Shown: piece by piece, positions 1-64,000 of the stretch
Layout: each line of letters starts with the position of its first letter
Position numbering within the stretch: position 1 is the first letter of the stretch
Source: Echinicola sp. 20G
GTDB taxonomy: Bacteria; Bacteroidota; Bacteroidia; Cytophagales; Cyclobacteriaceae
Direction: 5' to 3'
Assembly: GCF_015533855.1 (NCBI RefSeq)
Contig: NZ_AP024154.1
Coordinates: 5,167,501 to 5,231,500, forward strand
Length of the DNA: 64,000 nt
Position numbers and translations under genes: made by a program
The notes under the pieces: model-generated
What the model saw: only the letters and a program-made list of their open reading frames with translations
Databases searched by the model: none
Told to the model about the DNA's origin: nothing

Positions 1-254
1 AGGCCATCTTCAATAATCCATCCCTCAGGCAAGACATCCTGGTTATAACCTCTCCAGCCTTCCGCACTCTTCCCATCAAATAGTAATTGCCATCCTTCTG
101 CTTTTTCCTCTGAAGTCAAGGAATTCTCTTTTGGCGTCTCCACTTCTGGAGCAGTGACTTCAACAGTCTCTTCCGAGGTGGTTTCTTTTTTACCACTATC
201 GCAGGCTGCCATTATAGCCACCAAAGCAAAAATACTTAGTGTTCTCTTTTTCAT
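1..254 (-). CDS. DUF1080 (3-keto-disaccharide hydrolase-like) lipoprotein, partial
   Basis: The gene starts with ATG at 254 on the minus strand and runs off the left edge, so only about 84 N-terminal residues are seen. The protein begins with a lipoprotein signal peptide ending in a lipobox (MAAC), followed by a low-complexity Glu/Thr/Val-rich linker. It then enters a segment with GWQLLFDGKSAEGWRGY, the typical opening of the DUF1080 / 3-keto-disaccharide hydrolase concanavalin-like domain. The family is known from periplasmic and surface sugar-processing proteins of Bacteroidota and Planctomycetota. Attachment to a membrane through the lipidated Cys is inferred from the lipobox. The catalytic part lies outside the window, so the substrate cannot be judged. 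Confidence 0.8.
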   Translation of the reverse strand, partial: MKKRTLSIFALVAIMAACDSGKKETTSEETVEVTAPEVETPKENSLTSEEKAEGWQLLFDGKSAEGWRGYNQDVLPEGWIIEDG

Positions 255-535
255 ATTTGCTGTTAATTAATCATGTGTCATTCTAAAATAAATTGATACT
301 TAACTTTACTGAATAAAGTGATTATCCCTCCAACCCTACTTGCTAAATCATTCAAAAAGGTCCATCACACCAAGAACAGGTGGAACTACACCAAAACTGA
401 AACCCATAATATTGAATATCTAGACTCATAAATATAATATTTTTAATTATATAATCAGAGTTTATTTAATTTTTCGAATTAATAATTTGATAAATGGTTG
501 TATTTGCCTTATGATCAAACAAAATATTTAAAAAA

Positions 536-570
536 GAAAAAGAGGCTGTCTCATAACTAGTGACAGCCTC
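536..570 (-). terminator. Rho-independent terminator downstream of the XRE/S24 gene
   Basis: On the minus strand GAGGCTGTC (562-570) pairs with GACAGCCTC (542-550) as a 9-bp stem, followed by TTTTTCTTTTTT. It lies about 140 bases beyond the stop codon of the XRE/S24 gene. On the plus strand the same hairpin is followed only by a weaker T-tract. Confidence 0.65.
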
Positions 571-650
571 TGTTTTATTCGGGTCGGTATCTGAGCTAAT
601 TTTCATACAGCCAAATCTCAGGCTCTTGAATTGACTTTTGAGACAGCCTC
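542..650. repeat. 109-bp segment bounded by a 12-bp inverted repeat (MITE-like or IS-end remnant)
   Basis: GAGGCTGTCTCA (542-553) is repeated exactly in inverted orientation at 639-650 (TGAGACAGCCTC). Perfect ends of this kind around a short non-coding core suggest the residue of a small transposable element. No transposase and no clear target duplication are seen, so this remains a suggestion. Confidence 0.4.
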
Positions 651-710
651 CCTCACCTTAACAAAGGGCTCATTTTCAGCAATGCCCTGCCAAGTCAAAA
701 AACAAACTGC

Positions 711-1478
711 TTATTTAGACTTTACAATATTATTCTTCAATTCAGAAATCATATCAGCAATATCCTCCAAAGTCACAGGTTTATTTCTATCCTTGGGATT
801 TGGAAAGTCAGTACTGATAAAAGCTTTGGCCTCCCATACTTCTTTGACATCCTCTCCTGGTATTTCATAAGGCTTATACATCTCGTTGTCGGAGACCAAA
901 AAAAGCTTTCCATTTTCTTCCAAATAATTAAAAACCCGCTTATAAACCACCCCTTCAGTTTCTGAAACCAAAATATACGTCTTCCCACTCTTAATATCAG
1001 TCAGCTGCTCAACATAGACACCAATAACAACAGTTCCAGAAGGCAAAGGCAGCATACTGTCCCCATTGATTTCGAAGGCCCTATAAGTAGCATTTTTAGA
1101 AAGGTTGGGCAAGTGGAATTGAGGAAGTTGTTGAACAAACTCTGGATCAGCATAGCCATTAAGATACCCCGCAGATGCTTTCTGAGGGATCATCGTGATA
1201 TTCTCATTTTCCTCGTTATCCAAAGAAATAGTCAAAATCTTTATATCTTTCTTCTGAGTGGCTTTGCGACCTTTTTTTTCTATGTCATGATAAAGCAGCT
1301 CATCCAAAGAAACAGAAAAAATATCTCCGATCAATTTTAACGTCGACAATTTGGGTTCCGACCTTCCATCTTCATAAGCAGAGATCATGGTTCTTTTGAT
1401 CCCAAGCTGATCCGAAAGGTTCTCTTGTGTCATTTGCTTGCCTTTCCTCAGGTACTTCAAGTTCTTCCCTAGTAACAT
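711..1478 (-). CDS. XRE-family transcriptional regulator with S24 (LexA-like) peptidase domain
   Basis: This 255-residue protein has an N-terminal helix-turn-helix of the XRE/Cro type (about residues 5-60, with GIKRTMISAYEDGRSEPK as recognition region). A C-terminal S24 domain (about 95-225) resembles LexA, UmuD and phage CI. The expected catalytic pair is present: Ser141 in NGDSM and Lys180 in VVYKRV. An Ala-Gly pair at 103-104 (KASAGYLNG) is a plausible self-cleavage site. By family, such proteins repress their targets until self-cleavage is triggered. Here the only tightly linked gene is the 85-residue protein 12 bases upstream on the same strand, so the targets are unknown. Binding to its own promoter region (1749-2015) is likely but inferred. 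Confidence 0.85.
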   Translation of the reverse strand: MLLGKNLKYLRKGKQMTQENLSDQLGIKRTMISAYEDGRSEPKLSTLKLIGDIFSVSLDELLYHDIEKKGRKATQKKDIKILTISLDNEENENITMIPQKASAGYLNGYADPEFVQQLPQFHLPNLSKNATYRAFEINGDSMLPLPSGTVVIGVYVEQLTDIKSGKTYILVSETEGVVYKRVFNYLEENGKLFLVSDNEMYKPYEIPGEDVKEVWEAKAFISTDFPNPKDRNKPVTLEDIADMISELKNNIVKSK

Positions 1479-1490
1479 CTCTAAAAGTTT

Positions 1491-1748
1491 TTATGCACTG
1501 TAAAGGTAAAAATTATGATCATCTCTCCATTGGCTTTTGAAAGAAAACCGATTAAGGTCCATCCGCGATCTTTCCATCATATCCATCCTTTCCCTGATTT
1601 CCTGAATCACATCTGCCACTGCCCTATCACCGCTTACCAATAAATACCCATATCTTGGATGCAATTGATCCTCTACAAAGAATTTTACTTGGTGATTTCC
1701 AGATGCCAACTGCTTACTAACGATTCTGATTTTTGGGGCCTTTTCCAT
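1491..1748 (-). CDS. Small hypothetical protein upstream of the XRE/S24 regulator
   Basis: An 85-residue, highly charged soluble protein without signal peptide or membrane segment. It starts with ATG at 1748 and ends 12 bases before the regulator, so the two genes are almost certainly cotranscribed. The N-terminal half (KIRIVSKQLASGNHQVKFFV) has beta-strand character; the middle (VADVIQEIRERMDMMERSR) is a probable amphipathic helix. I do not recognise the family. Its constant pairing with an S24 regulator would suggest a partner or co-regulated stress protein, but the window alone cannot show that. The gap of 267 bases upstream of it, shared with the divergent receptor gene at 2016, should hold the promoters. 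Confidence 0.65.
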   Translation of the reverse strand: MEKAPKIRIVSKQLASGNHQVKFFVEDQLHPRYGYLLVSGDRAVADVIQEIRERMDMMERSRMDLNRFSFKSQWRDDHNFYLYSA

Positions 1749-2015
1749 TAACTTATCTGCTTTTGAATTTCTTACACTAAATTAACAATGTTTATAAAAC
1801 AAACAAAATTAAGTTTTCAAAAACAACTTTTATGCGACACAAATTGTCTTAAATATTAATCAATTGGATTGATCATTATTTATTCATGTTCATTAAAATG
1901 ACAAAGCCTCTTTAGTTACCGTAAATCAGCCCATACGCCCATTAGTCTAAAAGCATCCGTTTTACTAAACCCATTAGCCCTAATATTGGTTAATAATAAT
2001 GTAACCAACTAAGCA

Positions 2016-4343
2016 ATGAGACCTATTAACCGATTCTTACTTTTATTTTTCTTCTTGACACCATTTTGGACACAAGCTCAGATTAACATTAGCGGGCAAA
2101 TTGTGAACGAAGAGGACAGAGAGCCTCTATTGTTTGCCCAAGTAGCGCTTTTCGAGGCTGGCAGTGAAAACACAATTACTTACACTCAATCTGACGAAAA
2201 CGGGAAGTTTACACTTGACACCAAAAGTGGTAATTATGACATCAGGGTATTTCTGATTGGATATGAAAACAAGAAGTTGGAAAACCTGGCAATCAATGAG
2301 GACAAAGACCTAGGGCAAATCGCTTTGGTTTCTGAACAAGAAGAGCTTGATGAAGTAGTAGTTCAGTCCAGCACTATCCCAATGAGAACCGACGTGGAAG
2401 GCATCGTGATTACTCCCGAACAAAACTTGGCCAATGTTGGAGGTACCCTTTTGGACATTTTGAGAAACACTCCTTCCGTCAGTGTCTCTGACGATGGCTC
2501 AATTTCCCTGAGAGGAAGTTCAGGGACGAATGTACTTATTAATGGACGTAATTCTTCTTTGACCCAAAATTTGGACCAAATCCCGGCCAGTGCTATTGAA
2601 CAAATTAAGGTTATCAATAATCCCAATGCCCGATATGATGCTGAAGCGGAAGGTGGTGTCATCAATATTATATTGAAAAAAGGGGAAAATATGGGGACAC
2701 ATGGTGGCGTTGAATTAACCTATGGCACCAGAAACCGACTCAATACCGGAGCACGCGTCAATCACACCACAGCTAAATACAGTGTCTATGCTGGCTATAA
2801 TTATAGAGACTGGAAAGGCCGTGGAGAAAGAACCACTTTCAGGGAGATTTACGAGGACAATGAAATCCTCAACCAAAACAATCAATCTTCAGAAACCCGT
2901 AAAAACCATAATTTCAATTATGGAGCTGATTACTATTTCGGCAAAAACGTATTGAGTTATCAAGGGGTATACAATACTGGTGATGATTACGAAAACAACA
3001 CCTTATATTCCAACCTTTCTGATGGCACCACTGATGATTTGATCCTACAATATGTCAGAAGAAATATCGAGTCGGAATCCGATGATGGGTATGATAATGC
3101 CTTGATATATGAAAGAACCTTTGATGATAAGAACCGGGAACTTAAGATCAGTGCCAATAATTCCTATCAGAACCAATACAAAATCCAAAATATTGACATT
3201 TTTAGAAATGCTACTGAGCCATTGCCCGAAGACCTGAATGGTCAAGAAAGGGCATTTACTGACGAGAAGCGCTACACCACAGTGATACAAGCGGACTATG
3301 TTCACCCTATAAATGAAAAAGTAAAACTTGAGATGGGATTAAAATCAACTTTTAGAAAGTTTGATAATGACTACCAATATTACCAATTTTCTGAAAGCGA
3401 GAATGATTTTGTAGAAAACACTGATATCAGCAACCATTTTCTATACAAAGATCAGATTCATGCTGCCTATTTTATTTATTCTAGGACTTCAGAAAAATTT
3501 GATTTTACCTTAGGTACAAGGGCCGAGCAAACCCATGTAGAAGGGTTGCTTTACAATACCAATGAGCTTAATGAGCAAGATTACCTCAACCTTTTCCCAA
3601 GTGTGCAAGCATTATATAAGCTTGATGATGAAAATTCATTCAAGTTTACCTATAGCCGGAGAATTGACCGACCAACAGCCTGGAGATTAAACCCTTTCCC
3701 TGACATTACAGACTCTTTGAGTGTAAGAAGAGGTAATCCCAATTTACAACCTGAAATGATTGATTCATTTGAATTGGGTCATATGGTGAATTTTGAAAAT
3801 GCCAGCCTTACAACCAACCTATTCTATCGCTATGTAGATGGTGTATTGGATTACATTACCATGGTGGAAGATGGTATTTCTTATCAGCAACCTGAAAACC
3901 TAAATTCAGGACAATCTTATGGATTGGAATTTATAGGAATAGCTGACATTACCCCATGGTGGAACCTTAACGGAAGTATATCACTCTTCCAAAGTAGAGT
4001 AGATGGTTCTAATTTAGGAGAGGAATTTGTAAGCAAAGGCTTTGCTTGGAATTCCAAATTGACCACTGATTTTAAACTACCTCTTGATTTTACTTTACAA
4101 CTTGTCGGAGATTATGAATCACCCGAGATAGAAGCACAAGGGAGAGATTTTGCAAGGTACAGTATGGATGCCACATTGCTCAAAAACTTTTTGGAAGACA
4201 AACTCAGCCTATCCGTTAGTGTTCGAGATGTCTTCAACACCAGAAATTTTGGGGGATACAATCAATCTAATGACTTCTACCAGGAATTTAGGGCTGAATG
4301 GGAAAGTAGGATCGCGCTTTTCAGCGCTCGATATAATTTCTAG
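2016..4343 (+). CDS. TonB-dependent receptor, outer-membrane beta-barrel (OMP_b-brl_3 type)
   Basis: This 775-residue protein has a signal peptide (cleavage near residue 22, TQAQ). A carboxypeptidase-regulatory-like beta-sandwich domain follows (about 24-108; INISGQIVNEEDREPLLFAQ). Next comes a plug domain (about 115-235; LRGSSGTNVLINGRNS, then AEGGVINIILKKG) and a C-terminal barrel ending in an aromatic residue (SARYNF). The domain order and length match the CarboxypepD_reg/plug/OMP_b-brl_3 receptors of Bacteroidota. These are distinct from SusC in size and in having no SusD partner. It would import an unknown ligand across the outer membrane using TonB energy. It is monocistronic: an inverted-repeat terminator follows directly, shared with the convergent tex gene. 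The substrate cannot be read from the sequence. Confidence 0.88.
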   Translation: MRPINRFLLLFFFLTPFWTQAQINISGQIVNEEDREPLLFAQVALFEAGSENTITYTQSDENGKFTLDTKSGNYDIRVFLIGYENKKLENLAINEDKDLGQIALVSEQEELDEVVVQSSTIPMRTDVEGIVITPEQNLANVGGTLLDILRNTPSVSVSDDGSISLRGSSGTNVLINGRNSSLTQNLDQIPASAIEQIKVINNPNARYDAEAEGGVINIILKKGENMGTHGGVELTYGTRNRLNTGARVNHTTAKYSVYAGYNYRDWKGRGERTTFREIYEDNEILNQNNQSSETRKNHNFNYGADYYFGKNVLSYQGVYNTGDDYENNTLYSNLSDGTTDDLILQYVRRNIESESDDGYDNALIYERTFDDKNRELKISANNSYQNQYKIQNIDIFRNATEPLPEDLNGQERAFTDEKRYTTVIQADYVHPINEKVKLEMGLKSTFRKFDNDYQYYQFSESENDFVENTDISNHFLYKDQIHAAYFIYSRTSEKFDFTLGTRAEQTHVEGLLYNTNELNEQDYLNLFPSVQALYKLDDENSFKFTYSRRIDRPTAWRLNPFPDITDSLSVRRGNPNLQPEMIDSFELGHMVNFENASLTTNLFYRYVDGVLDYITMVEDGISYQQPENLNSGQSYGLEFIGIADITPWWNLNGSISLFQSRVDGSNLGEEFVSKGFAWNSKLTTDFKLPLDFTLQLVGDYESPEIEAQGRDFARYSMDATLLKNFLEDKLSLSVSVRDVFNTRNFGGYNQSNDFYQEFRAEWESRIALFSARYNF

Positions 4344-4352
4344 AGAAACAAA

Positions 4353-4383
4353 GAAGCCGGTCGTTCTAACATCGACCGGCTTC
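4353..4383. terminator. Bidirectional terminator between the receptor gene and tex
   Basis: A perfect 11-bp stem (GAAGCCGGTCG / CGACCGGCTTC) with a 9-base loop lies between the convergent stop codons. It is followed by TTCCTTTTCTT on the plus strand and by TTTGTTT on the minus strand, so it can serve both genes. Confidence 0.85.
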
Positions 4384-4389
4384 CTTTTC

Positions 4390-6648
4390 TTATTTACCAA
4401 ATTTCCCTTTCAACATGGCCAGTTTAGCGGCCAAATCTCCTTCCGGTTCTTTTTCTCGCTCTCTCCTTCTCTCTCGGTTTCCACCATCTGTTTTACCTTT
4501 ACCTCTCTCAGCAAATGGATCGGATTTCATACTTAATCCAATACGCTTTCTGTTCAAGTCTACCTCCATCACGGTTACTTCTACTTTTTGGTTCACCGTA
4601 ACCACTTCATTAGGATCAGAAATGTAACGATCTGCCAAATGGCTCAAATGCACCAATCCATCTTGGTGAACTCCAATATCTACAAAAGCCCCAAAATTGG
4701 TAATATTCGTAATGATACCTGGAAGTTTCATTCCTGTCTTAAGGTCCTTCATTTCGTTGACACCTTCCTGAAAGCTAAAAACTTCAAAGGTTTCTCTAGG
4801 GTCACGACCCGGCTTGGCCAATTCATCCATGATATCCTTTAACGTCGGAAGTCCTACCGTTTCGGTGACATAATTTTTCAATACCACTTTAGATCGCAAT
4901 TCTTCACTTTTCATCAGGTCGGTCACACTGGTCCCAATATCCGAAGCCATTTTTTGTACCAATAAATAACTCTCTGGGTGTACCGCACTTCGGTCCAAAG
5001 GATTATGACCATTATTAATCCTCAAAAAGCCTGCAGCTTGCTCAAAGGCTTTGTCCCCCAAACGCGGAACACTCTTGATATCTTCACGGCTCTTGAATGG
5101 CCCGTTTTCATTTCTATAATTGACAATATTTTGTGCCAATGACGGTCCAAGTCCAGAAACATAAGTCAACAATTGTTTGGAAGCTGTATTGACCTCTACC
5201 CCTACTCCATTCACACAACTCATTACAGTATCATCCAAAGAGCTCTTCAATGCGGTCTGGTCCACATCATGCTGATACTGTCCAACACCGATTGATTTAG
5301 GATCGATCTTTACCAACTCGGCCAATGGATCCATCAACCTTCGCCCTATAGATACTGCTCCTCTGATGGTCAAATCCAGATCAGGAAACTCTTCCCTTGC
5401 TACATCAGAAGCAGAATAAATAGATGCCCCACTTTCATTCACCATCACGATCAAAACCTCTTTAGGCAAACCTATTGACTTAAAGAACTGTTCTGTCTCT
5501 CTACTGGCAGTTCCGTTTCCTATGGCGATTGCCTCGACCTTATGCAGGTCTACCAAATGCTTGACCAAAGCTGCCGATTCAGCAGTTTTTCTTTGAGGTT
5601 CATTTGGATAAATGGCATCATAATGCAGCAACTGGCCTTGTGGGCCCAAGCAGGCTAACTTACATCCTGTTCTAAACCCTGGATCTATAGCCATAACAGA
5701 TTTCTCCCCTAATGGCGCACCCAGCAAGAGCTGACGCAAGTTTTCTCCAAAAACCTTAATAGCATCTTCATCTGCCTTTTTCTTGGTATAGAGCCGCACT
5801 TCAGTCTCCATCGAAGGCTTCATCAACCTTTTGTAACAATCCTTGATGGCCAACTTCACTTGCTCCGAACTAGTGTTGTTTCCAGTTACTACCATGCTTT
5901 CCATCAGTCCGACAGCATCCAATTCTTCTGGACAAGAATCCAACATCAGGAACAGTTCCTTCTCTCCTCTTCTCATGGCCAAAACCCGGTGGGAAGGAGC
6001 TGTTTTGATTGGCTCAGTCCATTCAAAATAGTCCTTGTATTTGATGGCCTCAGTTTCTTTTCCAGGAATGACCTTAGATACAAATTTCCCTTCATTGATG
6101 AATAAATCACGCATTTTCTTTCTCAACTCAGCATTCTCATTCACCCACTCCGCAATAATATCCCTGGCTCCTTGAAGAGCATCCTCCACATTGGCCACTT
6201 CGTTTTCTTCGTTGACAAAAGCATTTGCCTCAGCTTCCAAATCAATGGATTCTTGTTCAAAAATCCTGGTAGCCAACGGTTCAAGGCCTTTTTCTCTTGC
6301 AATGGTAGCCTTGGTTCTTCTCTTTGGCTTATACGGTAGATAAAGATCCTCCAAAACAGACATCGTCTCTGCCCCATTGATTTTTTCTTCCAATTCAGGA
6401 GTAAGTTTTTCTTGGTCCTTTATGGACTTCAAAATTGCTTCTCTTCTTTTATCTAAATCGCGAAGCTGCTGCACACGATCCCTGATGGCTGCTACTTGTA
6501 CTTCATCCAATGAGCCGGTAACTTCCTTACGATACCTTGAAATAAAAGGCACTGTTGCTCCTTCATCCAATAATTCAATGGTATCTGACACTTGTTTTTG
6601 CCTGACATTTAGCTCTTCGGCGATCTTTAGATAATGATTGATATTCAT
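4390..6648 (-). CDS. tex: Tex-family RNA-binding transcription accessory protein
   Basis: The 752-residue product has the full Tex architecture. The N-terminal helical region (MNINHYLKIAEELNVRQKQV) contains the conserved FISRYRKEVTGSLDE. A YqgF/RNase H-like domain (about 320-450) carries AIDPGFRTGCKLACLG. Helix-hairpin-helix repeats (about 490-570) follow, with an S1 RNA-binding domain (about 640-715; GIITNITNFGAFVDIGVHQD). The C-terminal tail is a charged, low-complexity Arg/Glu/Lys stretch. By family it is a cytoplasmic nucleic-acid-binding protein associated with transcription; its exact role in Bacteroidota is unsettled. It is a single gene, terminated by the shared hairpin downstream. 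Confidence 0.95.
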   Translation of the reverse strand: MNINHYLKIAEELNVRQKQVSDTIELLDEGATVPFISRYRKEVTGSLDEVQVAAIRDRVQQLRDLDKRREAILKSIKDQEKLTPELEEKINGAETMSVLEDLYLPYKPKRRTKATIAREKGLEPLATRIFEQESIDLEAEANAFVNEENEVANVEDALQGARDIIAEWVNENAELRKKMRDLFINEGKFVSKVIPGKETEAIKYKDYFEWTEPIKTAPSHRVLAMRRGEKELFLMLDSCPEELDAVGLMESMVVTGNNTSSEQVKLAIKDCYKRLMKPSMETEVRLYTKKKADEDAIKVFGENLRQLLLGAPLGEKSVMAIDPGFRTGCKLACLGPQGQLLHYDAIYPNEPQRKTAESAALVKHLVDLHKVEAIAIGNGTASRETEQFFKSIGLPKEVLIVMVNESGASIYSASDVAREEFPDLDLTIRGAVSIGRRLMDPLAELVKIDPKSIGVGQYQHDVDQTALKSSLDDTVMSCVNGVGVEVNTASKQLLTYVSGLGPSLAQNIVNYRNENGPFKSREDIKSVPRLGDKAFEQAAGFLRINNGHNPLDRSAVHPESYLLVQKMASDIGTSVTDLMKSEELRSKVVLKNYVTETVGLPTLKDIMDELAKPGRDPRETFEVFSFQEGVNEMKDLKTGMKLPGIITNITNFGAFVDIGVHQDGLVHLSHLADRYISDPNEVVTVNQKVEVTVMEVDLNRKRIGLSMKSDPFAERGKGKTDGGNRERRREREKEPEGDLAAKLAMLKGKFGK

Positions 6649-6765
6649 AAACTTTTAAAATATGGCTATGCTACAGGCTCGCAATTTAAAGTTTATCAAA
6701 CAGTTTTCTGAAGGGATTTTGGATTTATTGTGACACTTATCACTAATGGATTGTAAATCAAATTA

Positions 6766-6773
6766 TAACTTTG
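6766..6773 (+). promoter_or_regulatory. Candidate -7 element of the tlpA-like gene
   Basis: TAACTTTG matches the Bacteroidota -7 consensus TAnnTTTG. It lies 123 bases upstream of the preferred ATG at 6897. The -33 element is not well conserved, so this is moderate evidence only. Confidence 0.45.
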
Positions 6774-6896
6774 ATATCTCGAAGGCCGTAAGAAAAAACT
6801 AATGGCCTTTTTAATAGCCGAAGAACTAAATTGCCACATCCCTTTGCTAGAATATTTATAAACATATTTTTCACAAAAAATCTATTAGAGCAGCAT

Positions 6897-7478
6897 ATGA
6901 ACTGGAAGAAAGAAATCAAGAGTTGGGCCATCATTCTTGGCGTATTTGCATTTATTTACGCTATGGGTTGGTACGCCCCCATTGTAGGAAAAATCCAATC
7001 AATAGTGCTTTCTACAGGATTGATCAAACCTAATATTGACAAGAAAAATGAAGTGGGGAAAGACTTTGATTATTCTGCCAAATTCAAAAACCTGCAAGGT
7101 GAACTAGTGGATATGCAGAACTATAGAGGAAAGACAGTTTTTATTAACCTATGGGCGACATGGTGCCCTCCCTGTCGTGCCGAGATGCCCCATATCTCTT
7201 CTCTCTATGAAAAAATGAAAGAGGAAAAGGGTGTGGCTTTCTTAATGGTAAGCCTTGACAAAGATGCCGAAAAGGCAAAAAAATACATTGATGATCAAGC
7301 TTTCACTTTCCCTGTAGCACATGCAAGCTATGGACTCAACGCCTCTCTGAAGCATCAGTCCATCCCCACTACCTTGGTCATTAGTCCAGAAGGAAAAATC
7401 ATTTTTAGACAAGAAGGCATGAGTAATTTTGATACAGAAGAGTTTCGGGAATTCTTGAAGAAACAGCAAAGCTCATAA
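6897..7478 (+). CDS. TlpA/ResA-like membrane-anchored thioredoxin-fold protein
   Basis: The preferred start is ATG at 6897, giving 193 residues that open with MNWKKEIKSW and one membrane anchor (about 10-30). A TTG at 6831 would add an unlikely 22-residue prefix ahead of the anchor. The periplasmic thioredoxin domain (about 55-190) holds the redox motif WCPPC with Cys90 and Cys93, and a cis-proline region SIPTTLVI. The family reduces or exchanges disulfides outside the cytoplasmic membrane, often in cytochrome c maturation. The gene stands alone, so no particular partner can be named. The window also contains multihaem-free di-haem cytochromes further right that need reduced CxxCH cysteines, but a direct link is only a guess. 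Confidence 0.85.
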   Translation: MNWKKEIKSWAIILGVFAFIYAMGWYAPIVGKIQSIVLSTGLIKPNIDKKNEVGKDFDYSAKFKNLQGELVDMQNYRGKTVFINLWATWCPPCRAEMPHISSLYEKMKEEKGVAFLMVSLDKDAEKAKKYIDDQAFTFPVAHASYGLNASLKHQSIPTTLVISPEGKIIFRQEGMSNFDTEEFREFLKKQQSS

Positions 7479-7871
7479 AACGAAAAGAAATTTAGCCTCA
7501 CACCCCTCAAAGCATAATTTTTAAAACATCAACAACCCATCAACATTATTTTTTTTGTAGAAAAACAATATTTGCTTAGTAAAAATTTTGATTTACCAAT
7601 TATTAAAATAACTTTGTTTTAAAATAAAAAACATTAATCATTATTTGAAGTTCGTTTTTATCTATTTTAGGTTATTTGGTTTTTTCTTTTAGCCTCAGCT
7701 TTAGTCAATTAATATACCCAAATTCATTAATTCAGTCAATTATAAAGAGTGACTTTAGGTTTAATCATCCAAAACAAATAAATCTGCTCTTAGTGTAAGT
7801 TAAACCTTTTGACAAATAGCTATTTCAGTTGTTGATTTAGAAAGGCTTTCTTCTCATTTGGAAATTATCCT
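7479..7871. other. 393-base AT-rich gap between convergent genes, with an orphan promoter
   Basis: No ORF with ATG is seen on the plus strand in this gap. It is strongly AT-rich and lies between convergent stops. It holds a good promoter match on the plus strand (7587-7616), described separately, that points at no gene. Confidence 0.6.
7587..7616 (+). promoter_or_regulatory. Consensus-like Bacteroidota promoter without a downstream gene
   Basis: TTTG (7587-7590), an 18-base spacer, and TAACTTTG (7609-7616) match the TTTG-N~19-TAnnTTTG consensus closely. The next 250 bases on the plus strand have no ATG, and then the antisense end of the serine hydrolase gene follows. A small RNA or antisense transcript is possible. 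Confidence 0.5.
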
Positions 7872-8792
7872 TTAGTTGCTCTTTTCATTTTTCGTCACAA
7901 AGTCATATATCATTTTTGATACATCAGCTATGGCCTTTACTCCTTCATCAGCGCTGGACAAGTTTTTTGATAAGATCACCAAAACATATTGGTCTCCATT
8001 GGGTAATCTCACAATTCCTGAATCATGTTGAACACCAGTAATTGATCCTGTCTTGTGGGCAACAATGACATCATCAGGCAAGTGAGCAGGGATCAACTCA
8101 TTAAAATGCTGACCCAACAGTACCTTAAACATTTCATCAGAGGCTTGCTTGCTCACTGCTTTTCCAGTAGCAATGGACTCCATAATGATCATCAGATCAA
8201 AAGCGGTAGTTGTATTGCTCATACCCAATTCATAGGCCTTGAGGTCTTCCACTCCTCGCAAAACCAAAATGTCCGCTGCTCCCATATCCCTCATGGTCTG
8301 GGTAACTTTCTTTGCATCCAAATGGTCAATTAAAATATTAGTAGCCAGATTACTGCTCATGGTGATCATCTGATAATTGAGTTCTCTGAATGTGGTTTTC
8401 TGACCTATTTTTTGATACAGACCTTCTTGGCTATCTACGTTTAGGTCCATTGCATATGGACTTCCGTCTACTATACTCTTGAATTCATTTATGATATCCA
8501 CTGAATCCTCCAAGGACAGGTTACCAATTGCCACTTGCTTATATAATTCAATCATCACTGGTGTCTTCATCGTACTGGCCGCATGAAAGTTCTCTTTTTC
8601 ATTGAGAAAAAGACTTGTAGAATCTGAGGTTAAGGATTTAAAAGCAATTGCGAAATCACCTTCCACACTTCCAAAGCGTTCCTTAATCTTTTCTTTTAAT
8701 TTGATCACTGAATCATCATCTTCCTTGTTGGAAGAATTACATGACAGAAAAAATAAACAAGCCAAAGCAAATAGTGAAAATAGTTTTCTCAT
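7872..8792 (-). CDS. Class A beta-lactamase-fold serine hydrolase, lipoprotein
   Basis: This 306-residue protein has a lipoprotein signal (LSC lipobox, Cys18) and a class A beta-lactamase fold. The nucleophile motif is STMK (Ser73-Lys76), the second is SSN (146-148, in the place of SDN), and the third is KTG (247-249). The omega-loop region contains two candidate glutamates (GVEDLKAYELG, Glu182/Glu188) in the place of Glu166. The family opens the beta-lactam ring or acts on related amides. Many such chromosomal lipoproteins in Bacteroidota have weak or no known lactamase activity, so a resistance role is not claimed. It lies 60 bases downstream of the ECF sigma gene on the same strand and may be cotranscribed with it. 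Confidence 0.85.
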   Translation of the reverse strand: MRKLFSLFALACLFFLSCNSSNKEDDDSVIKLKEKIKERFGSVEGDFAIAFKSLTSDSTSLFLNEKENFHAASTMKTPVMIELYKQVAIGNLSLEDSVDIINEFKSIVDGSPYAMDLNVDSQEGLYQKIGQKTTFRELNYQMITMSSNLATNILIDHLDAKKVTQTMRDMGAADILVLRGVEDLKAYELGMSNTTTAFDLMIIMESIATGKAVSKQASDEMFKVLLGQHFNELIPAHLPDDVIVAHKTGSITGVQHDSGIVRLPNGDQYVLVILSKNLSSADEGVKAIADVSKMIYDFVTKNEKSN

Positions 8793-8852
8793 GGTAACAG
8801 GAGGACTGATTGATGCATTTTAGATATTGAACTTCAATATCTGTATCTGAGC

Positions 8853-9464
8853 TCAATTAAGCAAACCTAATAAGACAGTCACCAAACTGTAAGAAACGCC
8901 TTGGCTAGTTTCAATCTTCTTGCGCAAGGATTTAGTCGCTCTATATATCTGATTTTCAACAGTTCGAACCGAAAGATTAAGCTGAGAAGCAATCTCTTCA
9001 GCAGTCATGTGCTGGATGTTCTTCATTACAAATACTTCCTTTTGTTTTACAGGTAGGTTGTTGATGGCCTCGGTGGCAAAATCATGAAGATCCTCAAAGA
9101 TCACCTTGTCTTCAGTGTTAGTCGAAAATTCCTGGCTCATGGGAATAGCGTATTGCTGATAAGCGACAAAGCGAGCCCTCTTCTTGTACTTCTTCAATAC
9201 CCCTGTCTTGACAATAGTAAAAATATAAGCATTGATCGATAGACTTTCATCTAACCTCTCTCTGGATTTCCAAATATGCAAAAAAACATCCTGCACGATT
9301 TCTTCAGCATCGTGATGAGAAAGATCCATTTTTCTGGAAATCCTATATATTTTGGAAGAATACTTTTGGTACAAACGATAATAAGCCAGCTCATCATGCT
9401 GCTTAATCTTTCGCACCAAATAGGCGTCTTCTTTTTCTACGGTTATTGGGTCTGGCTGTTGCAT
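8853..9464 (-). CDS. RNA polymerase ECF-type sigma-70 factor, no adjacent anti-sigma
   Basis: A 203-residue sigma factor with region 2 (about 25-95; HDAEEIVQDVFLHIWKSRE) and region 4 (about 135-190; VKQKEVFVMKNIQHMTAEEI, then the HTH SVRTVENQIYRA). It resembles the Bacteroidota expansion family of ECF factors that normally sit before a FecR-type anti-sigma gene. Here the next gene on the same strand is a beta-lactamase-fold lipoprotein, and no FecR, SusC or SusD is adjacent. The C-terminus is hydrophobic (SYSLVTVLLGLLN), which is common in this group. The regulated genes are unknown. The GH78 gene ends 208 bases upstream. Confidence 0.9.
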   Translation of the reverse strand: MQQPDPITVEKEDAYLVRKIKQHDELAYYRLYQKYSSKIYRISRKMDLSHHDAEEIVQDVFLHIWKSRERLDESLSINAYIFTIVKTGVLKKYKKRARFVAYQQYAIPMSQEFSTNTEDKVIFEDLHDFATEAINNLPVKQKEVFVMKNIQHMTAEEIASQLNLSVRTVENQIYRATKSLRKKIETSQGVSYSLVTVLLGLLN

Positions 9465-9672
9465 TTACAAAAATTCAATAAATAAACTAAAACGGTTTAG
9501 CTATTTACTTAAAATAAAAGGCTTTATAGCCTCTTATTTTTAAAAGAACATAAATGTTTTTAGAAAAGCAAACTTGCCAACATTTAATTTAATGCTAAAC
9601 AATTTAGCAGAAGGATGTTTTAAAAAACCGGTTTTCTAGGCCACATTGTATGATTGTACCTGCAGCAGCTTG

Positions 9673-12354
9673 TTATAGTTCTATTTCCAGTTCATAACTT
9701 CCGGAAGAAAGTTCATAGGCTACTTTACTCCCTCTCTCGTTTTTTATTTGCTTAAATTGTGTATTCGCCTTAAGCTTCGCCGATCTGGGCAAAATTAAAC
9801 TTGCAGTAGAATTGGCAGGTACCTCAATCACATAGCTTACTCTTCCCCTTTTGGTCTTTTTCCAAGATGATTTAATTTCTCCATATGGTCCTTGGTGAGT
9901 CGCTTCAAATTCTTCCAACCCATTAACAAAGTGGGGTTCTAGCAACACATTTCTAAAACCTGGATTAGTAGGATCAGGCTTTATACCTCCCAGTCCCTTG
10001 TATATCCACGCCCCTATTTCACCAAACATAATATGGTTCAGGGAAATATCATTTTGGGATTCGATATCCCAGTTTTCATACAGTGTAGTAGCTCCATTGA
10101 CAATCCACCATCCCCATGAGGGATAGGTCTCTTGGGCAGCGATTTGGTAAGCTTCATTTGCATAACCATTTTCACTTAATGCATTGAGAATGGATTTTGT
10201 TCCTAAAAGGCCGACATCTAAATGGAAGCTGTCGGTAGCTACTCTTTCAGCCAAATTCTGAGCAACAAGCTCTCTCATATCATCTGGTACCAAACCCCAG
10301 TGTAATGCCACACTTAACTCTGTCTGGTAGCCACTGCCATAAATACCGGTTTCTCTATTTAGGTATTTATCATTTACAGCGTTTTTAATTTTTTTGGACA
10401 GGGCGCTGTATTCCTCTGCCTTATCATCATGCCCCAAGAGCGCTGCCACTTTGGCCAATATATTGGCATCCACATAGTAATAAGCTGAAGAGGTAAATTC
10501 TACAGGTGATTTTGATTTGACAGGAACCCAATCACCTAAGCCCCAGGTAGTCAAACCACTTGGACTGATATCAGCAATATGGTCTACGTACTTTTTCATG
10601 GCCTCATAGTTCTCTTCAAGAACTCTTTGATCGCCATAAAACAAATAAATATTCCAAGGAATAAGGCATATGGTACTCGTCCAGTCAGGGCCATTTCCCC
10701 ACTCATAACCCCAACCTGAAGTCGGAATTATGGAAGGTAACACACCGTTCGGCTGCTGTTCGTCCCGATGATCATCCATCCACTTCTCATATACCTTGAT
10801 TCCATCAAAACTGTAAAGCCCTGTTTCAATGGCAATATGAGCATCTCCTGTCCACCCATTTTTTTCCCTTTGGGGGCAGTCGGTGGGATAACCAAAAAGA
10901 TTTGACAAATAAGCGTTATTGGTAGCGCTCCAGATAGCATCCAAGGTAGGGTTGCTGGATTTCACCATTCCTACTTTGGGTACATCACTATGCATAAAAT
11001 AACCTTTCAAACTTTCCTTGGAAAGTACCAGTGGCTGATCGGAAGTTACCTCAACATATTGAAACCCTTTGTAGTTGAATTTCGGCACAAATGTCTCCTC
11101 TCCCTCTCCTCTTAAAATAAAAATGTCGGTCTGGAAAGGATCACTGTCATCTGTTGGGCGATAATGCACATCAATATTGGACATATCTACTCTACCATTT
11201 TCAGACAATCTTTCTCCGTGCTTAAGCCTGATTTCCGTGCCTGCTTCACCTTTTACCTTTATCTCACTTACACCGGCAATATTCCTACCTAAATCAAACA
11301 CATAAGTAGAGTCATTGATTTTATTGACCGACTTTGCAGGAATCTTCACATTATGCCTAATTGGAGGCATTGCCTGGGCAGTAATGTTCTGTGTTGGCGC
11401 AGATCGATAAATCACACCTTTCCACTGGCTATCATCAAAACCAGGCTTGTCCCAGTCCGGTTGTTGCAATCTAGCATCGTAATGTTCAGCTGTATAAATG
11501 CTGTTAAAAATCAAAGGGCTTAAATCTGTCTTCCATTCTTTTCCTGTAGCTATGGTCTCCACCGTACCATCTTCATAAGTGATTCTTAGGTCCATACAAA
11601 ACGTAGGACGATTTCTCCATGGAGCCTTGTCAAAAAACCAAACAGCTGTAGACTGATGGTTATACCAGCCATTGCCTAGCAAAACCCCTATGGCATTTTC
11701 TCCCTCTTGAAGGGCATTTGTCACATCGTGGGTCACGTACAGCAGTCTCCTATCAAACCTTGTATAAACTGGATCCAATTGGTGGTTTCCGATCCTCTGG
11801 CCATTGATGGACAATTCGTAAAGTCCACCCACAGCGATATAAGCCCTAGCCTGTTTTATTTTTTTGGAAGCATTAAAGCTTTTTCTAAAATAAGGAGCTG
11901 GCTTGACTTCTTTGCCCTGACCATCACTGATCCAAGCGCCTTGCCAGTTTTTCACCTTCATCATACCAGTTTCAAAACTGGCCACCTTGGATATACCTAA
12001 GCTTTTACCATCCTTGTCCCAGGTTTCTACGGCCCAAAAATAAGTAGTAAACGGCTCCAATTCCTCTCCTACATACTCTAACATTTGCCTGTCCCCAAAT
12101 GTCTTTCCGGTATCCCAGATCAAATCTTGATTATTCTTTAGTGCAATAGAGTCTCTCGCCACTGCCACTCGAAAAGCTGACTGTACTGCGCCTTGCCGAT
12201 CATCATCCAACTGCCATGTGATCCTTGGCATTGAAGTGTCTAACCCTATTGGATTTTCCAAATATTCACATCGTAAGGCTTTCTGGGATAAGGCAGGCTT
12301 AGCCATCGTAAAAAATAAAGCAGCAAAGAATAATAGATTTTTTAGTTTTTTCAT
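9673..12354 (-). CDS. Family GH78 alpha-L-rhamnosidase
   Basis: The 893-residue enzyme has a Sec signal peptide (MKKLKNLLFFAALFFTMAKP, cleaved after ALSQ). The N-terminal beta-sandwich domains (about 25-460, opening with LRCEYLENPIGLDTSMPRI) are those of bacterial rhamnosidases. The (alpha/alpha)6 catalytic domain follows. The GH78 signature CPQREKNGWTGDA is near residues 490-505, and WGNGPDWTSTICLIPW follows about 50 residues later. The family removes terminal alpha-L-rhamnose from glycans and glycosides by inversion. It is the last gene of the GH125-GH92-ROK-GH78 operon, 61 bases after the ROK gene. Its presence suggests the target glycan carries rhamnose as well as mannose (inference). It has no lipobox, so it is likely periplasmic. 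Confidence 0.92.
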   Translation of the reverse strand: MKKLKNLLFFAALFFTMAKPALSQKALRCEYLENPIGLDTSMPRITWQLDDDRQGAVQSAFRVAVARDSIALKNNQDLIWDTGKTFGDRQMLEYVGEELEPFTTYFWAVETWDKDGKSLGISKVASFETGMMKVKNWQGAWISDGQGKEVKPAPYFRKSFNASKKIKQARAYIAVGGLYELSINGQRIGNHQLDPVYTRFDRRLLYVTHDVTNALQEGENAIGVLLGNGWYNHQSTAVWFFDKAPWRNRPTFCMDLRITYEDGTVETIATGKEWKTDLSPLIFNSIYTAEHYDARLQQPDWDKPGFDDSQWKGVIYRSAPTQNITAQAMPPIRHNVKIPAKSVNKINDSTYVFDLGRNIAGVSEIKVKGEAGTEIRLKHGERLSENGRVDMSNIDVHYRPTDDSDPFQTDIFILRGEGEETFVPKFNYKGFQYVEVTSDQPLVLSKESLKGYFMHSDVPKVGMVKSSNPTLDAIWSATNNAYLSNLFGYPTDCPQREKNGWTGDAHIAIETGLYSFDGIKVYEKWMDDHRDEQQPNGVLPSIIPTSGWGYEWGNGPDWTSTICLIPWNIYLFYGDQRVLEENYEAMKKYVDHIADISPSGLTTWGLGDWVPVKSKSPVEFTSSAYYYVDANILAKVAALLGHDDKAEEYSALSKKIKNAVNDKYLNRETGIYGSGYQTELSVALHWGLVPDDMRELVAQNLAERVATDSFHLDVGLLGTKSILNALSENGYANEAYQIAAQETYPSWGWWIVNGATTLYENWDIESQNDISLNHIMFGEIGAWIYKGLGGIKPDPTNPGFRNVLLEPHFVNGLEEFEATHQGPYGEIKSSWKKTKRGRVSYVIEVPANSTASLILPRSAKLKANTQFKQIKNERGSKVAYELSSGSYELEIEL

Positions 12355-12415
12355 GTCAGGTCGTTTTCAATAAACAAATGGGCTCCAATAGTTCCCTAGG
12401 CAAATAGCTTTCTCT

Positions 12416-13315
12416 TTAATTTTGTGCCCTTACATCTACCTCCTCTTCATACCAGCAACTGGCAGCTCCTATCAGTGCTGACTGTTCTCCCAGTGCAGTA
12501 ATGGCGATTTTAACATTTTTAAATGACTCAAAAATCAAAGCTTCAACTTTTGGGAGAAACATGTCTGAGGACTGCGAAATGCTACCTCCCAAGATCACTA
12601 TTTCTGGCCTTTCTGCACCAATAAACCTTTCAAGGAATTTTGAAAAATTAGTACTGAATTCGTCAAAAATATCATTTACCCAATCATTGGATTTCATCTC
12701 GACCAATTCCTTCACCCCTTTCAGGTTCAGGCCTGTCTTTTCTAAATATTTACGAGCAAACCACCGAGTGGAAAAATACTCCTCCACAATACTTTCGCCG
12801 AATTCATCGCCCCACCTAGCAGCATCTTCCGCTTCCTTTCCATGAAAATAAGCTGTACCAACGCCAGTTCCCAAAGTAATTCCAATTGCTCTTTTTACTC
12901 CCTTGGCAGCTCCCCCAAAAACTTCTCCTTGTAAAAAACACGCAGCGTCATTTTTAAAACGAATTTGAGCAGCACTTATCCCCATCTCCTCGGCAAGAAG
13001 CTCTTTTACATTTTTTCCGTACAAAGTTTCATATTTATCTTGGGTACTGTCAATCCATGAAATACCCTCTTGGTAATCAAAAGGACCTGGCATCGCTATT
13101 CCAATTTTACAACTTGGAAGACCATCTCCAGCAATCTCTTTTATTGCTTGAGCCCAAGCCCTTATGATTTCCTCTGCCGAACCTTTTGAGTTGACTTCTT
13201 TTCTGATCGGTCTATCGTGGACAAGGTTTCCGTTTAATAAATTGACTTCTCCCACGGTAATATGTGATCCACCTACATCTACGCCTATCGCACAGTTTTC
13301 ATTCATGATGCTCAT
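12416..13315 (-). CDS. ROK-family sugar kinase
   Basis: A 299-residue cytoplasmic protein of the ROK (repressor, ORF, kinase) superfamily without a DNA-binding domain, so it is a kinase rather than a repressor. Seen motifs: the N-terminal phosphate loop GVDVGGSHITVG, the catalytic Asp in RFKNDAACFLQGE, a second phosphate loop GITLGTGVGTAYF, and an adenosine motif IVILGGSISQS. The His/Cys zinc-binding motif typical of many ROK kinases is missing (AARWGDEFGESIVEEYF lies in that place). The start codon lies 2 bases after the GH92 stop, indicating translational coupling. Phosphorylation of mannose or another hexose released by GH92 and GH125 is the natural reading, but the substrate is inferred from context only. 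Confidence 0.82.
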   Translation of the reverse strand: MSIMNENCAIGVDVGGSHITVGEVNLLNGNLVHDRPIRKEVNSKGSAEEIIRAWAQAIKEIAGDGLPSCKIGIAMPGPFDYQEGISWIDSTQDKYETLYGKNVKELLAEEMGISAAQIRFKNDAACFLQGEVFGGAAKGVKRAIGITLGTGVGTAYFHGKEAEDAARWGDEFGESIVEEYFSTRWFARKYLEKTGLNLKGVKELVEMKSNDWVNDIFDEFSTNFSKFLERFIGAERPEIVILGGSISQSSDMFLPKVEALIFESFKNVKIAITALGEQSALIGAASCWYEEEVDVRAQN

Positions 13316-13317
13316 GT

Positions 13318-15480
13318 TTATTCTGTCACCAGTTTTATTTCTCCCCCTTCCTTAAAAAGATCATGGGAAATAAAATAGGTGCTATTTTTCTTATCGTTTA
13401 CTATGATTTCCTTTAACTCCCTGCCCTTTGATGGATTATAAATACTCAACATTTTCCCCTTGCCTAATTTCCAATGGACCTCATCAAAAACTGGAACCGT
13501 TACCAAATAATCTGTATCAGCAGGACTTAATGGATAAAGTCCCATTGCAGTCCAGGTATACCAAGAAGACATCTCACCAGCATCATCCATTCCGGACATG
13601 GCCAGCCCATGCTCTCCAATTCCAAAGTAATCGGCTAAGAGCTTATCGATTACCTTTTGTGATTTCTCAGGCTTATCTATAAAATAATAGGAAAAGGGGG
13701 CTTCATGATCGGGTTGATTACCTTGACAATATTGCCCCATAAATCCGGAAACATTCCTGGCAATATATGCTGGATTCCATGGCTTAGTAAATAGTTCATC
13801 AAGTTTGGCTTCAAATTTATCTTTTCCTCCATATAAATCCACCAAACCGGGCATATCATGGGGTACATAAAAGGAAACTTGCCATGCATTGGCCTCCCTG
13901 TACATGTATTCGTAATAAGGATATTCTGGATTAAATGGGCTGATCCAATCCCCATTTCCCAACCTTCCCCGCATAAAATTCACTTCCGGATCGAAAACAT
14001 TCCTATAATTTTGCCCTCTTTTGATCAAATCCTGGTAGTGTTCCTCATCTCCCATCTCTCTTGCTAGCTGAGCTAGCGCGTAATCATCATAGGCAAACTC
14101 CAAGGTCTTGGACACTCCGGCTTTTGCTTTGGTCTCAACATGAGGATTTTTTACGTCAGGGTCAGAAATATAACCTTTCTCAATATACTCTTTGACATGA
14201 GGCCGAGTTCCTCCTTCTTTATAAGCGTTATTCAAAAGGTACTCGTAAGCTTTCTCTATATCAAAATCTTTAACCCCTCTTCGGTAAGAACCGGTGATGA
14301 AAGATGCGGCATGGTCTCCGTGAAAAAAAGTCGGTATAAAACCAGTTTGGTGCCCCTTATCTACCAATGACTGAATCACATCTGCAGTAACCTCTGGTTG
14401 CACTATGCTCATTAGCACTACTTTGTTCCGATAAGTATCCCAAAGTGATGGAAGGGTATAATACCTAAACTTTTCTTGACGGGTTTTGCCAGTTTGATCA
14501 GTAAATTCCCCATTCACATCACTTCTTAATGCCGGCCACAAGAAGGAGCGGTAAAAAGAAGAGTAAAACAACTCTTTCTCTTTTGGACTTCCTCCTTTGA
14601 CCGTGATATGGGAAAGCAATTTGTTCCAAGTATCCACTGCTTCTTTATGGACTTGTTCAAATGATTTTCCGGCCACTTCAGTTTCCAGGTTTTCCTTGGC
14701 ATTGGCCTCACTTACGTAAGATAAACCTATTTGTAATATAACAGGACTTTCTTCTCCCCCATCTTTAATATTCACTTTGGCATAGCCGGTTCGCTCCCCT
14801 TCTTCAACAATATTTACTGATTCAATTTCATGACTCAACTTCACATAAAAATGAACCTTGTCTCCCCCTACTCTCTGAAAACCTTCCAGAACAGTTTTAG
14901 AAGAATGGGAGATTTTCCAATCAGACACACCATTATTGGCTTTTCCTAGATCAAAAAGGATAGTCCTTCCAGTTGATTTGTCAAAACTATACTCATGAAC
15001 ACCCGCCCTAAGGGTACTGGTCAATCTCACCTTCACTTTATAATCTTGAAGATAAACCTCATAATAGCCCGGAGAGGCTTTTTCTTGATCATGACTAAAG
15101 GTGGATTTAAAAGGTTTTTCTGACGACTTTTGAATTGGCAAGATCGGGATATTACAGAGGTTCCAGTGTCCTTTGTTGGTATGGGTAAAACCAATGATCT
15201 CCGTATCTTCATATTCATATCCAGCACCAGAACCGAATTCGGTAATAGGACTCAGCTGTACCATGGCATTGGGCAAGGAACTTCCAGGATAGGTCAAGCC
15301 AGCCCAAACTCTCCAGCCCTCTGGAGGAGTATAACCGATCTGTGAAGGATCAGTCAAAGGAGCGGTGCCAATAAAAGGGTTAACAAATTGGGTGAGATTA
15401 GTTTTTTCTTCTTGTGCTTTGGCACAACCAAAAAAAGATATTGAAACAATAAAAAAAGTAAATAGGGTCAATAATCGCAT
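13318..15480 (-). CDS. Family GH92 alpha-mannosidase
   Basis: The 720-residue product has an N-terminal signal with a possible lipobox (SFFGC, Cys19), so it may be a lipoprotein. The N-terminal beta-sandwich begins NLTQFVNPFIGT, the usual GH92 opening. The catalytic (alpha/alpha)6 domain includes LPSLWDTYRNKVVL (about residue 340), GFMGQYCQGNQPDHEAPFSY (about 590) and GMDDAGEMSSWYTWTAMGLY (about 630). GH92 enzymes are calcium-dependent exo-alpha-mannosidases, mostly alpha-1,2, alpha-1,3 or alpha-1,6. It is the second gene of the GH operon, separated from GH125 by 121 bases that hold a strong inverted repeat, and coupled to the ROK gene downstream. Expected substrate: high-mannose N-glycans or mannan side chains (inference). 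Confidence 0.93.
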   Translation of the reverse strand: MRLLTLFTFFIVSISFFGCAKAQEEKTNLTQFVNPFIGTAPLTDPSQIGYTPPEGWRVWAGLTYPGSSLPNAMVQLSPITEFGSGAGYEYEDTEIIGFTHTNKGHWNLCNIPILPIQKSSEKPFKSTFSHDQEKASPGYYEVYLQDYKVKVRLTSTLRAGVHEYSFDKSTGRTILFDLGKANNGVSDWKISHSSKTVLEGFQRVGGDKVHFYVKLSHEIESVNIVEEGERTGYAKVNIKDGGEESPVILQIGLSYVSEANAKENLETEVAGKSFEQVHKEAVDTWNKLLSHITVKGGSPKEKELFYSSFYRSFLWPALRSDVNGEFTDQTGKTRQEKFRYYTLPSLWDTYRNKVVLMSIVQPEVTADVIQSLVDKGHQTGFIPTFFHGDHAASFITGSYRRGVKDFDIEKAYEYLLNNAYKEGGTRPHVKEYIEKGYISDPDVKNPHVETKAKAGVSKTLEFAYDDYALAQLAREMGDEEHYQDLIKRGQNYRNVFDPEVNFMRGRLGNGDWISPFNPEYPYYEYMYREANAWQVSFYVPHDMPGLVDLYGGKDKFEAKLDELFTKPWNPAYIARNVSGFMGQYCQGNQPDHEAPFSYYFIDKPEKSQKVIDKLLADYFGIGEHGLAMSGMDDAGEMSSWYTWTAMGLYPLSPADTDYLVTVPVFDEVHWKLGKGKMLSIYNPSKGRELKEIIVNDKKNSTYFISHDLFKEGGEIKLVTE

Positions 15481-15533
15481 AGGTCTTTCAGGTTAAATCA
15501 TTAGGTTAATAGGTCTGATAGTCAAATTTTAAT

Positions 15534-15580
15534 TAAATCGAAACGGCTATTTCGATAGCTTCAATATCCGTTTCGATTTA
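15534..15580. promoter_or_regulatory. 13-bp perfect inverted repeat between the GH125 and GH92 genes
   Basis: TAAATCGAAACGG (15534-15546) and CCGTTTCGATTTA (15568-15580) form a perfect 13-bp inverted repeat. The 21-base loop holds a small inner hairpin CTAT-TTCG-ATAG (15547-15558). It lacks a clear T-tract. It could be an mRNA processing or stability hairpin inside the operon, or an operator; I cannot decide between these. Confidence 0.5.
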
Positions 15581-15601
15581 ATGAAATCCACCCTTGTTAT
15601 T

Positions 15602-17020
15602 CTATGTCAGCAAATGAGGCTTTTCCTGGTACAGGGTGTAAATCAATTCTCCAAACAAGGTATTGGCCCAAGCAAACCAACTTCGGGTAAAATTGTCCGG
15701 GTCATCTTTATGGAATCCTTCATGCATAAAGCCTGTTCCCGCGTGGGTGGTCTTGATCCATTCCAAGCATTGCTTGATTTCATCCTCATCAGTGGCAGTC
15801 ATGGCCTGCAGGGTGATGCTCATATGCCATATATAATCCATCCCAACATGAGGGCCGCCTATTCCCTTCGCCGCCTTACCTGAAAAGAAATAAGGGTTAT
15901 CTTCACTCAGGACAAAATTTCTTGTGTTTTGATAAATAGGATCATTGATATCCAAACAGCCCAGATACCCCATACTCAACAAAGATGGCACATTGGAATC
16001 ATCCATAAACAATTGGTTTCCATACCCATCTACTTCAAAGGCATAAATCTTACCATGATCCAAATGATCTGCAACCGCATATTTCTGTATGGCTTTTTCT
16101 ACTTCATTGGCCAAATCCTCGCATTCCCTAGCTGAAGAAGTATCTTTTTTGACCTCTTTGTAAATAGCCGCAAGTTGTCTAAGGGACTGGACAGCAAATA
16201 GGTTCGAGGGAATCAAGAATGGGAAAATGGTAGCATCATCCGAAGGCCTAAAAGCAGAGCAAATCAGACCAACTGGCTTCACTGGGTTACCATAACCATC
16301 CCCTGAAAGGGTATCAGTAGCCCTGGAGGTGGTTCTTGCAAAATGGTAAGGCCCTTTACCGTCCTTACGCTGCTGTTCCTTAAAAGTCTTCACAACCAAC
16401 TTCATGGCCTTTTCCCAACGATCATCGAAAACAGATGTATCTCCTGTTTCTTTCCAATATCCATTGGCCAAACGGACAGCATAGCATAGAGAATCGATTT
16501 CCCATTTACGCTCGTGCAGCTCCGGCTTCATATCAGTATGGTCACTTTGCCATTCTCCTCCTTCTGGACCATTATTGAATGCATTCGCATAAGGGTCGAT
16601 GATAATACATTCATTATGTCGGTGGATCACTCCTTGAATCAGCTTTTTGAGTTTTTTATCTTTATTTACCAAAGTAACATAAGGCCAAACTTGGGCTGAA
16701 GAATCACGGAGCCACATGGCATGAATATCCCCGGTGATAACAAAAGTATCTGGCTTACCATTTTTCTCTGAATATTCCACTGTGGTATCCAATGTATTTG
16801 GAAAGCAGTTTTCAAACAACCAAGCCAACTCTTGGTCCTTTATATTCTTTTTGATTTCATTAATTGTATTTTCTACCGCCTTGCTGGTAAAGTTCCGTTC
16901 GGCAACAGCAGGTCTATTGGTGACTTTCCAGTTTAAATTTCCTGCAAAAGATGCAGCAGGCCCTATGGCCATGCCCAAGGTGGCAGCGGCACTGGTTTTG
17001 ATAAAATCCCTTCTGATCAT
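15602..17020 (-). CDS. Family GH125 exo-alpha-1,6-mannosidase
   Basis: The 472-residue protein begins with a Tat-like signal (MIRRDFIKTSAAATLGMA), so export of the folded enzyme is likely. The rest is an (alpha/alpha)6 GH125 domain (formerly DUF1237). The typical TGDIHAMWLRDSSAQVWPY lies at about residues 95-113, and GPEGGEWQSDHTDMKPELHE follows at about 150. The C-terminal part has HVGMDYIWHMSITLQAMTA. GH125 enzymes are metal-independent inverting exo-alpha-1,6-mannosidases acting on N-glycans and mannans. It is the first gene of the minus-strand GH operon. A candidate promoter lies at 17126-17155, about 105 bases upstream. Confidence 0.93.
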   Translation of the reverse strand: MIRRDFIKTSAAATLGMAIGPAASFAGNLNWKVTNRPAVAERNFTSKAVENTINEIKKNIKDQELAWLFENCFPNTLDTTVEYSEKNGKPDTFVITGDIHAMWLRDSSAQVWPYVTLVNKDKKLKKLIQGVIHRHNECIIIDPYANAFNNGPEGGEWQSDHTDMKPELHERKWEIDSLCYAVRLANGYWKETGDTSVFDDRWEKAMKLVVKTFKEQQRKDGKGPYHFARTTSRATDTLSGDGYGNPVKPVGLICSAFRPSDDATIFPFLIPSNLFAVQSLRQLAAIYKEVKKDTSSARECEDLANEVEKAIQKYAVADHLDHGKIYAFEVDGYGNQLFMDDSNVPSLLSMGYLGCLDINDPIYQNTRNFVLSEDNPYFFSGKAAKGIGGPHVGMDYIWHMSITLQAMTATDEDEIKQCLEWIKTTHAGTGFMHEGFHKDDPDNFTRSWFAWANTLFGELIYTLYQEKPHLLT

Positions 17021-17443
17021 GTCTGATTAAATAATTGGTATGCACATCACGGACTTGGGTTATCCCGCTCATGTTTATTGTTAATATTAATTTCTTTGTA
17101 AGTTAATCGATTTAGCATTAATTATCAAAGATAATTCTTCATTCATAGCCCAATTATAGTAATCGCTGAGCAATACAATGAACAATAGTCTTCAGCATTT
17201 AACATGAATATCCCCTTAGACTTCATGGTTAGTTTCAAATGCTTGGTTACTCTCCTAATTCTATTATTATTTTTTGCCACACCCTAATTGCAAATCTTTT
17301 ATGTTCAATAATTAAAATATAAAGCTTACTGATTAAAGAAATAAAGGATAATTTTCACGCCTATACTCTTCTACATTTTGTTTTATATTACATTTTTAGT
17401 AATTTATAGAACCACTTTTTATAGATTTAAACACGAAACACCC
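17021..17443. other. Divergent promoter region between the GH operon and the ATP-grasp operon
   Basis: No gene is seen in these 423 bases. The region is AT-rich and carries promoters for both directions. The better match is on the minus strand (17126-17155). A plus-strand TACATTTTG at 17372-17380 may serve the ATP-grasp operon. The palindrome AATCGATT (17105-17112) lies just downstream of the minus-strand promoter. Confidence 0.6.
17126..17154 (-). promoter_or_regulatory. Candidate promoter of the GH125-GH92-ROK-GH78 operon
   Basis: Read on the minus strand, ATTG (17151-17154), a 17-base spacer and TATCTTTG (17126-17133) resemble the Bacteroidota promoter consensus. The leader to the GH125 ATG would be about 100 bases. 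The -33 part matches only in three of four bases. Confidence 0.45.
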
Positions 17444-18871
17444 ATGGATTTAGCCAATTATCAATGCGCAGGCCTTTTTGATGAAATGTTCACTGAGGAA
17501 GGAGGTTGTAGGGAACATTACAGGGTTTTTGAAAAATTGCTTAAAAAGACTGCTCCAAGAAAATTAAAGCAACTTCAATTTTCTGCGAATAAAACTCAAA
17601 TGTCCATGGGAATGACTTTCAATGTTTATGACAACGACCAAGGACTCGAAAAGATACTTCACTTAGACATTATTCCGAGAATCATACCCAACTCTGAGTG
17701 GCTTCAATTAGAAGCCGGCCTGAAGCAGCGGGTAGATGCCTTGAACCATTTTATTCAGGACATCTATAATGAACAGGCAATCCTCAAAGATGGTATTGTT
17801 CCAGAAGACCTGATCACTAACAGTAAGGATTTTTTGAAGCCCTGCATAGGACTTACTCCCCCTAAGGGCATCTGGTGTCACATCACAGGGACAGACCTTA
17901 TCAAAGACAAAAGCGGTGATTATTTTGTCCTTGAAGATAATCTGCGTTGTCCTTCAGGGGTTTCCTATATGCTAGAAAGCAGAGAGATCATCAAAAGGGC
18001 ATTCCCGGATATTCTGGATAAAACAGGTGTAATGCCTGTGTCCAATTATCCTGCTCGCTTGCTTCAAATGCTGCAAAACCTGAGTAACAAGGAAAAACCG
18101 GTTGTGGGCGTACTTACACCAGGGATATATAATTCTGCTTACTATGAGCACTCCTACCTCGCCTTACAAATGGGTGTTGAATTGGTCACGGGAGAGGACC
18201 TTGTTGTTCAAAACAACAAAGTCTACATGCAAACCACTCATGGTTACCAGCAAATCGATGTGATCTACAGAAGGATAGATGATACTTTTATTGATCCTAA
18301 TATTTTTAATCCCAATTCTCTTCTGGGGGTCCCTGGGATCTTTGAGGCTTACAAAGCAGGTAATATTGCCCTGGCCAATGCTCCGGGAACTGGTGTCGCA
18401 GACGATAAAGCAGTATATGCCTATGTCCCTGATATCATCAAATATTATTTGAATCAAGAACCTATTCTCAACAACGTACCTACCTACCTCTGCAGAAGGC
18501 CAGATGAAAGACAATATGTTTTGGACAATATTGCTGAACTCGTGATCAAGGAAACCAACGCTGCAGGAGGATACGGAATGCTGATCGGGCCTAAGTCAAC
18601 TCCTGAGGAGCATGAAAAATTCAAAAAACTAATTTTATCCAATCCTAACAACTACATTGCCCAACCTACACTCTCCCTCTCTACGGTACCAACACTTACC
18701 GAAAACACTATTGAATGTCGTCATGTGGACTTAAGACCTTATGTTCTGTATGGTGAGGAAATTGACGTAGTCCCTGGAGCCTTGACCAGAGTCGCTCTCA
18801 AAAAAGGATCACTAGTGGTCAACAGCTCACAAGGAGGAGGAAGTAAAGACACTTGGGTACTCTATAAATAA
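17444..18871 (+). CDS. Circularly permuted ATP-grasp protein (amidoligase type)
   Basis: The preferred ATG at 17444 gives 475 residues. A TTG at 17378 falls inside a promoter-like element and adds an odd hydrophobic prefix. The protein matches the circularly permuted ATP-grasp family (DUF404/DUF407, COG2308). Seen motifs include CHITGTDLIKDKSGDYFVLE, EDNLRCPSGVSYMLESRE, VIYRRIDDTFIDP and NAPGTGVADDKAVYAYVPDI; the C-terminus carries RHVDLRPYVLYG. ATP-grasp enzymes join a carboxylate to an amine or thiol through an acyl phosphate. In this operon type the product is thought to be a peptide or peptide-like conjugate, never identified. It is the first of four tightly packed genes, 6 bases before the alpha-E gene. 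Confidence 0.9.
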   Translation: MDLANYQCAGLFDEMFTEEGGCREHYRVFEKLLKKTAPRKLKQLQFSANKTQMSMGMTFNVYDNDQGLEKILHLDIIPRIIPNSEWLQLEAGLKQRVDALNHFIQDIYNEQAILKDGIVPEDLITNSKDFLKPCIGLTPPKGIWCHITGTDLIKDKSGDYFVLEDNLRCPSGVSYMLESREIIKRAFPDILDKTGVMPVSNYPARLLQMLQNLSNKEKPVVGVLTPGIYNSAYYEHSYLALQMGVELVTGEDLVVQNNKVYMQTTHGYQQIDVIYRRIDDTFIDPNIFNPNSLLGVPGIFEAYKAGNIALANAPGTGVADDKAVYAYVPDIIKYYLNQEPILNNVPTYLCRRPDERQYVLDNIAELVIKETNAAGGYGMLIGPKSTPEEHEKFKKLILSNPNNYIAQPTLSLSTVPTLTENTIECRHVDLRPYVLYGEEIDVVPGALTRVALKKGSLVVNSSQGGGSKDTWVLYK

Positions 18872-18877
18872 TTTTCT

Positions 18878-19858
18878 ATGTTAAGTCGCGTTGCTAACTC
18901 AATTTACTGGCTGGGCAGGTACCTGGAAAGGGCTGAAAACTATGCCCGTTTTATCGATGTAAATTTCAATCTCATGCTAGATTTACCGCCTGACCTAAAA
19001 ACTCAATGGGAACCATTGGTTTTTGCTACAGGTGACCATGAAATCTATAGTGGAAGTTATGAAGAATTTGATAAAAAAAGTGTTATAAACTTTCTCACAT
19101 TAGATACTTCCAATCCAAACTCTATCATTTCCTCAATTACCTATGCCAGGGAAAATGCCCGGATAGTCAGGGAAAACCTCAGTAAGGAAACTTGGGAAAA
19201 GATAAATGAACTGTACCATTTTATCAAAAAAGCAACACCGCGAAAGATATGGGATAAAAAAGACCCAAGAAGCTTTTTTGATAAAATCAAAAACCAAATC
19301 CAGCTTCTTTATGGTCTCACAGAGAGTACTGTTGCTCGAACTGAAGGTTGGTACTGGAAACAATTGGGAATGTACCTTGAGCGGGCAGATAAAACCAGCA
19401 GAATCTTAGATGTGAAATACCATATGCTGCTCCCTACCCCTGAAGAAGTAGGCTCCCCGCTTGATTTTCTACACTGGATGGCTCTTCTTAAATCTGTTAC
19501 TGGTTTTAACACATACAGAAGGATCCATGGTAAAATCCAATCCAACGGGGTGGTTGATTTTTTAATATTTAGCAAGCAGTTTCCTCGATCTATTTATTTT
19601 TGCTTAAAAGAAGCTGAAGATTGCCTTCACATGATTTCAGGATCTAAAGAGAATGAATTCCAAAATAAAGCGGAAAAATCATTGGGCTCTCTTCGGTCTA
19701 AATTAGGATTTAGTGAAGTATCTGACATCATTGCAGATGGCCTACATGAATCAATTGATGATTTACAAAAAAAAATAAATGCGATTTCTGAACAAATTCA
19801 GTTAAATTTCTTTCAAATTAAAAAGGAGTATAACTTTCAACAACAACAGCAGGAATAA
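18878..19858 (+). CDS. Alpha-E domain protein (COG2307)
   Basis: The 326-residue all-alpha protein starts MLSRVANSIYWLGRYLERAE, the standard opening of the alpha-E family (DUF403). Related repeats occur at about 165-180 (EGWYWKQLGMYLERADK), supporting an internal duplication. The C-terminus ends in a Gln-rich tail. Its biochemical role is unknown. In many bacteria it occurs next to or fused with a circularly permuted ATP-grasp protein, and it is thought to assist that ligase. The stop codon overlaps the start of the Anbu gene by one base (TAATG), which indicates translational coupling. Confidence 0.9.
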   Translation: MLSRVANSIYWLGRYLERAENYARFIDVNFNLMLDLPPDLKTQWEPLVFATGDHEIYSGSYEEFDKKSVINFLTLDTSNPNSIISSITYARENARIVRENLSKETWEKINELYHFIKKATPRKIWDKKDPRSFFDKIKNQIQLLYGLTESTVARTEGWYWKQLGMYLERADKTSRILDVKYHMLLPTPEEVGSPLDFLHWMALLKSVTGFNTYRRIHGKIQSNGVVDFLIFSKQFPRSIYFCLKEAEDCLHMISGSKENEFQNKAEKSLGSLRSKLGFSEVSDIIADGLHESIDDLQKKINAISEQIQLNFFQIKKEYNFQQQQQE

Positions 19859-20601
19859 TGACATTTTGTTTGGGTATAAAAACTAAGCATGGTATTGTAG
19901 GTCTTTCCGACACACGAATTACCAGTGGATCAGAAACCACTACTTCCAAGAAGGTGTTTGTGGTCAATAAGAATAAGCATTCATTCTTTATCATGACCTC
20001 TGGCTTACGGTCTGTTAGGGACAAGGCCATCACCTACTTTAACGAGGTTATTGAACAGCAAGACGACAACTTCAACAAACTTTACAAAACCGTTAATGAA
20101 TTGGGCAACCAAATAAAAAGGGTGGCCAAAGAGGACAAGGACAGTCTGGAGGAATCAGGCCTTCATTTTAACCTTCATAGCATTATTGGCGGGCAACTGG
20201 AAGATGATTCAGAGCCCAAACTGTATCTGTTATACCCTCAAGGCAATTGGATCGAAATAAAAAAAGGAACTCCATTTGTAATCATCGGTAATACCGGCTT
20301 TGGAAATCCAGTATTGAGAAGATCCCTCTCCTATGACGAAACATTGGACTTTGCTATCAAAAGTGCCTTTTTAGCTTTTGATGCAACCAGGATTTCTGCC
20401 AATGATGTTGATTTTCCAATAGATACGGTAGTAATGGAAAATGATGGTTTTTACATCAAGGAACAGCGTTTTGAACAAAACGAATTGATACATATTTCTG
20501 ATTTTTGGAATAACCGACTCAGAAAAGCCATCAGTGAACTTCCCGCCGAGGTATTGAATAAGGCCTTTCTAAAGAATGAAGCCCAAATAGATGACTACTG
20601 A
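19858..20601 (+). CDS. Anbu-type proteasome-like Ntn hydrolase
   Basis: A 247-residue protein with the proteasome beta-subunit fold. After loss of the initiator Met, Thr2 becomes the N-terminal nucleophile. Asp18 (LSDTR) and Lys31/Lys32 (SKKVF) match the catalytic Asp17 and Lys33 of proteasome subunits and HslV. There is no propeptide. Length and context fit Anbu (ancestral beta-subunit), the bacterial proteasome homologue typically encoded with ATP-grasp, alpha-E and transglutaminase-like genes. Its natural substrate is not established. The gene overlaps the alpha-E stop by one base and the transglutaminase start by 11 bases. Position three of the mature chain is a Cys (TFCLG), worth noting because it is next to the active site. 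Confidence 0.9.
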   Translation: MTFCLGIKTKHGIVGLSDTRITSGSETTTSKKVFVVNKNKHSFFIMTSGLRSVRDKAITYFNEVIEQQDDNFNKLYKTVNELGNQIKRVAKEDKDSLEESGLHFNLHSIIGGQLEDDSEPKLYLLYPQGNWIEIKKGTPFVIIGNTGFGNPVLRRSLSYDETLDFAIKSAFLAFDATRISANDVDFPIDTVVMENDGFYIKEQRFEQNELIHISDFWNNRLRKAISELPAEVLNKAFLKNEAQIDDY

Positions 20602-21457
20602 AAAGAAGCTGAATATCAAGCACAAAACAGTCTACACATATGATACTGATGCTTGGCTTAGCCCACAAAAAATATTGCTTTCCCCTTCCTTGAGAAGGTA
20701 TTTTCACATTTTATCCTATGAATCCAGAGTAACTCCAAAGCCCCAGGGAGTGAATTACCGTCTAGACATGGAAGGCAACCTGTTCCAACAGGTTTGGTTT
20801 TCCCAACCCACCGATAAGTTGGAAATAGACATAGAAACTACTATCAGTACTGCTGACTTCAATCCCTTTGAGTTTATCATCGATAAAGCTTTTGAACAGA
20901 GAAATGATGGAGGGGAAATCACTTTCAACTACCCTTCTGAAAAACAGCCTTTTCTTATTCCTTTTCTCAACAATACAGGCAAACCTGAAATCCATGAGGT
21001 GGCCAGGGAATTCAAGTCTAAAAGTCAGGACACAGTTTCTTTTTTAGTGGATTTGACCGCCTATGTACATCAACTTTGCAAACACATTATTCGAGAGGCT
21101 CCTGGTGTTTGGGCACCAGAAAAAACCCTCAAAGAAGCCAAGGGATCCTGCAGGGACTTGGCTTGGCTGCTGATCAATATCTTGAGGAGCGAAGGATTGG
21201 CCAGTAGATTCGTCAGTGGCTATGCCTATAACCCCAAATTGGAGGAAAACCACGAGCTTCATGCTTGGGTGGAAGCATTCTGCCCAGGAGCTGGATGGAT
21301 CGGGCTAGACCCGAGTTTGGGACTGTTGACAGACGCTTTTTACATTCCTTTAGCTGCCAGCTTTCTCCCAGAACTCACACTGCCTGTGATAGGAAGCTTT
21401 ACAGGTGCCTCCCACTCCACATTGGAGAGTTATGTAGAAATCAAGGAACTTGTCTAA
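20591..21457 (+). CDS. Transglutaminase-like cysteine peptidase/transferase
   Basis: The 288-residue protein has the bacterial transglutaminase N-terminal beta domain (about 1-110; LNIKHKTVYTYDTDAWLSPQ). The papain-like core follows with catalytic Cys187 (GSCRDLAW), His224 (ELHAWVEAF) and Asp240 (GLDPSLG). The family makes or hydrolyses isopeptide and peptide bonds. It has no signal peptide, so it works in the cytoplasm like the three other products of the operon. Its start lies inside the end of the Anbu gene (11-base overlap). It closes the four-gene operon; no terminator hairpin is evident before the sigma-factor gene. Confidence 0.9.
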   Translation: MTTEKKLNIKHKTVYTYDTDAWLSPQKILLSPSLRRYFHILSYESRVTPKPQGVNYRLDMEGNLFQQVWFSQPTDKLEIDIETTISTADFNPFEFIIDKAFEQRNDGGEITFNYPSEKQPFLIPFLNNTGKPEIHEVAREFKSKSQDTVSFLVDLTAYVHQLCKHIIREAPGVWAPEKTLKEAKGSCRDLAWLLINILRSEGLASRFVSGYAYNPKLEENHELHAWVEAFCPGAGWIGLDPSLGLLTDAFYIPLAASFLPELTLPVIGSFTGASHSTLESYVEIKELV

Positions 21458-21531
21458 TATGGAATAACTGTCATTTTTATAATTAATCTTTTCTTAACTC
21501 CTATCCGGCCATAAGTTATTACACTTCGCTT

Positions 21532-21539
21532 TACATTTG
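21532..21539 (+). promoter_or_regulatory. Candidate -7 element of the PUL sigma-factor gene
   Basis: TACATTTG matches TAnnTTTG and lies 16 bases before the ATG, implying a short leader. No convincing -33 element is seen at the right distance. Confidence 0.35.
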
Positions 21540-21555
21540 ACACAAACAAAGTCTC

Positions 21556-22140
21556 ATGAACAGCGCAGCAAGTGATACCGAACTTTTCAGAATGATGTCC
21601 TTGAGAGAAGATCACAAGGCTTTTCAAGAAATCTTTAACCGATATTGGGACCAGCTCTTTCAAATAGCGCTGCACAAAACCAAAAGTCCTGATTTGGCCC
21701 AAGACCTTACTCAGGAAGTTTTCATCAGTCTTTGGAAATACCGCCACTCCATCAAGATCAAGGCTGAACTTAGTGCCTATTTGATCACCATGGTCAAATA
21801 CGGCTTTTTTAAGTTGGCAGCACAAAAAGAACAGCAATTTGAAGCATTAAACGCCACCGATAATACGGAGCCCTCTCATAATCTGAATGGATTTTCAATC
21901 ATGGAATTCAATGAGCTTTATGATAAAATAGACACCATTACAGACACTTTACCACCTCGTTGTCGCGAGATTTTTTTAATGAAAAGAAACCATGAAATGT
22001 CTGTTGAGGAAATTGCAAAAAGCTTCAATATCTCTCCCTCCACTGTGCGAAACCATCTCGCCAAAGCAACAGGAACTTTTAAAGAAAAACTAACTGAAGA
22101 CATTGCTCTGGCTAGTTTGCTATGGATACTGTTCAATTGA
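21556..22140 (+). CDS. ECF-type sigma factor of the polysaccharide utilisation locus
   Basis: The 194-residue sigma factor has region 2 (about 20-90; SPDLAQDLTQEVFISLWKYR) and region 4 (about 125-180; PRCREIFLMKRNHEMSVEEI, then the HTH SPSTVRNHLAKA). It belongs to the Bacteroidota ECF group that pairs with FecR anti-sigma factors. The order sigma, FecR, SusC with STN domain, SusD is the textbook trans-envelope signalling arrangement. Glycan binding at SusC is passed through the STN domain to FecR, which frees sigma. The gene is followed 116 bases later by the FecR gene. Confidence 0.93.
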   Translation: MNSAASDTELFRMMSLREDHKAFQEIFNRYWDQLFQIALHKTKSPDLAQDLTQEVFISLWKYRHSIKIKAELSAYLITMVKYGFFKLAAQKEQQFEALNATDNTEPSHNLNGFSIMEFNELYDKIDTITDTLPPRCREIFLMKRNHEMSVEEIAKSFNISPSTVRNHLAKATGTFKEKLTEDIALASLLWILFN

Positions 22141-22256
22141 TACGTATTACTAAAAGGTTACCAAAATTATTTCATTCTTAAAAATTACATAACCCGTTTC
22201 GAATAGACAGCAATCCCATTTTATGACTCTATTGATTGAAAGCCGATTATTAAAAA

Positions 22257-23237
22257 ATGGAAATCAATCAATACTGGAAAAAGTTAATTACAAAACTTTT
22301 TGATAAAACCATTTCCAATAAGGAACTGGAAGAGTTAAACAGGTGGTATGACTACACTCATTTAGATGAGTTTCAGAAGTCAGCTGCTGATGAAGCGGAA
22401 AGAAAACACGCTGCTTGGCAAAGCATCAAAAAAAGAACTACGCCCATTAATGATGCTACGAGCACCGCGAAAAAAACAGTTTCTTTCTCTGCTATTGCAA
22501 AAATCGCAGCTGCTTTTTTGGTAGCCGCCCTTATTGGTCTTCAGTTTTGGTTTAAGGAGCCCGCAACTACTTCCCCAGTCAAAATGATTACCATTAGCAA
22601 TAAACTTGGACAAGTTAGCAGTTTTACCCTACCCGATAGTTCTAAAATTTGGCTTAGCACAGGATCTACTTTTACTTATCCAGAAAGATTTGGCGAGACC
22701 CGTGAAGTTTCTTTAGATGGAGAAGCTTTTTTCGATGTGCACCGAAATCCCGAAAAACCTTTCACTATTACTTCAGGAGATGTTATCACGAGCGTGTTAG
22801 GCACCTCTTTTAACATCAATGCCTATCCTGATGAAAAGGTGCAGGTAGCTGTCTTTACAGGAAAAGTAGCCGTAAAAGACCATCAAAGCAGAAATGAAAC
22901 AGTTCATTTGGTGAAAAATCAAATGGTCACTTGGAAACCAAATTCAGGTTTTGAGCCAACTACGGAATTTGATCCTGAGCAAATTGCAAAATGGAGACAA
23001 GGAATTCTCACTTTCCGAAATGCCAACATGGAGGAAGTCATTCATGAACTCAGCAAGTGGTATGATATCGAATTTAAACTTGCCAAGAAGAGTGCTCCAA
23101 CCTGCCAATATACAGGTGAATTTAAAAACACCTCTTTGGAAAACGCCCTTAAAATCATTCAGTATGCTTTAAGAATCAACTATACCATAAATGAAAATGA
23201 AGTACTAATTGAAGCCCCTAATTGCCAAAGGCAATAA
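22257..23237 (+). CDS. FecR-family anti-sigma factor
   Basis: The 326-residue protein has a short cytoplasmic N-terminal part (1-75) that should bind the sigma factor. One membrane segment follows (about 82-102; AKIAAAFLVAALIGLQFWF). A periplasmic FecR domain (about 115-215; FTLPDSSKIWLSTGSTFTYP and GEAFFDVHRNPEKPF) comes next, with a C-terminal DUF4974 domain (about 240-322; LTFRNANMEEVIHELSKWYD). By family it holds the sigma factor at the membrane until its periplasmic part contacts the STN domain of the cognate SusC. The gene ends 114 bases before SusC. A hairpin lies between them. Confidence 0.93.
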   Translation: MEINQYWKKLITKLFDKTISNKELEELNRWYDYTHLDEFQKSAADEAERKHAAWQSIKKRTTPINDATSTAKKTVSFSAIAKIAAAFLVAALIGLQFWFKEPATTSPVKMITISNKLGQVSSFTLPDSSKIWLSTGSTFTYPERFGETREVSLDGEAFFDVHRNPEKPFTITSGDVITSVLGTSFNINAYPDEKVQVAVFTGKVAVKDHQSRNETVHLVKNQMVTWKPNSGFEPTTEFDPEQIAKWRQGILTFRNANMEEVIHELSKWYDIEFKLAKKSAPTCQYTGEFKNTSLENALKIIQYALRINYTINENEVLIEAPNCQRQ

Positions 23238-23271
23238 AAAATCCGGGAATGCTGGTACATCACCGGATTTT
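23238..23271 (+). terminator. Terminator-like hairpin between the FecR and SusC genes
   Basis: AAAATCCGG (23238-23246) pairs perfectly with CCGGATTTT (23263-23271) around a 16-base loop, directly after the FecR stop codon. The T-tract is short. It could partly terminate the sigma/FecR transcript, so that susC is driven from its own promoter. Confidence 0.55.
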
Positions 23272-23351
23272 AAAAGATTAAATGATTTTCCGCACTGCTT
23301 CCATCTTCGACCATGTAGCAGTAAGGAAGTAAACCTTTATTAATCAAAGTT

Positions 23352-26300
23352 ATGAAAAAAAAACTACTTCGCATTGTTTTGAAATCAACAGCGAACCTAT
23401 TAATCATCGGAACATTCATGTACTGCCTCAGCAATATTGCTCTGGCCCATGAAGGCAAGGCCCAGCAAATGGGTGAAACGCAAATCCAACTCAGCAAAGG
23501 AAACGTCCTACTTTATCAACTATTTGAAAAAGTGGAAACACAAAGCGATTTTCGTTTTCATTTTGATCCCAATTTATCCGAACTGACCAAAAAAATTGAC
23601 ATCGAGGGGTCACTTGATTTAGAAAGTCTGCTTTACCGAGTGGCTGATCAGACAGGACTAAGTTTCAGACAAGTCAATGAATCCATTGCAGTCAGAAAAA
23701 ACAAAAAAGCCCCATCCTCAAAACCGATCGAGGTAAACATTAAAATCTCTGGTTCTGTCAGCGACAATGATACAGGAGAACCTATTGTAGGTGCCTCAGT
23801 ATTCATAGAAGGCTCTGGATTGGGAGTTGCTACTGATCTTGACGGAAATTGGAGTATGGATATTCCTGAAGAACTTGTAGGAAAAAATATTACTGCCAGT
23901 TATCTCGGTTACCAAGCTGCCAGTATGACCATTGTCAATTCTCCCATCCATTTCAAACTTATTTCCAATGAATTGGAAGAAATCGTAGTGGTTGGTTATG
24001 GTACGCAAAAGAAAATCAACTTGACTGGAGCTGTGGACCAAGTAACTGGTGAGGTCTTTGAAAACCGTCCCGTGCCGAATATTGCTCAGGGTCTTCAAGG
24101 GGCTATTCCCAACCTTAATATCAATATTCAGGACGGAAAACCTACACAGTCTCCCTCTTTCAATATCAGGGGAACCACCTCAATCGGGCAAGGAGGAAAT
24201 GCATTGGTATTGATAGACGGTGTAGAGGGTGATCCTTCCATGATCAACCCCTCAGACATTGAAAGTATCTCTGTCCTTAAGGATGCTTCTGCAGCCTCCA
24301 TCTATGGTGCAAGAGGCGCATTTGGAGTGATTCTGATCACAACAAAGGCTCCTGCAAAGGATAAAATGTCCTTGACCTATACCTCCAATTACTCTATAAA
24401 ATCCCCAACTACAGTGCCTGATTTGGTTACAGATGGCTATACTTGGGCGTCCATGTTTAATGAAGCCTGGACAGCGTGGAATGATTATTCCCAGACACCT
24501 CAAAATGCCAACAAAACACTTCCTTTTTCCCAAGAATATTTGGCTGAGCTAAAGAGAAGATCTGAAGATCCCAGCCTTCCTGATATAGAAGTAGGACCAA
24601 ATGGTGAATACATCTATTATGGTAGCACTGACTACTATGGTGAACTCTACAAAAAAAGCTTGTTCGCCATGGAGCAAAACCTATCACTTTCTGGAAGTAG
24701 TGGAAAAACTGGATATTACATCACCGGTAGATATTATGATCAGGAAGGGTTATTCAAATATAACTCTGATGATTTCAAAATGTACAACTTCAGGGCCAAA
24801 GGCTCTATGGAAATGACCGATTGGCTTACAGTAGAGAACAATACAGACTACTCCTTCAGGAAATACCATAACCCTTTGAACGTAGGAGAAGGTGGAAGTA
24901 TCTGGAGAAATATTGCCGATGAAGGTCACCCATTAGCTCCATTGCTGAACCCTGACGGTACCCTATCCTATTCTGCCGCATATACTGTAGGAGATTTTTA
25001 CTATGGAAAGAATGGTATCGACACCGAAAGGACTATCATAAAAAACATCACCAGTTTTAGTACCAAGTTTTTGGACAATACTCTTCGTGTCCGAGGAAAC
25101 TTCACTTTCCAAGACATTCAAAACAATGAGCAACGTATCCGTGTACCTGTTCCTTATAGCAGAAGCGAGGGAGTAATTGAGTATGTTGGAACCAATACCA
25201 ACGACATCAGAAACAGTCGTTCTGAAACCCGTTATTTGGCTACCAATATCTATGCGGAATACGAACCCAAGCTTTCTGGAAATCACCACCTCAAAGGATT
25301 GGTAGGTTATAACTTTGAATCTTCCACTTACAGTAATTTAACAGCCCAAAGAAACGGATTGATCTTTGAAGATGCACAAGACATCAATTTGGCATTGGGT
25401 CAATCCATCACCACCAATGGTGGATGGGAGAGATGGGATATCCAAGGAGGTTTTTTCAGAGCCAACTATGATTATGCCGGAAAATATTTATTGGAAGTAA
25501 ATGGTCGTTATGATGGCTCATCTAAATTCCCACAAGATCAGCGGTACGCTTTCTTCCCTTCCTTCTCTGCCGGTTGGAGAATATCAGATGAATCCTTCTT
25601 TAATATCTCAGAAAAAGCCGTTTCCGATGTTAAATTCAGGGCTTCTTATGGTTCCTTAGGAAATGGTAACATCAACTCATATGCTTTCCAAGAACTCTTC
25701 TCTATTTCTCAATCAGGGAGAATTCTGAATGGAGTGAGACCTCAGTACACCAGCCAACCTGGCGTCCTACCTGATGGCCTTACTTGGGAAACTTCCACCA
25801 CCGCCAATATCGGGCTGGACTTGGGCCTATTGGAAAATCGACTGACATTTACCGGTGATGCCTATATCAGAAATACTACAGACATGTTTACTGTGGGTAA
25901 TTCACTTCCTGCTGTGTTCGGTACAGCTGTACCTAAAGGTAATTATGCCGACCTCAGAACCAAAGGCTGGGAGTTTGTCGTGGGCTGGAAGGATCAGTTG
26001 AGCATGGCCTCGAAGCCATTGAACTATAGTGTTAAATTCTTCATGGCGGATTATACCTCCACCATCACCAAATACAACAACCCTGATAAGCGCCTTACTG
26101 ATTATTACGAAGGAATGAAAGTGGGTGAAATATGGGGTTATGTCACAGAGGGCTTATTTGAATCCATGGAAGACATCAACTCTCATGCAGACCAATCTTA
26201 TATTCAATCTTCTACCAGCCGAACCACCTTGCCAGGAGACATCAAATTCCAAGATATCAACGGTGATGGTGTCATAGATAAAGGACTAAACACGGTAGAC

Positions 26301-26879
26301 AATCCAGGTGATCAAAAAATCATTGGTAATGCTACACCAAGATATACCTATGGATTCAATATTGATTTGAACTGGAACAACTTCTTCTTTAGCACTTTCT
26401 TCCAAGGTGTTGGTAAGAGAGATTGGTGGCCAGGAGGTGAAGCAGGTCTTTTCTGGGGACAATACAACAGGCCTTACAATGACGTTCCTAAATCCATGAT
26501 AGGAAACATTTGGTCTGAAGACAATCCAGACGCTTACTTCCCAAGATACAGGGGATATTCTGCCATAGGTAGCAACCGCTCCCTGTCTTCTACCCAAACA
26601 AGGTACTTACAGAGTATTGCGTATTTGAGAATGAAGAACATCCAAATTGGCTATAACCTTCCGGAATATGTAGCCTCCAAATTCAAACTAGGAGGTGCAA
26701 GAGTGTACCTTTCAGGCGAGAATCTTTGGTCTTGGTCACCATTGTATAAAGTCACCAAAAACCTTGATGTAGAAAGCACTGGCCCATCTGATCTTGCTTT
26801 GACTTCTGGTACTTCAGGAAATGGTAACAACTACCCTATTCTTAAAAGTGTAACCCTCGGACTTTCTATCTCTTTCTAA
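23352..26879 (+). CDS. SusC/RagA-family TonB-linked outer-membrane transporter with STN domain
   Basis: The 1175-residue protein starts with an atypical but plausible signal peptide (about 1-38). An STN signalling domain (about 48-115; VLLYQLFEKVETQSDFRFHF) and a carboxypeptidase-regulatory-like domain (about 125-210) follow. Next is the SusC linker VVVGYGTQKK, then the plug (about 225-340; ALVLIDGVEGD and DASAASIYGARGAFGVI), and the long barrel to the C-terminus (LGLSISF). It imports glycan fragments with SusD as lid. The STN domain shows that it also signals to the FecR/sigma pair encoded just upstream. SusD follows after 16 bases. The link with the GH125/GH92/GH78 operon 6 kb away is by neighbourhood and function. 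Confidence 0.96.
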   Translation: MKKKLLRIVLKSTANLLIIGTFMYCLSNIALAHEGKAQQMGETQIQLSKGNVLLYQLFEKVETQSDFRFHFDPNLSELTKKIDIEGSLDLESLLYRVADQTGLSFRQVNESIAVRKNKKAPSSKPIEVNIKISGSVSDNDTGEPIVGASVFIEGSGLGVATDLDGNWSMDIPEELVGKNITASYLGYQAASMTIVNSPIHFKLISNELEEIVVVGYGTQKKINLTGAVDQVTGEVFENRPVPNIAQGLQGAIPNLNINIQDGKPTQSPSFNIRGTTSIGQGGNALVLIDGVEGDPSMINPSDIESISVLKDASAASIYGARGAFGVILITTKAPAKDKMSLTYTSNYSIKSPTTVPDLVTDGYTWASMFNEAWTAWNDYSQTPQNANKTLPFSQEYLAELKRRSEDPSLPDIEVGPNGEYIYYGSTDYYGELYKKSLFAMEQNLSLSGSSGKTGYYITGRYYDQEGLFKYNSDDFKMYNFRAKGSMEMTDWLTVENNTDYSFRKYHNPLNVGEGGSIWRNIADEGHPLAPLLNPDGTLSYSAAYTVGDFYYGKNGIDTERTIIKNITSFSTKFLDNTLRVRGNFTFQDIQNNEQRIRVPVPYSRSEGVIEYVGTNTNDIRNSRSETRYLATNIYAEYEPKLSGNHHLKGLVGYNFESSTYSNLTAQRNGLIFEDAQDINLALGQSITTNGGWERWDIQGGFFRANYDYAGKYLLEVNGRYDGSSKFPQDQRYAFFPSFSAGWRISDESFFNISEKAVSDVKFRASYGSLGNGNINSYAFQELFSISQSGRILNGVRPQYTSQPGVLPDGLTWETSTTANIGLDLGLLENRLTFTGDAYIRNTTDMFTVGNSLPAVFGTAVPKGNYADLRTKGWEFVVGWKDQLSMASKPLNYSVKFFMADYTSTITKYNNPDKRLTDYYEGMKVGEIWGYVTEGLFESMEDINSHADQSYIQSSTSRTTLPGDIKFQDINGDGVIDKGLNTVDNPGDQKIIGNATPRYTYGFNIDLNWNNFFFSTFFQGVGKRDWWPGGEAGLFWGQYNRPYNDVPKSMIGNIWSEDNPDAYFPRYRGYSAIGSNRSLSSTQTRYLQSIAYLRMKNIQIGYNLPEYVASKFKLGGARVYLSGENLWSWSPLYKVTKNLDVESTGPSDLALTSGTSGNGNNYPILKSVTLGLSISF

Positions 26880-26895
26880 ATTGACATCATCCACC

Positions 26896-28674
26896 ATGAA
26901 AAATATAAAAAATCTATTCGGATCAATGGCGCTAATGGGCATTATGGCATCAGGTTGCGCAGAACTGGATCAATTCCCAGAAGCCACCACTTCAGGCGGT
27001 GCTGTTTTTAACAGTGAAAATGGACTGGAGCTTTATGCCAACTCATTTTACAATGCTCTCCCCACAGCTCGAGACATCCACTCTGGAGATGCTATGGCTG
27101 ACTATTCTGCCAGAACCCAGGTTCCTGACTTTCTTCGTCCGGGCAACTTTACTCCCACCCAAAGTAGTGGCTGGTCATGGAGTGAATTGAGAAATATCAA
27201 TTACTTCCTGGAAAACAATGTGAGTGAAGAACTCACCCCTGAAACCAGAAATCATTATAATGCCCTTGCTAAATTTTTCCGAGCTTACTTTTACTTTGAA
27301 AAAGTAAAGCGATTTGGAGATGTTCCGTGGATCAACAAAACCATGGACGTGAATGATCCAGACCTTTTCAATGGACGTGATTCCAGAACCTTGGTGATGG
27401 ATTCTGTATTGAGGGATCTTGATTACGCCATCGAAAATATCCAGGCCATAGATGATGACAGCAGAAGCTTGATCACCAAAAACGTCGTTCTTGGATTCAA
27501 ATCCCGCATTTGTCTGTTTGAAGGTACTTTTAGAAAGTACCACACAGATTATGGACTTACTTCTTCAGCCGACCAATGGTTGACTGAAGCTGCTGAAGCT
27601 GCTGAAGAGGTTATCGAAAGCGGAGACTTCTCCTTGTATCAGGGTGCGGGCGAAGAATCTTCCTACCGTTCTTTATTTATCAGTGAAAAACCGGTTTCAC
27701 AGGAAATAATTCTTTCTGTTGTCATTGATCCGGCCTTAAGTGTATTTCATGATGCCAATTGGTGGTGGACAAGTTCTACCTATGGTTCACGGGTAAGTTT
27801 GACCAGGGATTTTGTCAACACCTACTTGAACATTGATGGAAGTCCTTTCACTGATGTAGCGGGGCATGAAACCATGACCTTTGTGGAAGAAACTCAAAAC
27901 AGGGATAAAAGGCTACAACAAACGATCAGAATGGGTGATTATACCCGAACCAACGCAGGTTCTGTTGTTCCTGCGCCTCCAATTTTCTCCTATACTTACA
28001 CAGGTTACCAACCCATCAAATGGACCTTGGACGACATGTATTATGACGGCGGGAGCCGTAATATTAACAGTGTAAGTGTCATGAGATATGCCGAAATCTT
28101 ACTGAACTATGCTGAAGCAAAAGCGGAATTGGGAACATTGGATGCTGAAAGTTGGAACCAGACCGTTGGAGCCTTGAGGGCCAGAGCAGGCATCACGGAA
28201 AACCTTGGCCTTCCTACCGTCGTGGACGCATATCTACAGCAGGTCTATTTCCCAGAGATTACCGACCCCATTTTATTGGAAGTGAGACGTGAAAGAGGTA
28301 TAGAATTGGTTTTTGAAGGATTTAGGTTCTATGATATCGTGAGGTGGAAAAAAGGGGAATTGATGGAAATGAAATGGAATGGCTTTTATGTTCCAGCACT
28401 CAACACTCCGATTGACCTTAATGAGGATGGCATCTTGGACGTGGCTTTTTATACATCCATGCCGTCTAACCCTGTGGAAGGAGTAACCTATATCAATGTT
28501 TCAACTAACATTGACTCTGGTATCAACCCACAACAATTATCCGAAGAAAACAAGGGAGAAATTCATTGGTTAGACCATCAACCTAGGGAATGGGAAGAAA
28601 AAAACTATCTTTACCCTATACCTGAAAATGATCTGCTGATGAATCCAGAATTGGGACAAAACCCCGGTTGGTAA
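26896..28674 (+). CDS. SusD/RagB-family glycan-binding lipoprotein
   Basis: Starting at ATG 26896, the 592-residue protein has a lipoprotein signal with lipobox (MASGC, Cys21). An in-frame TTG at 26881 lies only 1 base after the SusC stop and is not preferred. The N-terminal SusD-like tetratricopeptide region (FFRAYFYFEKVKRFGDVPWI) and the C-terminal RagB/SusD domain (MRYAEILLNYAEAKAELG, then EVRRERGIELVFEGFRFYD) are clear. It sits on the cell surface and delivers glycan to SusC. A short Glu-Ala repeat occurs near residue 230. It belongs to the susC-susD-EEP transcript. Confidence 0.96.
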   Translation: MKNIKNLFGSMALMGIMASGCAELDQFPEATTSGGAVFNSENGLELYANSFYNALPTARDIHSGDAMADYSARTQVPDFLRPGNFTPTQSSGWSWSELRNINYFLENNVSEELTPETRNHYNALAKFFRAYFYFEKVKRFGDVPWINKTMDVNDPDLFNGRDSRTLVMDSVLRDLDYAIENIQAIDDDSRSLITKNVVLGFKSRICLFEGTFRKYHTDYGLTSSADQWLTEAAEAAEEVIESGDFSLYQGAGEESSYRSLFISEKPVSQEIILSVVIDPALSVFHDANWWWTSSTYGSRVSLTRDFVNTYLNIDGSPFTDVAGHETMTFVEETQNRDKRLQQTIRMGDYTRTNAGSVVPAPPIFSYTYTGYQPIKWTLDDMYYDGGSRNINSVSVMRYAEILLNYAEAKAELGTLDAESWNQTVGALRARAGITENLGLPTVVDAYLQQVYFPEITDPILLEVRRERGIELVFEGFRFYDIVRWKKGELMEMKWNGFYVPALNTPIDLNEDGILDVAFYTSMPSNPVEGVTYINVSTNIDSGINPQQLSEENKGEIHWLDHQPREWEEKNYLYPIPENDLLMNPELGQNPGW

Positions 28675-28737
28675 TTGATCTGATCATTAAATAATTATGA
28701 TCTAAAATAATTTAAACCTAAAAGCGCTAACGCAAAA

Positions 28738-29601
28738 ATGAAATCCTTAAAAACCAAGCTATTCGTAGCTTTTGTACTTCTAGGAAGCCTTATGGCTTCT
28801 TTTACTGTTCAAGCACAGACCAATGACCTGACAGTAGCCACCTTTAACCTTCGATATGATAACCCTGGTGATGCACCAAACAATTGGGACAACCGCAAAG
28901 AAGTAGTTGTTGACCTGATCAAATTCCATGGTTTTGATATTTTCGGAATCCAAGAAGGTCTCCATCATCAAGTAACTTACTTGGACGAGCACTTGACCAA
29001 CTTTGGCTATGTAGGAGTGGGTAGAGATAATGGAAAAGAAAAAGGCGAATACGCTGCAATTTTCTACAACAAAGACAAATTCAAAGTACTGGAAGGCGAT
29101 ACATTTTGGCTTTCCACAGACACCAGCAAACCTAATAAAGCTTGGGATGCTGCCCTTCCTAGAATTTGCACTTGGGCTAAAATGGAAGATAAGGCGACTG
29201 GCAAACAGTTCTATTTCTTCAATACCCATTTTGACCATGTAGGAGTGGAAGCTCGCCAGGAAAGTGGTAAACTTATTCTTAGTAAGATCAAGGAGGCGGA
29301 TAAGTCTGGAATTCCTGTTATGTTGACAGGAGATTTCAATGTGGACCAAGACAATCCGGCTTATCAGCTTTTAAAGGACTCCAAAGAACTTAAAGATTGC
29401 TATGAAGCAAGTGACCTACGCTATGCTAATAATGGTACCTTCAATAGTTTTGACCTTTCCAAAACAACTGATAGAAGGATTGACCATGTATTTGTGAGCG
29501 AATTCCTTCATGTCAAAAAATACGGGGTTTTAACGGACACCTATCATAACCGCTATCCATCAGACCATTTCCCTGTGATGGCTGTTATTGAATGGCAATA
29601 A
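28738..29601 (+). CDS. Secreted endonuclease/exonuclease/phosphatase (EEP) family hydrolase
   Basis: The 287-residue protein has a Sec signal peptide (cleavage near VQAQT, about residue 27). A complete EEP (DNase I-like) domain follows: TFNLRYDNP at the start, a metal-binding Glu in FGIQEG, NTHFDHVG, GDFNVDQDNPAY, and the C-terminal SDHFPV. The family hydrolyses phosphodiesters or phosphomonoesters with Mg2+. It is the last gene of the sigma/FecR/SusC/SusD cluster, 63 bases after SusD. In this setting a role on phosphorylated glycans, such as mannose phosphates or phosphodiesters of yeast mannan, is more likely than nuclease activity. That is inference. A strong terminator follows at once. 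Confidence 0.88.
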   Translation: MKSLKTKLFVAFVLLGSLMASFTVQAQTNDLTVATFNLRYDNPGDAPNNWDNRKEVVVDLIKFHGFDIFGIQEGLHHQVTYLDEHLTNFGYVGVGRDNGKEKGEYAAIFYNKDKFKVLEGDTFWLSTDTSKPNKAWDAALPRICTWAKMEDKATGKQFYFFNTHFDHVGVEARQESGKLILSKIKEADKSGIPVMLTGDFNVDQDNPAYQLLKDSKELKDCYEASDLRYANNGTFNSFDLSKTTDRRIDHVFVSEFLHVKKYGVLTDTYHNRYPSDHFPVMAVIEWQ

Positions 29602-29603
29602 AA

Positions 29604-29638
29604 AACGAAGCGCCAAGGTTAAACCTTGGCGCTTCGTT
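29604..29638. terminator. Strong bidirectional terminator after the SusCD-EEP operon
   Basis: AACGAAGCGCCAAGGTT (29604-29620) and its exact inverted repeat (29622-29638) form a nearly perfect hairpin. It is followed by TTTTTT on the plus strand and preceded by AAAAA, so it can also end the convergent gene at 29658. Confidence 0.9.
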
Positions 29639-29657
29639 TTTTACTTTTTTGAATATG

Positions 29658-30023
29658 CTAATCCTCAACTTTCCTATATTCTAAAGTTCCTTGCTTCGAG
29701 GAGATGACCCTTTTTTTGTCATCAATGTATTCAATATCAAATTTTGCCTTAATGACCATCACGGAAATTGTTAGCGATTTTTCATCTTTGGAAAGCTTCC
29801 AACTACCTTTGGTCTCCTTATCTCCAATAAGGCTTTTAAATTTAGCATCCTCTTCAAATACTTGATAAACCTCATCAGTCTTGAATTTGGAAACAATATC
29901 TTGCTCCTCTCCTTTTTTCGTCCATTTTTCCAACTTCCACTTACCGATCAACAATTCCTCTGTTTGCGCCTGAGCCGAGAAAGCCCAAAAAAGAACCATG
30001 GAAATTAAAATAATCTTTTTCAT
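29658..30023 (-). CDS. Small secreted lipocalin-like protein
   Basis: A 121-residue protein with a Sec signal peptide (cleavage near AQAQT, residue 20). It has one small beta-rich domain opening with LLIGKWKLEKW, the usual start of lipocalin-like domains in Bacteroidota. Later strands include KGSWKLSKDEKSLTI and KRVISSKQGTLEYRKV. Proteins of this size and pattern are common, and their ligands are unknown. It is monocistronic, using the terminator at 29604-29638. Confidence 0.65.
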   Translation of the reverse strand: MKKIILISMVLFWAFSAQAQTEELLIGKWKLEKWTKKGEEQDIVSKFKTDEVYQVFEEDAKFKSLIGDKETKGSWKLSKDEKSLTISVMVIKAKFDIEYIDDKKRVISSKQGTLEYRKVED

Positions 30024-30128
30024 ATCAAGCTTGCTTGCATTTGTTAGAACCTATTTACCTGTAATATAAGGATTTGAAAAAAGAATGATAAGCTTGAGCT
30101 ACATTATAATTATCCCATTATTGAATTT

Positions 30129-30626
30129 TCATTTAGCCAATAAGCGATCTAACCTCATTCTATGGTGACGCTGAAGGATCACTGGATACAAATTTCCAAT
30201 CACATTGATCAGATTGGCAATTACGGCGATCAAGTAATAGCCTTTCCACAGCAAGAGGATAGATAACAAAAAGATTAACCAAAAAGCAGCAAAATGCCCA
30301 AACTCAGCTTGCTTGGACATCACAACTAAGTGTTTTAAACCTGATCTTGTGCCATCAAAAAATCTTTTCTTGTTTTTTGTATTGCCCCAAAAGGCCAATA
30401 CAATAATCAATCTAAAATGCCGGACCCCCAACTTGTGATAAATTCTCTTCAGTTTTTTGGGTCGTTTGATGGTATAGTACTGCTCGGGCAAAAGTTTACT
30501 GGTGGTAAAAACAAAGCCCAAAAATGCAAAACCTCCAGTGACAAAAAGGGTCAATAGAAAAGCCAAAATAACCGATTCCATCAAAGAATAAAGTATACTG
30601 GGATCTCTCATAAACTGCCGCATCAT
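30129..30626 (-). CDS. CrtO-like (glycosyl-diaponeurosporenoate acyltransferase-type) membrane protein
   Basis: The 165-residue membrane protein has two N-terminal hydrophobic stretches (about 13-45) and a C-terminal hydrophobic pair (about 112-150). The C-terminal pattern KQAEFGHF ... NLYPVILQRHHRMRLDRLL resembles the K-AE--H and N-P-I-QRYNRPRL motifs of staphylococcal CrtO, which is also 165 residues long. CrtO acylates a glycosylated carotenoid in staphyloxanthin synthesis. No other carotenoid gene is nearby, so the acceptor here may be different. The similarity is by eye and moderate. The gene lies 66 bases downstream of the Cys-rich membrane protein on the same strand. Confidence 0.55.
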   Translation of the reverse strand: MMRQFMRDPSILYSLMESVILAFLLTLFVTGGFAFLGFVFTTSKLLPEQYYTIKRPKKLKRIYHKLGVRHFRLIIVLAFWGNTKNKKRFFDGTRSGLKHLVVMSKQAEFGHFAAFWLIFLLSILLLWKGYYLIAVIANLINVIGNLYPVILQRHHRMRLDRLLAK

Positions 30627-30692
30627 TTCCCATGTTCTATAAAATAGAAAAATAGAAAATAGAGGAAACAGTATTTTTTTCAGGGTTTTCAG

Positions 30693-31220
30693 CTATCTGT
30701 AGTGTTTTCTTGTAAATTCCAGTTTGGTGTCGAACTCTTTATTTCCATGTAAATCCTTTCTAACTGTAATTTCAATCTCGTAAGAAATATTATACACTCC
30801 TAATAAACGATCCAATCTTTCCTTTTTCTCCTTTGCAACGGCCATATCCCTCTTGTATTTGTTGACAGGACCTGTGGCCATAGGTAGTACCAAAAAACCT
30901 ATTCCTCCTATAATGAAAGGAACAGTTGCAACAATTCCTTTATCCCAGGCCATTGTCCCATACCAATAGCCAGCAACCATAAAGGCAATTGCAATGAGTA
31001 GAAAAACAATCAAATTCCCAATGGTCAAAGCCTTGGTAGATTTGACCAAGTGGTGTTCAATATTTATATCACGAATCAGCTGTTTGTATTTTTCATCAAA
31101 CTTTATCTCGGCGCATTTATTTTTAAAATCAGGTTTTGATTGGGTTATTCCACAAAAAAATCCCTTTTCAATATCATATTGACTGTAGTCACAAAGTTTG
31201 CAGTGCTGTGCTAAATTCAT
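30693..31220 (-). CDS. Hypothetical membrane protein with N-terminal cysteine cluster
   Basis: A 175-residue protein I do not recognise. The N-terminus carries CKLCDYSQYDIEKGFFC and then KNKCAEI, giving four cysteines (about 7, 10, 23, 35) that could bind zinc. Two membrane segments follow (about 65-88 and 97-115), then a charged, probably coiled region (AVAKEKKERLDRLLGVYN) and a cytoplasmic beta-rich tail. The layout suggests a membrane-anchored cytoplasmic metal-binding knuckle. It may share a transcript with the CrtO-like gene 66 bases downstream. Confidence 0.6.
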   Translation of the reverse strand: MNLAQHCKLCDYSQYDIEKGFFCGITQSKPDFKNKCAEIKFDEKYKQLIRDINIEHHLVKSTKALTIGNLIVFLLIAIAFMVAGYWYGTMAWDKGIVATVPFIIGGIGFLVLPMATGPVNKYKRDMAVAKEKKERLDRLLGVYNISYEIEITVRKDLHGNKEFDTKLEFTRKHYR

Positions 31221-31321
31221 TACAAAAGTTAATTTCTCGGTCTCATAAAACTAAGATAAGTCAAAAATTGATATTTTGTTTGGGTGACATCATCCAGAAA
31301 GACTACACTAATTAATCAAAA

Positions 31322-31365
31322 AAACATTTTGCTTGCTCCTGATTTTGGAAGCTAGCAAAATGTTT
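31322..31365 (-). terminator. Terminator downstream of the DinB-family gene
   Basis: AAACATTTTGCT (31322-31333) and AGCAAAATGTTT (31354-31365) form a perfect 12-bp stem with a 20-base loop. On the minus strand a T7 tract follows. It lies 42 bases after the stop of the DinB gene. Confidence 0.75.
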
Positions 31366-31406
31366 CAACTTAAGAATAACTACTTAATAATCATTACTCC
31401 AGCAAA

Positions 31407-31910
31407 TTACCTCTCCCAGAAAAATGGAGGTTGAATTCCTAGAGACCTCAAATACACATAGCCTTGTGCCCTGTGGTGAATCTCATTATCAACAAAATAG
31501 AGTAAGGTATTGTAATTGGTGTTTTCATATTGACCAAACGCTATTTCTACCTTTTGGAACCTATCAGAAGTTATTTTAGGCCATGTTTCATCAATAATTT
31601 GGGTTACCTTATCCCATAGTTCTAAAAGTCCTTCCTTAGTTTTGGGCATCGATTTGGAATGATCGAACTCCTCTACTTTCTCCCAGTTCCCCGTGGCCAA
31701 TCCTTCTACACCAGGCACTGCTATATCGATCATTTCCATGGCCATATCTGCAAAGGGTCTCATTCCACCAATACTATAGCCGAAAAGTTTATCCTCTGGA
31801 AAAGCTTCAATCACCCTTCTGGTTAGTCTTCTATGTCCTTGCCAATGAGCCAACATGGCATCTGTAGAAATAAATAAAGGTTGTACGGCTGCTGCTGATT
31901 GCGTTTTCAT
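31407..31910 (-). CDS. DinB-family four-helix protein
   Basis: The 167-residue protein matches the DinB/YfiT-like four-helix bundle superfamily. The N-terminal helix has AMLAHWQGHRRLTRRVIEAF with His22 and His26. The middle has ADMAMEMIDIAVPG. The C-terminal helix has NTLLYFVDNEIHHRAQGYVY with the usual metal-ligand histidines. These proteins bind a metal and act as thiol-dependent transferases in some bacteria; in others the function is unknown. No DNA-damage role should be assumed from the family name. The gene stands alone with its own terminator. Confidence 0.85.
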   Translation of the reverse strand: MKTQSAAAVQPLFISTDAMLAHWQGHRRLTRRVIEAFPEDKLFGYSIGGMRPFADMAMEMIDIAVPGVEGLATGNWEKVEEFDHSKSMPKTKEGLLELWDKVTQIIDETWPKITSDRFQKVEIAFGQYENTNYNTLLYFVDNEIHHRAQGYVYLRSLGIQPPFFWER

Positions 31911-32048
31911 AATGTTGCTGTTTTTAAGGTTAGAATCAAATAATTATAACAAAGAAAATACACCTAAGTGACAGCCCTATGTCAGCAGGTATCAAAAAAA
32001 TCTCACCCTCTTATAATATTTCATACGGGGTAAACTACTCTTATTCAA

Positions 32049-32885
32049 TTACCCTCCGAACATCACCGAGGTCATGGTCAAAGATCCTCCCACTACTTTG
32101 TCATTAAAGAAGCTAGTTTGATCCTTTCCGCTTTTCAAGCCCATGGTATACAGCAAAGGAATATAATGGTCTGGTGTTGGAATGGCAAGCTGAGCTGATT
32201 TTCCCAATTTCTCATATTGAATTAAAGCGTTGTAGTCTCCTTCCAAAATCAAATTCTTAAATGTATCATTCATCTCTATTGCCCAATCATAGCCGTATTC
32301 TGGTTCGTTTAATTTGCTCCATGCTACCATTCTCAAGTTATGCACCATATTGCCACTTCCTATGATCAGTACCCCTTTTTTCCTTAATTGGTATAGCTCT
32401 CGGGCCAACTCATAATGATATTTTGGAGATTGGTAATAGTCTATACTCAACTGCAAAACAGGAATATTGGCTGCTGGATACATATGTCGAACAACAGTCC
32501 AAGTGCCATGGTCCAAGCCCCACTCATGGTCCAAATCTATTTTTGTATATTGAATTTGATTTGCCGTAAACTCCGCCAAATCAGGATCTCCAGGAGCTGG
32601 ATATTGAACATCAAAAAGGGCCTGAGGAAAACCACCAAAATCATGAATGGTTTTAGGAAAATCCATCGCCGTTATTCTTGTCCCCCTGCTGAGCCAATGA
32701 GCCGAAATAACCAAGACTGCTTTTGGAGTTGGGATCTCCTGCCCCAACTTCCTCCAATACTGGGAAAAAACATTGTCTTCAATACCGTTCATCGGTGAAC
32801 CATGTCCAATAAACAATACCGGCATCACAAAATCCTGATCATCTAGATGATCAGCATAACGCTTAAATTCAGATAAATTTTTCAT
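32049..32885 (-). CDS. ygiD: 4,5-DOPA-extradiol-dioxygenase-like protein (LigB superfamily)
   Basis: The 278-residue protein is a full-length YgiD/DODA-type member of the class III extradiol dioxygenases. Metal-site residues are visible: His28 in FIGHGSPMNG, His63 in ISAHWLSRG, and a His in HEWGLDHGTWTVVRHMYP. IIGSGNMVHNLR is also typical. Family members open catechol rings with non-haem metal; the E. coli homologue acts on L-DOPA in vitro, and the physiological substrate is unclear. It is monocistronic and divergent from the next gene, with a candidate promoter in between. Confidence 0.9.
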   Translation of the reverse strand: MKNLSEFKRYADHLDDQDFVMPVLFIGHGSPMNGIEDNVFSQYWRKLGQEIPTPKAVLVISAHWLSRGTRITAMDFPKTIHDFGGFPQALFDVQYPAPGDPDLAEFTANQIQYTKIDLDHEWGLDHGTWTVVRHMYPAANIPVLQLSIDYYQSPKYHYELARELYQLRKKGVLIIGSGNMVHNLRMVAWSKLNEPEYGYDWAIEMNDTFKNLILEGDYNALIQYEKLGKSAQLAIPTPDHYIPLLYTMGLKSGKDQTSFFNDKVVGGSLTMTSVMFGG

Positions 32886-33193
32886 GATAAATAGAATGTG
32901 TCTTCAAATGGACAGGTAGATTTCCTCTTTACCTATTTCTAAACAAACAGATGCATTATGTGTATCAAAATTACTTGACCCGAACTATTCGAACTTCGAC
33001 CCTCATTAACTACTAATTCAAACAAATTATGTTTCAGATAATTCCATAATTACATGTATATACAAATATTTTTTTCTTCACCCAATTAATTATATTTACT
33101 AAAAAGTATTTACCTCATTTTCAGTGTTTTTATCACACCAACTTTTATTTGATGAAACCAATCTAACTCTTAATATACCCAAAATAAAAAGCT
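32886..33193. other. Divergent intergenic region of 308 bases
   Basis: No gene seen. On the minus strand TAATTTTG (32966-32973) matches the -7 consensus TAnnTTTG and may drive the ygiD-like gene; its -33 element is weak. No clear promoter is seen for the plus-strand gene at 33194. Confidence 0.45.
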
Positions 33194-34240
33194 ATGGAAA
33201 AGGAAAAAAGAGCTTCAATTTTATCCGAAATAAGTGATTGGCTGAAACTTTTAGGTCTGGTTGTTTTGGTCGGAGAAGCTATCATCATTTTGGCGATGAA
33301 CCTGACCCCAAAAGATCACCCAATGTCAAGTTGGTACCCTATTTTTATGCTGATCTTTTTGATAATTATCGTTGTTGGAATTTTTATCGATCGCTATCAC
33401 CAAAGAAATTCGGATACCGCTAAGGAGGAAATTAAGTTTGGCTCCAAAGTAATAGATATTGACACCCATAAACCGCCAACGGCTCCTGCACCGGAAAATA
33501 CAGAATTGAATTTTGTGGACAACAAATTGGGTTTTTCTTTAAAACGCCCCCAACTCAAACACTGGAAGGATCCACTGTACCTCAGCAATAAAGAATACCT
33601 GCTGAAATTGGGAGCAATCCAAGAAGAGCAATGGCCCACAATTGAAGCTAACAGCTCCCTGATGCCCTTTGGAAACATGTTGATCCAATCAGAAACGGTG
33701 ATGTTTGAATATGGAGAGCCTTTAGAAATCAATTTTACAGATGCCTCCACCACAGATATGATCGAAAAATACATCATTAGGCTTTCTGAATTTCAAAAGG
33801 CCAATGATGGAAATCCCCTCACCGAAGAAGAACAACAAAAGCTCCGGTATGACTTGTTTTATGGACAGCTTCAAGTCCAGAACATGATGTTTTCCAATAG
33901 CTTTATCATTCAGGTAATGGACAAGAAAAAAAGCCTCGATACGCTTTTTGAGCCCAATTTACCCAACCTGTATAATTCCATTCAAAAAACGCTCAGCGAG
34001 GGCTTGGATCAACTTGTCAGCGGAAAAGACTCTATCCTTTGGAGCTCTACCAATTCAATTAAAAACATTGCCATCAATGGAGAAACGCAGCACATCTCTA
34101 TCTATCGGATGAACCGACTATTTGAAAATGAGAAGCACTTCTACCAATTGCAAATCCAATGGAGTCCTCAATCCAAAGCAGCCATCAGCATTTGGGAAGA
34201 ACTTAAAGAAATGTTCGAGACCTTTAAACTCATAGAATGA
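33194..34240 (+). CDS. Hypothetical protein with two N-terminal membrane segments
   Basis: The 348-residue protein has two hydrophobic helices (about 18-37 LLGLVVLVGEAIIILAMNL and 47-66 IFMLIFLIIIVVGIFID). A linker with Pro-rich PPTAPAPENTE follows. A soluble domain of about 250 residues starts LGFSLKRPQLKHW and ends in a segment resembling a substrate-binding or stress-related domain (HFYQLQIQWSPQSKAAISIW). I do not recognise the family. By the positive-inside rule the large domain should be cytoplasmic. It lies 58 bases before the 2H phosphoesterase gene on the same strand, so they may be cotranscribed. Confidence 0.65.
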   Translation: MEKEKRASILSEISDWLKLLGLVVLVGEAIIILAMNLTPKDHPMSSWYPIFMLIFLIIIVVGIFIDRYHQRNSDTAKEEIKFGSKVIDIDTHKPPTAPAPENTELNFVDNKLGFSLKRPQLKHWKDPLYLSNKEYLLKLGAIQEEQWPTIEANSSLMPFGNMLIQSETVMFEYGEPLEINFTDASTTDMIEKYIIRLSEFQKANDGNPLTEEEQQKLRYDLFYGQLQVQNMMFSNSFIIQVMDKKKSLDTLFEPNLPNLYNSIQKTLSEGLDQLVSGKDSILWSSTNSIKNIAINGETQHISIYRMNRLFENEKHFYQLQIQWSPQSKAAISIWEELKEMFETFKLIE

Positions 34241-34298
34241 ATTATTTCACTTACCTTTTGGGTTGAAATCAATCTAGCAATTTGGCAAGTGGACCATT

Positions 34299-34979
34299 AT
34301 GGATTTGAAAAAACATTACGACCAACTTTTTGAAAATTCCCTGATTAAAGTCAAAACCGACCAATATGAGATCGATAAGCAAATACAGTCCCCTGCTGAC
34401 AGTCGCAGGGGCATAACTTTACTTGCCCGACCAAGTTTAGAAACCAAAGGTCAGGTCCAAAACTTTTTAGATATTTTGAAAGGCCTGGAACCGAATCAAT
34501 ACTACTATCCGGACTCTGATCTTCATATGACCGTTTTGTCCATTATTTCCTGTTATGTTGGATTTGAACTTAAAAAAATTCATGTTCCAGATTATATTGA
34601 ATTGGTACAAAATAGTCTGAAAGGTGTTCAGCCGTTTAGGGTTGAATTTAAGGGAGCTACCTTTAGTCCAGCGGGAGTCTTGGTTAAAGGTTACCCTGAA
34701 AACAATACCTTACAGCAGCTTAGAAATCAGCTCCGTGATAATTTTAAAGGTGCTGACCTAGAACAAAGTCTGGACAAAAGGTACGCTATACAAACAGCCC
34801 ATTCTACCATTATGCGCTTCTCTTCCCCGCTTCAGCATAAAGAGCAACTCATTGCCATGGTCGAGCAATACAAAGATCATGATTTCGGAAGTTTTACGGT
34901 AGATTCTCTGGAATTAGTGTACAATGATTGGTACCAAAGAGATAGCAAAGTCAAGTTGCTGACTAAATTTTTAATTTAG
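34299..34979 (+). CDS. 2H phosphoesterase superfamily protein (2'-5' RNA ligase-like)
   Basis: The 226-residue cytoplasmic protein has the two histidine motifs that define the 2H superfamily: HMT at 76-78 (DLHMTVLS) and HST at 168-170 (TAHSTIMRF). They are separated by about 90 residues, as expected. Family members act on 2'-5' or cyclic phosphodiesters of RNA or nucleotides. Its gene ends 3 bases before the convergent stop of a lipoprotein gene. Upstream it may share a transcript with the membrane protein at 33194. The exact substrate cannot be read from the sequence. Confidence 0.82.
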   Translation: MDLKKHYDQLFENSLIKVKTDQYEIDKQIQSPADSRRGITLLARPSLETKGQVQNFLDILKGLEPNQYYYPDSDLHMTVLSIISCYVGFELKKIHVPDYIELVQNSLKGVQPFRVEFKGATFSPAGVLVKGYPENNTLQQLRNQLRDNFKGADLEQSLDKRYAIQTAHSTIMRFSSPLQHKEQLIAMVEQYKDHDFGSFTVDSLELVYNDWYQRDSKVKLLTKFLI

Positions 34980-34982
34980 CTT

Positions 34983-36404
34983 TTAGCTAGCTTCTTGAGC
35001 GCAAGGACTTAGCTTCCCTTCTTCATTCAACTGATAAAATAAATCTGTACTTACCTCCTCTGATACTACATTTGCATAGATCAGATAGCCCTTTTCATTC
35101 TTTATTGCAGCGATTCCTGATACCCAGCTTCCATCCGCTCCATTATTCTTCCATTCCCATTTGACATCTCCATTTGAGTCTATTAAGATTACACGACAAG
35201 TACTACTAACATCATTATATGCTTGTCCCCATCCTGTCAATAGTGCATCTCCATTTTCCAAGATATTTACATCTATCAGTTGAACATCCCTATATCTACT
35301 ATTAGAGCTATAAACCTTTTTAGCAATTAATTTCCCCTCTACAGAGTATCGATTTAATGCCCAAGAATAGTTATTAGCAGGATTCTCCCCCGTAAATACC
35401 CATATTTCTCCACTCTGGCTTATTTGCACCATTCGGTAATGGGAAAACTCCCTGCGATCGTGAACTTTTATTTTCCAAGACTCTTCTTTTAAATCCTGAT
35501 CTACTTTAGATAGATAGACTCCATCATCGTTATAAAGCTTGAAGACCTCTCCCGATTTTCCAAATGCCATTCCCAATATTGACTGATCTAAATTTGCTTG
35601 GTACAATTCATTTCCAAATTGACCCAGTTTCATCAAGTTTACTACCCTACCATCTTCTTCATTTTCAGCCGCGCTGGAACTTAGGACATGAACAACACCA
35701 CCATTATCAATATAAATATCCTGAATGCTTTTATCAACCATCAATTTTTCCCATTTCATATTTCCCAACTCATCAATTTTCCTTACCACTCCCTGAATCT
35801 GATTGTTGATAATCGTCATTCCGCCAACAAATAGGTGCTCTTTAAATTTTATTGCTGTTTCATAAAAACCAGCTCCTTCTTCAGAAAGCACGAAAGACTC
35901 TTTCCCTGAGTCATTCCCAAGAAAAATCTTTAATTCGGAGTTAGTATCATACTTTTTTTGAGTATTGGAAAAGGCAATTCCTTCCCCAAACGGAACCAAA
36001 AACCCCTTTCCTCCAATCAACAAGTTTGAAAACTTATTTGCAAAAATAATTTGATCCTCCAAGGAATTTGCATCAAGTTGCAAAACTGTTTCTCTAAAGT
36101 CACCCTCGTGCCCTAGATTGGCTCTAACTATTATTTCAGTACTTTCTTCTAGTGATGTAGGGGCAGTATACACCCCATTCTCATCAATCAAACCAATTGA
36201 TGGCTCTATACTAAAATGAACCGTTTCAGAATCGATTATAGAGTCTCCAGAACTAAGATAAAAGGCGGTGCTTTCTCCTAAGCAAATGATACTTTTATTG
36301 GCTACCAATTCGAACTTTTCAGGAATTGACACACCAAATTCATCCTCACTATTACAACCAAATAAAAATACGAATAACACAAAATAGAGGCTAAGTATAC
36401 GCAT
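34983..36404 (-). CDS. Surface lipoprotein with Ig-like and beta-propeller-like parts
   Basis: The preferred start at 36404 gives 473 residues opening with a clean lipoprotein signal (MRILSLYFVLFVFLFGC). An upstream in-frame ATG would place eight polar residues before it. After the lipobox comes an Ig-like domain (about 25-115; DENGVYTAPTSLEESTEIIV). The rest (about 120-465) consists of repeated beta-rich stretches with Trp and Gly, such as GNMKWEKLMVDKSIQDIYID and GDVKWEWKNNGADGSWVSGI, as in a propeller. The function is unknown. Only a few cysteines occur near the C-terminus. It is monocistronic and convergent with the 2H phosphoesterase gene. Confidence 0.65.
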   Translation of the reverse strand: MRILSLYFVLFVFLFGCNSEDEFGVSIPEKFELVANKSIICLGESTAFYLSSGDSIIDSETVHFSIEPSIGLIDENGVYTAPTSLEESTEIIVRANLGHEGDFRETVLQLDANSLEDQIIFANKFSNLLIGGKGFLVPFGEGIAFSNTQKKYDTNSELKIFLGNDSGKESFVLSEEGAGFYETAIKFKEHLFVGGMTIINNQIQGVVRKIDELGNMKWEKLMVDKSIQDIYIDNGGVVHVLSSSAAENEEDGRVVNLMKLGQFGNELYQANLDQSILGMAFGKSGEVFKLYNDDGVYLSKVDQDLKEESWKIKVHDRREFSHYRMVQISQSGEIWVFTGENPANNYSWALNRYSVEGKLIAKKVYSSNSRYRDVQLIDVNILENGDALLTGWGQAYNDVSSTCRVILIDSNGDVKWEWKNNGADGSWVSGIAAIKNEKGYLIYANVVSEEVSTDLFYQLNEEGKLSPCAQEAS

Positions 36405-36651
36405 ATGGCAAGTATTTATATCAAACAAATCATATAAATATAATTACATTCTATATAACTACACTAATAATAATATTAAATTCAGATCAAATACTACATC
36501 CTTAAACAAATCACTGATTAACAATAATTTAATATCGAAATACTTGAAACATGGTATTTAATTTGGGCTGTATATTTTGTAAATTGCTTGTACACAAGCA
36601 CCAACTTTTCTGATTTCCACACATACTCTTTTCACTTCAACACAAAACATC

Positions 36652-37680
36652 ATGCCCAATCTAAGAGAACTCAGCCTGGTTACTTTCAACCTTTACAACC
36701 TCAACCTTCCTGGGAAGCCCATGTATCGTGATTATGATGGCTGGACCACAGAACAATACACCAAAAAAATCATTTGGACAGCCAATATTTTGAAAGCAGC
36801 CCAAGCAGATATTTTTGGATTTCAGGAACTATGGAATCTTGATGCCTTAAAAGAAGCATTTACCCTAACTGGTTTAGATGCAGACTATGACCTACTCAGT
36901 CCTCCAGACCATGGCGGAAATAAAATTGTCTGTGCTGCGGCTGTAAGAAAAGGTCTTTTGGAAGGTGAACCAGAATGGATCACCGACTTTCCAGATAAAT
37001 TCACCCTAGAAAGCTCAGGTGATGATGCCCAAACACCTGACATAAGTGTCAATATCCACAGCTTTTCCAGACCAGTTCTTAGCTTTAAAGTAAAGATCAG
37101 GGAAGACCGTGACCCAGTATCCATTTTTGTTTCCCACTTTAAATCCAAAGCCCCAACTGCTGTTTATCGAGAGGGCTGGTACCGGGACGATTACGACTAT
37201 TACATTAACCATAATGAAAACTTAGGAGCCACCCTTTCAACTATCAGAAGGACTGCAGAGGCCTGTGCCATGCGAATGATCATTGTGGACAAAACCAAAG
37301 GAAATGATTTACCTGTCATCGTCATTGGAGATATGAATGACGCCCAGCTCAGTAACACCATCAATATTGTAACCGGACAACCTCGCTATCTTCAGGGTCT
37401 ATCCACTGGTGGCGGTGATGCTGACTTATACTCTGTCGCCACTTTGCAGGAGTACAGAAGCTTAAGGGATGTTTATTATACCCATATCCACCAAGACATC
37501 CGGGAATCTTTGGACCATATCTTGGTTTCACAAGAATTTTATGACAATTCTAAAAAAAGAGTTTGGGTCTTTAAAGAGATGCAAATCTTCAATGACCATT
37601 TGGTCGATGAAGACCACAAAGAAACAGGCACCTCAGATCACGGTGTGGTAAAGGCCATTTTTAAGTATAAACCTGCTTGA
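36652..37680 (+). CDS. EEP-family hydrolase without signal peptide
   Basis: The 342-residue protein has an EEP (DNase I-like) fold: LVTFNLYNLN at the start, a metal-ligand Glu in IFGFQELWNL, SHFKSK, VIGDMNDAQLSNT, ESLDHILVS, and SDHGVVKAIF at the end. Unlike the EEP protein of the SusCD operon it has no signal peptide and has inserts around residues 165-200 (YRDDYDYYINHNENLG). It is therefore a cytoplasmic nuclease or phosphodiesterase of unknown target. The start ATG follows the promoter region directly. It is convergent with a lipoprotein gene 11 bases away. Confidence 0.85.
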   Translation: MPNLRELSLVTFNLYNLNLPGKPMYRDYDGWTTEQYTKKIIWTANILKAAQADIFGFQELWNLDALKEAFTLTGLDADYDLLSPPDHGGNKIVCAAAVRKGLLEGEPEWITDFPDKFTLESSGDDAQTPDISVNIHSFSRPVLSFKVKIREDRDPVSIFVSHFKSKAPTAVYREGWYRDDYDYYINHNENLGATLSTIRRTAEACAMRMIIVDKTKGNDLPVIVIGDMNDAQLSNTINIVTGQPRYLQGLSTGGGDADLYSVATLQEYRSLRDVYYTHIHQDIRESLDHILVSQEFYDNSKKRVWVFKEMQIFNDHLVDEDHKETGTSDHGVVKAIFKYKPA

Positions 37681-37691
37681 AAGAAGTTATT

Positions 37692-38447
37692 TCAATTAAT
37701 ATTTATCCATTCTGGTCTAATTCCTCTAAATATTCGAATAGTACCTATACTCGCCAACTCTCTATTAGGGTCATTCCCTTTATCCAACATTATCATGCAT
37801 TTTGTAATTTCACTTAATCTGGGCTCTTCATTATTTACAAACTCAAATGTCCCTGATATTATCCAAATAGCTTTGTAAGTTAGATTACCATAAGAACCAT
37901 TTTCTACTCTATAGAAAATGGTGAAATTACTTCCGTCACCTGAGGCTATCCCTTCTCCACTACCTTGATCAAAACCATAAGGATATTCAGGAAAGTCTTC
38001 GTTTTCTATTGAAACGTAACCACCCTCAACATCTAATACTTCATTCTGATCTTTTAAAATAAACAAATATTCTATATTCTTTCCAAAGATAGAATCAGCA
38101 TAGGAAGGGTACTTTTCATCATAAATACAATCATTCTGCATTTCGAAAATCAAACCAGTTTTAGGCCCATCCGGATTATCAAATATGAGGCTTTGATAAA
38201 TAAAAGGAGGATTTTGACCCTGATATATCTTCATTCCGTTTCGTTGAATGCGGTCTAAAAATGGTTCTAGACTTCCTGTTATTCCCATCACTTCACCAGT
38301 AAAAAAATCATCAGCAACCTCCTGAGGCAAATCGTAATTGATCAGTTCATTGGAAGGAATCTCATTATCCAAATTACAGCCTAGCAAACAGCTGACCATG
38401 GCCAATTGCAGCATCATCCATTTTGTAGAAATCAATATGTTTTTCAT
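37692..38447 (-). CDS. Hypothetical lipoprotein
   Basis: The 251-residue protein has a signal peptide ending in a lipobox (LLGC, about residue 24). The mature part is acidic and beta-rich, with two hydrophobic strands (IFEMQNDCIYDEKYPSY and LTYKAIWIISGTFEFV) and no motif I recognise. It has one further pair of cysteines (about residues 122 and 225), possibly a disulfide. Similar domains with a closing strand GTFEF are seen in other Bacteroidota lipoproteins of unknown role. It lies 69 bases after the membrane protein gene on the same strand and may be expressed with it. Confidence 0.65.
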   Translation of the reverse strand: MKNILISTKWMMLQLAMVSCLLGCNLDNEIPSNELINYDLPQEVADDFFTGEVMGITGSLEPFLDRIQRNGMKIYQGQNPPFIYQSLIFDNPDGPKTGLIFEMQNDCIYDEKYPSYADSIFGKNIEYLFILKDQNEVLDVEGGYVSIENEDFPEYPYGFDQGSGEGIASGDGSNFTIFYRVENGSYGNLTYKAIWIISGTFEFVNNEEPRLSEITKCMIMLDKGNDPNRELASIGTIRIFRGIRPEWININ

Positions 38448-38516
38448 AACATATGGCTTTAGATTATTTTATCATTTTTTGAGAAAGTCAAACTTTGCTT
38501 CCTCCAACCAAGACCG

Positions 38517-39107
38517 TTAAACTGTCTCTATCATTTTACTCGTGGTTTTACCATACTTGCCCATCAGTACTTCTATCAGGATAGAAACCAGTGCCACAAA
38601 GAATATGATGATCAAAGAATACGTGGTGAGCAATCTCATCCAATTTCTATTGATAGATTCCTGTGTCCACACCTTATCCCTTTCTTCGGGAGAACCAAAG
38701 CCCTCACTGATCAGGTCTTCATCAGACTCTACATAGGGATTCTCTTGTTTAAACTTCTTGGCCACATTGGTATATTCACTTCCTTTGATATAATAGCTTA
38801 CCTTATCTTCAAAATCACTGTAGGAGAAAGTACCTTCAATAAAAAACTTGGTATGCAAAAACAAAGTCGCCACTAAGCCTACAAAGAGAATTACACAAAC
38901 CACTTTGATTGTATTTTTCATTTTTGTGCTCCACCTTCCCTTGAGCATAAATGACACCATCAGATTCACCACAAGTCCAATGATACTCGCCAATGCTGTA
39001 TAATACAGCGTCATTTCTTCAATGGCCAGCAACTGAGAAATTGCTCCTCCAAAAAGACCAAAAAGCACTCCCAAAAGGGCTGCCCGATATTTTAGTAGTT
39101 TAATCAT
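38517..39107 (-). CDS. Hypothetical membrane protein coupled to the preceding gene
   Basis: The preferred start is ATG at 39107, which overlaps the preceding stop by 8 bases (ATGATTAA), so translation should be coupled. That gives 196 residues with about four membrane segments (about 10-27, 34-55, 66-83, 160-182) and a polar loop of about 70 residues between the last two. The loop is rich in Glu, Asp and Lys and may be periplasmic. An upstream in-frame ATG at 39128 is possible but would lengthen the overlap. No family is recognised. Confidence 0.65.
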   Translation of the reverse strand: MIKLLKYRAALLGVLFGLFGGAISQLLAIEEMTLYYTALASIIGLVVNLMVSFMLKGRWSTKMKNTIKVVCVILFVGLVATLFLHTKFFIEGTFSYSDFEDKVSYYIKGSEYTNVAKKFKQENPYVESDEDLISEGFGSPEERDKVWTQESINRNWMRLLTTYSLIIIFFVALVSILIEVLMGKYGKTTSKMIETV

Positions 39108-40290
39108 TGGACAAGTACAACGGTACAATGATCATTTCGTCCTCATTGATAAGCTGAGGATTTTTGAACACTACTTTAAAATCAATTAAAGGGTCTTGTA
39201 TCGAAACTGGTATTCCGCTAAAATCCTCCACAATGATGTACATTTTTGCCGGTGGCAAAGCGGCGACTGCATAGGTAGCGGGATCTCTAAGGGTATGATA
39301 GGCACTTGGAATATCTTTGAGAGCAGGAAGCACATATTTCACTTTGTATTTTCCCTCTACCTCTGGCCCTTTAGTGATTAATTCTCCCGCTTCATTGATT
39401 TTATAAACAGCAAATGCGAAGTCCTTGGAAATACCTTCACGAGCAGAAGAGGCCTCCATCGAATTATAAACTTTTACCCTTCGAACAGAAACCTCTTCGG
39501 CCGAGGCCAGAAATATCAGATTCTTATTCAGGTCTACAGGAAAATCGTGGTTTAATGAAAGAGTCCTGACATCATTAAAAAGCTCACTTAGGTTATCAGA
39601 TATGCTTTTCATTAACATCAGTTGCTCTTGATCAGCACTTTTTGCCAAAACCACTTCATCCAGGGTCTGGTTGAAAACACGGAGGAGATCATAAACCATT
39701 TGGTCAAAAATAGCCCTTGAAGTCAAATCCTTCCAACCTGCAGTAGACAATTGTTGATTAACCTGATTTGTTATAACCTGAACGCTGGCCATATTCCCTG
39801 CAGCTTCTAACTTTTCCAAAGACTCTTTTAAAGTTACAAATTGATCCATTTCTCTATTCAAATCGGTAGCCAAAGCTACTTCATCTCCTGTTATTAAATC
39901 AGGCCTTATTTCTTCATTCAAAACAGGAAATTCTGGCAGCTTCAACTTACTTTTTTTAGGAATTTCCTGCTGATTATTCAAAGAAGGGTTGAGCTTGTAC
40001 ATTAAGTTCAAGGCATCAGAAGTAGGCAAAATATTATGGGCCAGCAAATAATCAGGTAGGTATGCCGATACAGGGATTTTTGCACCTTTTGATTTGACAA
40101 TAGCATAAGAAGCCGCCCCAATAGCGATTCCACCAACTATAAATACAACAGGGTTGATCCCCTTATCTTCTGACTCTATTGGTGCAGAACCGCCTGTTGG
40201 GGGACGTTGCGCCATTGCCTGAAAATTGCTGCTCACACAGATAACAAAGCTCAGAAAGACAAAAAACAATCGATGGGACAGTTGAAACAT
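39100..40290 (-). CDS. Hypothetical secreted protein, first gene of a two-gene unit
   Basis: The 396-residue protein has a signal peptide (MFQLSHRLFFVFLSFVICVS, cleavage near AMAQ, residue 28). A hydrophobic glycine-rich segment follows (about 45-63; NPVVFIVGGIAIGAASYAIV) that may be a transmembrane helix. Next is a segment resembling a degenerate LysM motif (about 82-125; LLAHNILPTSDALNLMYKLN). A helical region (about 140-260) and beta-rich C-terminal domain complete it. I do not recognise the family. With the coupled four-helix membrane protein it forms an envelope unit of unknown role. Confidence 0.6.
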   Translation of the reverse strand: MFQLSHRLFFVFLSFVICVSSNFQAMAQRPPTGGSAPIESEDKGINPVVFIVGGIAIGAASYAIVKSKGAKIPVSAYLPDYLLAHNILPTSDALNLMYKLNPSLNNQQEIPKKSKLKLPEFPVLNEEIRPDLITGDEVALATDLNREMDQFVTLKESLEKLEAAGNMASVQVITNQVNQQLSTAGWKDLTSRAIFDQMVYDLLRVFNQTLDEVVLAKSADQEQLMLMKSISDNLSELFNDVRTLSLNHDFPVDLNKNLIFLASAEEVSVRRVKVYNSMEASSAREGISKDFAFAVYKINEAGELITKGPEVEGKYKVKYVLPALKDIPSAYHTLRDPATYAVAALPPAKMYIIVEDFSGIPVSIQDPLIDFKVVFKNPQLINEDEMIIVPLYLSND

Positions 40291-40501
40291 TAGTCCAGAT
40301 ATAAACAGTAATGCAAAAAATCCACATATCTTTTAAGTAGCTGATCACTACCTCCATACCGCATTTTAGTTTAAATAAAATACGCATTCAGCACAATAAT
40401 AAATATAATAAAATATTGTTTATATCCAATTTATTCCTTGCTTTATTTCTGGCATTTGTTTACCAAAATGTTGATGTCAGCTAAAAAATGATTGCCAAAC
40501 A

Positions 40502-40537
40502 AAAAGCCCCCAAAGGATTCATCCTAAGAGGGCTTTT
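40502..40537 (-). terminator. Terminator downstream of kduD
   Basis: AAAAGCCC (40502-40509) pairs with GGGCTTTT (40530-40537), with an inner AGGAT/ATCCT pairing at 40514-40525. On the minus strand it is followed by a T-tract. It lies 20 bases after the kduD stop. Confidence 0.8.
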
Positions 40538-40557
40538 CAATCAGTTAATAGTTAATA

Positions 40558-41346
40558 TTATTCTTCACCATAAGGTTTACCGATGGTAGCCAAGATTCCT
40601 CCATCCACATAGACAATCTGTCCATTGACGAAGTCACTGGCTTTACTGGCCAAGAAGATTGTTGTTCCCTGTAGGTCCTCAGGATCTCCCCAACGTCCAG
40701 CAGGTGTTCTATTGACGATAAAATCATTGAATGGATGGCCATCCACACGGATGGGAGCAGTTTGCTCAGTGGCAAAATATCCCGGGCCAATACCGTTCAC
40801 CTGAATATTGTACTTGGCCCACTCTGTAGCCAAATTTCTGGTCAACATCTTCAAACCTCCTTTGGCGGCAGCGTAAGCAGAAACAGTGTTTCTACCCAAC
40901 TCACTCATCATAGAACAGATGTTGATAATCTTTCCTCCGCCTTTTTCTTTCATTCCCTTAGAAACACGCTTCGCCATCAGGAAAGGAGAAACCAAGTCCA
41001 TGTTCACCACTTTGGCAAAATCTGCAATCTCCATCTCCATAGCAGGCGTTCTCTGGATCATCCCTGCGTTGTTGACTAAAATATCAATGGTACCAAACTT
41101 GGCTTCCATCTCAGAGATATTCTTGTCCACAGCAGCCTCATCGGTCACATCAAAAAGATAACCATGAGCTTCGATTCCATCTTCTTTATAGGCCTTGATG
41201 GCCGCTTCCATCTTAACTGGAGTATGTCCATTTACTATCAAGGTAGCGCCGCTTTTACCAAGTGCTTTCGCCATAGCCATTCCAAGACCATGGGTAGCAC
41301 CGGTCACCAAGGCTACTTTCCCTGTAAGGTCAAATAATTCTTTCAT
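40558..41346 (-). CDS. kduD: 2-deoxy-D-gluconate 3-dehydrogenase (SDR family)
   Basis: The 262-residue short-chain dehydrogenase has the NAD-binding TGATHGLGMAMA (15-26), the NNAG motif (92-95), catalytic Ser145 (NICSMMS) and the Tyr158-x-x-x-Lys162 pair (SAYAAAKGG). Its position 34 bases after kduI identifies it as KduD, which interconverts 3-deoxy-D-glycero-2,5-hexodiulosonate and 2-keto-3-deoxygluconate. The pathway is the unsaturated uronate branch of pectin or glycosaminoglycan breakdown. Kinase and aldolase genes of the pathway are not in the window. Assignment to KduD rather than a gluconate 5-dehydrogenase rests mainly on the neighbour. Confidence 0.88.
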   Translation of the reverse strand: MKELFDLTGKVALVTGATHGLGMAMAKALGKSGATLIVNGHTPVKMEAAIKAYKEDGIEAHGYLFDVTDEAAVDKNISEMEAKFGTIDILVNNAGMIQRTPAMEMEIADFAKVVNMDLVSPFLMAKRVSKGMKEKGGGKIINICSMMSELGRNTVSAYAAAKGGLKMLTRNLATEWAKYNIQVNGIGPGYFATEQTAPIRVDGHPFNDFIVNRTPAGRWGDPEDLQGTTIFLASKASDFVNGQIVYVDGGILATIGKPYGEE

Positions 41347-41380
41347 AAAATATAATTAGTGGTTTTTGTTGGTGGATTGA

Positions 41381-42220
41381 TTACTTCATATCTACTGGTG
41401 CCACCTTGTCCATATCACCATAGTCAAGGTTTTCTCCAGCCATTCCCCATATGAAAGTGTAATTGGAAGTACCTGATCCGGCATGAATCGACCAAGCTGG
41501 AGAAATCACCGCTTGGTGATTGGTCATCCAAATATGACGCGTTTCCTGAGGTTGGCCCATATAATGACATACAGTAGCATCATCTGCTAAGTCAAAGTAA
41601 AAATAAGCTTCCATCCTTCTGTCATGAGTATGCGCTGGCATGGTATTCCATACACTTCCTGGCTTCAACTCTGTCATCCCCATTTGAAGCTGGCATGATT
41701 CCACCACACTGTTGACGATCAACTTATTGATAATTCTGTGATTAGAGTTTTCCAATGATCCCAACTCTACCTTTTCGGCATCTTCCAATCCTACTTTTTT
41801 GGTTGGATAAGCTTTATGTGCAGGAGCTGAATTGAAATAAAGCAGGGCTTTTCCTTCAGCAGATGGGTTGAAGATCACCTCTTTCACTCCTTGGCCAACA
41901 TAAAGGGCTTCTTTGGTATTGAGCTTGTGGTCAGTGCCATCTACAGTCACCAAAGTAGGAGCACCCACATTGATAATTCCCAATTCTCTTCGCTCCAAAA
42001 AGTACTCCGCTTTTAACTGGTCAACTGTTTCCAACTCCAAAGCTTTGTTCACCGGTGCTATGCCACCTACAATAAGCCTGTCAAAAGTCGTGTAAACACC
42101 CGTAATCTGATCATCCTGAAATATATTTTCCAATAGAAAATGGTCTCTCAACTTCTGGGTATCATACCCTTTTACATCATCAGGATGCGACGCATGTCTC
42201 GTTACGATGTTTGTATGCAT
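41381..42220 (-). CDS. kduI: 5-dehydro-4-deoxy-D-glucuronate isomerase
   Basis: The 279-residue cupin matches KduI over its full length. Zinc ligands fit the E. coli pattern with a one-residue shift: His197, His199 (PAHTHDRRME), Glu204 and His246 (WSIHAGSG). The enzyme converts 5-keto-4-deoxyuronate to 3-deoxy-D-glycero-2,5-hexodiulosonate, the substrate of KduD. The pair forms a two-gene operon. A candidate -7 element TAGATTTG (42252-42259, minus strand) lies about 30 bases upstream, with the palindrome AATCGATT at 42276-42283 in the -33 position, where a regulator could bind. No lyase is next to it, so the source of the unsaturated uronate is elsewhere. Confidence 0.96.
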   Translation of the reverse strand: MHTNIVTRHASHPDDVKGYDTQKLRDHFLLENIFQDDQITGVYTTFDRLIVGGIAPVNKALELETVDQLKAEYFLERRELGIINVGAPTLVTVDGTDHKLNTKEALYVGQGVKEVIFNPSAEGKALLYFNSAPAHKAYPTKKVGLEDAEKVELGSLENSNHRIINKLIVNSVVESCQLQMGMTELKPGSVWNTMPAHTHDRRMEAYFYFDLADDATVCHYMGQPQETRHIWMTNHQAVISPAWSIHAGSGTSNYTFIWGMAGENLDYGDMDKVAPVDMK

Positions 42221-42610
42221 GTTTGTTTTATTTATGTGAATGAATGTATTTCAAATCTACTAAAATTAGCCGTGCAATCGATTACCCAAATGCTAAATCA
42301 AACCTGATCAATACTTTTTACAAACCACTTAGGCATTTTTCAAAAGTCAACTGCTATTGCTTTCCAAAGCGCTGGAGTTTGATCAGGGAAAGGGATTATC
42401 CCTATTGGCTTTTGGAATAACAAAACTAACAATATTAGCGAGAAAATAAACCAGGAAACAGGGCCGTTTTCCCTAAAATTAAAAAAGCACTACCGCCAAA
42501 AAGAATTTCTCACCAAAGATCATTTGAAGCTTTTGATTTATTCAAATCAAAACTATCTTAATAAGTGGTATTAATGCCAATTTATTTTTACGCAAAACCA
42601 TTCATCTAAT
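42221..42610. other. Divergent control region between kduID and the oxidoreductase gene
   Basis: No gene seen in 390 bases. Holds the kduI promoter candidate and the AATCGATT palindrome (see that entry). The part near 42611 is AT-rich; no clean promoter for the plus-strand gene was found. Confidence 0.55.
42252..42283 (-). promoter_or_regulatory. Candidate kduI promoter with palindromic site
   Basis: Minus-strand TAGATTTG (42252-42259) fits TAnnTTTG. The -33 position holds no TTTG but the palindrome AATCGATT (42276-42283), as at promoters that need an activator. AATCGATT is short and occurs elsewhere, so this is weak. Confidence 0.4.
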
Positions 42611-43978
42611 ATGCCCAAAAACCCCATCAATCGTCGTCACTTTATCAAGAATTCTGCCGCCACCATGGCCTTGGCTTCATTAGGACCAATGAATTTCAGC
42701 ATTGGTTCTACAAAAAAAGCCTATAAGGTTGCTTTGATAGGCACTGGTTGGTATGGAAAAAGTGACCTTTACCGACTCCTCCAAATAGCCCCTGTGGAAG
42801 TGGTGGCCCTATGTGACGTGGATCGAATCAGGCTTTCTGAAGCCGGTAAAATCATCAGTCAAAAACAGGTCTCCGGCAATGTCCCTAAACTTTATAAAGA
42901 TTACAGAAAGTTACTCGAAGAAAATGAATTGGACATCGTCATGATCGGTACACCCGATCATTGGCATGCCCTTCAGGCCATTGAAGCCATAAAATCAGGA
43001 GCCCACCTCTATCTCCAAAAACCCATTAGTGTGGATGTACTGGAAGGTGAGGCGATATTGGCTGTCGCCCGAAAGTACAATAAGGTCGTACAAGTAGGCA
43101 CCCAAAGGAAAAGCACTCCGCACTTGATCGAAGCCAAAAAGAAAATTGTAGACACAGGCCTCTTGGGCAAAATTTCCCATGTGGAAATGTGCTGCTATTA
43201 CCATATGCGAGCCAATGGCAGCCCCGAAGTAATCCCTGTACCAGACTATTTGGATTACGAATTCTGGACAGGTCCAGCTCCCCTAAGGCCTTATGACAAA
43301 CTTCCCCACGGAAGCTGGTGGAGAACTTTTATGGAGTATGGTAATGGAATTATGGGCGATATGTGCGTCCATATGCTGGATACCGTCAGGTGGATGCTTG
43401 ATTTGGGCTGGCCCACTAAAATATCATCTACAGGTGGTATCTATGTGCAAAAAGAAGGCAAATCCAATATTGCAGACACCCAATCAGCTATTTTTGAATA
43501 CAATGATTTGAACTGCATCTGGCAGCACCGCTCGTGGGGAAATCCTGCTGACCCAGCGTATCCATGGGCATTCAAGCTGTATGGAGAAAAAGGTACATTG
43601 GAGGCTTCAGTAATGCGCTATGACTTTATCCCTCATGGAGAGGGTGAGAAAATCCATGGCGATGTGGTTTATGAAAAGGAAAAATACCCAGAAGACGTCA
43701 CGGAAGAAAGGATCGAGCTGCATGCTGCCCCGGCCACCAGAAACCACCTTAGAGACTTTCTTTCTGCCATCGAAAATAATGAAAAGCCAGTTGCTGACAT
43801 TGAAGAAGGCCATATCAGTTCGGCCTCCTGTATCTTGGCCAATATGGCGATGTATCTGGGAAGACCATTGGTTTATGATCCCGAACAAAAAATCATCCTC
43901 GATGATCCTGAAGCCACCCAATTGCTCCAACGCCCCTACCAGAATGGCTGGAAGCATCCTTTTGATGACCTTGTATAA
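42611..43978 (+). CDS. Tat-exported Gfo/Idh/MocA-family oxidoreductase
   Basis: The 455-residue protein begins with a Tat-type signal (NRRHFIKNSAATMALASLG). The Rossmann NAD(P)-binding domain follows (about 38-160; VALIGTGWYGKS, then VMIGTPDHWHALQAIEA and YLQKPIS with the conserved Lys-Pro). The C-terminal alpha/beta domain is typical of this superfamily (MEYGNGIMGDMCVHMLDTVR). Exported members in Bacteroidota carry tightly bound cofactor and act on sugars; some are GH109-like or 3-keto-sugar forming. Its divergence from kduID suggests shared control with sugar catabolism. It is single and followed by a strong terminator. Confidence 0.9.
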   Translation: MPKNPINRRHFIKNSAATMALASLGPMNFSIGSTKKAYKVALIGTGWYGKSDLYRLLQIAPVEVVALCDVDRIRLSEAGKIISQKQVSGNVPKLYKDYRKLLEENELDIVMIGTPDHWHALQAIEAIKSGAHLYLQKPISVDVLEGEAILAVARKYNKVVQVGTQRKSTPHLIEAKKKIVDTGLLGKISHVEMCCYYHMRANGSPEVIPVPDYLDYEFWTGPAPLRPYDKLPHGSWWRTFMEYGNGIMGDMCVHMLDTVRWMLDLGWPTKISSTGGIYVQKEGKSNIADTQSAIFEYNDLNCIWQHRSWGNPADPAYPWAFKLYGEKGTLEASVMRYDFIPHGEGEKIHGDVVYEKEKYPEDVTEERIELHAAPATRNHLRDFLSAIENNEKPVADIEEGHISSASCILANMAMYLGRPLVYDPEQKIILDDPEATQLLQRPYQNGWKHPFDDLV

Positions 43979-43985
43979 AAAAAAC

Positions 43986-44016
43986 AAAGCGGAGATTTCT
44001 GAGAAATCTCCGCTTT
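43986..44016 (+). terminator. Terminator after the oxidoreductase gene
   Basis: AAAGCGGAGATTTCT (43986-44000) and AGAAATCTCCGCTTT (44002-44016) are exact inverted repeats, followed by TTTAT on the plus strand. It lies 8 bases after the stop. Confidence 0.88.
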
Positions 44017-44181
44017 TTATTGGTGCCTACTTTGGCTGTTTGACGAGCTCGGTTTTCCTCAAGCAGTCAAGGTAGGACTTAATTTCTTTCTTTGCTCAGC
44101 TTATCTGGTTTCCTTTATTTTCAAAACGAAATTCCGGATCTAACAAGTATGAAACTTCACTGCTTTCCACGTTAAAAGATG

Positions 44182-45552
44182 TTATTCCTCTATTCTTGCT
44201 TCCATGATAGAAGGTGCAGGCTCAAAGCTCTTTAAATGTTCTTCATAAGCCCTGGTCAGTTCGGCCACAATTTCCGGATGGGCCTCATTCACATTATACT
44301 TTTCTGAAGGATCATTTTCAATTTGGTACAAAAGCGGCACCTTATGTTCTTGGGCAGGTTCTGAACTATAGGATGGCTTAGTGGTAAAATGTGCTTTCCA
44401 AGGTCCTTTTCTTACAGCATGCAATTTATCCCTGAAATAGTAGTAAACAAATTCCCTCACTTCTTTCACTTCTCCCTTAAATAGAGGACTCAGATCGTAG
44501 CCATCTGTAACTTTTCCCTCAGGTAGCTTTCCTCCAGCCAAGGAGGCAAAAGTGGGAAATAAATCCATACTGGTCACCAATGATGTGCTCACCTGCCCTG
44601 ACTCTATAGTTCCTGGCCACCAACCAATGGCAGGCACCCTCATTCCGCCCTCATAGGTGGACCCTTTTCCTTCAAAGAGTAAACCAGCTGATCCACCATG
44701 AGCTTTTTGGGTCAGCCAAGGACCATTATCGCTTGTGAAAATCACTAAAGTATTTTCATCCAAACCCAACTGTTTCAGGGTACTTAAAATCTGTCCAACA
44801 CTCCAATCCAGCTCCTCCACTACATCTCCATAAATTCCCCTTTCGCTTTTACCTTCAAAGTCATTGCTGGCATACAAGGGCACATGCGGGAAATTATTGG
44901 GGTAGTACAAGAAAAAAGGCTTATCCTTGTTTTCCTCGATAAATTGGATGGCTTCAGCTGTATACCTTTTGGTCAGGGTGGTCTGATCAATTCCACTTTC
45001 GATCACCTCCTCATTTCTGTAAAGAGGCAAAGGAGGATATCGGTTATTATTAGTAGTAGGACGCATATCATTGGAATAGGGAATCCCAAAATAAAAATCA
45101 AAACCTTGCTGATTGGGCATAAATTCCGGTAAATGCCCCAAATGCCACTTTCCGATTATCCCGGTTTGATAGCCAGCATCCTTCAGCATTTCTGCCATGG
45201 TCAATTCATCATGTGGCAACCCATTGGACGAATCAGGAAAAAGCACCCCCCGATTATGTCCTGCCATCCCAAAGCGGACAGGTAGCCTTCCCGTCATCAA
45301 AGCAGCGCGGCTCGGCGTACATACATTTGCTCCCACATAAAACTGGGTAAAGCGAATCCCCTCATGGGCCATTTGATCCAAATAAGGGGTTTGTATGGTA
45401 GGATGACCAAAGCAGCCTAAATCCCCATATCCCAAATCATCCGCAAAAATGACAATGATATTGGGTTGTGAAGAAGGGGTTTGAGCAAATACTGATAAAT
45501 CCAACAATATCAGTAAAACAAGGAAGGGCAGAAAACATTTTACTTTTCTCAC
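44182..45552 (-). CDS. Secreted S1-family sulfatase
   Basis: The 456-residue protein starts with GTG at 45552 and a Sec signal peptide (cleavage near VFAQ, residue 24). The sulfatase core has the metal-binding IIVIFADDLGYGD (Asp38, Asp39), the formylglycine motif CTPSR (Cys78, Arg82), GKWHLGH and FTSDNGPW. Cys78 is converted to formylglycine by a maturase that is not in this window. Such enzymes remove sulfate esters from glycans such as algal or host polysaccharides. It is monocistronic and points toward the oxidoreductase gene. Sulfated-glycan use fits a marine or algal-associated lifestyle (inference). Confidence 0.93.
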   Translation of the reverse strand: MRKVKCFLPFLVLLILLDLSVFAQTPSSQPNIIVIFADDLGYGDLGCFGHPTIQTPYLDQMAHEGIRFTQFYVGANVCTPSRAALMTGRLPVRFGMAGHNRGVLFPDSSNGLPHDELTMAEMLKDAGYQTGIIGKWHLGHLPEFMPNQQGFDFYFGIPYSNDMRPTTNNNRYPPLPLYRNEEVIESGIDQTTLTKRYTAEAIQFIEENKDKPFFLYYPNNFPHVPLYASNDFEGKSERGIYGDVVEELDWSVGQILSTLKQLGLDENTLVIFTSDNGPWLTQKAHGGSAGLLFEGKGSTYEGGMRVPAIGWWPGTIESGQVSTSLVTSMDLFPTFASLAGGKLPEGKVTDGYDLSPLFKGEVKEVREFVYYYFRDKLHAVRKGPWKAHFTTKPSYSSEPAQEHKVPLLYQIENDPSEKYNVNEAHPEIVAELTRAYEEHLKSFEPAPSIMEARIEE

Positions 45553-45700
45553 AATTAAAAGGATAGGTTTGTTGTTAAAGTCTAATATTACAAAAATTAG
45601 AAAGTAAAACCGCCCTCTCGCTTCACTTTATCATCTCAGTCCTTAAGCCAAATCCCAAGGGATTTTTTAACTTTGGTATTAAACAAAACACCTTTATACC

Positions 45701-45985
45701 GTGACATTCGAAGAATTCAAAGACAGCCTTAATCACAATCATCCACCTCAAGAACTTAACATTCAGCTTCAATCATTATGGTTTGATGGAAAGGGGAATT
45801 GGGAACATGCCCATGACCTTGTCAATGACCTAACAGATGAAGACTCAGCCTATGTCCATGCCTACCTCCATCGTAAAGAAGGAGACCAATGGAATGCTTC
45901 TTATTGGTACCGAAATGCCAACAAACCTAAACCTTCTTGCAGTTTAGAGGAAGAGTGGAAGGATTTGGTAGTGTATTTTTTATAG
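45701..45985 (+). CDS. Small conserved-looking hypothetical protein
   Basis: A 94-residue acidic, soluble protein starting at GTG 45701 (TFEEFKDSLNHNHPPQELN). It is rich in Trp, His and Tyr (LQSLWFDGKGNWEHAHDLV; SYWYRNANKPKPSC). I recall similar small proteins in other Bacteroidota but no function. The helix-loop-helix layout and HAYLHRKEGD could suggest a TPR-like single repeat. It is flanked by gaps of about 140 bases on each side and is likely monocistronic. Confidence 0.65.
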   Translation: MTFEEFKDSLNHNHPPQELNIQLQSLWFDGKGNWEHAHDLVNDLTDEDSAYVHAYLHRKEGDQWNASYWYRNANKPKPSCSLEEEWKDLVVYFL

Positions 45986-46062
45986 TGTTTTTCTAACACA
46001 ACATTCCGTTTTCTTAATTAGCAAAACAAGAAGGCAAACATGACTTTTATCAGCCTTAGGAC

Positions 46063-46074
46063 TGACAGCTGTCA
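46063..46074. promoter_or_regulatory. Palindrome upstream of hemN, candidate CRP/FNR-family site
   Basis: TGACAGCTGTCA is a perfect 12-bp palindrome with right-hand extension TGTCAA, similar to TTGAC-N4-GTCAA sites of CRP/FNR-type redox regulators. It is centred about 43 bases before the start point predicted from TAGCTTTG (46098-46105). That is the class II activator position. Confidence 0.45.
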
Positions 46075-46097
46075 AACAGTTTTCCTATCACGTTAAA

Positions 46098-46105
46098 TAG
46101 CTTTG
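46098..46105 (+). promoter_or_regulatory. Candidate -7 element of hemN
   Basis: TAGCTTTG fits TAnnTTTG, 17 bases before the ATG. No -33 TTTG is found, consistent with an activated promoter using the palindrome at 46063-46074. Confidence 0.45.
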
Positions 46106-46122
46106 TCATAAACCTTTGATAG

Positions 46123-47475
46123 ATGATGACAAGTACTACTGACCTGATTCGAAAATATGATGTGGCGGTTCCAAGGTATACCTCCTATCCGACCGTACCA
46201 CTTTGGGAAAACAATGTAGGTGAGCTGATCTGGAAGAGAACTGTTCAAAAAGCTTATCGGAATTTCGGAAATTATGAAGGAATCAATCTTTATATACACC
46301 TTCCCTATTGTGAGAGTCTATGTACCTACTGTGGCTGTAATAAACGGATCACCAAAAATCACGATACGGAAAAACCTTATATCCAAGCAATCATCAAGGA
46401 GTGGGAACAATACTTAAAAGTCCTTCCCGAAAAACCAAAAATTGCAGGTATCCATTTGGGAGGAGGAACCCCCACCTTTTTCTCACCTGAAAATTTATTT
46501 GAGATGCTCAACTACATCATCCGAAGTGCGGAAGTGCTTCCTGAGGCTGAAATGAGTTTTGAAGGACATCCCAACAACACTACGTTTGAACATCTGGTAA
46601 CCTTGAGGTTATTGGGGTTTAATAGGGTAAGTTATGGTATCCAGGATTTTGATGAAAATGTTCAAAAGGCCATTCACCGGGTGCAACCTTTTGAAACCGT
46701 AAAAAAAGCTACCGACAATGCCCGACTGGTAGGCTATGAAGCCATTAACTTCGATCTCATCTATGGCTTGCCTCATCAAACGGTCAATAGCATTAAGGAT
46801 ACCTTTGAGCAAGTGGCCAGTTTACAGCCTGAGCGAATTGCCTTTTACAGTTATGCCCATGTACCCTCTGTCTTCCCGGCTCAAAAGAGTTTTGAACAGT
46901 ACCTTCCCCAAAAAGAAGGAAAAAGAGTCCTTTATGAAGCAGGTAAAATACTCCTGCAAGAAATGGGATATGAAGAAATCGGGATGGATCATTTTGCCTT
47001 AAAGGAAGACCCGCTTCTTCAAGCCAAGATAGCAGGAAAACTCCACCGTAACTTCATGGGCTATACCACTCAGGCTTCCAAAATGTTGATTGGCTTGGGA
47101 AGCAGTGCTATCAGTGATATTCATTATGCCTATGCACAAAACACCAAAGATATAGAACTGTATAAAGAGCAATTGGCGCTGGATCATTTCCCTCTGAGTA
47201 AAGGTCACCTTATGTCTAGCGAAGACATCAAAACCAGAAAAACAATTTTAGAACTCATCTGTAATGGTAGAACAAAGTTGGTAGACACTATTTGGGACAT
47301 GAAAACCCTCCATCAAATGAGTGAAATGCAAAATGATGGACTATTGACACTTATCAATGGCACCATCAAAGTGACTGATTTAGGCATGGCCTTTATTCGT
47401 AATATTTGCGCAATATTTGACCATAGGATGAAAAAGCAGGAAGCCAAAAAGTTCGTTTTCAGCAAAGCCATTTAA
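46123..47475 (+). CDS. hemN: Oxygen-independent coproporphyrinogen III oxidase
   Basis: The 450-residue radical SAM enzyme has CxxxCxxCxC with Cys63, Cys67, Cys70 and Cys72 (PYCESLCTYCGC), as in true HemN rather than HemW. HLGGGTPTFF and GFNRVSYGIQDFD are also typical. It converts coproporphyrinogen III to protoporphyrinogen IX without oxygen, in the cytoplasm. The C-terminal HemN domain is present (GLLTLINGTIKVTDLGMAFI). A candidate redox-responsive site lies upstream, so induction at low oxygen is likely. Just downstream begins the cluster of di-haem cytochromes, which depend on haem supply, though a regulatory link is not shown. Confidence 0.96.
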   Translation: MMTSTTDLIRKYDVAVPRYTSYPTVPLWENNVGELIWKRTVQKAYRNFGNYEGINLYIHLPYCESLCTYCGCNKRITKNHDTEKPYIQAIIKEWEQYLKVLPEKPKIAGIHLGGGTPTFFSPENLFEMLNYIIRSAEVLPEAEMSFEGHPNNTTFEHLVTLRLLGFNRVSYGIQDFDENVQKAIHRVQPFETVKKATDNARLVGYEAINFDLIYGLPHQTVNSIKDTFEQVASLQPERIAFYSYAHVPSVFPAQKSFEQYLPQKEGKRVLYEAGKILLQEMGYEEIGMDHFALKEDPLLQAKIAGKLHRNFMGYTTQASKMLIGLGSSAISDIHYAYAQNTKDIELYKEQLALDHFPLSKGHLMSSEDIKTRKTILELICNGRTKLVDTIWDMKTLHQMSEMQNDGLLTLINGTIKVTDLGMAFIRNICAIFDHRMKKQEAKKFVFSKAI

Positions 47476-47600
47476 AGCCTTTTGACATACCATTTAGACA
47501 TAAAATCACCAACAAAAGGGGCAAGATATTTGATTTGTTAGCCCCCTTCATTCTTTTCAAGAAAGAACCAATTTTATTAAAAGGCACGATCTTTTTGTAC

Positions 47601-47608
47601 TATATTTG
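47601..47608 (+). promoter_or_regulatory. Candidate -7 element close to the ATG of the small Cys protein
   Basis: TATATTTG fits TAnnTTTG and ends 7 bases before ATG 47616, which would make the mRNA leaderless or nearly so. Confidence 0.35.
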
Positions 47609-47615
47609 CAGCGAA

Positions 47616-47996
47616 ATGCTAAAATCCTTGCTCCATATATGGCTTTCCATGATCATTGTGCTGAACAGCATGATCTTTTCGGTCATTCAAATGGATTATG
47701 CCTTGAACAAGGAATACATTACTGAAAATTTCTGTATCAATAAGGATAAACCTGAAATGCACTGTGACGGCAAGTGCTTTCTTACAGAACAGCTTCAGGA
47801 TGCTAAAGAGCAGCAAGAACAGCAAAACGGAGGGATCAACTTTAGCCGTGACTTTGGAATCTTTATCCTTTTGGAAAACAGTATAGCTTTTAACAGCTTT
47901 TACCCTCCTTATTTTGTAGGGAAGCCTATTTACAAAGAGCGTGACCTAAAGTTCCACCATAGCGACATTTTTCATCCCCCTCAATCTTTCGCCTAA
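47616..47996 (+). CDS. Small Cys-motif protein, paralogue of the product at 52282
   Basis: The start at ATG 47616 gives 126 residues; a longer form from 47535 is unlikely because a promoter-like element lies in between. One N-terminal hydrophobic segment (about 5-25) may be a signal peptide or anchor. It is followed by C40-x9-C50-x3-C54 (HCDGKC). The C-terminal half has FHPPQSFA at the end. The protein from 52282 has cysteines at exactly the same positions 40, 50 and 54, the same Asp27 and Glu33, similar length and a closing PPQ. The two are diverged paralogues. The spaced cysteines suggest metal or redox function. I do not know the family's name. Confidence 0.75.
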   Translation: MLKSLLHIWLSMIIVLNSMIFSVIQMDYALNKEYITENFCINKDKPEMHCDGKCFLTEQLQDAKEQQEQQNGGINFSRDFGIFILLENSIAFNSFYPPYFVGKPIYKERDLKFHHSDIFHPPQSFA

Positions 47997-48230
47997 ACCT
48001 TCTTAGTGAAGAATTAATCATATTCATACTCGAAATTACTTTCCTTCAATCAAGGTAATTGAAGAGCTATTGAAATGATTTGTCCTTCTTAGCCTTTTAT
48101 TGAGCCAATTAGGCTATTGATGTCACACCTATGAAGTGATCAATAGTCTGGAAATAGATAGCTCTAAAGGCTTTACATTAATTTCTATTTTACGTTTTGG
48201 CAAAAGCTAAACTATAGCGTATCTCTTATC

Positions 48231-49355
48231 ATGCGGTACTCAAAACTCTATTACATAGGGATAGTATTGGTATGTGCTTCGCTTGGTGCTTGTGGTAATG
48301 ACTCAGAAGAAATTCCCCAGCCACAAAACCCAACCTTGACGTTGCAGCATCCTGATTACTTTCCCAATGATATTCCAATGCCAGCGGATAACCCTTTGAC
48401 AGAAAAAGGGGTGGAACTGGGCAGAATGCTTTTTTATGAGAAGCAACTCTCCTCTGATGGCACCCTATCCTGTGGCTCCTGTCACCAACAGTCCAAGGCC
48501 TTTACTGATGGACTTCAGTTCAGTAAAGGGGTTGATGGCACATTGGGAGACAAAAACGCCATGTCACTGGCCAACCTGCATTGGACATCAAGGTTTTTCT
48601 GGGATGGAAGGGCGGCAACATTGGAAGAACAGGCCTTAGAACCGATCTCTGATGCCAGGGAGATGAACTTGGCCATTGATGAGGCAGTCGAAAGACTCCA
48701 AGCAGATGAGGATTATCCTGAACGCTTTGAACTCGCCTTTGGTACAGATCAAATCACACCAGACTTGATTGGCAAAGCCATCGCCCAGTTTATGAGGACT
48801 TTGGTTTCCGGGGATTCCAAATTTGATCTTTGGATCAAAGGAGAAACAGAGTTGACACCGACAGAACAGTTGGGTATGGAGCTTTTCTTTACCCATCCAG
48901 ATGCCTCCCTTCAGATCAGAGGAGGCAACTGTGGAGACTGTCATTTGGGTTTCCTGACTTCTGGTGATCGTAATGATTTTCTAGGTTTTCATAACAATGG
49001 ACTGGACGCCGATGAAAACTTGGAAAATGGCTTGTCCTCCATAACAGGCAAAGATACCGACAAAGGAAAGTTTAAAGCACCTACCTTAAGGAATATTGCC
49101 TTGACTGCTCCATACATGCATGATGGCCGTTTCCAAACTTTGGAAGAAGTGTTGGATCATTACAATGATCATGTTCAAACCAACAGCAATTTGGACATCC
49201 TCATACTGGAGGCCAGCAATGAAGCCATTGTGCCTGGGCAACCTGTAAAACTCCACCTTTCAGAGGAAGAGAAAACAGCCATAGTGGCTTTTCTCCACAC
49301 CTTAACAGATGAAAAATTTATTACGGATCAGCGTTTTTCTGATCCTTTTAACTAA
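48231..49355 (+). CDS. Di-haem cytochrome c peroxidase-family lipoprotein (MbnH-like)
   Basis: The 374-residue protein has a lipobox (SLGAC, Cys21) and two haem-attachment motifs: CGSCH (81-85) and CGDCH (234-238). The motif TAPYMHDGRF (about 292-301) supplies the Met296 region. This is the CcpA/MauG/MbnH architecture. The next gene encodes an MbnP-like protein. In MbnH-MbnP pairs of methanotrophs the di-haem enzyme oxidises a tryptophan of MbnP to kynurenine. Here the pairing is seen and the reaction is inferred. It starts the operon 48231-52656 (8-base gap to MbnP). Haem assembly must take place outside the cytoplasmic membrane. Confidence 0.9.
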   Translation: MRYSKLYYIGIVLVCASLGACGNDSEEIPQPQNPTLTLQHPDYFPNDIPMPADNPLTEKGVELGRMLFYEKQLSSDGTLSCGSCHQQSKAFTDGLQFSKGVDGTLGDKNAMSLANLHWTSRFFWDGRAATLEEQALEPISDAREMNLAIDEAVERLQADEDYPERFELAFGTDQITPDLIGKAIAQFMRTLVSGDSKFDLWIKGETELTPTEQLGMELFFTHPDASLQIRGGNCGDCHLGFLTSGDRNDFLGFHNNGLDADENLENGLSSITGKDTDKGKFKAPTLRNIALTAPYMHDGRFQTLEEVLDHYNDHVQTNSNLDILILEASNEAIVPGQPVKLHLSEEEKTAIVAFLHTLTDEKFITDQRFSDPFN

Positions 49356-49363
49356 TCAACAAA

Positions 49364-50110
49364 ATGAAAAACATAGCCATTCTATTGATAGCCATATTAG
49401 GTTTTACCGCCTGCAACAACAATGATAAAGATGAGCTTCCAGCTACCACGGAAGTCAACTTTTCATTTGCACACAGTCTTAATGGACAAGCTCTTGAACT
49501 TGAAAGTGAAGCTTATACATTACCATCGGGAGAAAGCTTTACACCAAGAAAATTTAAATACTACATTTCCAATATCACGTTTACCAATAGCACCAATAAT
49601 TATAGTTATAAGGTTGAGGATGGGTATTTCTTAATTGACCAAGCTGGAAAAACTGCTTTTAGTGTGGAAGTCCCTACAGCAGCCTACGACCAATTGACCT
49701 TTTACGTGGGCATTGACAAATCAAGAAACCACTCCACAGATCAGGTCGGAGACCTGGATCCCAACAATGACATGGTTTGGAACTGGAACACTGGTTACAA
49801 ATTCTTGGTATTGGAAGGAGAATGGGAGTACCAGTCTAGCGAACGTCAGGGATTGATTGTTCACATTGGAAACAATGACCCTGAAAGTGAGCAAAATTTC
49901 AAAGCCATCAGCTTCGATTTAGAAGATGCTGGAAAATCACTTGGGAACTCAGCTACAACCAGCCTTTCATTTGAAGCTGAGCTTAGCGAGCTATTTATCA
50001 ATCCCAATACTTTGAATATCCACGAACTGGAAAGCACTAGTATCATGGGAGGCGATCTAGCCATTAAAATTGCCAATAATTACCAAGAAGGGCTTTTCAG
50101 CCTAAAATAA
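49364..50110 (+). CDS. MbnP-like lipoprotein 1
   Basis: The 248-residue protein has a lipobox (FTAC, Cys17) and one MbnP-like domain (about 28-245): VNFSFAHSLNGQALEL, then KFKYYISNITF, YVGIDKSRNHS, LDPNNDMVWNWNTGYKFLVL, and IKIANNYQEGLF. The motif W139-N-W141-N-T-G-Y is diagnostic. In the methanobactin-linked MbnP a conserved Trp becomes kynurenine through MbnH and helps bind copper. The aligned double Trp fits that, but which Trp reacts here is not shown. It lies between two MbnH-like genes, 8 and 16 bases away, so cotranscription is near certain. Confidence 0.88.
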   Translation: MKNIAILLIAILGFTACNNNDKDELPATTEVNFSFAHSLNGQALELESEAYTLPSGESFTPRKFKYYISNITFTNSTNNYSYKVEDGYFLIDQAGKTAFSVEVPTAAYDQLTFYVGIDKSRNHSTDQVGDLDPNNDMVWNWNTGYKFLVLEGEWEYQSSERQGLIVHIGNNDPESEQNFKAISFDLEDAGKSLGNSATTSLSFEAELSELFINPNTLNIHELESTSIMGGDLAIKIANNYQEGLFSLK

Positions 50111-50126
50111 AATACAATCACCATCA

Positions 50127-51185
50127 GTGAAATCCCAGCGCTTACATAAGTTCATATTGTTCTTGGGCATAGGTATCTTGACCTCATGCCTGGACAATGT
50201 TTCACCAAATGAAGAGACAGGGCCGGAGTACTTTACACCAGCCCTCTCTTCTACTTTGGGACAAAATGACTTTCCACAACTGGAGCGCAACCCCATGAGC
50301 ACAGAAGGTGTAATTCTAGGAAAAACCCTCTTCTATGATAAAGCGCTTTCTCAGAATGGCAAGGTTTCCTGTGCAAGTTGTCATGATCCATCTATGGCTT
50401 TCACCGATGGATTGGGTTTGTCCAATCAGGGAGTATCCGGAACACCTTTGCACCGTCATGCTCCTCCCCTGTTCAACCTGGCCTGGCATAAGGGTCTCTT
50501 TTGGGATGGTGGCTCGGTAAACCTTGAATCCTTGGTATTTGGTCCGCTGACTCATCCAGATGAAATGGGTGCTGACTTGAATGAAGTTTTGCATTACCTA
50601 AGAGGGAGCTCTACCTACCCAGTCCTTTTTGAGGCTGCATTTAAATCAGACAGCATCACCAGTGCTTTGGTGGGAAGGTCACTCGCTCAGTTTACAAGAA
50701 ACCTGATTTCTCAAGACAGCAAATACGATCAATGGAAGCGAAATGAAATAGAACTAGACGACCCTGAAATTCAAGGCTATCAAGTCTATCAGAAAAACTG
50801 TAGCAGCTGCCATACGGAAGGGCTTTTTACAGATTTGTCCTATCATAACAATGGTCTGGATGCTTCTTACCCAAATCCTACAGAGCTGGAAGGAATCTAC
50901 CTAGGGCGGTATCGAATCTCCTTTGAGGAAAAAGATAGGGGAGCCTATAAAACTCCCTCATTAAGGAATATTGCTGTGACTGCTCCTTATATGCATGATG
51001 GTCGGTTTAATACTTTAGATGAAGTCCTTGAACACTATGACCATGGGGTTCAGGTTAATGAAAGTTTAGCCCCCCAATTGACAGACGGGATTCAACTTAG
51101 TGAAAAGGAAAGAACTGATCTTTTGGCTTTTCTGAATACCCTGACAGATTACGAATTTATCCACAACAAAGCTTACCAAGAGTAA
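50127..51185 (+). CDS. Second di-haem cytochrome c peroxidase-family lipoprotein (MbnH-like)
   Basis: The 352-residue product starts at GTG 50127 with a lipobox (LTSC, Cys21). It has two haem motifs, CASCH (82-86) and CSSCH (225-229), and TAPYMHDGRF at 286-295. It shares overall layout and key motifs with the product at 48231 but is clearly diverged. Two such enzymes with two MbnP-like proteins suggest either two parallel pairs or hetero-pairs. The gene is followed by the barrel gene after 10 bases. Confidence 0.9.
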   Translation: MKSQRLHKFILFLGIGILTSCLDNVSPNEETGPEYFTPALSSTLGQNDFPQLERNPMSTEGVILGKTLFYDKALSQNGKVSCASCHDPSMAFTDGLGLSNQGVSGTPLHRHAPPLFNLAWHKGLFWDGGSVNLESLVFGPLTHPDEMGADLNEVLHYLRGSSTYPVLFEAAFKSDSITSALVGRSLAQFTRNLISQDSKYDQWKRNEIELDDPEIQGYQVYQKNCSSCHTEGLFTDLSYHNNGLDASYPNPTELEGIYLGRYRISFEEKDRGAYKTPSLRNIAVTAPYMHDGRFNTLDEVLEHYDHGVQVNESLAPQLTDGIQLSEKERTDLLAFLNTLTDYEFIHNKAYQE

Positions 51186-51195
51186 GTGATTAGAT

Positions 51196-52278
51196 ATGAA
51201 AAAAATTATATTCCTAATATCCCTGATTACTTCTATTTCCTTAGTGACGAAAGAAGCCAAGGCTTGCGACAGTTGTAATTTCTTTGAATACAGCCTGCTC
51301 CAAAATCGAAGTTATATTGGGCTTTTTTACCGGCATCGGTCTTTTGGCAACTACGATCAATATGGCTATTCTTCACCTCCCCAAACTTCCAGTACTTACC
51401 TAAGTACTGCCTTCAAAAATGGAACTGCAGCCACCTATTCCAGCAATGCCAGAACTATTTCATCACCGGATTTTGATCCGGACTTTATCGTCATGCATGA
51501 GCCCGAAGGAACAGGCCTTTATGTCAATAAAACTGACCAAGACTGGGAAACTTATGAAACCGTGGAGCTTCGGGGCAACTTTATGTTCCAAAACAAATGG
51601 AACTTTACTTTTCTCCTCCCTTACGAATCCAACAGGGTGCATTATGAGAAGATGTTGGATTTGCCCAACCCTGTTCAGGACACCACACTATCGGTTCACG
51701 GTTGGGGAGACCTCACCTTAGCCATAGACCGAATTTTCTATGTTTATAACACTAAGGCCCGCCATACTTTCCGTCCAGGCTTAGCACTGCTTGCTCCTAC
51801 TGGACAATCTAGAAAAATAGCCCAAAACGGTACGCTTATGGATCCTATTATCCAACCTGGGACTGGTTCATGGAGTTATGTTGCCCGGTTTAACTACCAG
51901 CTTTTTTACAATAAAACTGGCCTGAATGCCGGATTTAGTTATAAGCAATCCACAGAAGGGGCGCAAAACTATCAATTTGGCAATAGTATTAATGGTTCCT
52001 TAGTTGGTTTTCATCAATTTTCGCTCAATGATAATTGGCTTCTGGTTCCAAATATTGGCACCTATTATGAACAATCCCAAAAGGATATCTGGGAAGGTGA
52101 AAAACAAAACCTTACAGGAGGGAAAGTCCTTTTTGGACAAGGAGGTCTGGACATCAATAGGCAAGAGTGGACTCTAAGCTTCCTTTGGCAGACTCCGCTT
52201 ACCCAAGACCTAAATGGCAACCAGATTCATCACCAAAACAGATTGAGTATTGGCATCATAAAAGCCTTCAAACTATAG
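51196..52278 (+). CDS. Outer-membrane beta-barrel protein with N-terminal CDSC motif
   Basis: The 360-residue protein has a signal peptide (cleavage near KEAKA, about residue 23) and then CDSCNFFEYSLLQNRS. The rest alternates hydrophobic and polar residues with many aromatics (SYIGLFYRHRSFGNY, WNFTFLLPYESNRV) and ends in LSIGIIKAFKL, as expected of a 10-14-strand barrel. I do not recognise a named family; transporter-like proteins of similar shape occur beside MbnP-like genes. The CxxC at the mature N-terminus on the periplasmic side could bind metal. Cotranscribed with the MbnH/MbnP genes. Confidence 0.75.
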   Translation: MKKIIFLISLITSISLVTKEAKACDSCNFFEYSLLQNRSYIGLFYRHRSFGNYDQYGYSSPPQTSSTYLSTAFKNGTAATYSSNARTISSPDFDPDFIVMHEPEGTGLYVNKTDQDWETYETVELRGNFMFQNKWNFTFLLPYESNRVHYEKMLDLPNPVQDTTLSVHGWGDLTLAIDRIFYVYNTKARHTFRPGLALLAPTGQSRKIAQNGTLMDPIIQPGTGSWSYVARFNYQLFYNKTGLNAGFSYKQSTEGAQNYQFGNSINGSLVGFHQFSLNDNWLLVPNIGTYYEQSQKDIWEGEKQNLTGGKVLFGQGGLDINRQEWTLSFLWQTPLTQDLNGNQIHHQNRLSIGIIKAFKL

Positions 52279-52281
52279 AAA

Positions 52282-52656
52282 ATGAAAACAGATTTTAAAG
52301 TACTGGTTCTGCTATCAGTACTTTGGATCAAAATCATGGCAGCTCCCATAGTATTTATTGATTTCAAAATCCGGCAGGAACGGTTGGCTCGTGAGGAATG
52401 TGTAGAACGTTATGCAACTATCACGGTTTGTCGGGCAAGCTGTGTGCTGAAAAGTAAGATCTCACTTACCACTGACGCCAAAGAAAAAAAGGAATCAATA
52501 AAAACTAGCAAATACCAAGAGTGGATGTTTATGGATGATATTCCAAGGTTTTCGCTTTATAAACCAATGCGAAAATCATCAGGCTACCTGAGGGAACATA
52601 ACCCAAGCCGTGGTTTTGTACAAGGTATTGATGAGCCTCCCCAAGTAAACGTATAG
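52282..52656 (+). CDS. Small Cys-motif protein, paralogue of the product at 47616
   Basis: The 124-residue protein begins 3 bases after the barrel gene. Its N-terminal hydrophobic segment (about 5-25) resembles a signal or anchor. C40-x9-C50-x3-C54 (ECVERYATITVCRASC) repeats the cysteine positions of the product at 47616, and it also ends in a PPQ sequence (EPPQVNV). Outside these features the two sequences differ widely. The location within the metallo-cluster makes a redox or metal-transfer role plausible, but nothing is proven. Confidence 0.75.
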   Translation: MKTDFKVLVLLSVLWIKIMAAPIVFIDFKIRQERLAREECVERYATITVCRASCVLKSKISLTTDAKEKKESIKTSKYQEWMFMDDIPRFSLYKPMRKSSGYLREHNPSRGFVQGIDEPPQVNV

Positions 52657-52784
52657 GATTCCTAGGGGACAAAACCCAACTTGATCACAGCCCCTCTGGC
52701 TTTACCTTTACAGAATAGGGTTGCCGTTGCAAATTTGTGATTATTTGAAACAAGTTGGAAAACATAAAAACAAGTAAGAAAAAA

Positions 52785-53582
52785 ATGAAAAATACATATA
52801 AACTTTTATTAGCACTTTTTACACTGGTTGGTTTTGCATCATGCGATGAAAATGTAGATGACGTGATGAACATCGAGGGAAGTGCCAACCTAAGCCTTCA
52901 AATAGCCCATACTTTCGGGGATGAAGCCTTCCAATTGGATCAAGAATACACTTCTACTGATGGGGCTTCTCTCAAATTCAACGAATTGAGGTACTGGATC
53001 TCTAATGTGGAACTGACCAAGGAAAATGGAGAAACATTCAAAGTAGCTGACTCTTATTACCTGATCCAAAACATGAAAGAACAGGTCGTTCAAGATAGAT
53101 TTGTTCTTCCTGATTCTGTAAGGGAAACTGTTGTACTAAAAAACATACCCACAGGAACCTATACAGGAATAAGCTTTGCAGTCGGTATCGACCCTATGTA
53201 CAATGATGACCTGACTCAAACTGCAGGGGAATTAAATGCACTGCAAAACATGTCTTATTCATCATGGATGTGGTTCACCAGTTATATCTTCACCAAGTTA
53301 AAAGGAACAACTTCTCACGGTGGAGAAGAAGTCGCTTTCTCTTTTGAGACCGGTTCCAATGACTGCTACAGAAACATCAACTTGCAATTAGAAGAGCCGA
53401 TTATGATTGCAGACAATATGGGGGACGAAATCACCGTTCAAAATGACATTGAAAAACTTTTTTCAGATATCAATTTTGATGGTGACCTAATGTCCGGAAC
53501 CCAATACGTCATTGGTGCTACCAAGCCCGAAATGATGATGAAGTTGTCCAACAATTACCAAGCTGCTTTTACGGTAGAATAA
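52785..53582 (+). CDS. MbnP-like lipoprotein 2
   Basis: The start at ATG 52785 gives 265 residues with lipobox (FASC, Cys20); an upstream TTG (52755) would add ten polar residues and is not preferred. The MbnP-like domain (about 35-262) has LSLQIAHTFGDEAF, ELRYWISNVEL, FAVGIDPMYN, W161-M-W163-F-T-S-Y and MMMKLSNNYQ. The WxW[NF]T motif is conserved with MbnP-like 1. A 128-base gap separates it from the preceding gene, so it may have its own promoter. Followed by a bidirectional terminator. Confidence 0.85.
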   Translation: MKNTYKLLLALFTLVGFASCDENVDDVMNIEGSANLSLQIAHTFGDEAFQLDQEYTSTDGASLKFNELRYWISNVELTKENGETFKVADSYYLIQNMKEQVVQDRFVLPDSVRETVVLKNIPTGTYTGISFAVGIDPMYNDDLTQTAGELNALQNMSYSSWMWFTSYIFTKLKGTTSHGGEEVAFSFETGSNDCYRNINLQLEEPIMIADNMGDEITVQNDIEKLFSDINFDGDLMSGTQYVIGATKPEMMMKLSNNYQAAFTVE

Positions 53583-53603
53583 GCGTTTATTTTAGACAAA
53601 AAT

Positions 53604-53632
53604 AAAAGGGAAAGCCAGTAGCTTTCCCTTTT
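53604..53632. terminator. Bidirectional terminator between MbnP-like 2 and the porin gene
   Basis: AAAAGGGAAAGC (53604-53615) and GCTTTCCCTTTT (53621-53632) form a perfect 12-bp stem with a 5-base loop; the flanking A and T runs let it work both ways. Confidence 0.88.
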
Positions 53633-53665
53633 ACGCTTTATTAACCTTTATATAAAATATGATGG

Positions 53666-55000
53666 CTATATGGCCACCTGAAACTGCATCACTGCCATTC
53701 CCTTTCGATCACTACTGATATATTCTCCTGAATTATTCAGTGTGAATATAGGCCGGCTTTGATAACCGAGAGACAACTTGGCCCTATTTCCATTGATCAG
53801 CCAGTTCATCCCTCCATCATACATGACCATGGGATCAGAAAAAAGCTCAAAATCGGAATATTGGCTGGAAATATAAGGCTGCAACGTTCCTGCCTTTCCC
53901 AATAAATCTTTTTGGAACAAATAACCCAATTGGGCATAAAAGGTATTTCCTGTACCAATCATAGGAAAAGCATTGCCAGAACCGTTGAAGCTTCCATTTT
54001 CATTGGTGCCGGTCGCAGGATTCATAGCACCTATGTTCCTGACATAGTTCTTTCCATAATCATTATGGCTAAAAGAAGCATAAGCTGTTACTGCCGTTCC
54101 TTTATTTGCATCAATTGGTTTATCATAGAAAACATCTACTGCAAGTAGCGTGAGGTTAGAACGGACAGTATCCACCCCATTATCAGCGTAATGCCACATG
54201 GCCTCTTTTTGGGTCATAAAACCCGCACCGATGTTAAACACACTTTTGGTTCCCAAATAGGAACCTACTTGATAGGGTGTGGTATTGGACTCCTTGTCCA
54301 TCAGCATGTATTTGAAATAACCGTGATATTGAGCGTATCCAGGCTCTGATGAAAACAAGGCGTTCTCTCCAATTTCCGGGGCTTGAACAGCTGAATTTTG
54401 GATGGACATGGGTTTGGATACGGCTACCCTATAATCCAGCTTTCCCAACTGCCCTTTTGCATAAACACTCAACTTTCGCACAAACTGGTCATTGACATCA
54501 TTGGTAGCCTGCTGATAAAGCGGTGCGTCCAAGGAAAGTATGGAGCCAATGGAAGGCGAAGAGTATCTTGACAGACCATTCCACCCCGTCAAACCTGCAC
54601 CCAATGATAGCTTCTCCTGCATCACCTTATACTCCCCAATTGCATCCAAGAAAAATAATCCTTGCTTTCTTGGAGACCGATAGGATAAATTGTTTTGGCC
54701 AAACTGGGTATAAAAGAAAACCTGATCAGAAAGTTGCCCATAAAGTTGGATTCTGGTTCTCCTCAAACCAATATCAAATAAGTTTTCATCTGGGGTTCCG
54801 TAGACTTCTGATCCAGGGTTAGCCTGTGTGTACCGAAGCCAAACTTGATTCAAAAAAGTACCTTTTACATAGTGGGAGCCATCCGCATTCAAATTGAACT
54901 TCAGTTCTTTCTTTTCTTTGGAATCCTCTTTAGAAGATTGCGCATGCATTTCTCCACAAATTAAGCTTAACCCTGTAAGCAAAATGCTAAAATATTTCAT
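53666..55000 (-). CDS. Porin (phosphate-selective porin O/P-like)
   Basis: The preferred start ATG 55000 gives 444 residues with a clean Sec signal (MKYFSILLTGLSLICGEMHA); a longer frame from 55108 adds an implausible prefix. The mature part has an acidic N-terminal linker and about 16 amphipathic strands (GTFLNQVWLRYTQAN, RRTRIQLYGQLSDQVFFYTQ), ending in AVMQFQVAI. This suits the OprO/OprP-type porin family of Bacteroidota. It is divergent from the TonB-dependent receptor and convergent with MbnP-like 2. An inverted TTGAC-N9-GTCAA (55041-55059) lies about 40 bases upstream. The transported ion is unknown. Confidence 0.75.
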   Translation of the reverse strand: MKYFSILLTGLSLICGEMHAQSSKEDSKEKKELKFNLNADGSHYVKGTFLNQVWLRYTQANPGSEVYGTPDENLFDIGLRRTRIQLYGQLSDQVFFYTQFGQNNLSYRSPRKQGLFFLDAIGEYKVMQEKLSLGAGLTGWNGLSRYSSPSIGSILSLDAPLYQQATNDVNDQFVRKLSVYAKGQLGKLDYRVAVSKPMSIQNSAVQAPEIGENALFSSEPGYAQYHGYFKYMLMDKESNTTPYQVGSYLGTKSVFNIGAGFMTQKEAMWHYADNGVDTVRSNLTLLAVDVFYDKPIDANKGTAVTAYASFSHNDYGKNYVRNIGAMNPATGTNENGSFNGSGNAFPMIGTGNTFYAQLGYLFQKDLLGKAGTLQPYISSQYSDFELFSDPMVMYDGGMNWLINGNRAKLSLGYQSRPIFTLNNSGEYISSDRKGMAVMQFQVAI

Positions 55001-55376
55001 TTTGAGTTTAATGTAAGAAAATTTTAAGTTGGTAATCGTATTGACATAGCCTACGTCAAAATTCCATCCCCATCCATATTTCGCCTTTTTTTTATGTGAA
55101 TATAGCATTATTCCTTATAAACGGTAAGAGGAGAATCGATTGGCAACTGCCGATGTGCTTAAAGGTTCTTCAAAAGGAAGCATGTCTAAACCTATTTAAC
55201 AATATCAAAATTGTCCTACCATAACTATAGCAAGAACTGTTTATACAGATTTTAAAGTAGTTATGAGATTTAAAAATTAGCCAAAATTTAAATTTAGCCT
55301 TATCTAATATTTTTTTTCTGTTTATTTAATTTTTAATTTCGTTTATCTAAACAAATATTTTAGAAAATATTAAAAC
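55001..55376. other. Divergent control region between porin and receptor genes
   Basis: No gene seen in 376 bases. Contains the inverted pair TTGAC/GTCAA (55041-55059) near the porin start, an AATCGATT palindrome (55134-55141) and a very AT-rich stretch (55260-55376) before the receptor. No cobalamin or other riboswitch was recognised. Confidence 0.5.
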
Positions 55377-57746
55377 ATGATAAAGTTATCCATTGCCTCA
55401 AGTATGCTATTTTTAAACAGCTTTCTTATTGCTTTTGCCCAAGAAACTGGAAGCATTTCTGGAAAAATCAATGTGGAAGACAAGGCGCCTATTTACGCCG
55501 CTATTCAAGTATTGGGTACAGAGCTTGGAGCAATGACGGATGCTAATGGTTCATTTCAGATTACGAATGTTCCAACAGGTGAACAAACTCTAAAAGTGAA
55601 ATGGATGGGCTACCAAACCATCCAAAGAAAAATCACTATCCTATCTGGAAAAGCCACCCACATTGATTTGGAATTGAAAGAGGATAAGCTCAATCTCAAT
55701 GAAGTTGTAGTGAGTGCTACCCGATATGAACTTGACCGAAAGGAAGCCCCTGTAGTGGTCAATGTCCTCAGCCCTAAACTTTTCAACGCCACCCAATCTT
55801 TAGCACTTTCTGATGGGCTTAATTATCAGCCTGGAGTAAGGGTAGAAACCAATTGTCAGAATTGTGGTTTTACGCAGGTAAGACTTAATGGTCTGGAAGG
55901 TGCCTATTCCCAGATTTTGATCAATAGTCGCCCTGTATTTAGTGCCCTAAACAGTGTCTATGGATTGGATCAAATCCCGACCAATATCATCGAACGAGTA
56001 GAGGTGGTCAGAGGTGGTGGATCTGCTTTGTACGGTTCCAATGCCATTGCTGGCACCATCAATATCATCACTAAAGAGCCCGTAGAAAATACTTGGCAGG
56101 TCGGTTCTAACCTTGCCTTGATCGATGGACAATCTCCTGACAAAATGCTTAACTTCAATGGATCCATCACCAGTGAAGACCTTAAAACCGGGGTGACTTT
56201 TTATGGGATGTTTAGAAACCGGGACAGCTATGATGCCAATGATGATGGTTTTACAGAACTCACCACCTTAGAAAACAACACCTTTGGATTAAAATCCTTT
56301 ATCAAACCTTCTGAACTGAGCAAAATCACCTTGGATTTCAGTGCGATTAAAGAATATAGAAGAGGTGGCAATGCATTGGACCTGGCTCCCCACTTCACGG
56401 ATATCACCGAGGAACTGGAGCATAATACAGTTATTGGAGGCTTGACTTATGAGCTTTTCAGCCAAGACCACCGTAACAAATTCTCTACTTACATTTCTGG
56501 CCAAACGACTCAGAGAAACAGTTACTATGGAGGCTTGGGAGGTGGAAGAACTGAAGCTGACAGTATTTTGGCAGCTAACGCCTATGGCGTCACTGATGAC
56601 CTTTCCTTGGTTGCCGGCTCTCAGTTTTCAAGGAGTTTCACCAATAATGATGTAGTCATTTTTGGGTCGGAATACCAATTGAGCAAAGTAAGAGATGAAA
56701 TTGCAGGCTATAACCGCTTGGTCGATCAGCGCGTCCAGTCTATCGGTTTCTATGGACAATATGAATGGCGACCCAACGATAGACTTACAGCCTTGGCTGG
56801 TGGAAGGTTTGACCATACATTGGTGGACGGCTTTTATCGCATTAGTGACATAGAAAGATCTTCCGATGTGTCCACCAGTGTACTTAGCCCACGGGCCAAT
56901 ATCCTCTACGATATCAACCCCAAACTTCAGCTGAGAACTGGTTATGCAAGAGGGTTCAGGGCTCCACAAGCTTTTAACGAAGACCTTCATATCTCTTCTG
57001 TAGGTGGTGAACCAACCTTTGTAATCCTTTCGGACGATCTAAAAACAGAGCTATCGGATGCCTACACCCTTTCTATAAACTATTCCAGTAATTTTGGCGA
57101 TACCCAATTCAGCTTTCTTGCAGAGGGATTCCACACCAAACTGAAAAGACCCTTTACCACTGTCAGCACCGGGGCCACTTTACCCAATGGTTCTATTTTG
57201 CAGGAAGTCCGAAACGGAACAGGTGCATCTGTGCAAGGAGGGAATTTTGAATTGAGCCTCTCCCCTTCTTCCAAATTGCTTTTCCAAGCAGGTGGAACAC
57301 TTCAGCAGTCTGAATACCAAAATGAACAAGTCCTTTTTGAACCTGAGGAAGACAATGAAACAGAGCCTACGGTCAGCACCAAACAGTTTGTCCGTTCACC
57401 AAATGCCTATGGATACCTCGCTTCCAACTGGGCCATCAATGAGCACCTTGCACTAGACTTGACTGGAACTTATACGGGCTCCATGATCGTTCCCCATGTG
57501 ATCAGTCCTACCGGATACCTGGACTTGGTGGACAGCAAAGCCTTTCTAGATGCTAATTTAAAGCTTTCCTACCATTTTGACCTGATGCAGGATTTTCACT
57601 TAGAGTTAAGTGGTGGGGTACAAAATATGTTTAACAGCTATCAAAATGATTTTGATCAAGGCCCTTTAAGGGATTCCAACTACATTTATGGCCCGGCTAG
57701 GCCAAGGACCTATTTCTTTGGAATCAAAATAGGGAACTTCCATTAA
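55377..57746 (+). CDS. TonB-dependent receptor with Cys pair in the plug
   Basis: The 789-residue protein has a signal peptide (cleavage near FAQE, residue 22). A carboxypeptidase-regulatory-like domain (about 24-105; GSISGKINVEDKAPIY) is next. The plug (about 112-235) includes EVVVSATRYELDRKEAPV, C160-QN-C163 (ETNCQNCGFTQVRLNG) and RVEVVRGGGSALYGSNAIAG. The barrel ends in FFGIKIGNF. It resembles the small, non-SusC type receptors for siderophores, cobalamin or metal chelates. The double Cys in the plug is unusual in general but recurs in a Bacteroidota subfamily as I recall it. Its neighbours point to metal uptake (inference). It is cotranscribed with the thioredoxin gene after 17 bases. Confidence 0.9.
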   Translation: MIKLSIASSMLFLNSFLIAFAQETGSISGKINVEDKAPIYAAIQVLGTELGAMTDANGSFQITNVPTGEQTLKVKWMGYQTIQRKITILSGKATHIDLELKEDKLNLNEVVVSATRYELDRKEAPVVVNVLSPKLFNATQSLALSDGLNYQPGVRVETNCQNCGFTQVRLNGLEGAYSQILINSRPVFSALNSVYGLDQIPTNIIERVEVVRGGGSALYGSNAIAGTINIITKEPVENTWQVGSNLALIDGQSPDKMLNFNGSITSEDLKTGVTFYGMFRNRDSYDANDDGFTELTTLENNTFGLKSFIKPSELSKITLDFSAIKEYRRGGNALDLAPHFTDITEELEHNTVIGGLTYELFSQDHRNKFSTYISGQTTQRNSYYGGLGGGRTEADSILAANAYGVTDDLSLVAGSQFSRSFTNNDVVIFGSEYQLSKVRDEIAGYNRLVDQRVQSIGFYGQYEWRPNDRLTALAGGRFDHTLVDGFYRISDIERSSDVSTSVLSPRANILYDINPKLQLRTGYARGFRAPQAFNEDLHISSVGGEPTFVILSDDLKTELSDAYTLSINYSSNFGDTQFSFLAEGFHTKLKRPFTTVSTGATLPNGSILQEVRNGTGASVQGGNFELSLSPSSKLLFQAGGTLQQSEYQNEQVLFEPEEDNETEPTVSTKQFVRSPNAYGYLASNWAINEHLALDLTGTYTGSMIVPHVISPTGYLDLVDSKAFLDANLKLSYHFDLMQDFHLELSGGVQNMFNSYQNDFDQGPLRDSNYIYGPARPRTYFFGIKIGNFH

Positions 57747-57763
57747 AGTTTCCCAACAAAAAA

Positions 57764-58243
57764 ATGCAACACTCAAAGACCCTATTCATATTACTGATAA
57801 TGTTTTTCTTGGGCAAGGATGTTCTTGCTCAGGAAAGCATTCAATGGCTCTCATTTGAGCAATTGGATGACTCCCTTTCCAAGCAGCCCAAGAAAGTTTT
57901 CATCGACTTCTATACGGATTGGTGTACCTATTGTAAAAAGATGGACCGTAAAGTATTCACCAAGCCTGAAGTCATCCAAAAAATTAACAGCGAATTTTAT
58001 GCAGTTAGAATGGATGCTGAAAGCCGGGACACCATCCAATTTGATAGGCATGTATTTTTCAATCGACAAGCGACTGACAAGAGGGCTGGCATCCATGACC
58101 TGGCCATGTTATTAGGCCAAAGAAATGGAACATTTGCCCCTCCTACTATGATTGTGCTGGATAATGACTTTAAGGTATTGGACAGAAGATTTGAATACCT
58201 ATATAGTCAAAAATTAATGGAATGGCTTAGCAATTTTGAGTGA
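57764..58243 (+). CDS. Periplasmic thioredoxin-fold protein
   Basis: The 159-residue protein has a signal peptide (cleavage near VLAQE, residue 23) and a thioredoxin fold of the DUF255/Trx_7 type: VFIDFYTDWCTYCKKMDRKV with Cys54 and Cys57, the downstream cis-Pro region APPTMIVLD. The product should reduce or transfer disulfides in the periplasm. It follows the receptor gene after 17 bases and ends 2 bases from a convergent gene. A possible role is keeping the cluster's Cys-containing proteins reduced, such as CDSC, C40/C50/C54 and NCQNC. That is inference. Confidence 0.85.
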   Translation: MQHSKTLFILLIMFFLGKDVLAQESIQWLSFEQLDDSLSKQPKKVFIDFYTDWCTYCKKMDRKVFTKPEVIQKINSEFYAVRMDAESRDTIQFDRHVFFNRQATDKRAGIHDLAMLLGQRNGTFAPPTMIVLDNDFKVLDRRFEYLYSQKLMEWLSNFE

Positions 58244-58245
58244 TT

Positions 58246-58857
58246 TTAGGATTGTTTTTTCTCTCTGCGAAGCAGGCCCATTATTGTACCGGCTCCTATT
58301 CCTACAAAAGTTTCCTGTTTGTTCATGACCAAAATGGGGCCAACGGTAAAGCCAAAATACCGTGAGAAAGGAAATTCAATTTTTGGACTGACAACGATGC
58401 TCATATGGTTTTCTCTTTCATATTCCCAAGTATAATTTTGGGCCAGAAAATTATCTTGTACTTTTTCCCAATTGGTCGGCTTTTTTAATTTCGAATAGGC
58501 CAGCCCAATTGACAGGTTCGCCCTAATGGTCCCTAAAGGATTTATCGGAACGATCCTGCCATAACCGACCTGATAGGTTTCCATCAAATCATAAGGTTTT
58601 GTGGTTCCCAGCATCAAAGCATCTATTAAGCCAATTTTATAGTCCTCGGGCCTGTTTTCTGGCGTTTTTGCATTGGCCACCCAGCCAAATTTAAAGGCAT
58701 GTTTTTCTTTATAGACCCAATTAAGGGCTATCTCTCCACCCAAGTAATTGCCTCCATAAATTTCTCCTGAAGAATAGATGAAATTATTGTCAAAAAACTG
58801 AGCATAAAGGCTTTGTGCAGAAACCAGATAGAGTAATAAGAAAAGTACCCTCTTCAT
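58246..58857 (-). CDS. Hypothetical outer-membrane protein
   Basis: A 203-residue protein with a Sec signal peptide (cleavage near LYAQF, residue 19). The mature region alternates hydrophobic and polar residues (EIALNWVYKEKHAFKFGWV, NPLGTIRANLSIGLAYSKL, FSRYFGFTVGPILVMN), as in an 8-strand beta-barrel. It ends GTIMGLLRREKKQS, with a polar tail after the last strand. I do not recognise the family. It lies 110 bases after the dacB-like gene on the same strand. Confidence 0.65.
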   Translation of the reverse strand: MKRVLFLLLYLVSAQSLYAQFFDNNFIYSSGEIYGGNYLGGEIALNWVYKEKHAFKFGWVANAKTPENRPEDYKIGLIDALMLGTTKPYDLMETYQVGYGRIVPINPLGTIRANLSIGLAYSKLKKPTNWEKVQDNFLAQNYTWEYERENHMSIVVSPKIEFPFSRYFGFTVGPILVMNKQETFVGIGAGTIMGLLRREKKQS

Positions 58858-58967
58858 TTATCAAAAGTTTTAGAATAACTAAATTTATCATTATTCAGTT
58901 TAATAAAAAACTTCCTCCAAATAAATATGATCGAAGAAGTAGAAAACATTTCCTCTTGATCTTCAGA

Positions 58968-60263
58968 CTAATACTTGGTATAAATCTGATACAGTACTTT
59001 TTCCATTTCTCTTTTCAATTCGCTGGAACTGATCACATAATTATTGTGCATAAAGCTAAAATAAAGTGTTTTTCCAGACTTGGTCAGCAAATAGCCACTC
59101 AGGCAATGTACCCCGCTCAAAGTACCCGTTTTGGCAAATACATAAGGATTTTCATCATCAGACTTATACCAAGACCGGATGGTTCCTGACTTCCCCCCGG
59201 AAGGAAAATAAGCAAATATCTTCTCCTCTGGCACCTCCGCCCTGATCTTCTCCAACAGCTTTACAATACTTCTCGGGGTAAACTTATTTTGACTGGAAAG
59301 CCCTGAGCCATCCACCCATTGGGGGCTGTCAGGCAAGTCATCCAGGTAATTCTCCGTCACATATCGAATCGCACTCTTCACCTCTAGCGAATCAAACAAC
59401 TCATCTGCTACCAAAACCATCAATTGTTCCGCTAAAAAATTATCACTGATGGTCAGCATCTGTTTGTACAAAGAATCCGTGGAGATCCCTTGAAGCTTTT
59501 GATGTTCTCTATGTTTAAAAGGTTCGTAATCTATCACTGCGATCTCTTTTCCAAGTGTATCCATAAGCAGCTCTTTGGCCAATTGACTGGAGGTCACAAA
59601 AGGCTTATCGGTCTCAAAGCTTAGTGAATCGGCCTTCAGGTAATAACGGAAGTCATTCATCTTTTGATCTCTAACAATGCTGTAACTACGGGTAGGCATG
59701 TAGCGGTCCTCCTTGATATTATTCACAAAAAACAAAGGTGAAAAATGCATCCTATCTTCAGCCAAATCTTTCTTAAAGCGAATAATATTCCCATAAACCG
59801 GCATTGCTGAGCGCTCTGGACCGTAATAATAATTGTACCAGTTCCAAGACCATCCTGAAGCGTAAGCCTGCACTTCATCAAAATTGTCTGCCATATACAA
59901 TTTTTTATCTGTTCCTTTTAGCAGATCCAAAACAGAGGAGTCCTCAAAGTCCGGATGAAGCAAGGCTGGATCACCAGTTCCCCAAAAGATCAAAGAATCC
60001 CCGCTTTCTATATAATCCAAACTATTTACTCGTTCTCCAAGAATTTTATAAGCAGCATAGAAAGTAAACATCTTCGTATTGGACGCAGGCGTAAAGTATT
60101 TGTCTTCATTCATGGCATAAAGCACCTTGTCCTTGGCTGGGTCAAAAAGCATAAAACCTGTAAAACCTTGGTCAAAAACTTCCGAATCTCTGACAGATTT
60201 CTTGATATGTTGGACTTTGCAGGCAGACAGTAGTATCAGCGCTGCTAATAGTATATTTTTCAT
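58968..60263 (-). CDS. dacB: D-alanyl-D-alanine carboxypeptidase/endopeptidase, S13 family lipoprotein
   Basis: The 431-residue protein has a lipobox (LSAC, Cys15) and the three active-site motifs of penicillin-binding S13 peptidases: SNTK (Ser61-Lys64), SDN (273-275) and KTG (378-380). The insert between motifs one and two is of PBP4/DacB size. It trims or cleaves peptidoglycan peptides in the periplasm. The lipid anchor is less usual for this family but common in Bacteroidota. It lies 69 bases after the SusD-like stop but is separated from it by a terminator. Confidence 0.92.
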   Translation of the reverse strand: MKNILLAALILLSACKVQHIKKSVRDSEVFDQGFTGFMLFDPAKDKVLYAMNEDKYFTPASNTKMFTFYAAYKILGERVNSLDYIESGDSLIFWGTGDPALLHPDFEDSSVLDLLKGTDKKLYMADNFDEVQAYASGWSWNWYNYYYGPERSAMPVYGNIIRFKKDLAEDRMHFSPLFFVNNIKEDRYMPTRSYSIVRDQKMNDFRYYLKADSLSFETDKPFVTSSQLAKELLMDTLGKEIAVIDYEPFKHREHQKLQGISTDSLYKQMLTISDNFLAEQLMVLVADELFDSLEVKSAIRYVTENYLDDLPDSPQWVDGSGLSSQNKFTPRSIVKLLEKIRAEVPEEKIFAYFPSGGKSGTIRSWYKSDDENPYVFAKTGTLSGVHCLSGYLLTKSGKTLYFSFMHNNYVISSSELKREMEKVLYQIYTKY

Positions 60264-60284
60264 CCTACTAATTAAAATAAAAAA

Positions 60285-60312
60285 GTCTCCTACTGAATAA
60301 TCAGCAGGAGAC
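60285..60312 (-). terminator. Terminator after the second SusCD pair
   Basis: On the minus strand GTCTCCTGCTGA and TCAGTAGGAGAC form a 12-bp stem (one G-U pair) with a 4-base loop, followed by TTTTTTATTTT. It lies 20 bases after the SusD stop. Confidence 0.85.
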
Positions 60313-60332
60313 CATATGTGAAATATTAAAAT

Positions 60333-61748
60333 TTAATTCGCATTCCAGAAAATTCTATCTAGGAGATTGACTTCTGGGACATTGTTACCGTTTCTACTCA
60401 ATTCACTATCCGGATATGCCAACCTTCTGATAAACTGTCCATTTAAATCAGGGTTTAAGTTTACTGGTAGATCCATTCCTTCATAAGCATAATCAAACCT
60501 TCTAGCATCATTCCATGTTTCAGGGTGCAGGAACAAAGCTACCCATTTCTCCTTGAAAATATCTGACAAAGAGAATGCAGCTTCTCCCATGCTTACACTT
60601 GGATCCGCGAGGTAAGCATTCATATCTGCCTCTGGCACACTGAGCATTGTCATGTGAGCCCTAATGCCATCTAAATAAGCTTGGTAGGACCGCGCCTTAT
60701 CTGTATCAAATGCTGCCTCCGCTTCAATAAACTTCTGCTCAGCATATGTTCCAATCAATACAGGAGAAGTAATGGTGGTATAGTACTGCCCCTCCACCAA
60801 AGTGGACCTTGCACCTTGTTCAGGAGCATCGCCTCTACCAGCACCATTAACAGTACCGACAAACTCCCCTTCATCAGTCGTTCCTACCATTAGAGGTAAC
60901 CTAGGGTCAAATATCGGATAAGAAGTTCCGTCCAAAGCCTGAATAAACTGTTCGGAAATCCATCCTCCCAATAAAAGGTTGGCATTATTTCTTGCCACAC
61001 TGGCCCAAGGGTTAAAGTCTTGTTCGAAGAAGTTTACTTTGGCATCATCGTCATTAGAAGCAAAACCATTATCCACTGCTGACAAAACTTCGGCTGCGTT
61101 ATAACCTGCATCCCCTTTCAGGTGAATCATGTACCTGGCTTTTAGCATATTTCCAAAAGCAATCCATTTGTCTACATCTCCTTCAAAAATAAAATCATCG
61201 GCACCAATGGATATGGTAGTTTCCCCTTCTAAATTTTGAATCCCTTCATCTAGGTAGCTCAAGATTTGATCATAAAGGGCAGCGTCATCATCATAAGCAG
61301 GTGTAACCGTTTCGAAGTTAAAACTTTCAGAAAAAGGCATATCACCAAAAATGTCCACTCCCATTCCTAAATTGAGTGCCATCAAAATTTGACTGGCTCC
61401 TAGGTAATGCCCCGCTCCTGACTCTTCAGCTTTATCGATCATCACATATAAATCCGTCATGGCATTGTACAAGTTAAACCAAGTGGAACTATAACTTACA
61501 GGCTCCATGGTATCTGAAGAACTTGCAGGGTTAGGTGAAGCCAAATACTGGACATAGTTCGAAGTTATACTCCCCACTCTGTAAGTGTTCAATGCTGACT
61601 GATATGTCACATGGGTCATCAACCCGGAGATAGGGGCATCTTGTGGATTGTTCGGGTTTTCATTGACATCCAAATAGGATTCACAAGAACTGGCTAATAG
61701 TATTACCAGCGCCCCAAGTATATTACTGATTTTATATTTCAATTTCAT
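60333..61748 (-). CDS. SusD/RagB-like lipoprotein (SusD-like 2 type)
   Basis: The start at ATG 61748 gives 471 residues; an ATG four codons earlier (61760) is equally possible. The lipobox is LASSC (Cys22), followed by the typical SYLDVNENPNNP. The TPR-like region has LGMGVDIFGDMPFSESF and KARYMIHLKGDAGYNAAEVL. The C-terminal part has FIEAEAAFDTDKARSYQAYL and a terminal KEKWVALFLHPETWNDAR. This is the SusD_like-2 family, often linked with peptide or other non-starch nutrients. It is coupled with SusC upstream (15 bases) and ends at a terminator. No glycoside hydrolase is adjacent within the window. Confidence 0.92.
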   Translation of the reverse strand: MKLKYKISNILGALVILLASSCESYLDVNENPNNPQDAPISGLMTHVTYQSALNTYRVGSITSNYVQYLASPNPASSSDTMEPVSYSSTWFNLYNAMTDLYVMIDKAEESGAGHYLGASQILMALNLGMGVDIFGDMPFSESFNFETVTPAYDDDAALYDQILSYLDEGIQNLEGETTISIGADDFIFEGDVDKWIAFGNMLKARYMIHLKGDAGYNAAEVLSAVDNGFASNDDDAKVNFFEQDFNPWASVARNNANLLLGGWISEQFIQALDGTSYPIFDPRLPLMVGTTDEGEFVGTVNGAGRGDAPEQGARSTLVEGQYYTTITSPVLIGTYAEQKFIEAEAAFDTDKARSYQAYLDGIRAHMTMLSVPEADMNAYLADPSVSMGEAAFSLSDIFKEKWVALFLHPETWNDARRFDYAYEGMDLPVNLNPDLNGQFIRRLAYPDSELSRNGNNVPEVNLLDRIFWNAN

Positions 61749-61763
61749 AATTCCTTTCATTTC

Positions 61764-64000
61764 TTAGAGTCCCAAATTCAATGTAAAGTAAAAGCTCTCC
61801 ACTCCTGGGTAGCCCAAACCGGTAAAGCCTACTGCGTTTCCTCCGGCTCCGGCCGAGAATGATTCAGGGTCAAAACCATCCCAAGGGGTATAAAGAATGA
61901 TGTTGTTGGCTGCAACGGATGCTCTAATTGATCTAAATGGTGTATTTTCCAACACACTAGATTTAACATTATACCCCAATGTTATATTCCTCAATTTGAT
62001 AAAGCTTGCATCCTGTACAAAGTTTTCACTGATCGTACGGTAAGTATTTCTCCAATAACCGGCTCCATAATCCCTACCATCAGGGCCTTCTCCTTGACCT
62101 AACCAAACTTCTTGGGTATTGGGAGAACCATCTGATAGGACTCCATCAAAAACAATTACATCATTCCTTGCTTCCGTATAATCGTTTTTACCAAAGGCAG
62201 AAAGGAAATTGTCAAACTGATTGTATTGATCAATGTCTGCCCTGAAGTCAATCAAAAAGCTTAAATCAAAATTCTTGAAAGTAAAATCATTTTTCAAGCC
62301 TCCAATCCACTTAGGAACTGCATTTCCAAGTATCAGCTGACCAGCATTCCTAGCAGGAAAACCTGAACTTGCAATGATCATTGGTAGATCTGATTGCGCA
62401 TATTTGCTTTCCGGGTCAGCCCCATATCTCTGATAACTTGTCCCATAGATATTACCATAAGCTTCACCTTCAATTAACTTCATGGTCACCGTGCTTCCAC
62501 CATATCCAAACTGACTTCCCACTACAATTTCATCTATGCCTTCTCTAATCCCTTTCACTTCATTGTTATTCATGGAAAAGTTGGCCGTGGCCCTCCATGT
62601 AAAATCGGACTTTTCGATAATCTGGCCACCTAAAATAACCTCTATACCACTATTTTGAATCTCTCCAGCGTTGGTAATGTAGGAACTAAATCCTGTAGCA
62701 TCAGAAATTGGAACCGGTATGATTTGGTCTTTTGCATTAGACTTATAATAAGTGAAATCCAAGTCAACTTTCCCATCAAAAAAGGCCATCTGTGTACCAA
62801 ATTCAATGGAAGTGGTCAACTCTGGCTTCAATGCGGGATCTCCAAAATCACTGTTTCTACTGAAACCTACTTGGCCATTAAGTGGGAATACACTAGGAGA
62901 TACAAAAGTAGCCCCTAGTATGTGTGGGTTGGTATCTTTACCCACTTGCGCCCAAGATGCCCTCAACTTTCCAAATGTAATCCATTCTGGTAGCGCCATG
63001 GTTTCGCTGAACACATAACTCAAATTGAAAGATGGATAGAAAAAGGAATTGTTGTCCTTAGGTAATGTGGATGAAATATCATTTCTACCAGTGACATTCA
63101 AGAATAAGAAGTTTTTATAATCGACTGTAAGGTCTCCATAAAAACCAACCAATCTCCTGATACTTTTACCTTGACTGGCAAAAATCTGGGTTGTGTTATT
63201 TAAATTGTAAAACTCAGGAATCACAAAGTCAGAGCCTGTAGCTGTTACACGATCATACTTCCTTTCGAAAATATCATTTCCCAAACGTAAAGTAGTATTC
63301 CAGTCTGCATCAAATTGTTTCTTCAAAGTAACATAAAAGTTGGATGTCAAATCTCGGCTATTGATTCGAGTTTCCTCTATATAACCCGTTGAGCTTAGAG
63401 CCACTTCCCCATCTATGCCTTTTGGCCCAGGTGTTATTTCAGTTCTGGCATCACTATAAAAGTCCGTTCCTAAACGATAAGAAAAAGTTAACCATTCCAC
63501 TGGACTATAATTAAGATTGATGTTTCCGATCACCCGATTTACATTATCTTCATAGGTTGAAAACCTTGCGTCGTAAATAGGATTGGTATTTCCATAGGTT
63601 TTCATAGTCCCATCTTCATTGATATAATCCCTGACATCTTGAGTTTCTGCCCAATACATCATTCTTTCCATGAAGCGGTCATGGGGAACTCTGTTACCCC
63701 CAGAATTGGTATAATTAATGGATCCACCAAAATTAAATTTTTCACTGGCAGTCACCGTACCCGAGAGCTTGGCGGTTGTTCTCTCCCATGAACTAAACGG
63801 CATGATTCCATCCTGATCCAATCGACCAAATGAGCCATAGAACGTAGCTTTTTCACTGCCTCCAGAAATACTGACACTGTTGTCTATCTTTACGCCAGTA
63901 TCAAATGCTCTATTCCAGTTATCTTGGTATTTATGCCCTTCTACAGTTTGCGCTACTTCAGAAATTGGAGCACCCCAAGAAGGCCAGAAACTGGAAGGGT
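61764..64000 (-). CDS. SusC/RagA-family TonB-linked outer-membrane protein, partial
   Basis: The reading frame stays open from the right edge (64000) to the stop at 61764, giving about 745 residues of the C-terminal part. The start and the signal, regulatory and plug domains lie outside the window. The edge region reads SVSISGGSEKATFYGSFG, the usual first barrel strands after the SusC plug. Later parts include WLTFSYRLGTDFYSDART and the C-terminal KLRNITLGYNVKSSV and FYFTLNLGL. A TTG at 63821 is not the true start. It works with the SusD-like protein that follows after 15 bases. Confidence 0.95.
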   Translation of the reverse strand, partial: PSSFWPSWGAPISEVAQTVEGHKYQDNWNRAFDTGVKIDNSVSISGGSEKATFYGSFGRLDQDGIMPFSSWERTTAKLSGTVTASEKFNFGGSINYTNSGGNRVPHDRFMERMMYWAETQDVRDYINEDGTMKTYGNTNPIYDARFSTYEDNVNRVIGNINLNYSPVEWLTFSYRLGTDFYSDARTEITPGPKGIDGEVALSSTGYIEETRINSRDLTSNFYVTLKKQFDADWNTTLRLGNDIFERKYDRVTATGSDFVIPEFYNLNNTTQIFASQGKSIRRLVGFYGDLTVDYKNFLFLNVTGRNDISSTLPKDNNSFFYPSFNLSYVFSETMALPEWITFGKLRASWAQVGKDTNPHILGATFVSPSVFPLNGQVGFSRNSDFGDPALKPELTTSIEFGTQMAFFDGKVDLDFTYYKSNAKDQIIPVPISDATGFSSYITNAGEIQNSGIEVILGGQIIEKSDFTWRATANFSMNNNEVKGIREGIDEIVVGSQFGYGGSTVTMKLIEGEAYGNIYGTSYQRYGADPESKYAQSDLPMIIASSGFPARNAGQLILGNAVPKWIGGLKNDFTFKNFDLSFLIDFRADIDQYNQFDNFLSAFGKNDYTEARNDVIVFDGVLSDGSPNTQEVWLGQGEGPDGRDYGAGYWRNTYRTISENFVQDASFIKLRNITLGYNVKSSVLENTPFRSIRASVAANNIILYTPWDGFDPESFSAGAGGNAVGFTGLGYPGVESFYFTLNLGL

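Follow-up and report, generated by a model that had tools for sequence, protein, structure and literature searches.

Do the two MbnH-like and two MbnP-like genes of Echinicola sp. 20G, clustered with a beta-barrel, a porin, a TonB receptor, a thioredoxin and two small cysteine proteins, encode one complete metal system, and what do the small proteins do in it? The window, the whole 64,000-nt stretch of DNA that was analysed, lies in a genome assembled as one contig of 5.79 Mb. A sequence-only reading had described duplicated MbnH/MbnP pairs with a full outer-membrane uptake set, perhaps for copper, and we found its open reading frames at the coordinates it gave (Table 1). The barrel with CDSC, the receptor with NCQNC, the thioredoxin-like protein and Cys 40, 50 and 54 in both small proteins (C3a and C3b) are all present, as is the porin frame, although NCBIfam support for a porin is weak. 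The best explanation of the whole, to which we assign a probability of about 0.6, is a copper operon with C3 leaders, a copper-dependent pause, and MbnH, MbnP and the barrel acting in the envelope.

Table 1 Features of the locus, in window positions
Feature	Position	Strand	Description
C3a start element	47601..47608	+	TATATTTG, Bacteroidota-type -7 element; ends 7 nt 5' of the C3a start codon, near-leaderless start; read from the sequence
C3a, 126 aa	47616..47996	+	Candidate copper-sensing leader with a TM helix and Cys 40/50/54; PP lies 4 residues from the C-terminus, at a spacing of 66 from CxxxC
Gap 3' of C3a, 234 nt	47997..48230	+	Proposed control region
MbnH1, di-haem MbnH-like lipoprotein	48231..49355	+	H-P-H triad clade
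MbnP1, canonical type	49364..50110	+	M-x-W-N-W and HIG
MbnH2, di-haem MbnH-like lipoprotein	50127..51185	+	Clade accompanying Glu-type MbnP
Outer-membrane beta-barrel	51196..52278	+	CDSC directly after the signal peptide (AKA-CDSC)
C3b, 124 aa	52282..52656	+	Candidate for a second leader, with Cys 40/50/54; PP lies 4 residues from the C-terminus, at a spacing of 64 from CxxxC
Gap 3' of C3b, 128 nt	52657..52784	+	
MbnP2, Glu type	52785..53582	+	WMW; ETG where MbnP1 has HIG; PF20243 138.3 bits
Terminator-like hairpin	53603..53633	+	Listed on the - strand too
Porin-like protein	53666..55108	-	NF040900 44 bits of 150; linked, outside the operon
Palindrome TTTAG-N6-CTAAT, MntR/DtxR-like	55293..55308	+	5' of the TonB receptor
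TonB-dependent receptor	55377..57746	+	NCQNC in plug; PF00593, PF07715; linked, perhaps another metal's regulon
Thioredoxin-like protein	57764..58243	+	PF13899 44.7 bits; 3' of the receptor

Limits of the operon

The gap behind C3a is followed by joints of 8, 16, 10 and 3 nt running from MbnH1 through MbnP1, MbnH2 and the barrel to C3b, and the terminator-like hairpin marks the 3' end of the operon behind MbnP2. MbnP occurs in nine of ten other genomes of the genus, and all nine keep the order C3a–MbnH1–MbnP1–MbnH2–barrel, the opposite-strand porin, the receptor and the thioredoxin, whereas C3b–MbnP2 is found in only four. The constant unit is therefore MbnH–MbnP–MbnH with the barrel, and C3b–MbnP2 is optional; the two proposed pairs exist as four genes, but their constant core is MbnH1–MbnP1–MbnH2. 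Positions 47616–53582 are likely a copper operon, and copper is the likely reading of the module.

The receptor stands apart from this unit. TTTAG-N6-CTAA lies 5' of it in 10/10 genus loci, and a similar box, at L160, precedes the only DtxR-family gene of the genome, itself ahead of a gene for a TroA-like metal-binding protein (named by eye). We draw the MntR link because of this conservation and the site before the DtxR-family gene. Genome-wide, the exact palindrome has one site versus one for a control pattern and a looser pattern nine versus 13, and within the window the palindrome does not exceed shuffles once mismatches are allowed. The box is thus no more than suggestive, hinting at manganese or iron rather than copper. 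No C3 gene was found 5' of the window receptor. Its NCQNC was considered as a copper mark and dropped, with CxxC in the scanned plug region of only one of 51 C3-headed receptors.

A complete uptake set that includes the receptor is therefore not supported: a terminator-like hairpin ends the operon, the receptor has its own conserved palindrome and no C3 precedes it. It is accordingly improbable that the whole stretch is one system for a copper peptide or chelate, imported by the receptor and processed in the periplasm by MbnH/MbnP and the barrel. Such a system would suit the constant company of receptor, porin and thioredoxin in the congeners, and MbnT-type receptors neighbour MbnPH in methanobactin operons, according to the portion of the literature available; yet an Echinicola receptor profile finds no such receptor near the module in most of 80 loci (below), and PF05114, the MbnB family, has no match in the one-contig genome. 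The last result agrees with the remark that no MbnB-type gene is visible, and a methanobactin system was rejected on it. What stands of the proposed metal system is an MbnH/MbnP-type one, probably for copper, that lacks methanobactin synthesis.

Two lineages of MbnP and MbnH in a recurrent module

PF20243 matches only two proteins of the genome, at 157.1 bits (product at 49364) and 138.3 bits (52785) against a cut-off of 27, which bears out the MbnP identity proposed for both, as do their WxW motifs, WNW and WMW; neither reaches the cut-off of 140 for TIGR04052 (MbnP), at 51.4 and 42.3 bits. Across the phylum, PF20243 is present in 97 of 395 genomes. A phmmer search of both proteins against the PDB gave no match; a profile search, unlike phmmer, retrieved the MbnP structure 7l6g, whose fold is retained in MbnP1. 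The His of the HxG site, and the Met that precedes WxW by two residues, both align with 7l6g positions, and the structure paper reportedly describes one His and one Met as copper ligands, next to a kynurenine. Both presumed ligands are in MbnP1 and neither is in MbnP2.

Among 145 MbnPs from the loci collected, the HxG-site residue is His in 126, Glu in 16 and Gln in 3. The Glu-type proteins, window MbnP2 included, form one clade (SH-aLRT 98, quick tree), and every locus with one (15/15) also holds an MbnH of the window MbnH2 clade. Outside the genus that clade is present in 10/10 Glu-type loci versus 6/98 others (Fisher 2e-10, kinship not corrected), with six of the ten loci from Dyadobacter and at least one locus counted twice (L034 = L099). 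Three Dyadobacter MbnPs (L113:6963, L117:6916 and L120:6918) are without the His and without either WxW tryptophan, a combined loss that fits one joint site; the MbnHs behind them still score 431–446 bits.

CCP_MauG matches MbnH1 at 204.3 and MbnH2 at 173.9 bits, and TIGR04039 ('MbnH family') is the best NCBIfam model for both, confirming them as MbnH-like di-haem proteins, although at 275.7 and 233.3 bits they fall short of its cut-off of 362.85. By FastTree, which gave a long-branch warning, window MbnH1 sits in a clade made up mostly of the first genes of H-P-H sets and distinct from the MbnH2 clade. A second H-P-H form takes its first MbnHs from another clade of 12 rows (Pseudarcicella, Siphonobacter, Flectobacillus and others). 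The MbnHs of L085, recorded as 'Cellulophaga sp. BC115SP', are near-identical to those of Flectobacillus longus L084, and the record name is probably wrong.

Simple duplication of a pair was rejected, with MbnH1 and MbnH2, and likewise MbnP1 and MbnP2, in separate clades; what had been called duplicated pairs are old, unequal lineages, one without the presumed copper ligands. We read MbnP1 with MbnH1 as the putative copper pair, and MbnP2 with MbnH2 as one that would retain the Trp pair without those ligands. MbnH2 is kept without MbnP2 in five congeners and so may act on MbnP1 too. Differences from Methylosinus trichosporium, the source of 7l6g and, as we take it, of the MbnH structure 6e1c, go beyond the missing PF05114, the scores below both NCBIfam cut-offs, the two lineages of MbnH and the additional MbnP that lacks the His: the 7l6g entry name has a four-Cys motif that the window MbnPs lack, MbnP1 having no Cys besides that of the lipobox and MbnP2 one.

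To collect the module more widely, 80 named loci were drawn by the barrel profile only and neighbours were scored within 5.5 kb on the same strand. MbnH accompanies the barrel in 77, MbnP in 76 and C3 in 72, with all three in 70, so the suggested neighbourhood comparison across Bacteroidota shows the module to recur. Of the ten incomplete loci, six run into a contig end. In L112 the C3 gene lies at a greater distance; C3 is missing from L111 and MbnH from L149, and L140 has C3 alone of the three. Hosts belong to the Cytophagales, Sphingobacteriales, Chitinophagales and Saprospirales, with one Ignavibacteria and one Kapaibacterium. Naming the genes 3' of the module by eye gave, among others, SCO1-like genes in 8 loci, YHS-like genes in 7 and His-rich lipoprotein genes in 12; both above-cut-off SCO1 genes of the window genome sit outside this locus. 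No Pfam family matches the barrel above chance. It shares 16% identity with the COG4313 outer-membrane channel 4rl8, from which it differs in its N-terminal Cys motif and in a loop of about 55 residues predicted with low confidence.

A redox or peroxide-defence role for MbnH and MbnP, with the metal link incidental, would accord with the di-haem peroxidase superfamily and with a Glu-type MbnP2 devoid of presumed ligands. We regard it as very improbable, given the fold and M-W-W-H pattern of the copper protein MbnP retained in MbnP1 and the copper genes that surround the module.

C3 proteins as candidate copper leaders

The C3 proteins share several features. Hydropathy places a hydrophobic segment ahead of the Cys motif in 162 of 174, Cys 40/50/54 are invariant across 20 aligned proteins, and in Cys-x9-Cys-x3-Cys the x9 holds in at least 90 of 112; the pattern as written missed two of 114. 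Pro-Pro falls within the last 12 residues of 110/114 C3 proteins versus 26/1271 neighbouring genes (13/282 of those encoding 100–180 aa). The spacing claim rests on a test in which an HMM of the N-terminal half only was used: at barrel loci, 81 of 82 proteins so found have PP in the last 12 residues, all 81 with a CxxxC-to-PP spacing of 65–72. At L144, the exception, PP lies 11 residues before the end. Away from MbnP (62 genes in 60 chosen loci), all 62 have PP so placed, at spacings of 62–71. For proteins with more than one CxxxC, the copy closest to a spacing of 67 was used. The linker between is near random in sequence (identity 0.10–0.13 versus 0.07; 85 loci). Inserts between the first two Cys were discarded as a ruler test, the pattern having misread an extra upstream Cys as an insert in some rows. 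PP is mostly preceded by F followed by one of H, R, K and Q, and none of 174 proteins ends in RAPP or RGPP. The C3 profile matches 157 of 395 phylum genomes.

These features recall known copper leaders. As described in the available part of PMC9426467, B. pertussis CruR combines an export signal with CxxC and, 45 residues further on, RAPP, which lies three residues from the C-terminus; a long gap follows 3'. The operon that it heads encodes a TonB transporter and PepSY_TM, and other operons, with MbnPH-like genes, begin with homologues of CruR. C3 is likewise small and has an export segment, a Cys pair and, separated from the pair by an almost constant distance, a near-C-terminal Pro-Pro; a long gap follows it, and it heads both types of operon. 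It differs in CxxxC with a third Cys, a spacing of about 67, an F[HRKQ]PP end and no DUF2946 profile match: in family listings for 20 C3 proteins that extend to E = 10, PF11162 is absent, and it has no match in the window genome.

CutF offers a second comparison. The accessible portion of PMC9973294 attributes to it CxxxC, export by Sec and a C-terminus rich in proline. It counts 5,334 CutF-like proteins, 19% (raw) or 40% (normalised) from Bacteroidota, defined by a length below 150 aa, PP among the final 15 residues, an N-terminal export segment and a same-strand gene within 1000 nt. C3a and C3b fall within this definition by length, PP position and gap, the export segment being judged by hydropathy only and over the whole C3 set. 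As far as that source describes Rhodobacter capsulatus CutF and its relatives, they share CxxxC, the Sec-type export segment, terminal PP and same-strand next gene with C3, whereas CutF has a spacing of 45. Our literature search found no description of C3, and Bacteroidota clusters among the 29 of the CutF paper (PMC9973294, available in part) may include it.

DUF2946 itself is rare here, in 11 of 395 phylum genomes and above cut-off in five. All 11 proteins fetched end in RAPP or RGPP, and for six of them a gene labelled as a TonB receptor lies no more than two genes away. At L262 and L263 an RGPP leader lies directly 5' of MbnP–MbnH, the position that C3 takes elsewhere; both operons run RGPP leader, MbnP, MbnH, lipoprotein (YtkA-like by eye), TonB receptor. 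A 2025 survey, in the part available, reports RAPP/RGPP copper-gene leaders in various lineages, with groups such as Bacteroidota excepted (PMC12992588).

A -7 element, matching what we take to be the Bacteroidota-type consensus, lies near the start of 30/82 C3 genes versus 1/96 MbnP, 1/113 MbnH and 1/82 barrel genes, with more sequence often searched for C3 genes. Away from MbnP it does so for 11/62 C3 versus 2/102 downstream genes; the arrangement is missing in 52/82 and 51/62 C3 genes. The median gap from C3 to the next module gene is 127 nt (n=75), and the following joints are 2.5 and 4; away from MbnP the values are 93 nt (n=60) and 37.5 (second gap, n=44). Post-C3 gaps have more C than G (excess 0.104 versus 0.040 in 196 control gaps, p 2.2e-4, with no correction for kinship), a bias that Rho loading sites would be expected to show. 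RNA structure there is stronger than in shuffles, but its lead over control gaps is not clear (median z -2.25 versus -1.42, p 0.056), so the hairpin plays no part in our argument.

Away from MbnP, a TonB receptor comes immediately after 41 of the 62 C3 genes and within two genes of 50, leaving 12 with none so near. Other first genes include 14 without a label, three barrels and two further C3 genes; two C3 genes have no same-strand gene behind them. Pfam confirmed PepSY_TM, COX1, SCO1 and YtkA in C3-headed operons. L204, L206 and L210 run C3–TonB receptor–PepSY_TM, matching cruR–crtA–crpH of Bordetella; PepSY_TM was assigned by Pfam except in L206, where it was named by eye. L245 and L246 have C3, two small genes and a COX1-sized gene, a C3-headed haem-copper oxidase operon; Pfam confirmation of COX1 and DUF2911 is limited to L245.

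From its sequence C3 appears to behave like a CruR/CutF leader outside DUF2946. C3a and C3b are probably copper-sensing leaders rather than metal carriers, so the evidence moves the C40/C50/C54 proteins from the metal path to regulation. It is doubtful that C3 is instead a stable, membrane-anchored carrier that hands Cu(I) from three Cys to MbnP or an oxidase, with PP as an interaction tail: the invariant Cys, the frequent TM segment and the adjoining copper genes are compatible with this, but not readily a linker near random in sequence and nearly fixed in length, the long gap behind C3, or RGPP leaders in the C3 position at two loci. Against a leader ruler, the fixed spacing could stem from a folded domain.

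Proposed mechanism and its meaning

Gene order, motifs, spacing, clades and folds are seen directly in the sequences or models. For the leaders, we infer a ribosome pause whose persistence, and sign, would depend on copper. The C3 TM helix would engage the membrane during synthesis, and with the ribosome at the C-terminal Pro-Pro, some 65 residues past CxxxC, that motif could bind copper and so decide whether the pause persists. No C3 ends in RAPP or RGPP and none of 20 matches DUF2946, so that a pause at F[HRKQ]PP is an assumption. Within the long gap, the pause state would set whether the remaining operon is made, through Rho-dependent termination as in CruR or other attenuation. CruR and CutF respond to copper in opposite senses, according to the available part of PMC9973294. 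In the envelope, MbnH would oxidise one Trp of the MbnP WxW to kynurenine, and MbnP1 would bind Cu(I) via Met, His and the modified site. The Cys-tipped, COG4313-like barrel may pass copper across the outer membrane, presumably for import rather than export, with its CDxC end as a gate in the lumen. MbnP2 with MbnH2 would form a second variant without the His.

More broadly, we put at about even odds that the C3 proteins form a class of metal-sensing arrest peptides, found throughout Bacteroidota, whose arrest end, mostly F[HRKQ]PP, is new. A ruler of 62–72 residues would set CxxxC just outside SecYEG at the pause, so that periplasmic copper is read during synthesis. The class would replace RAPP/RGPP leaders and govern MbnP–MbnH–barrel, TonB-receptor/PepSY_TM and oxidase operons.

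Copper acquisition in Bacteroidota is little described. If operons can be marked from their sequence by a leader family, many unannotated TonB receptors and the MbnP–MbnH–barrel module would become easier to approach. The Glu-type MbnP with its own MbnH clade raises the question of what the Trp chemistry is for without the presumed copper ligands. A copper sensor with a non-RAPP end, read during synthesis, would, if true, add a new arrest motif.
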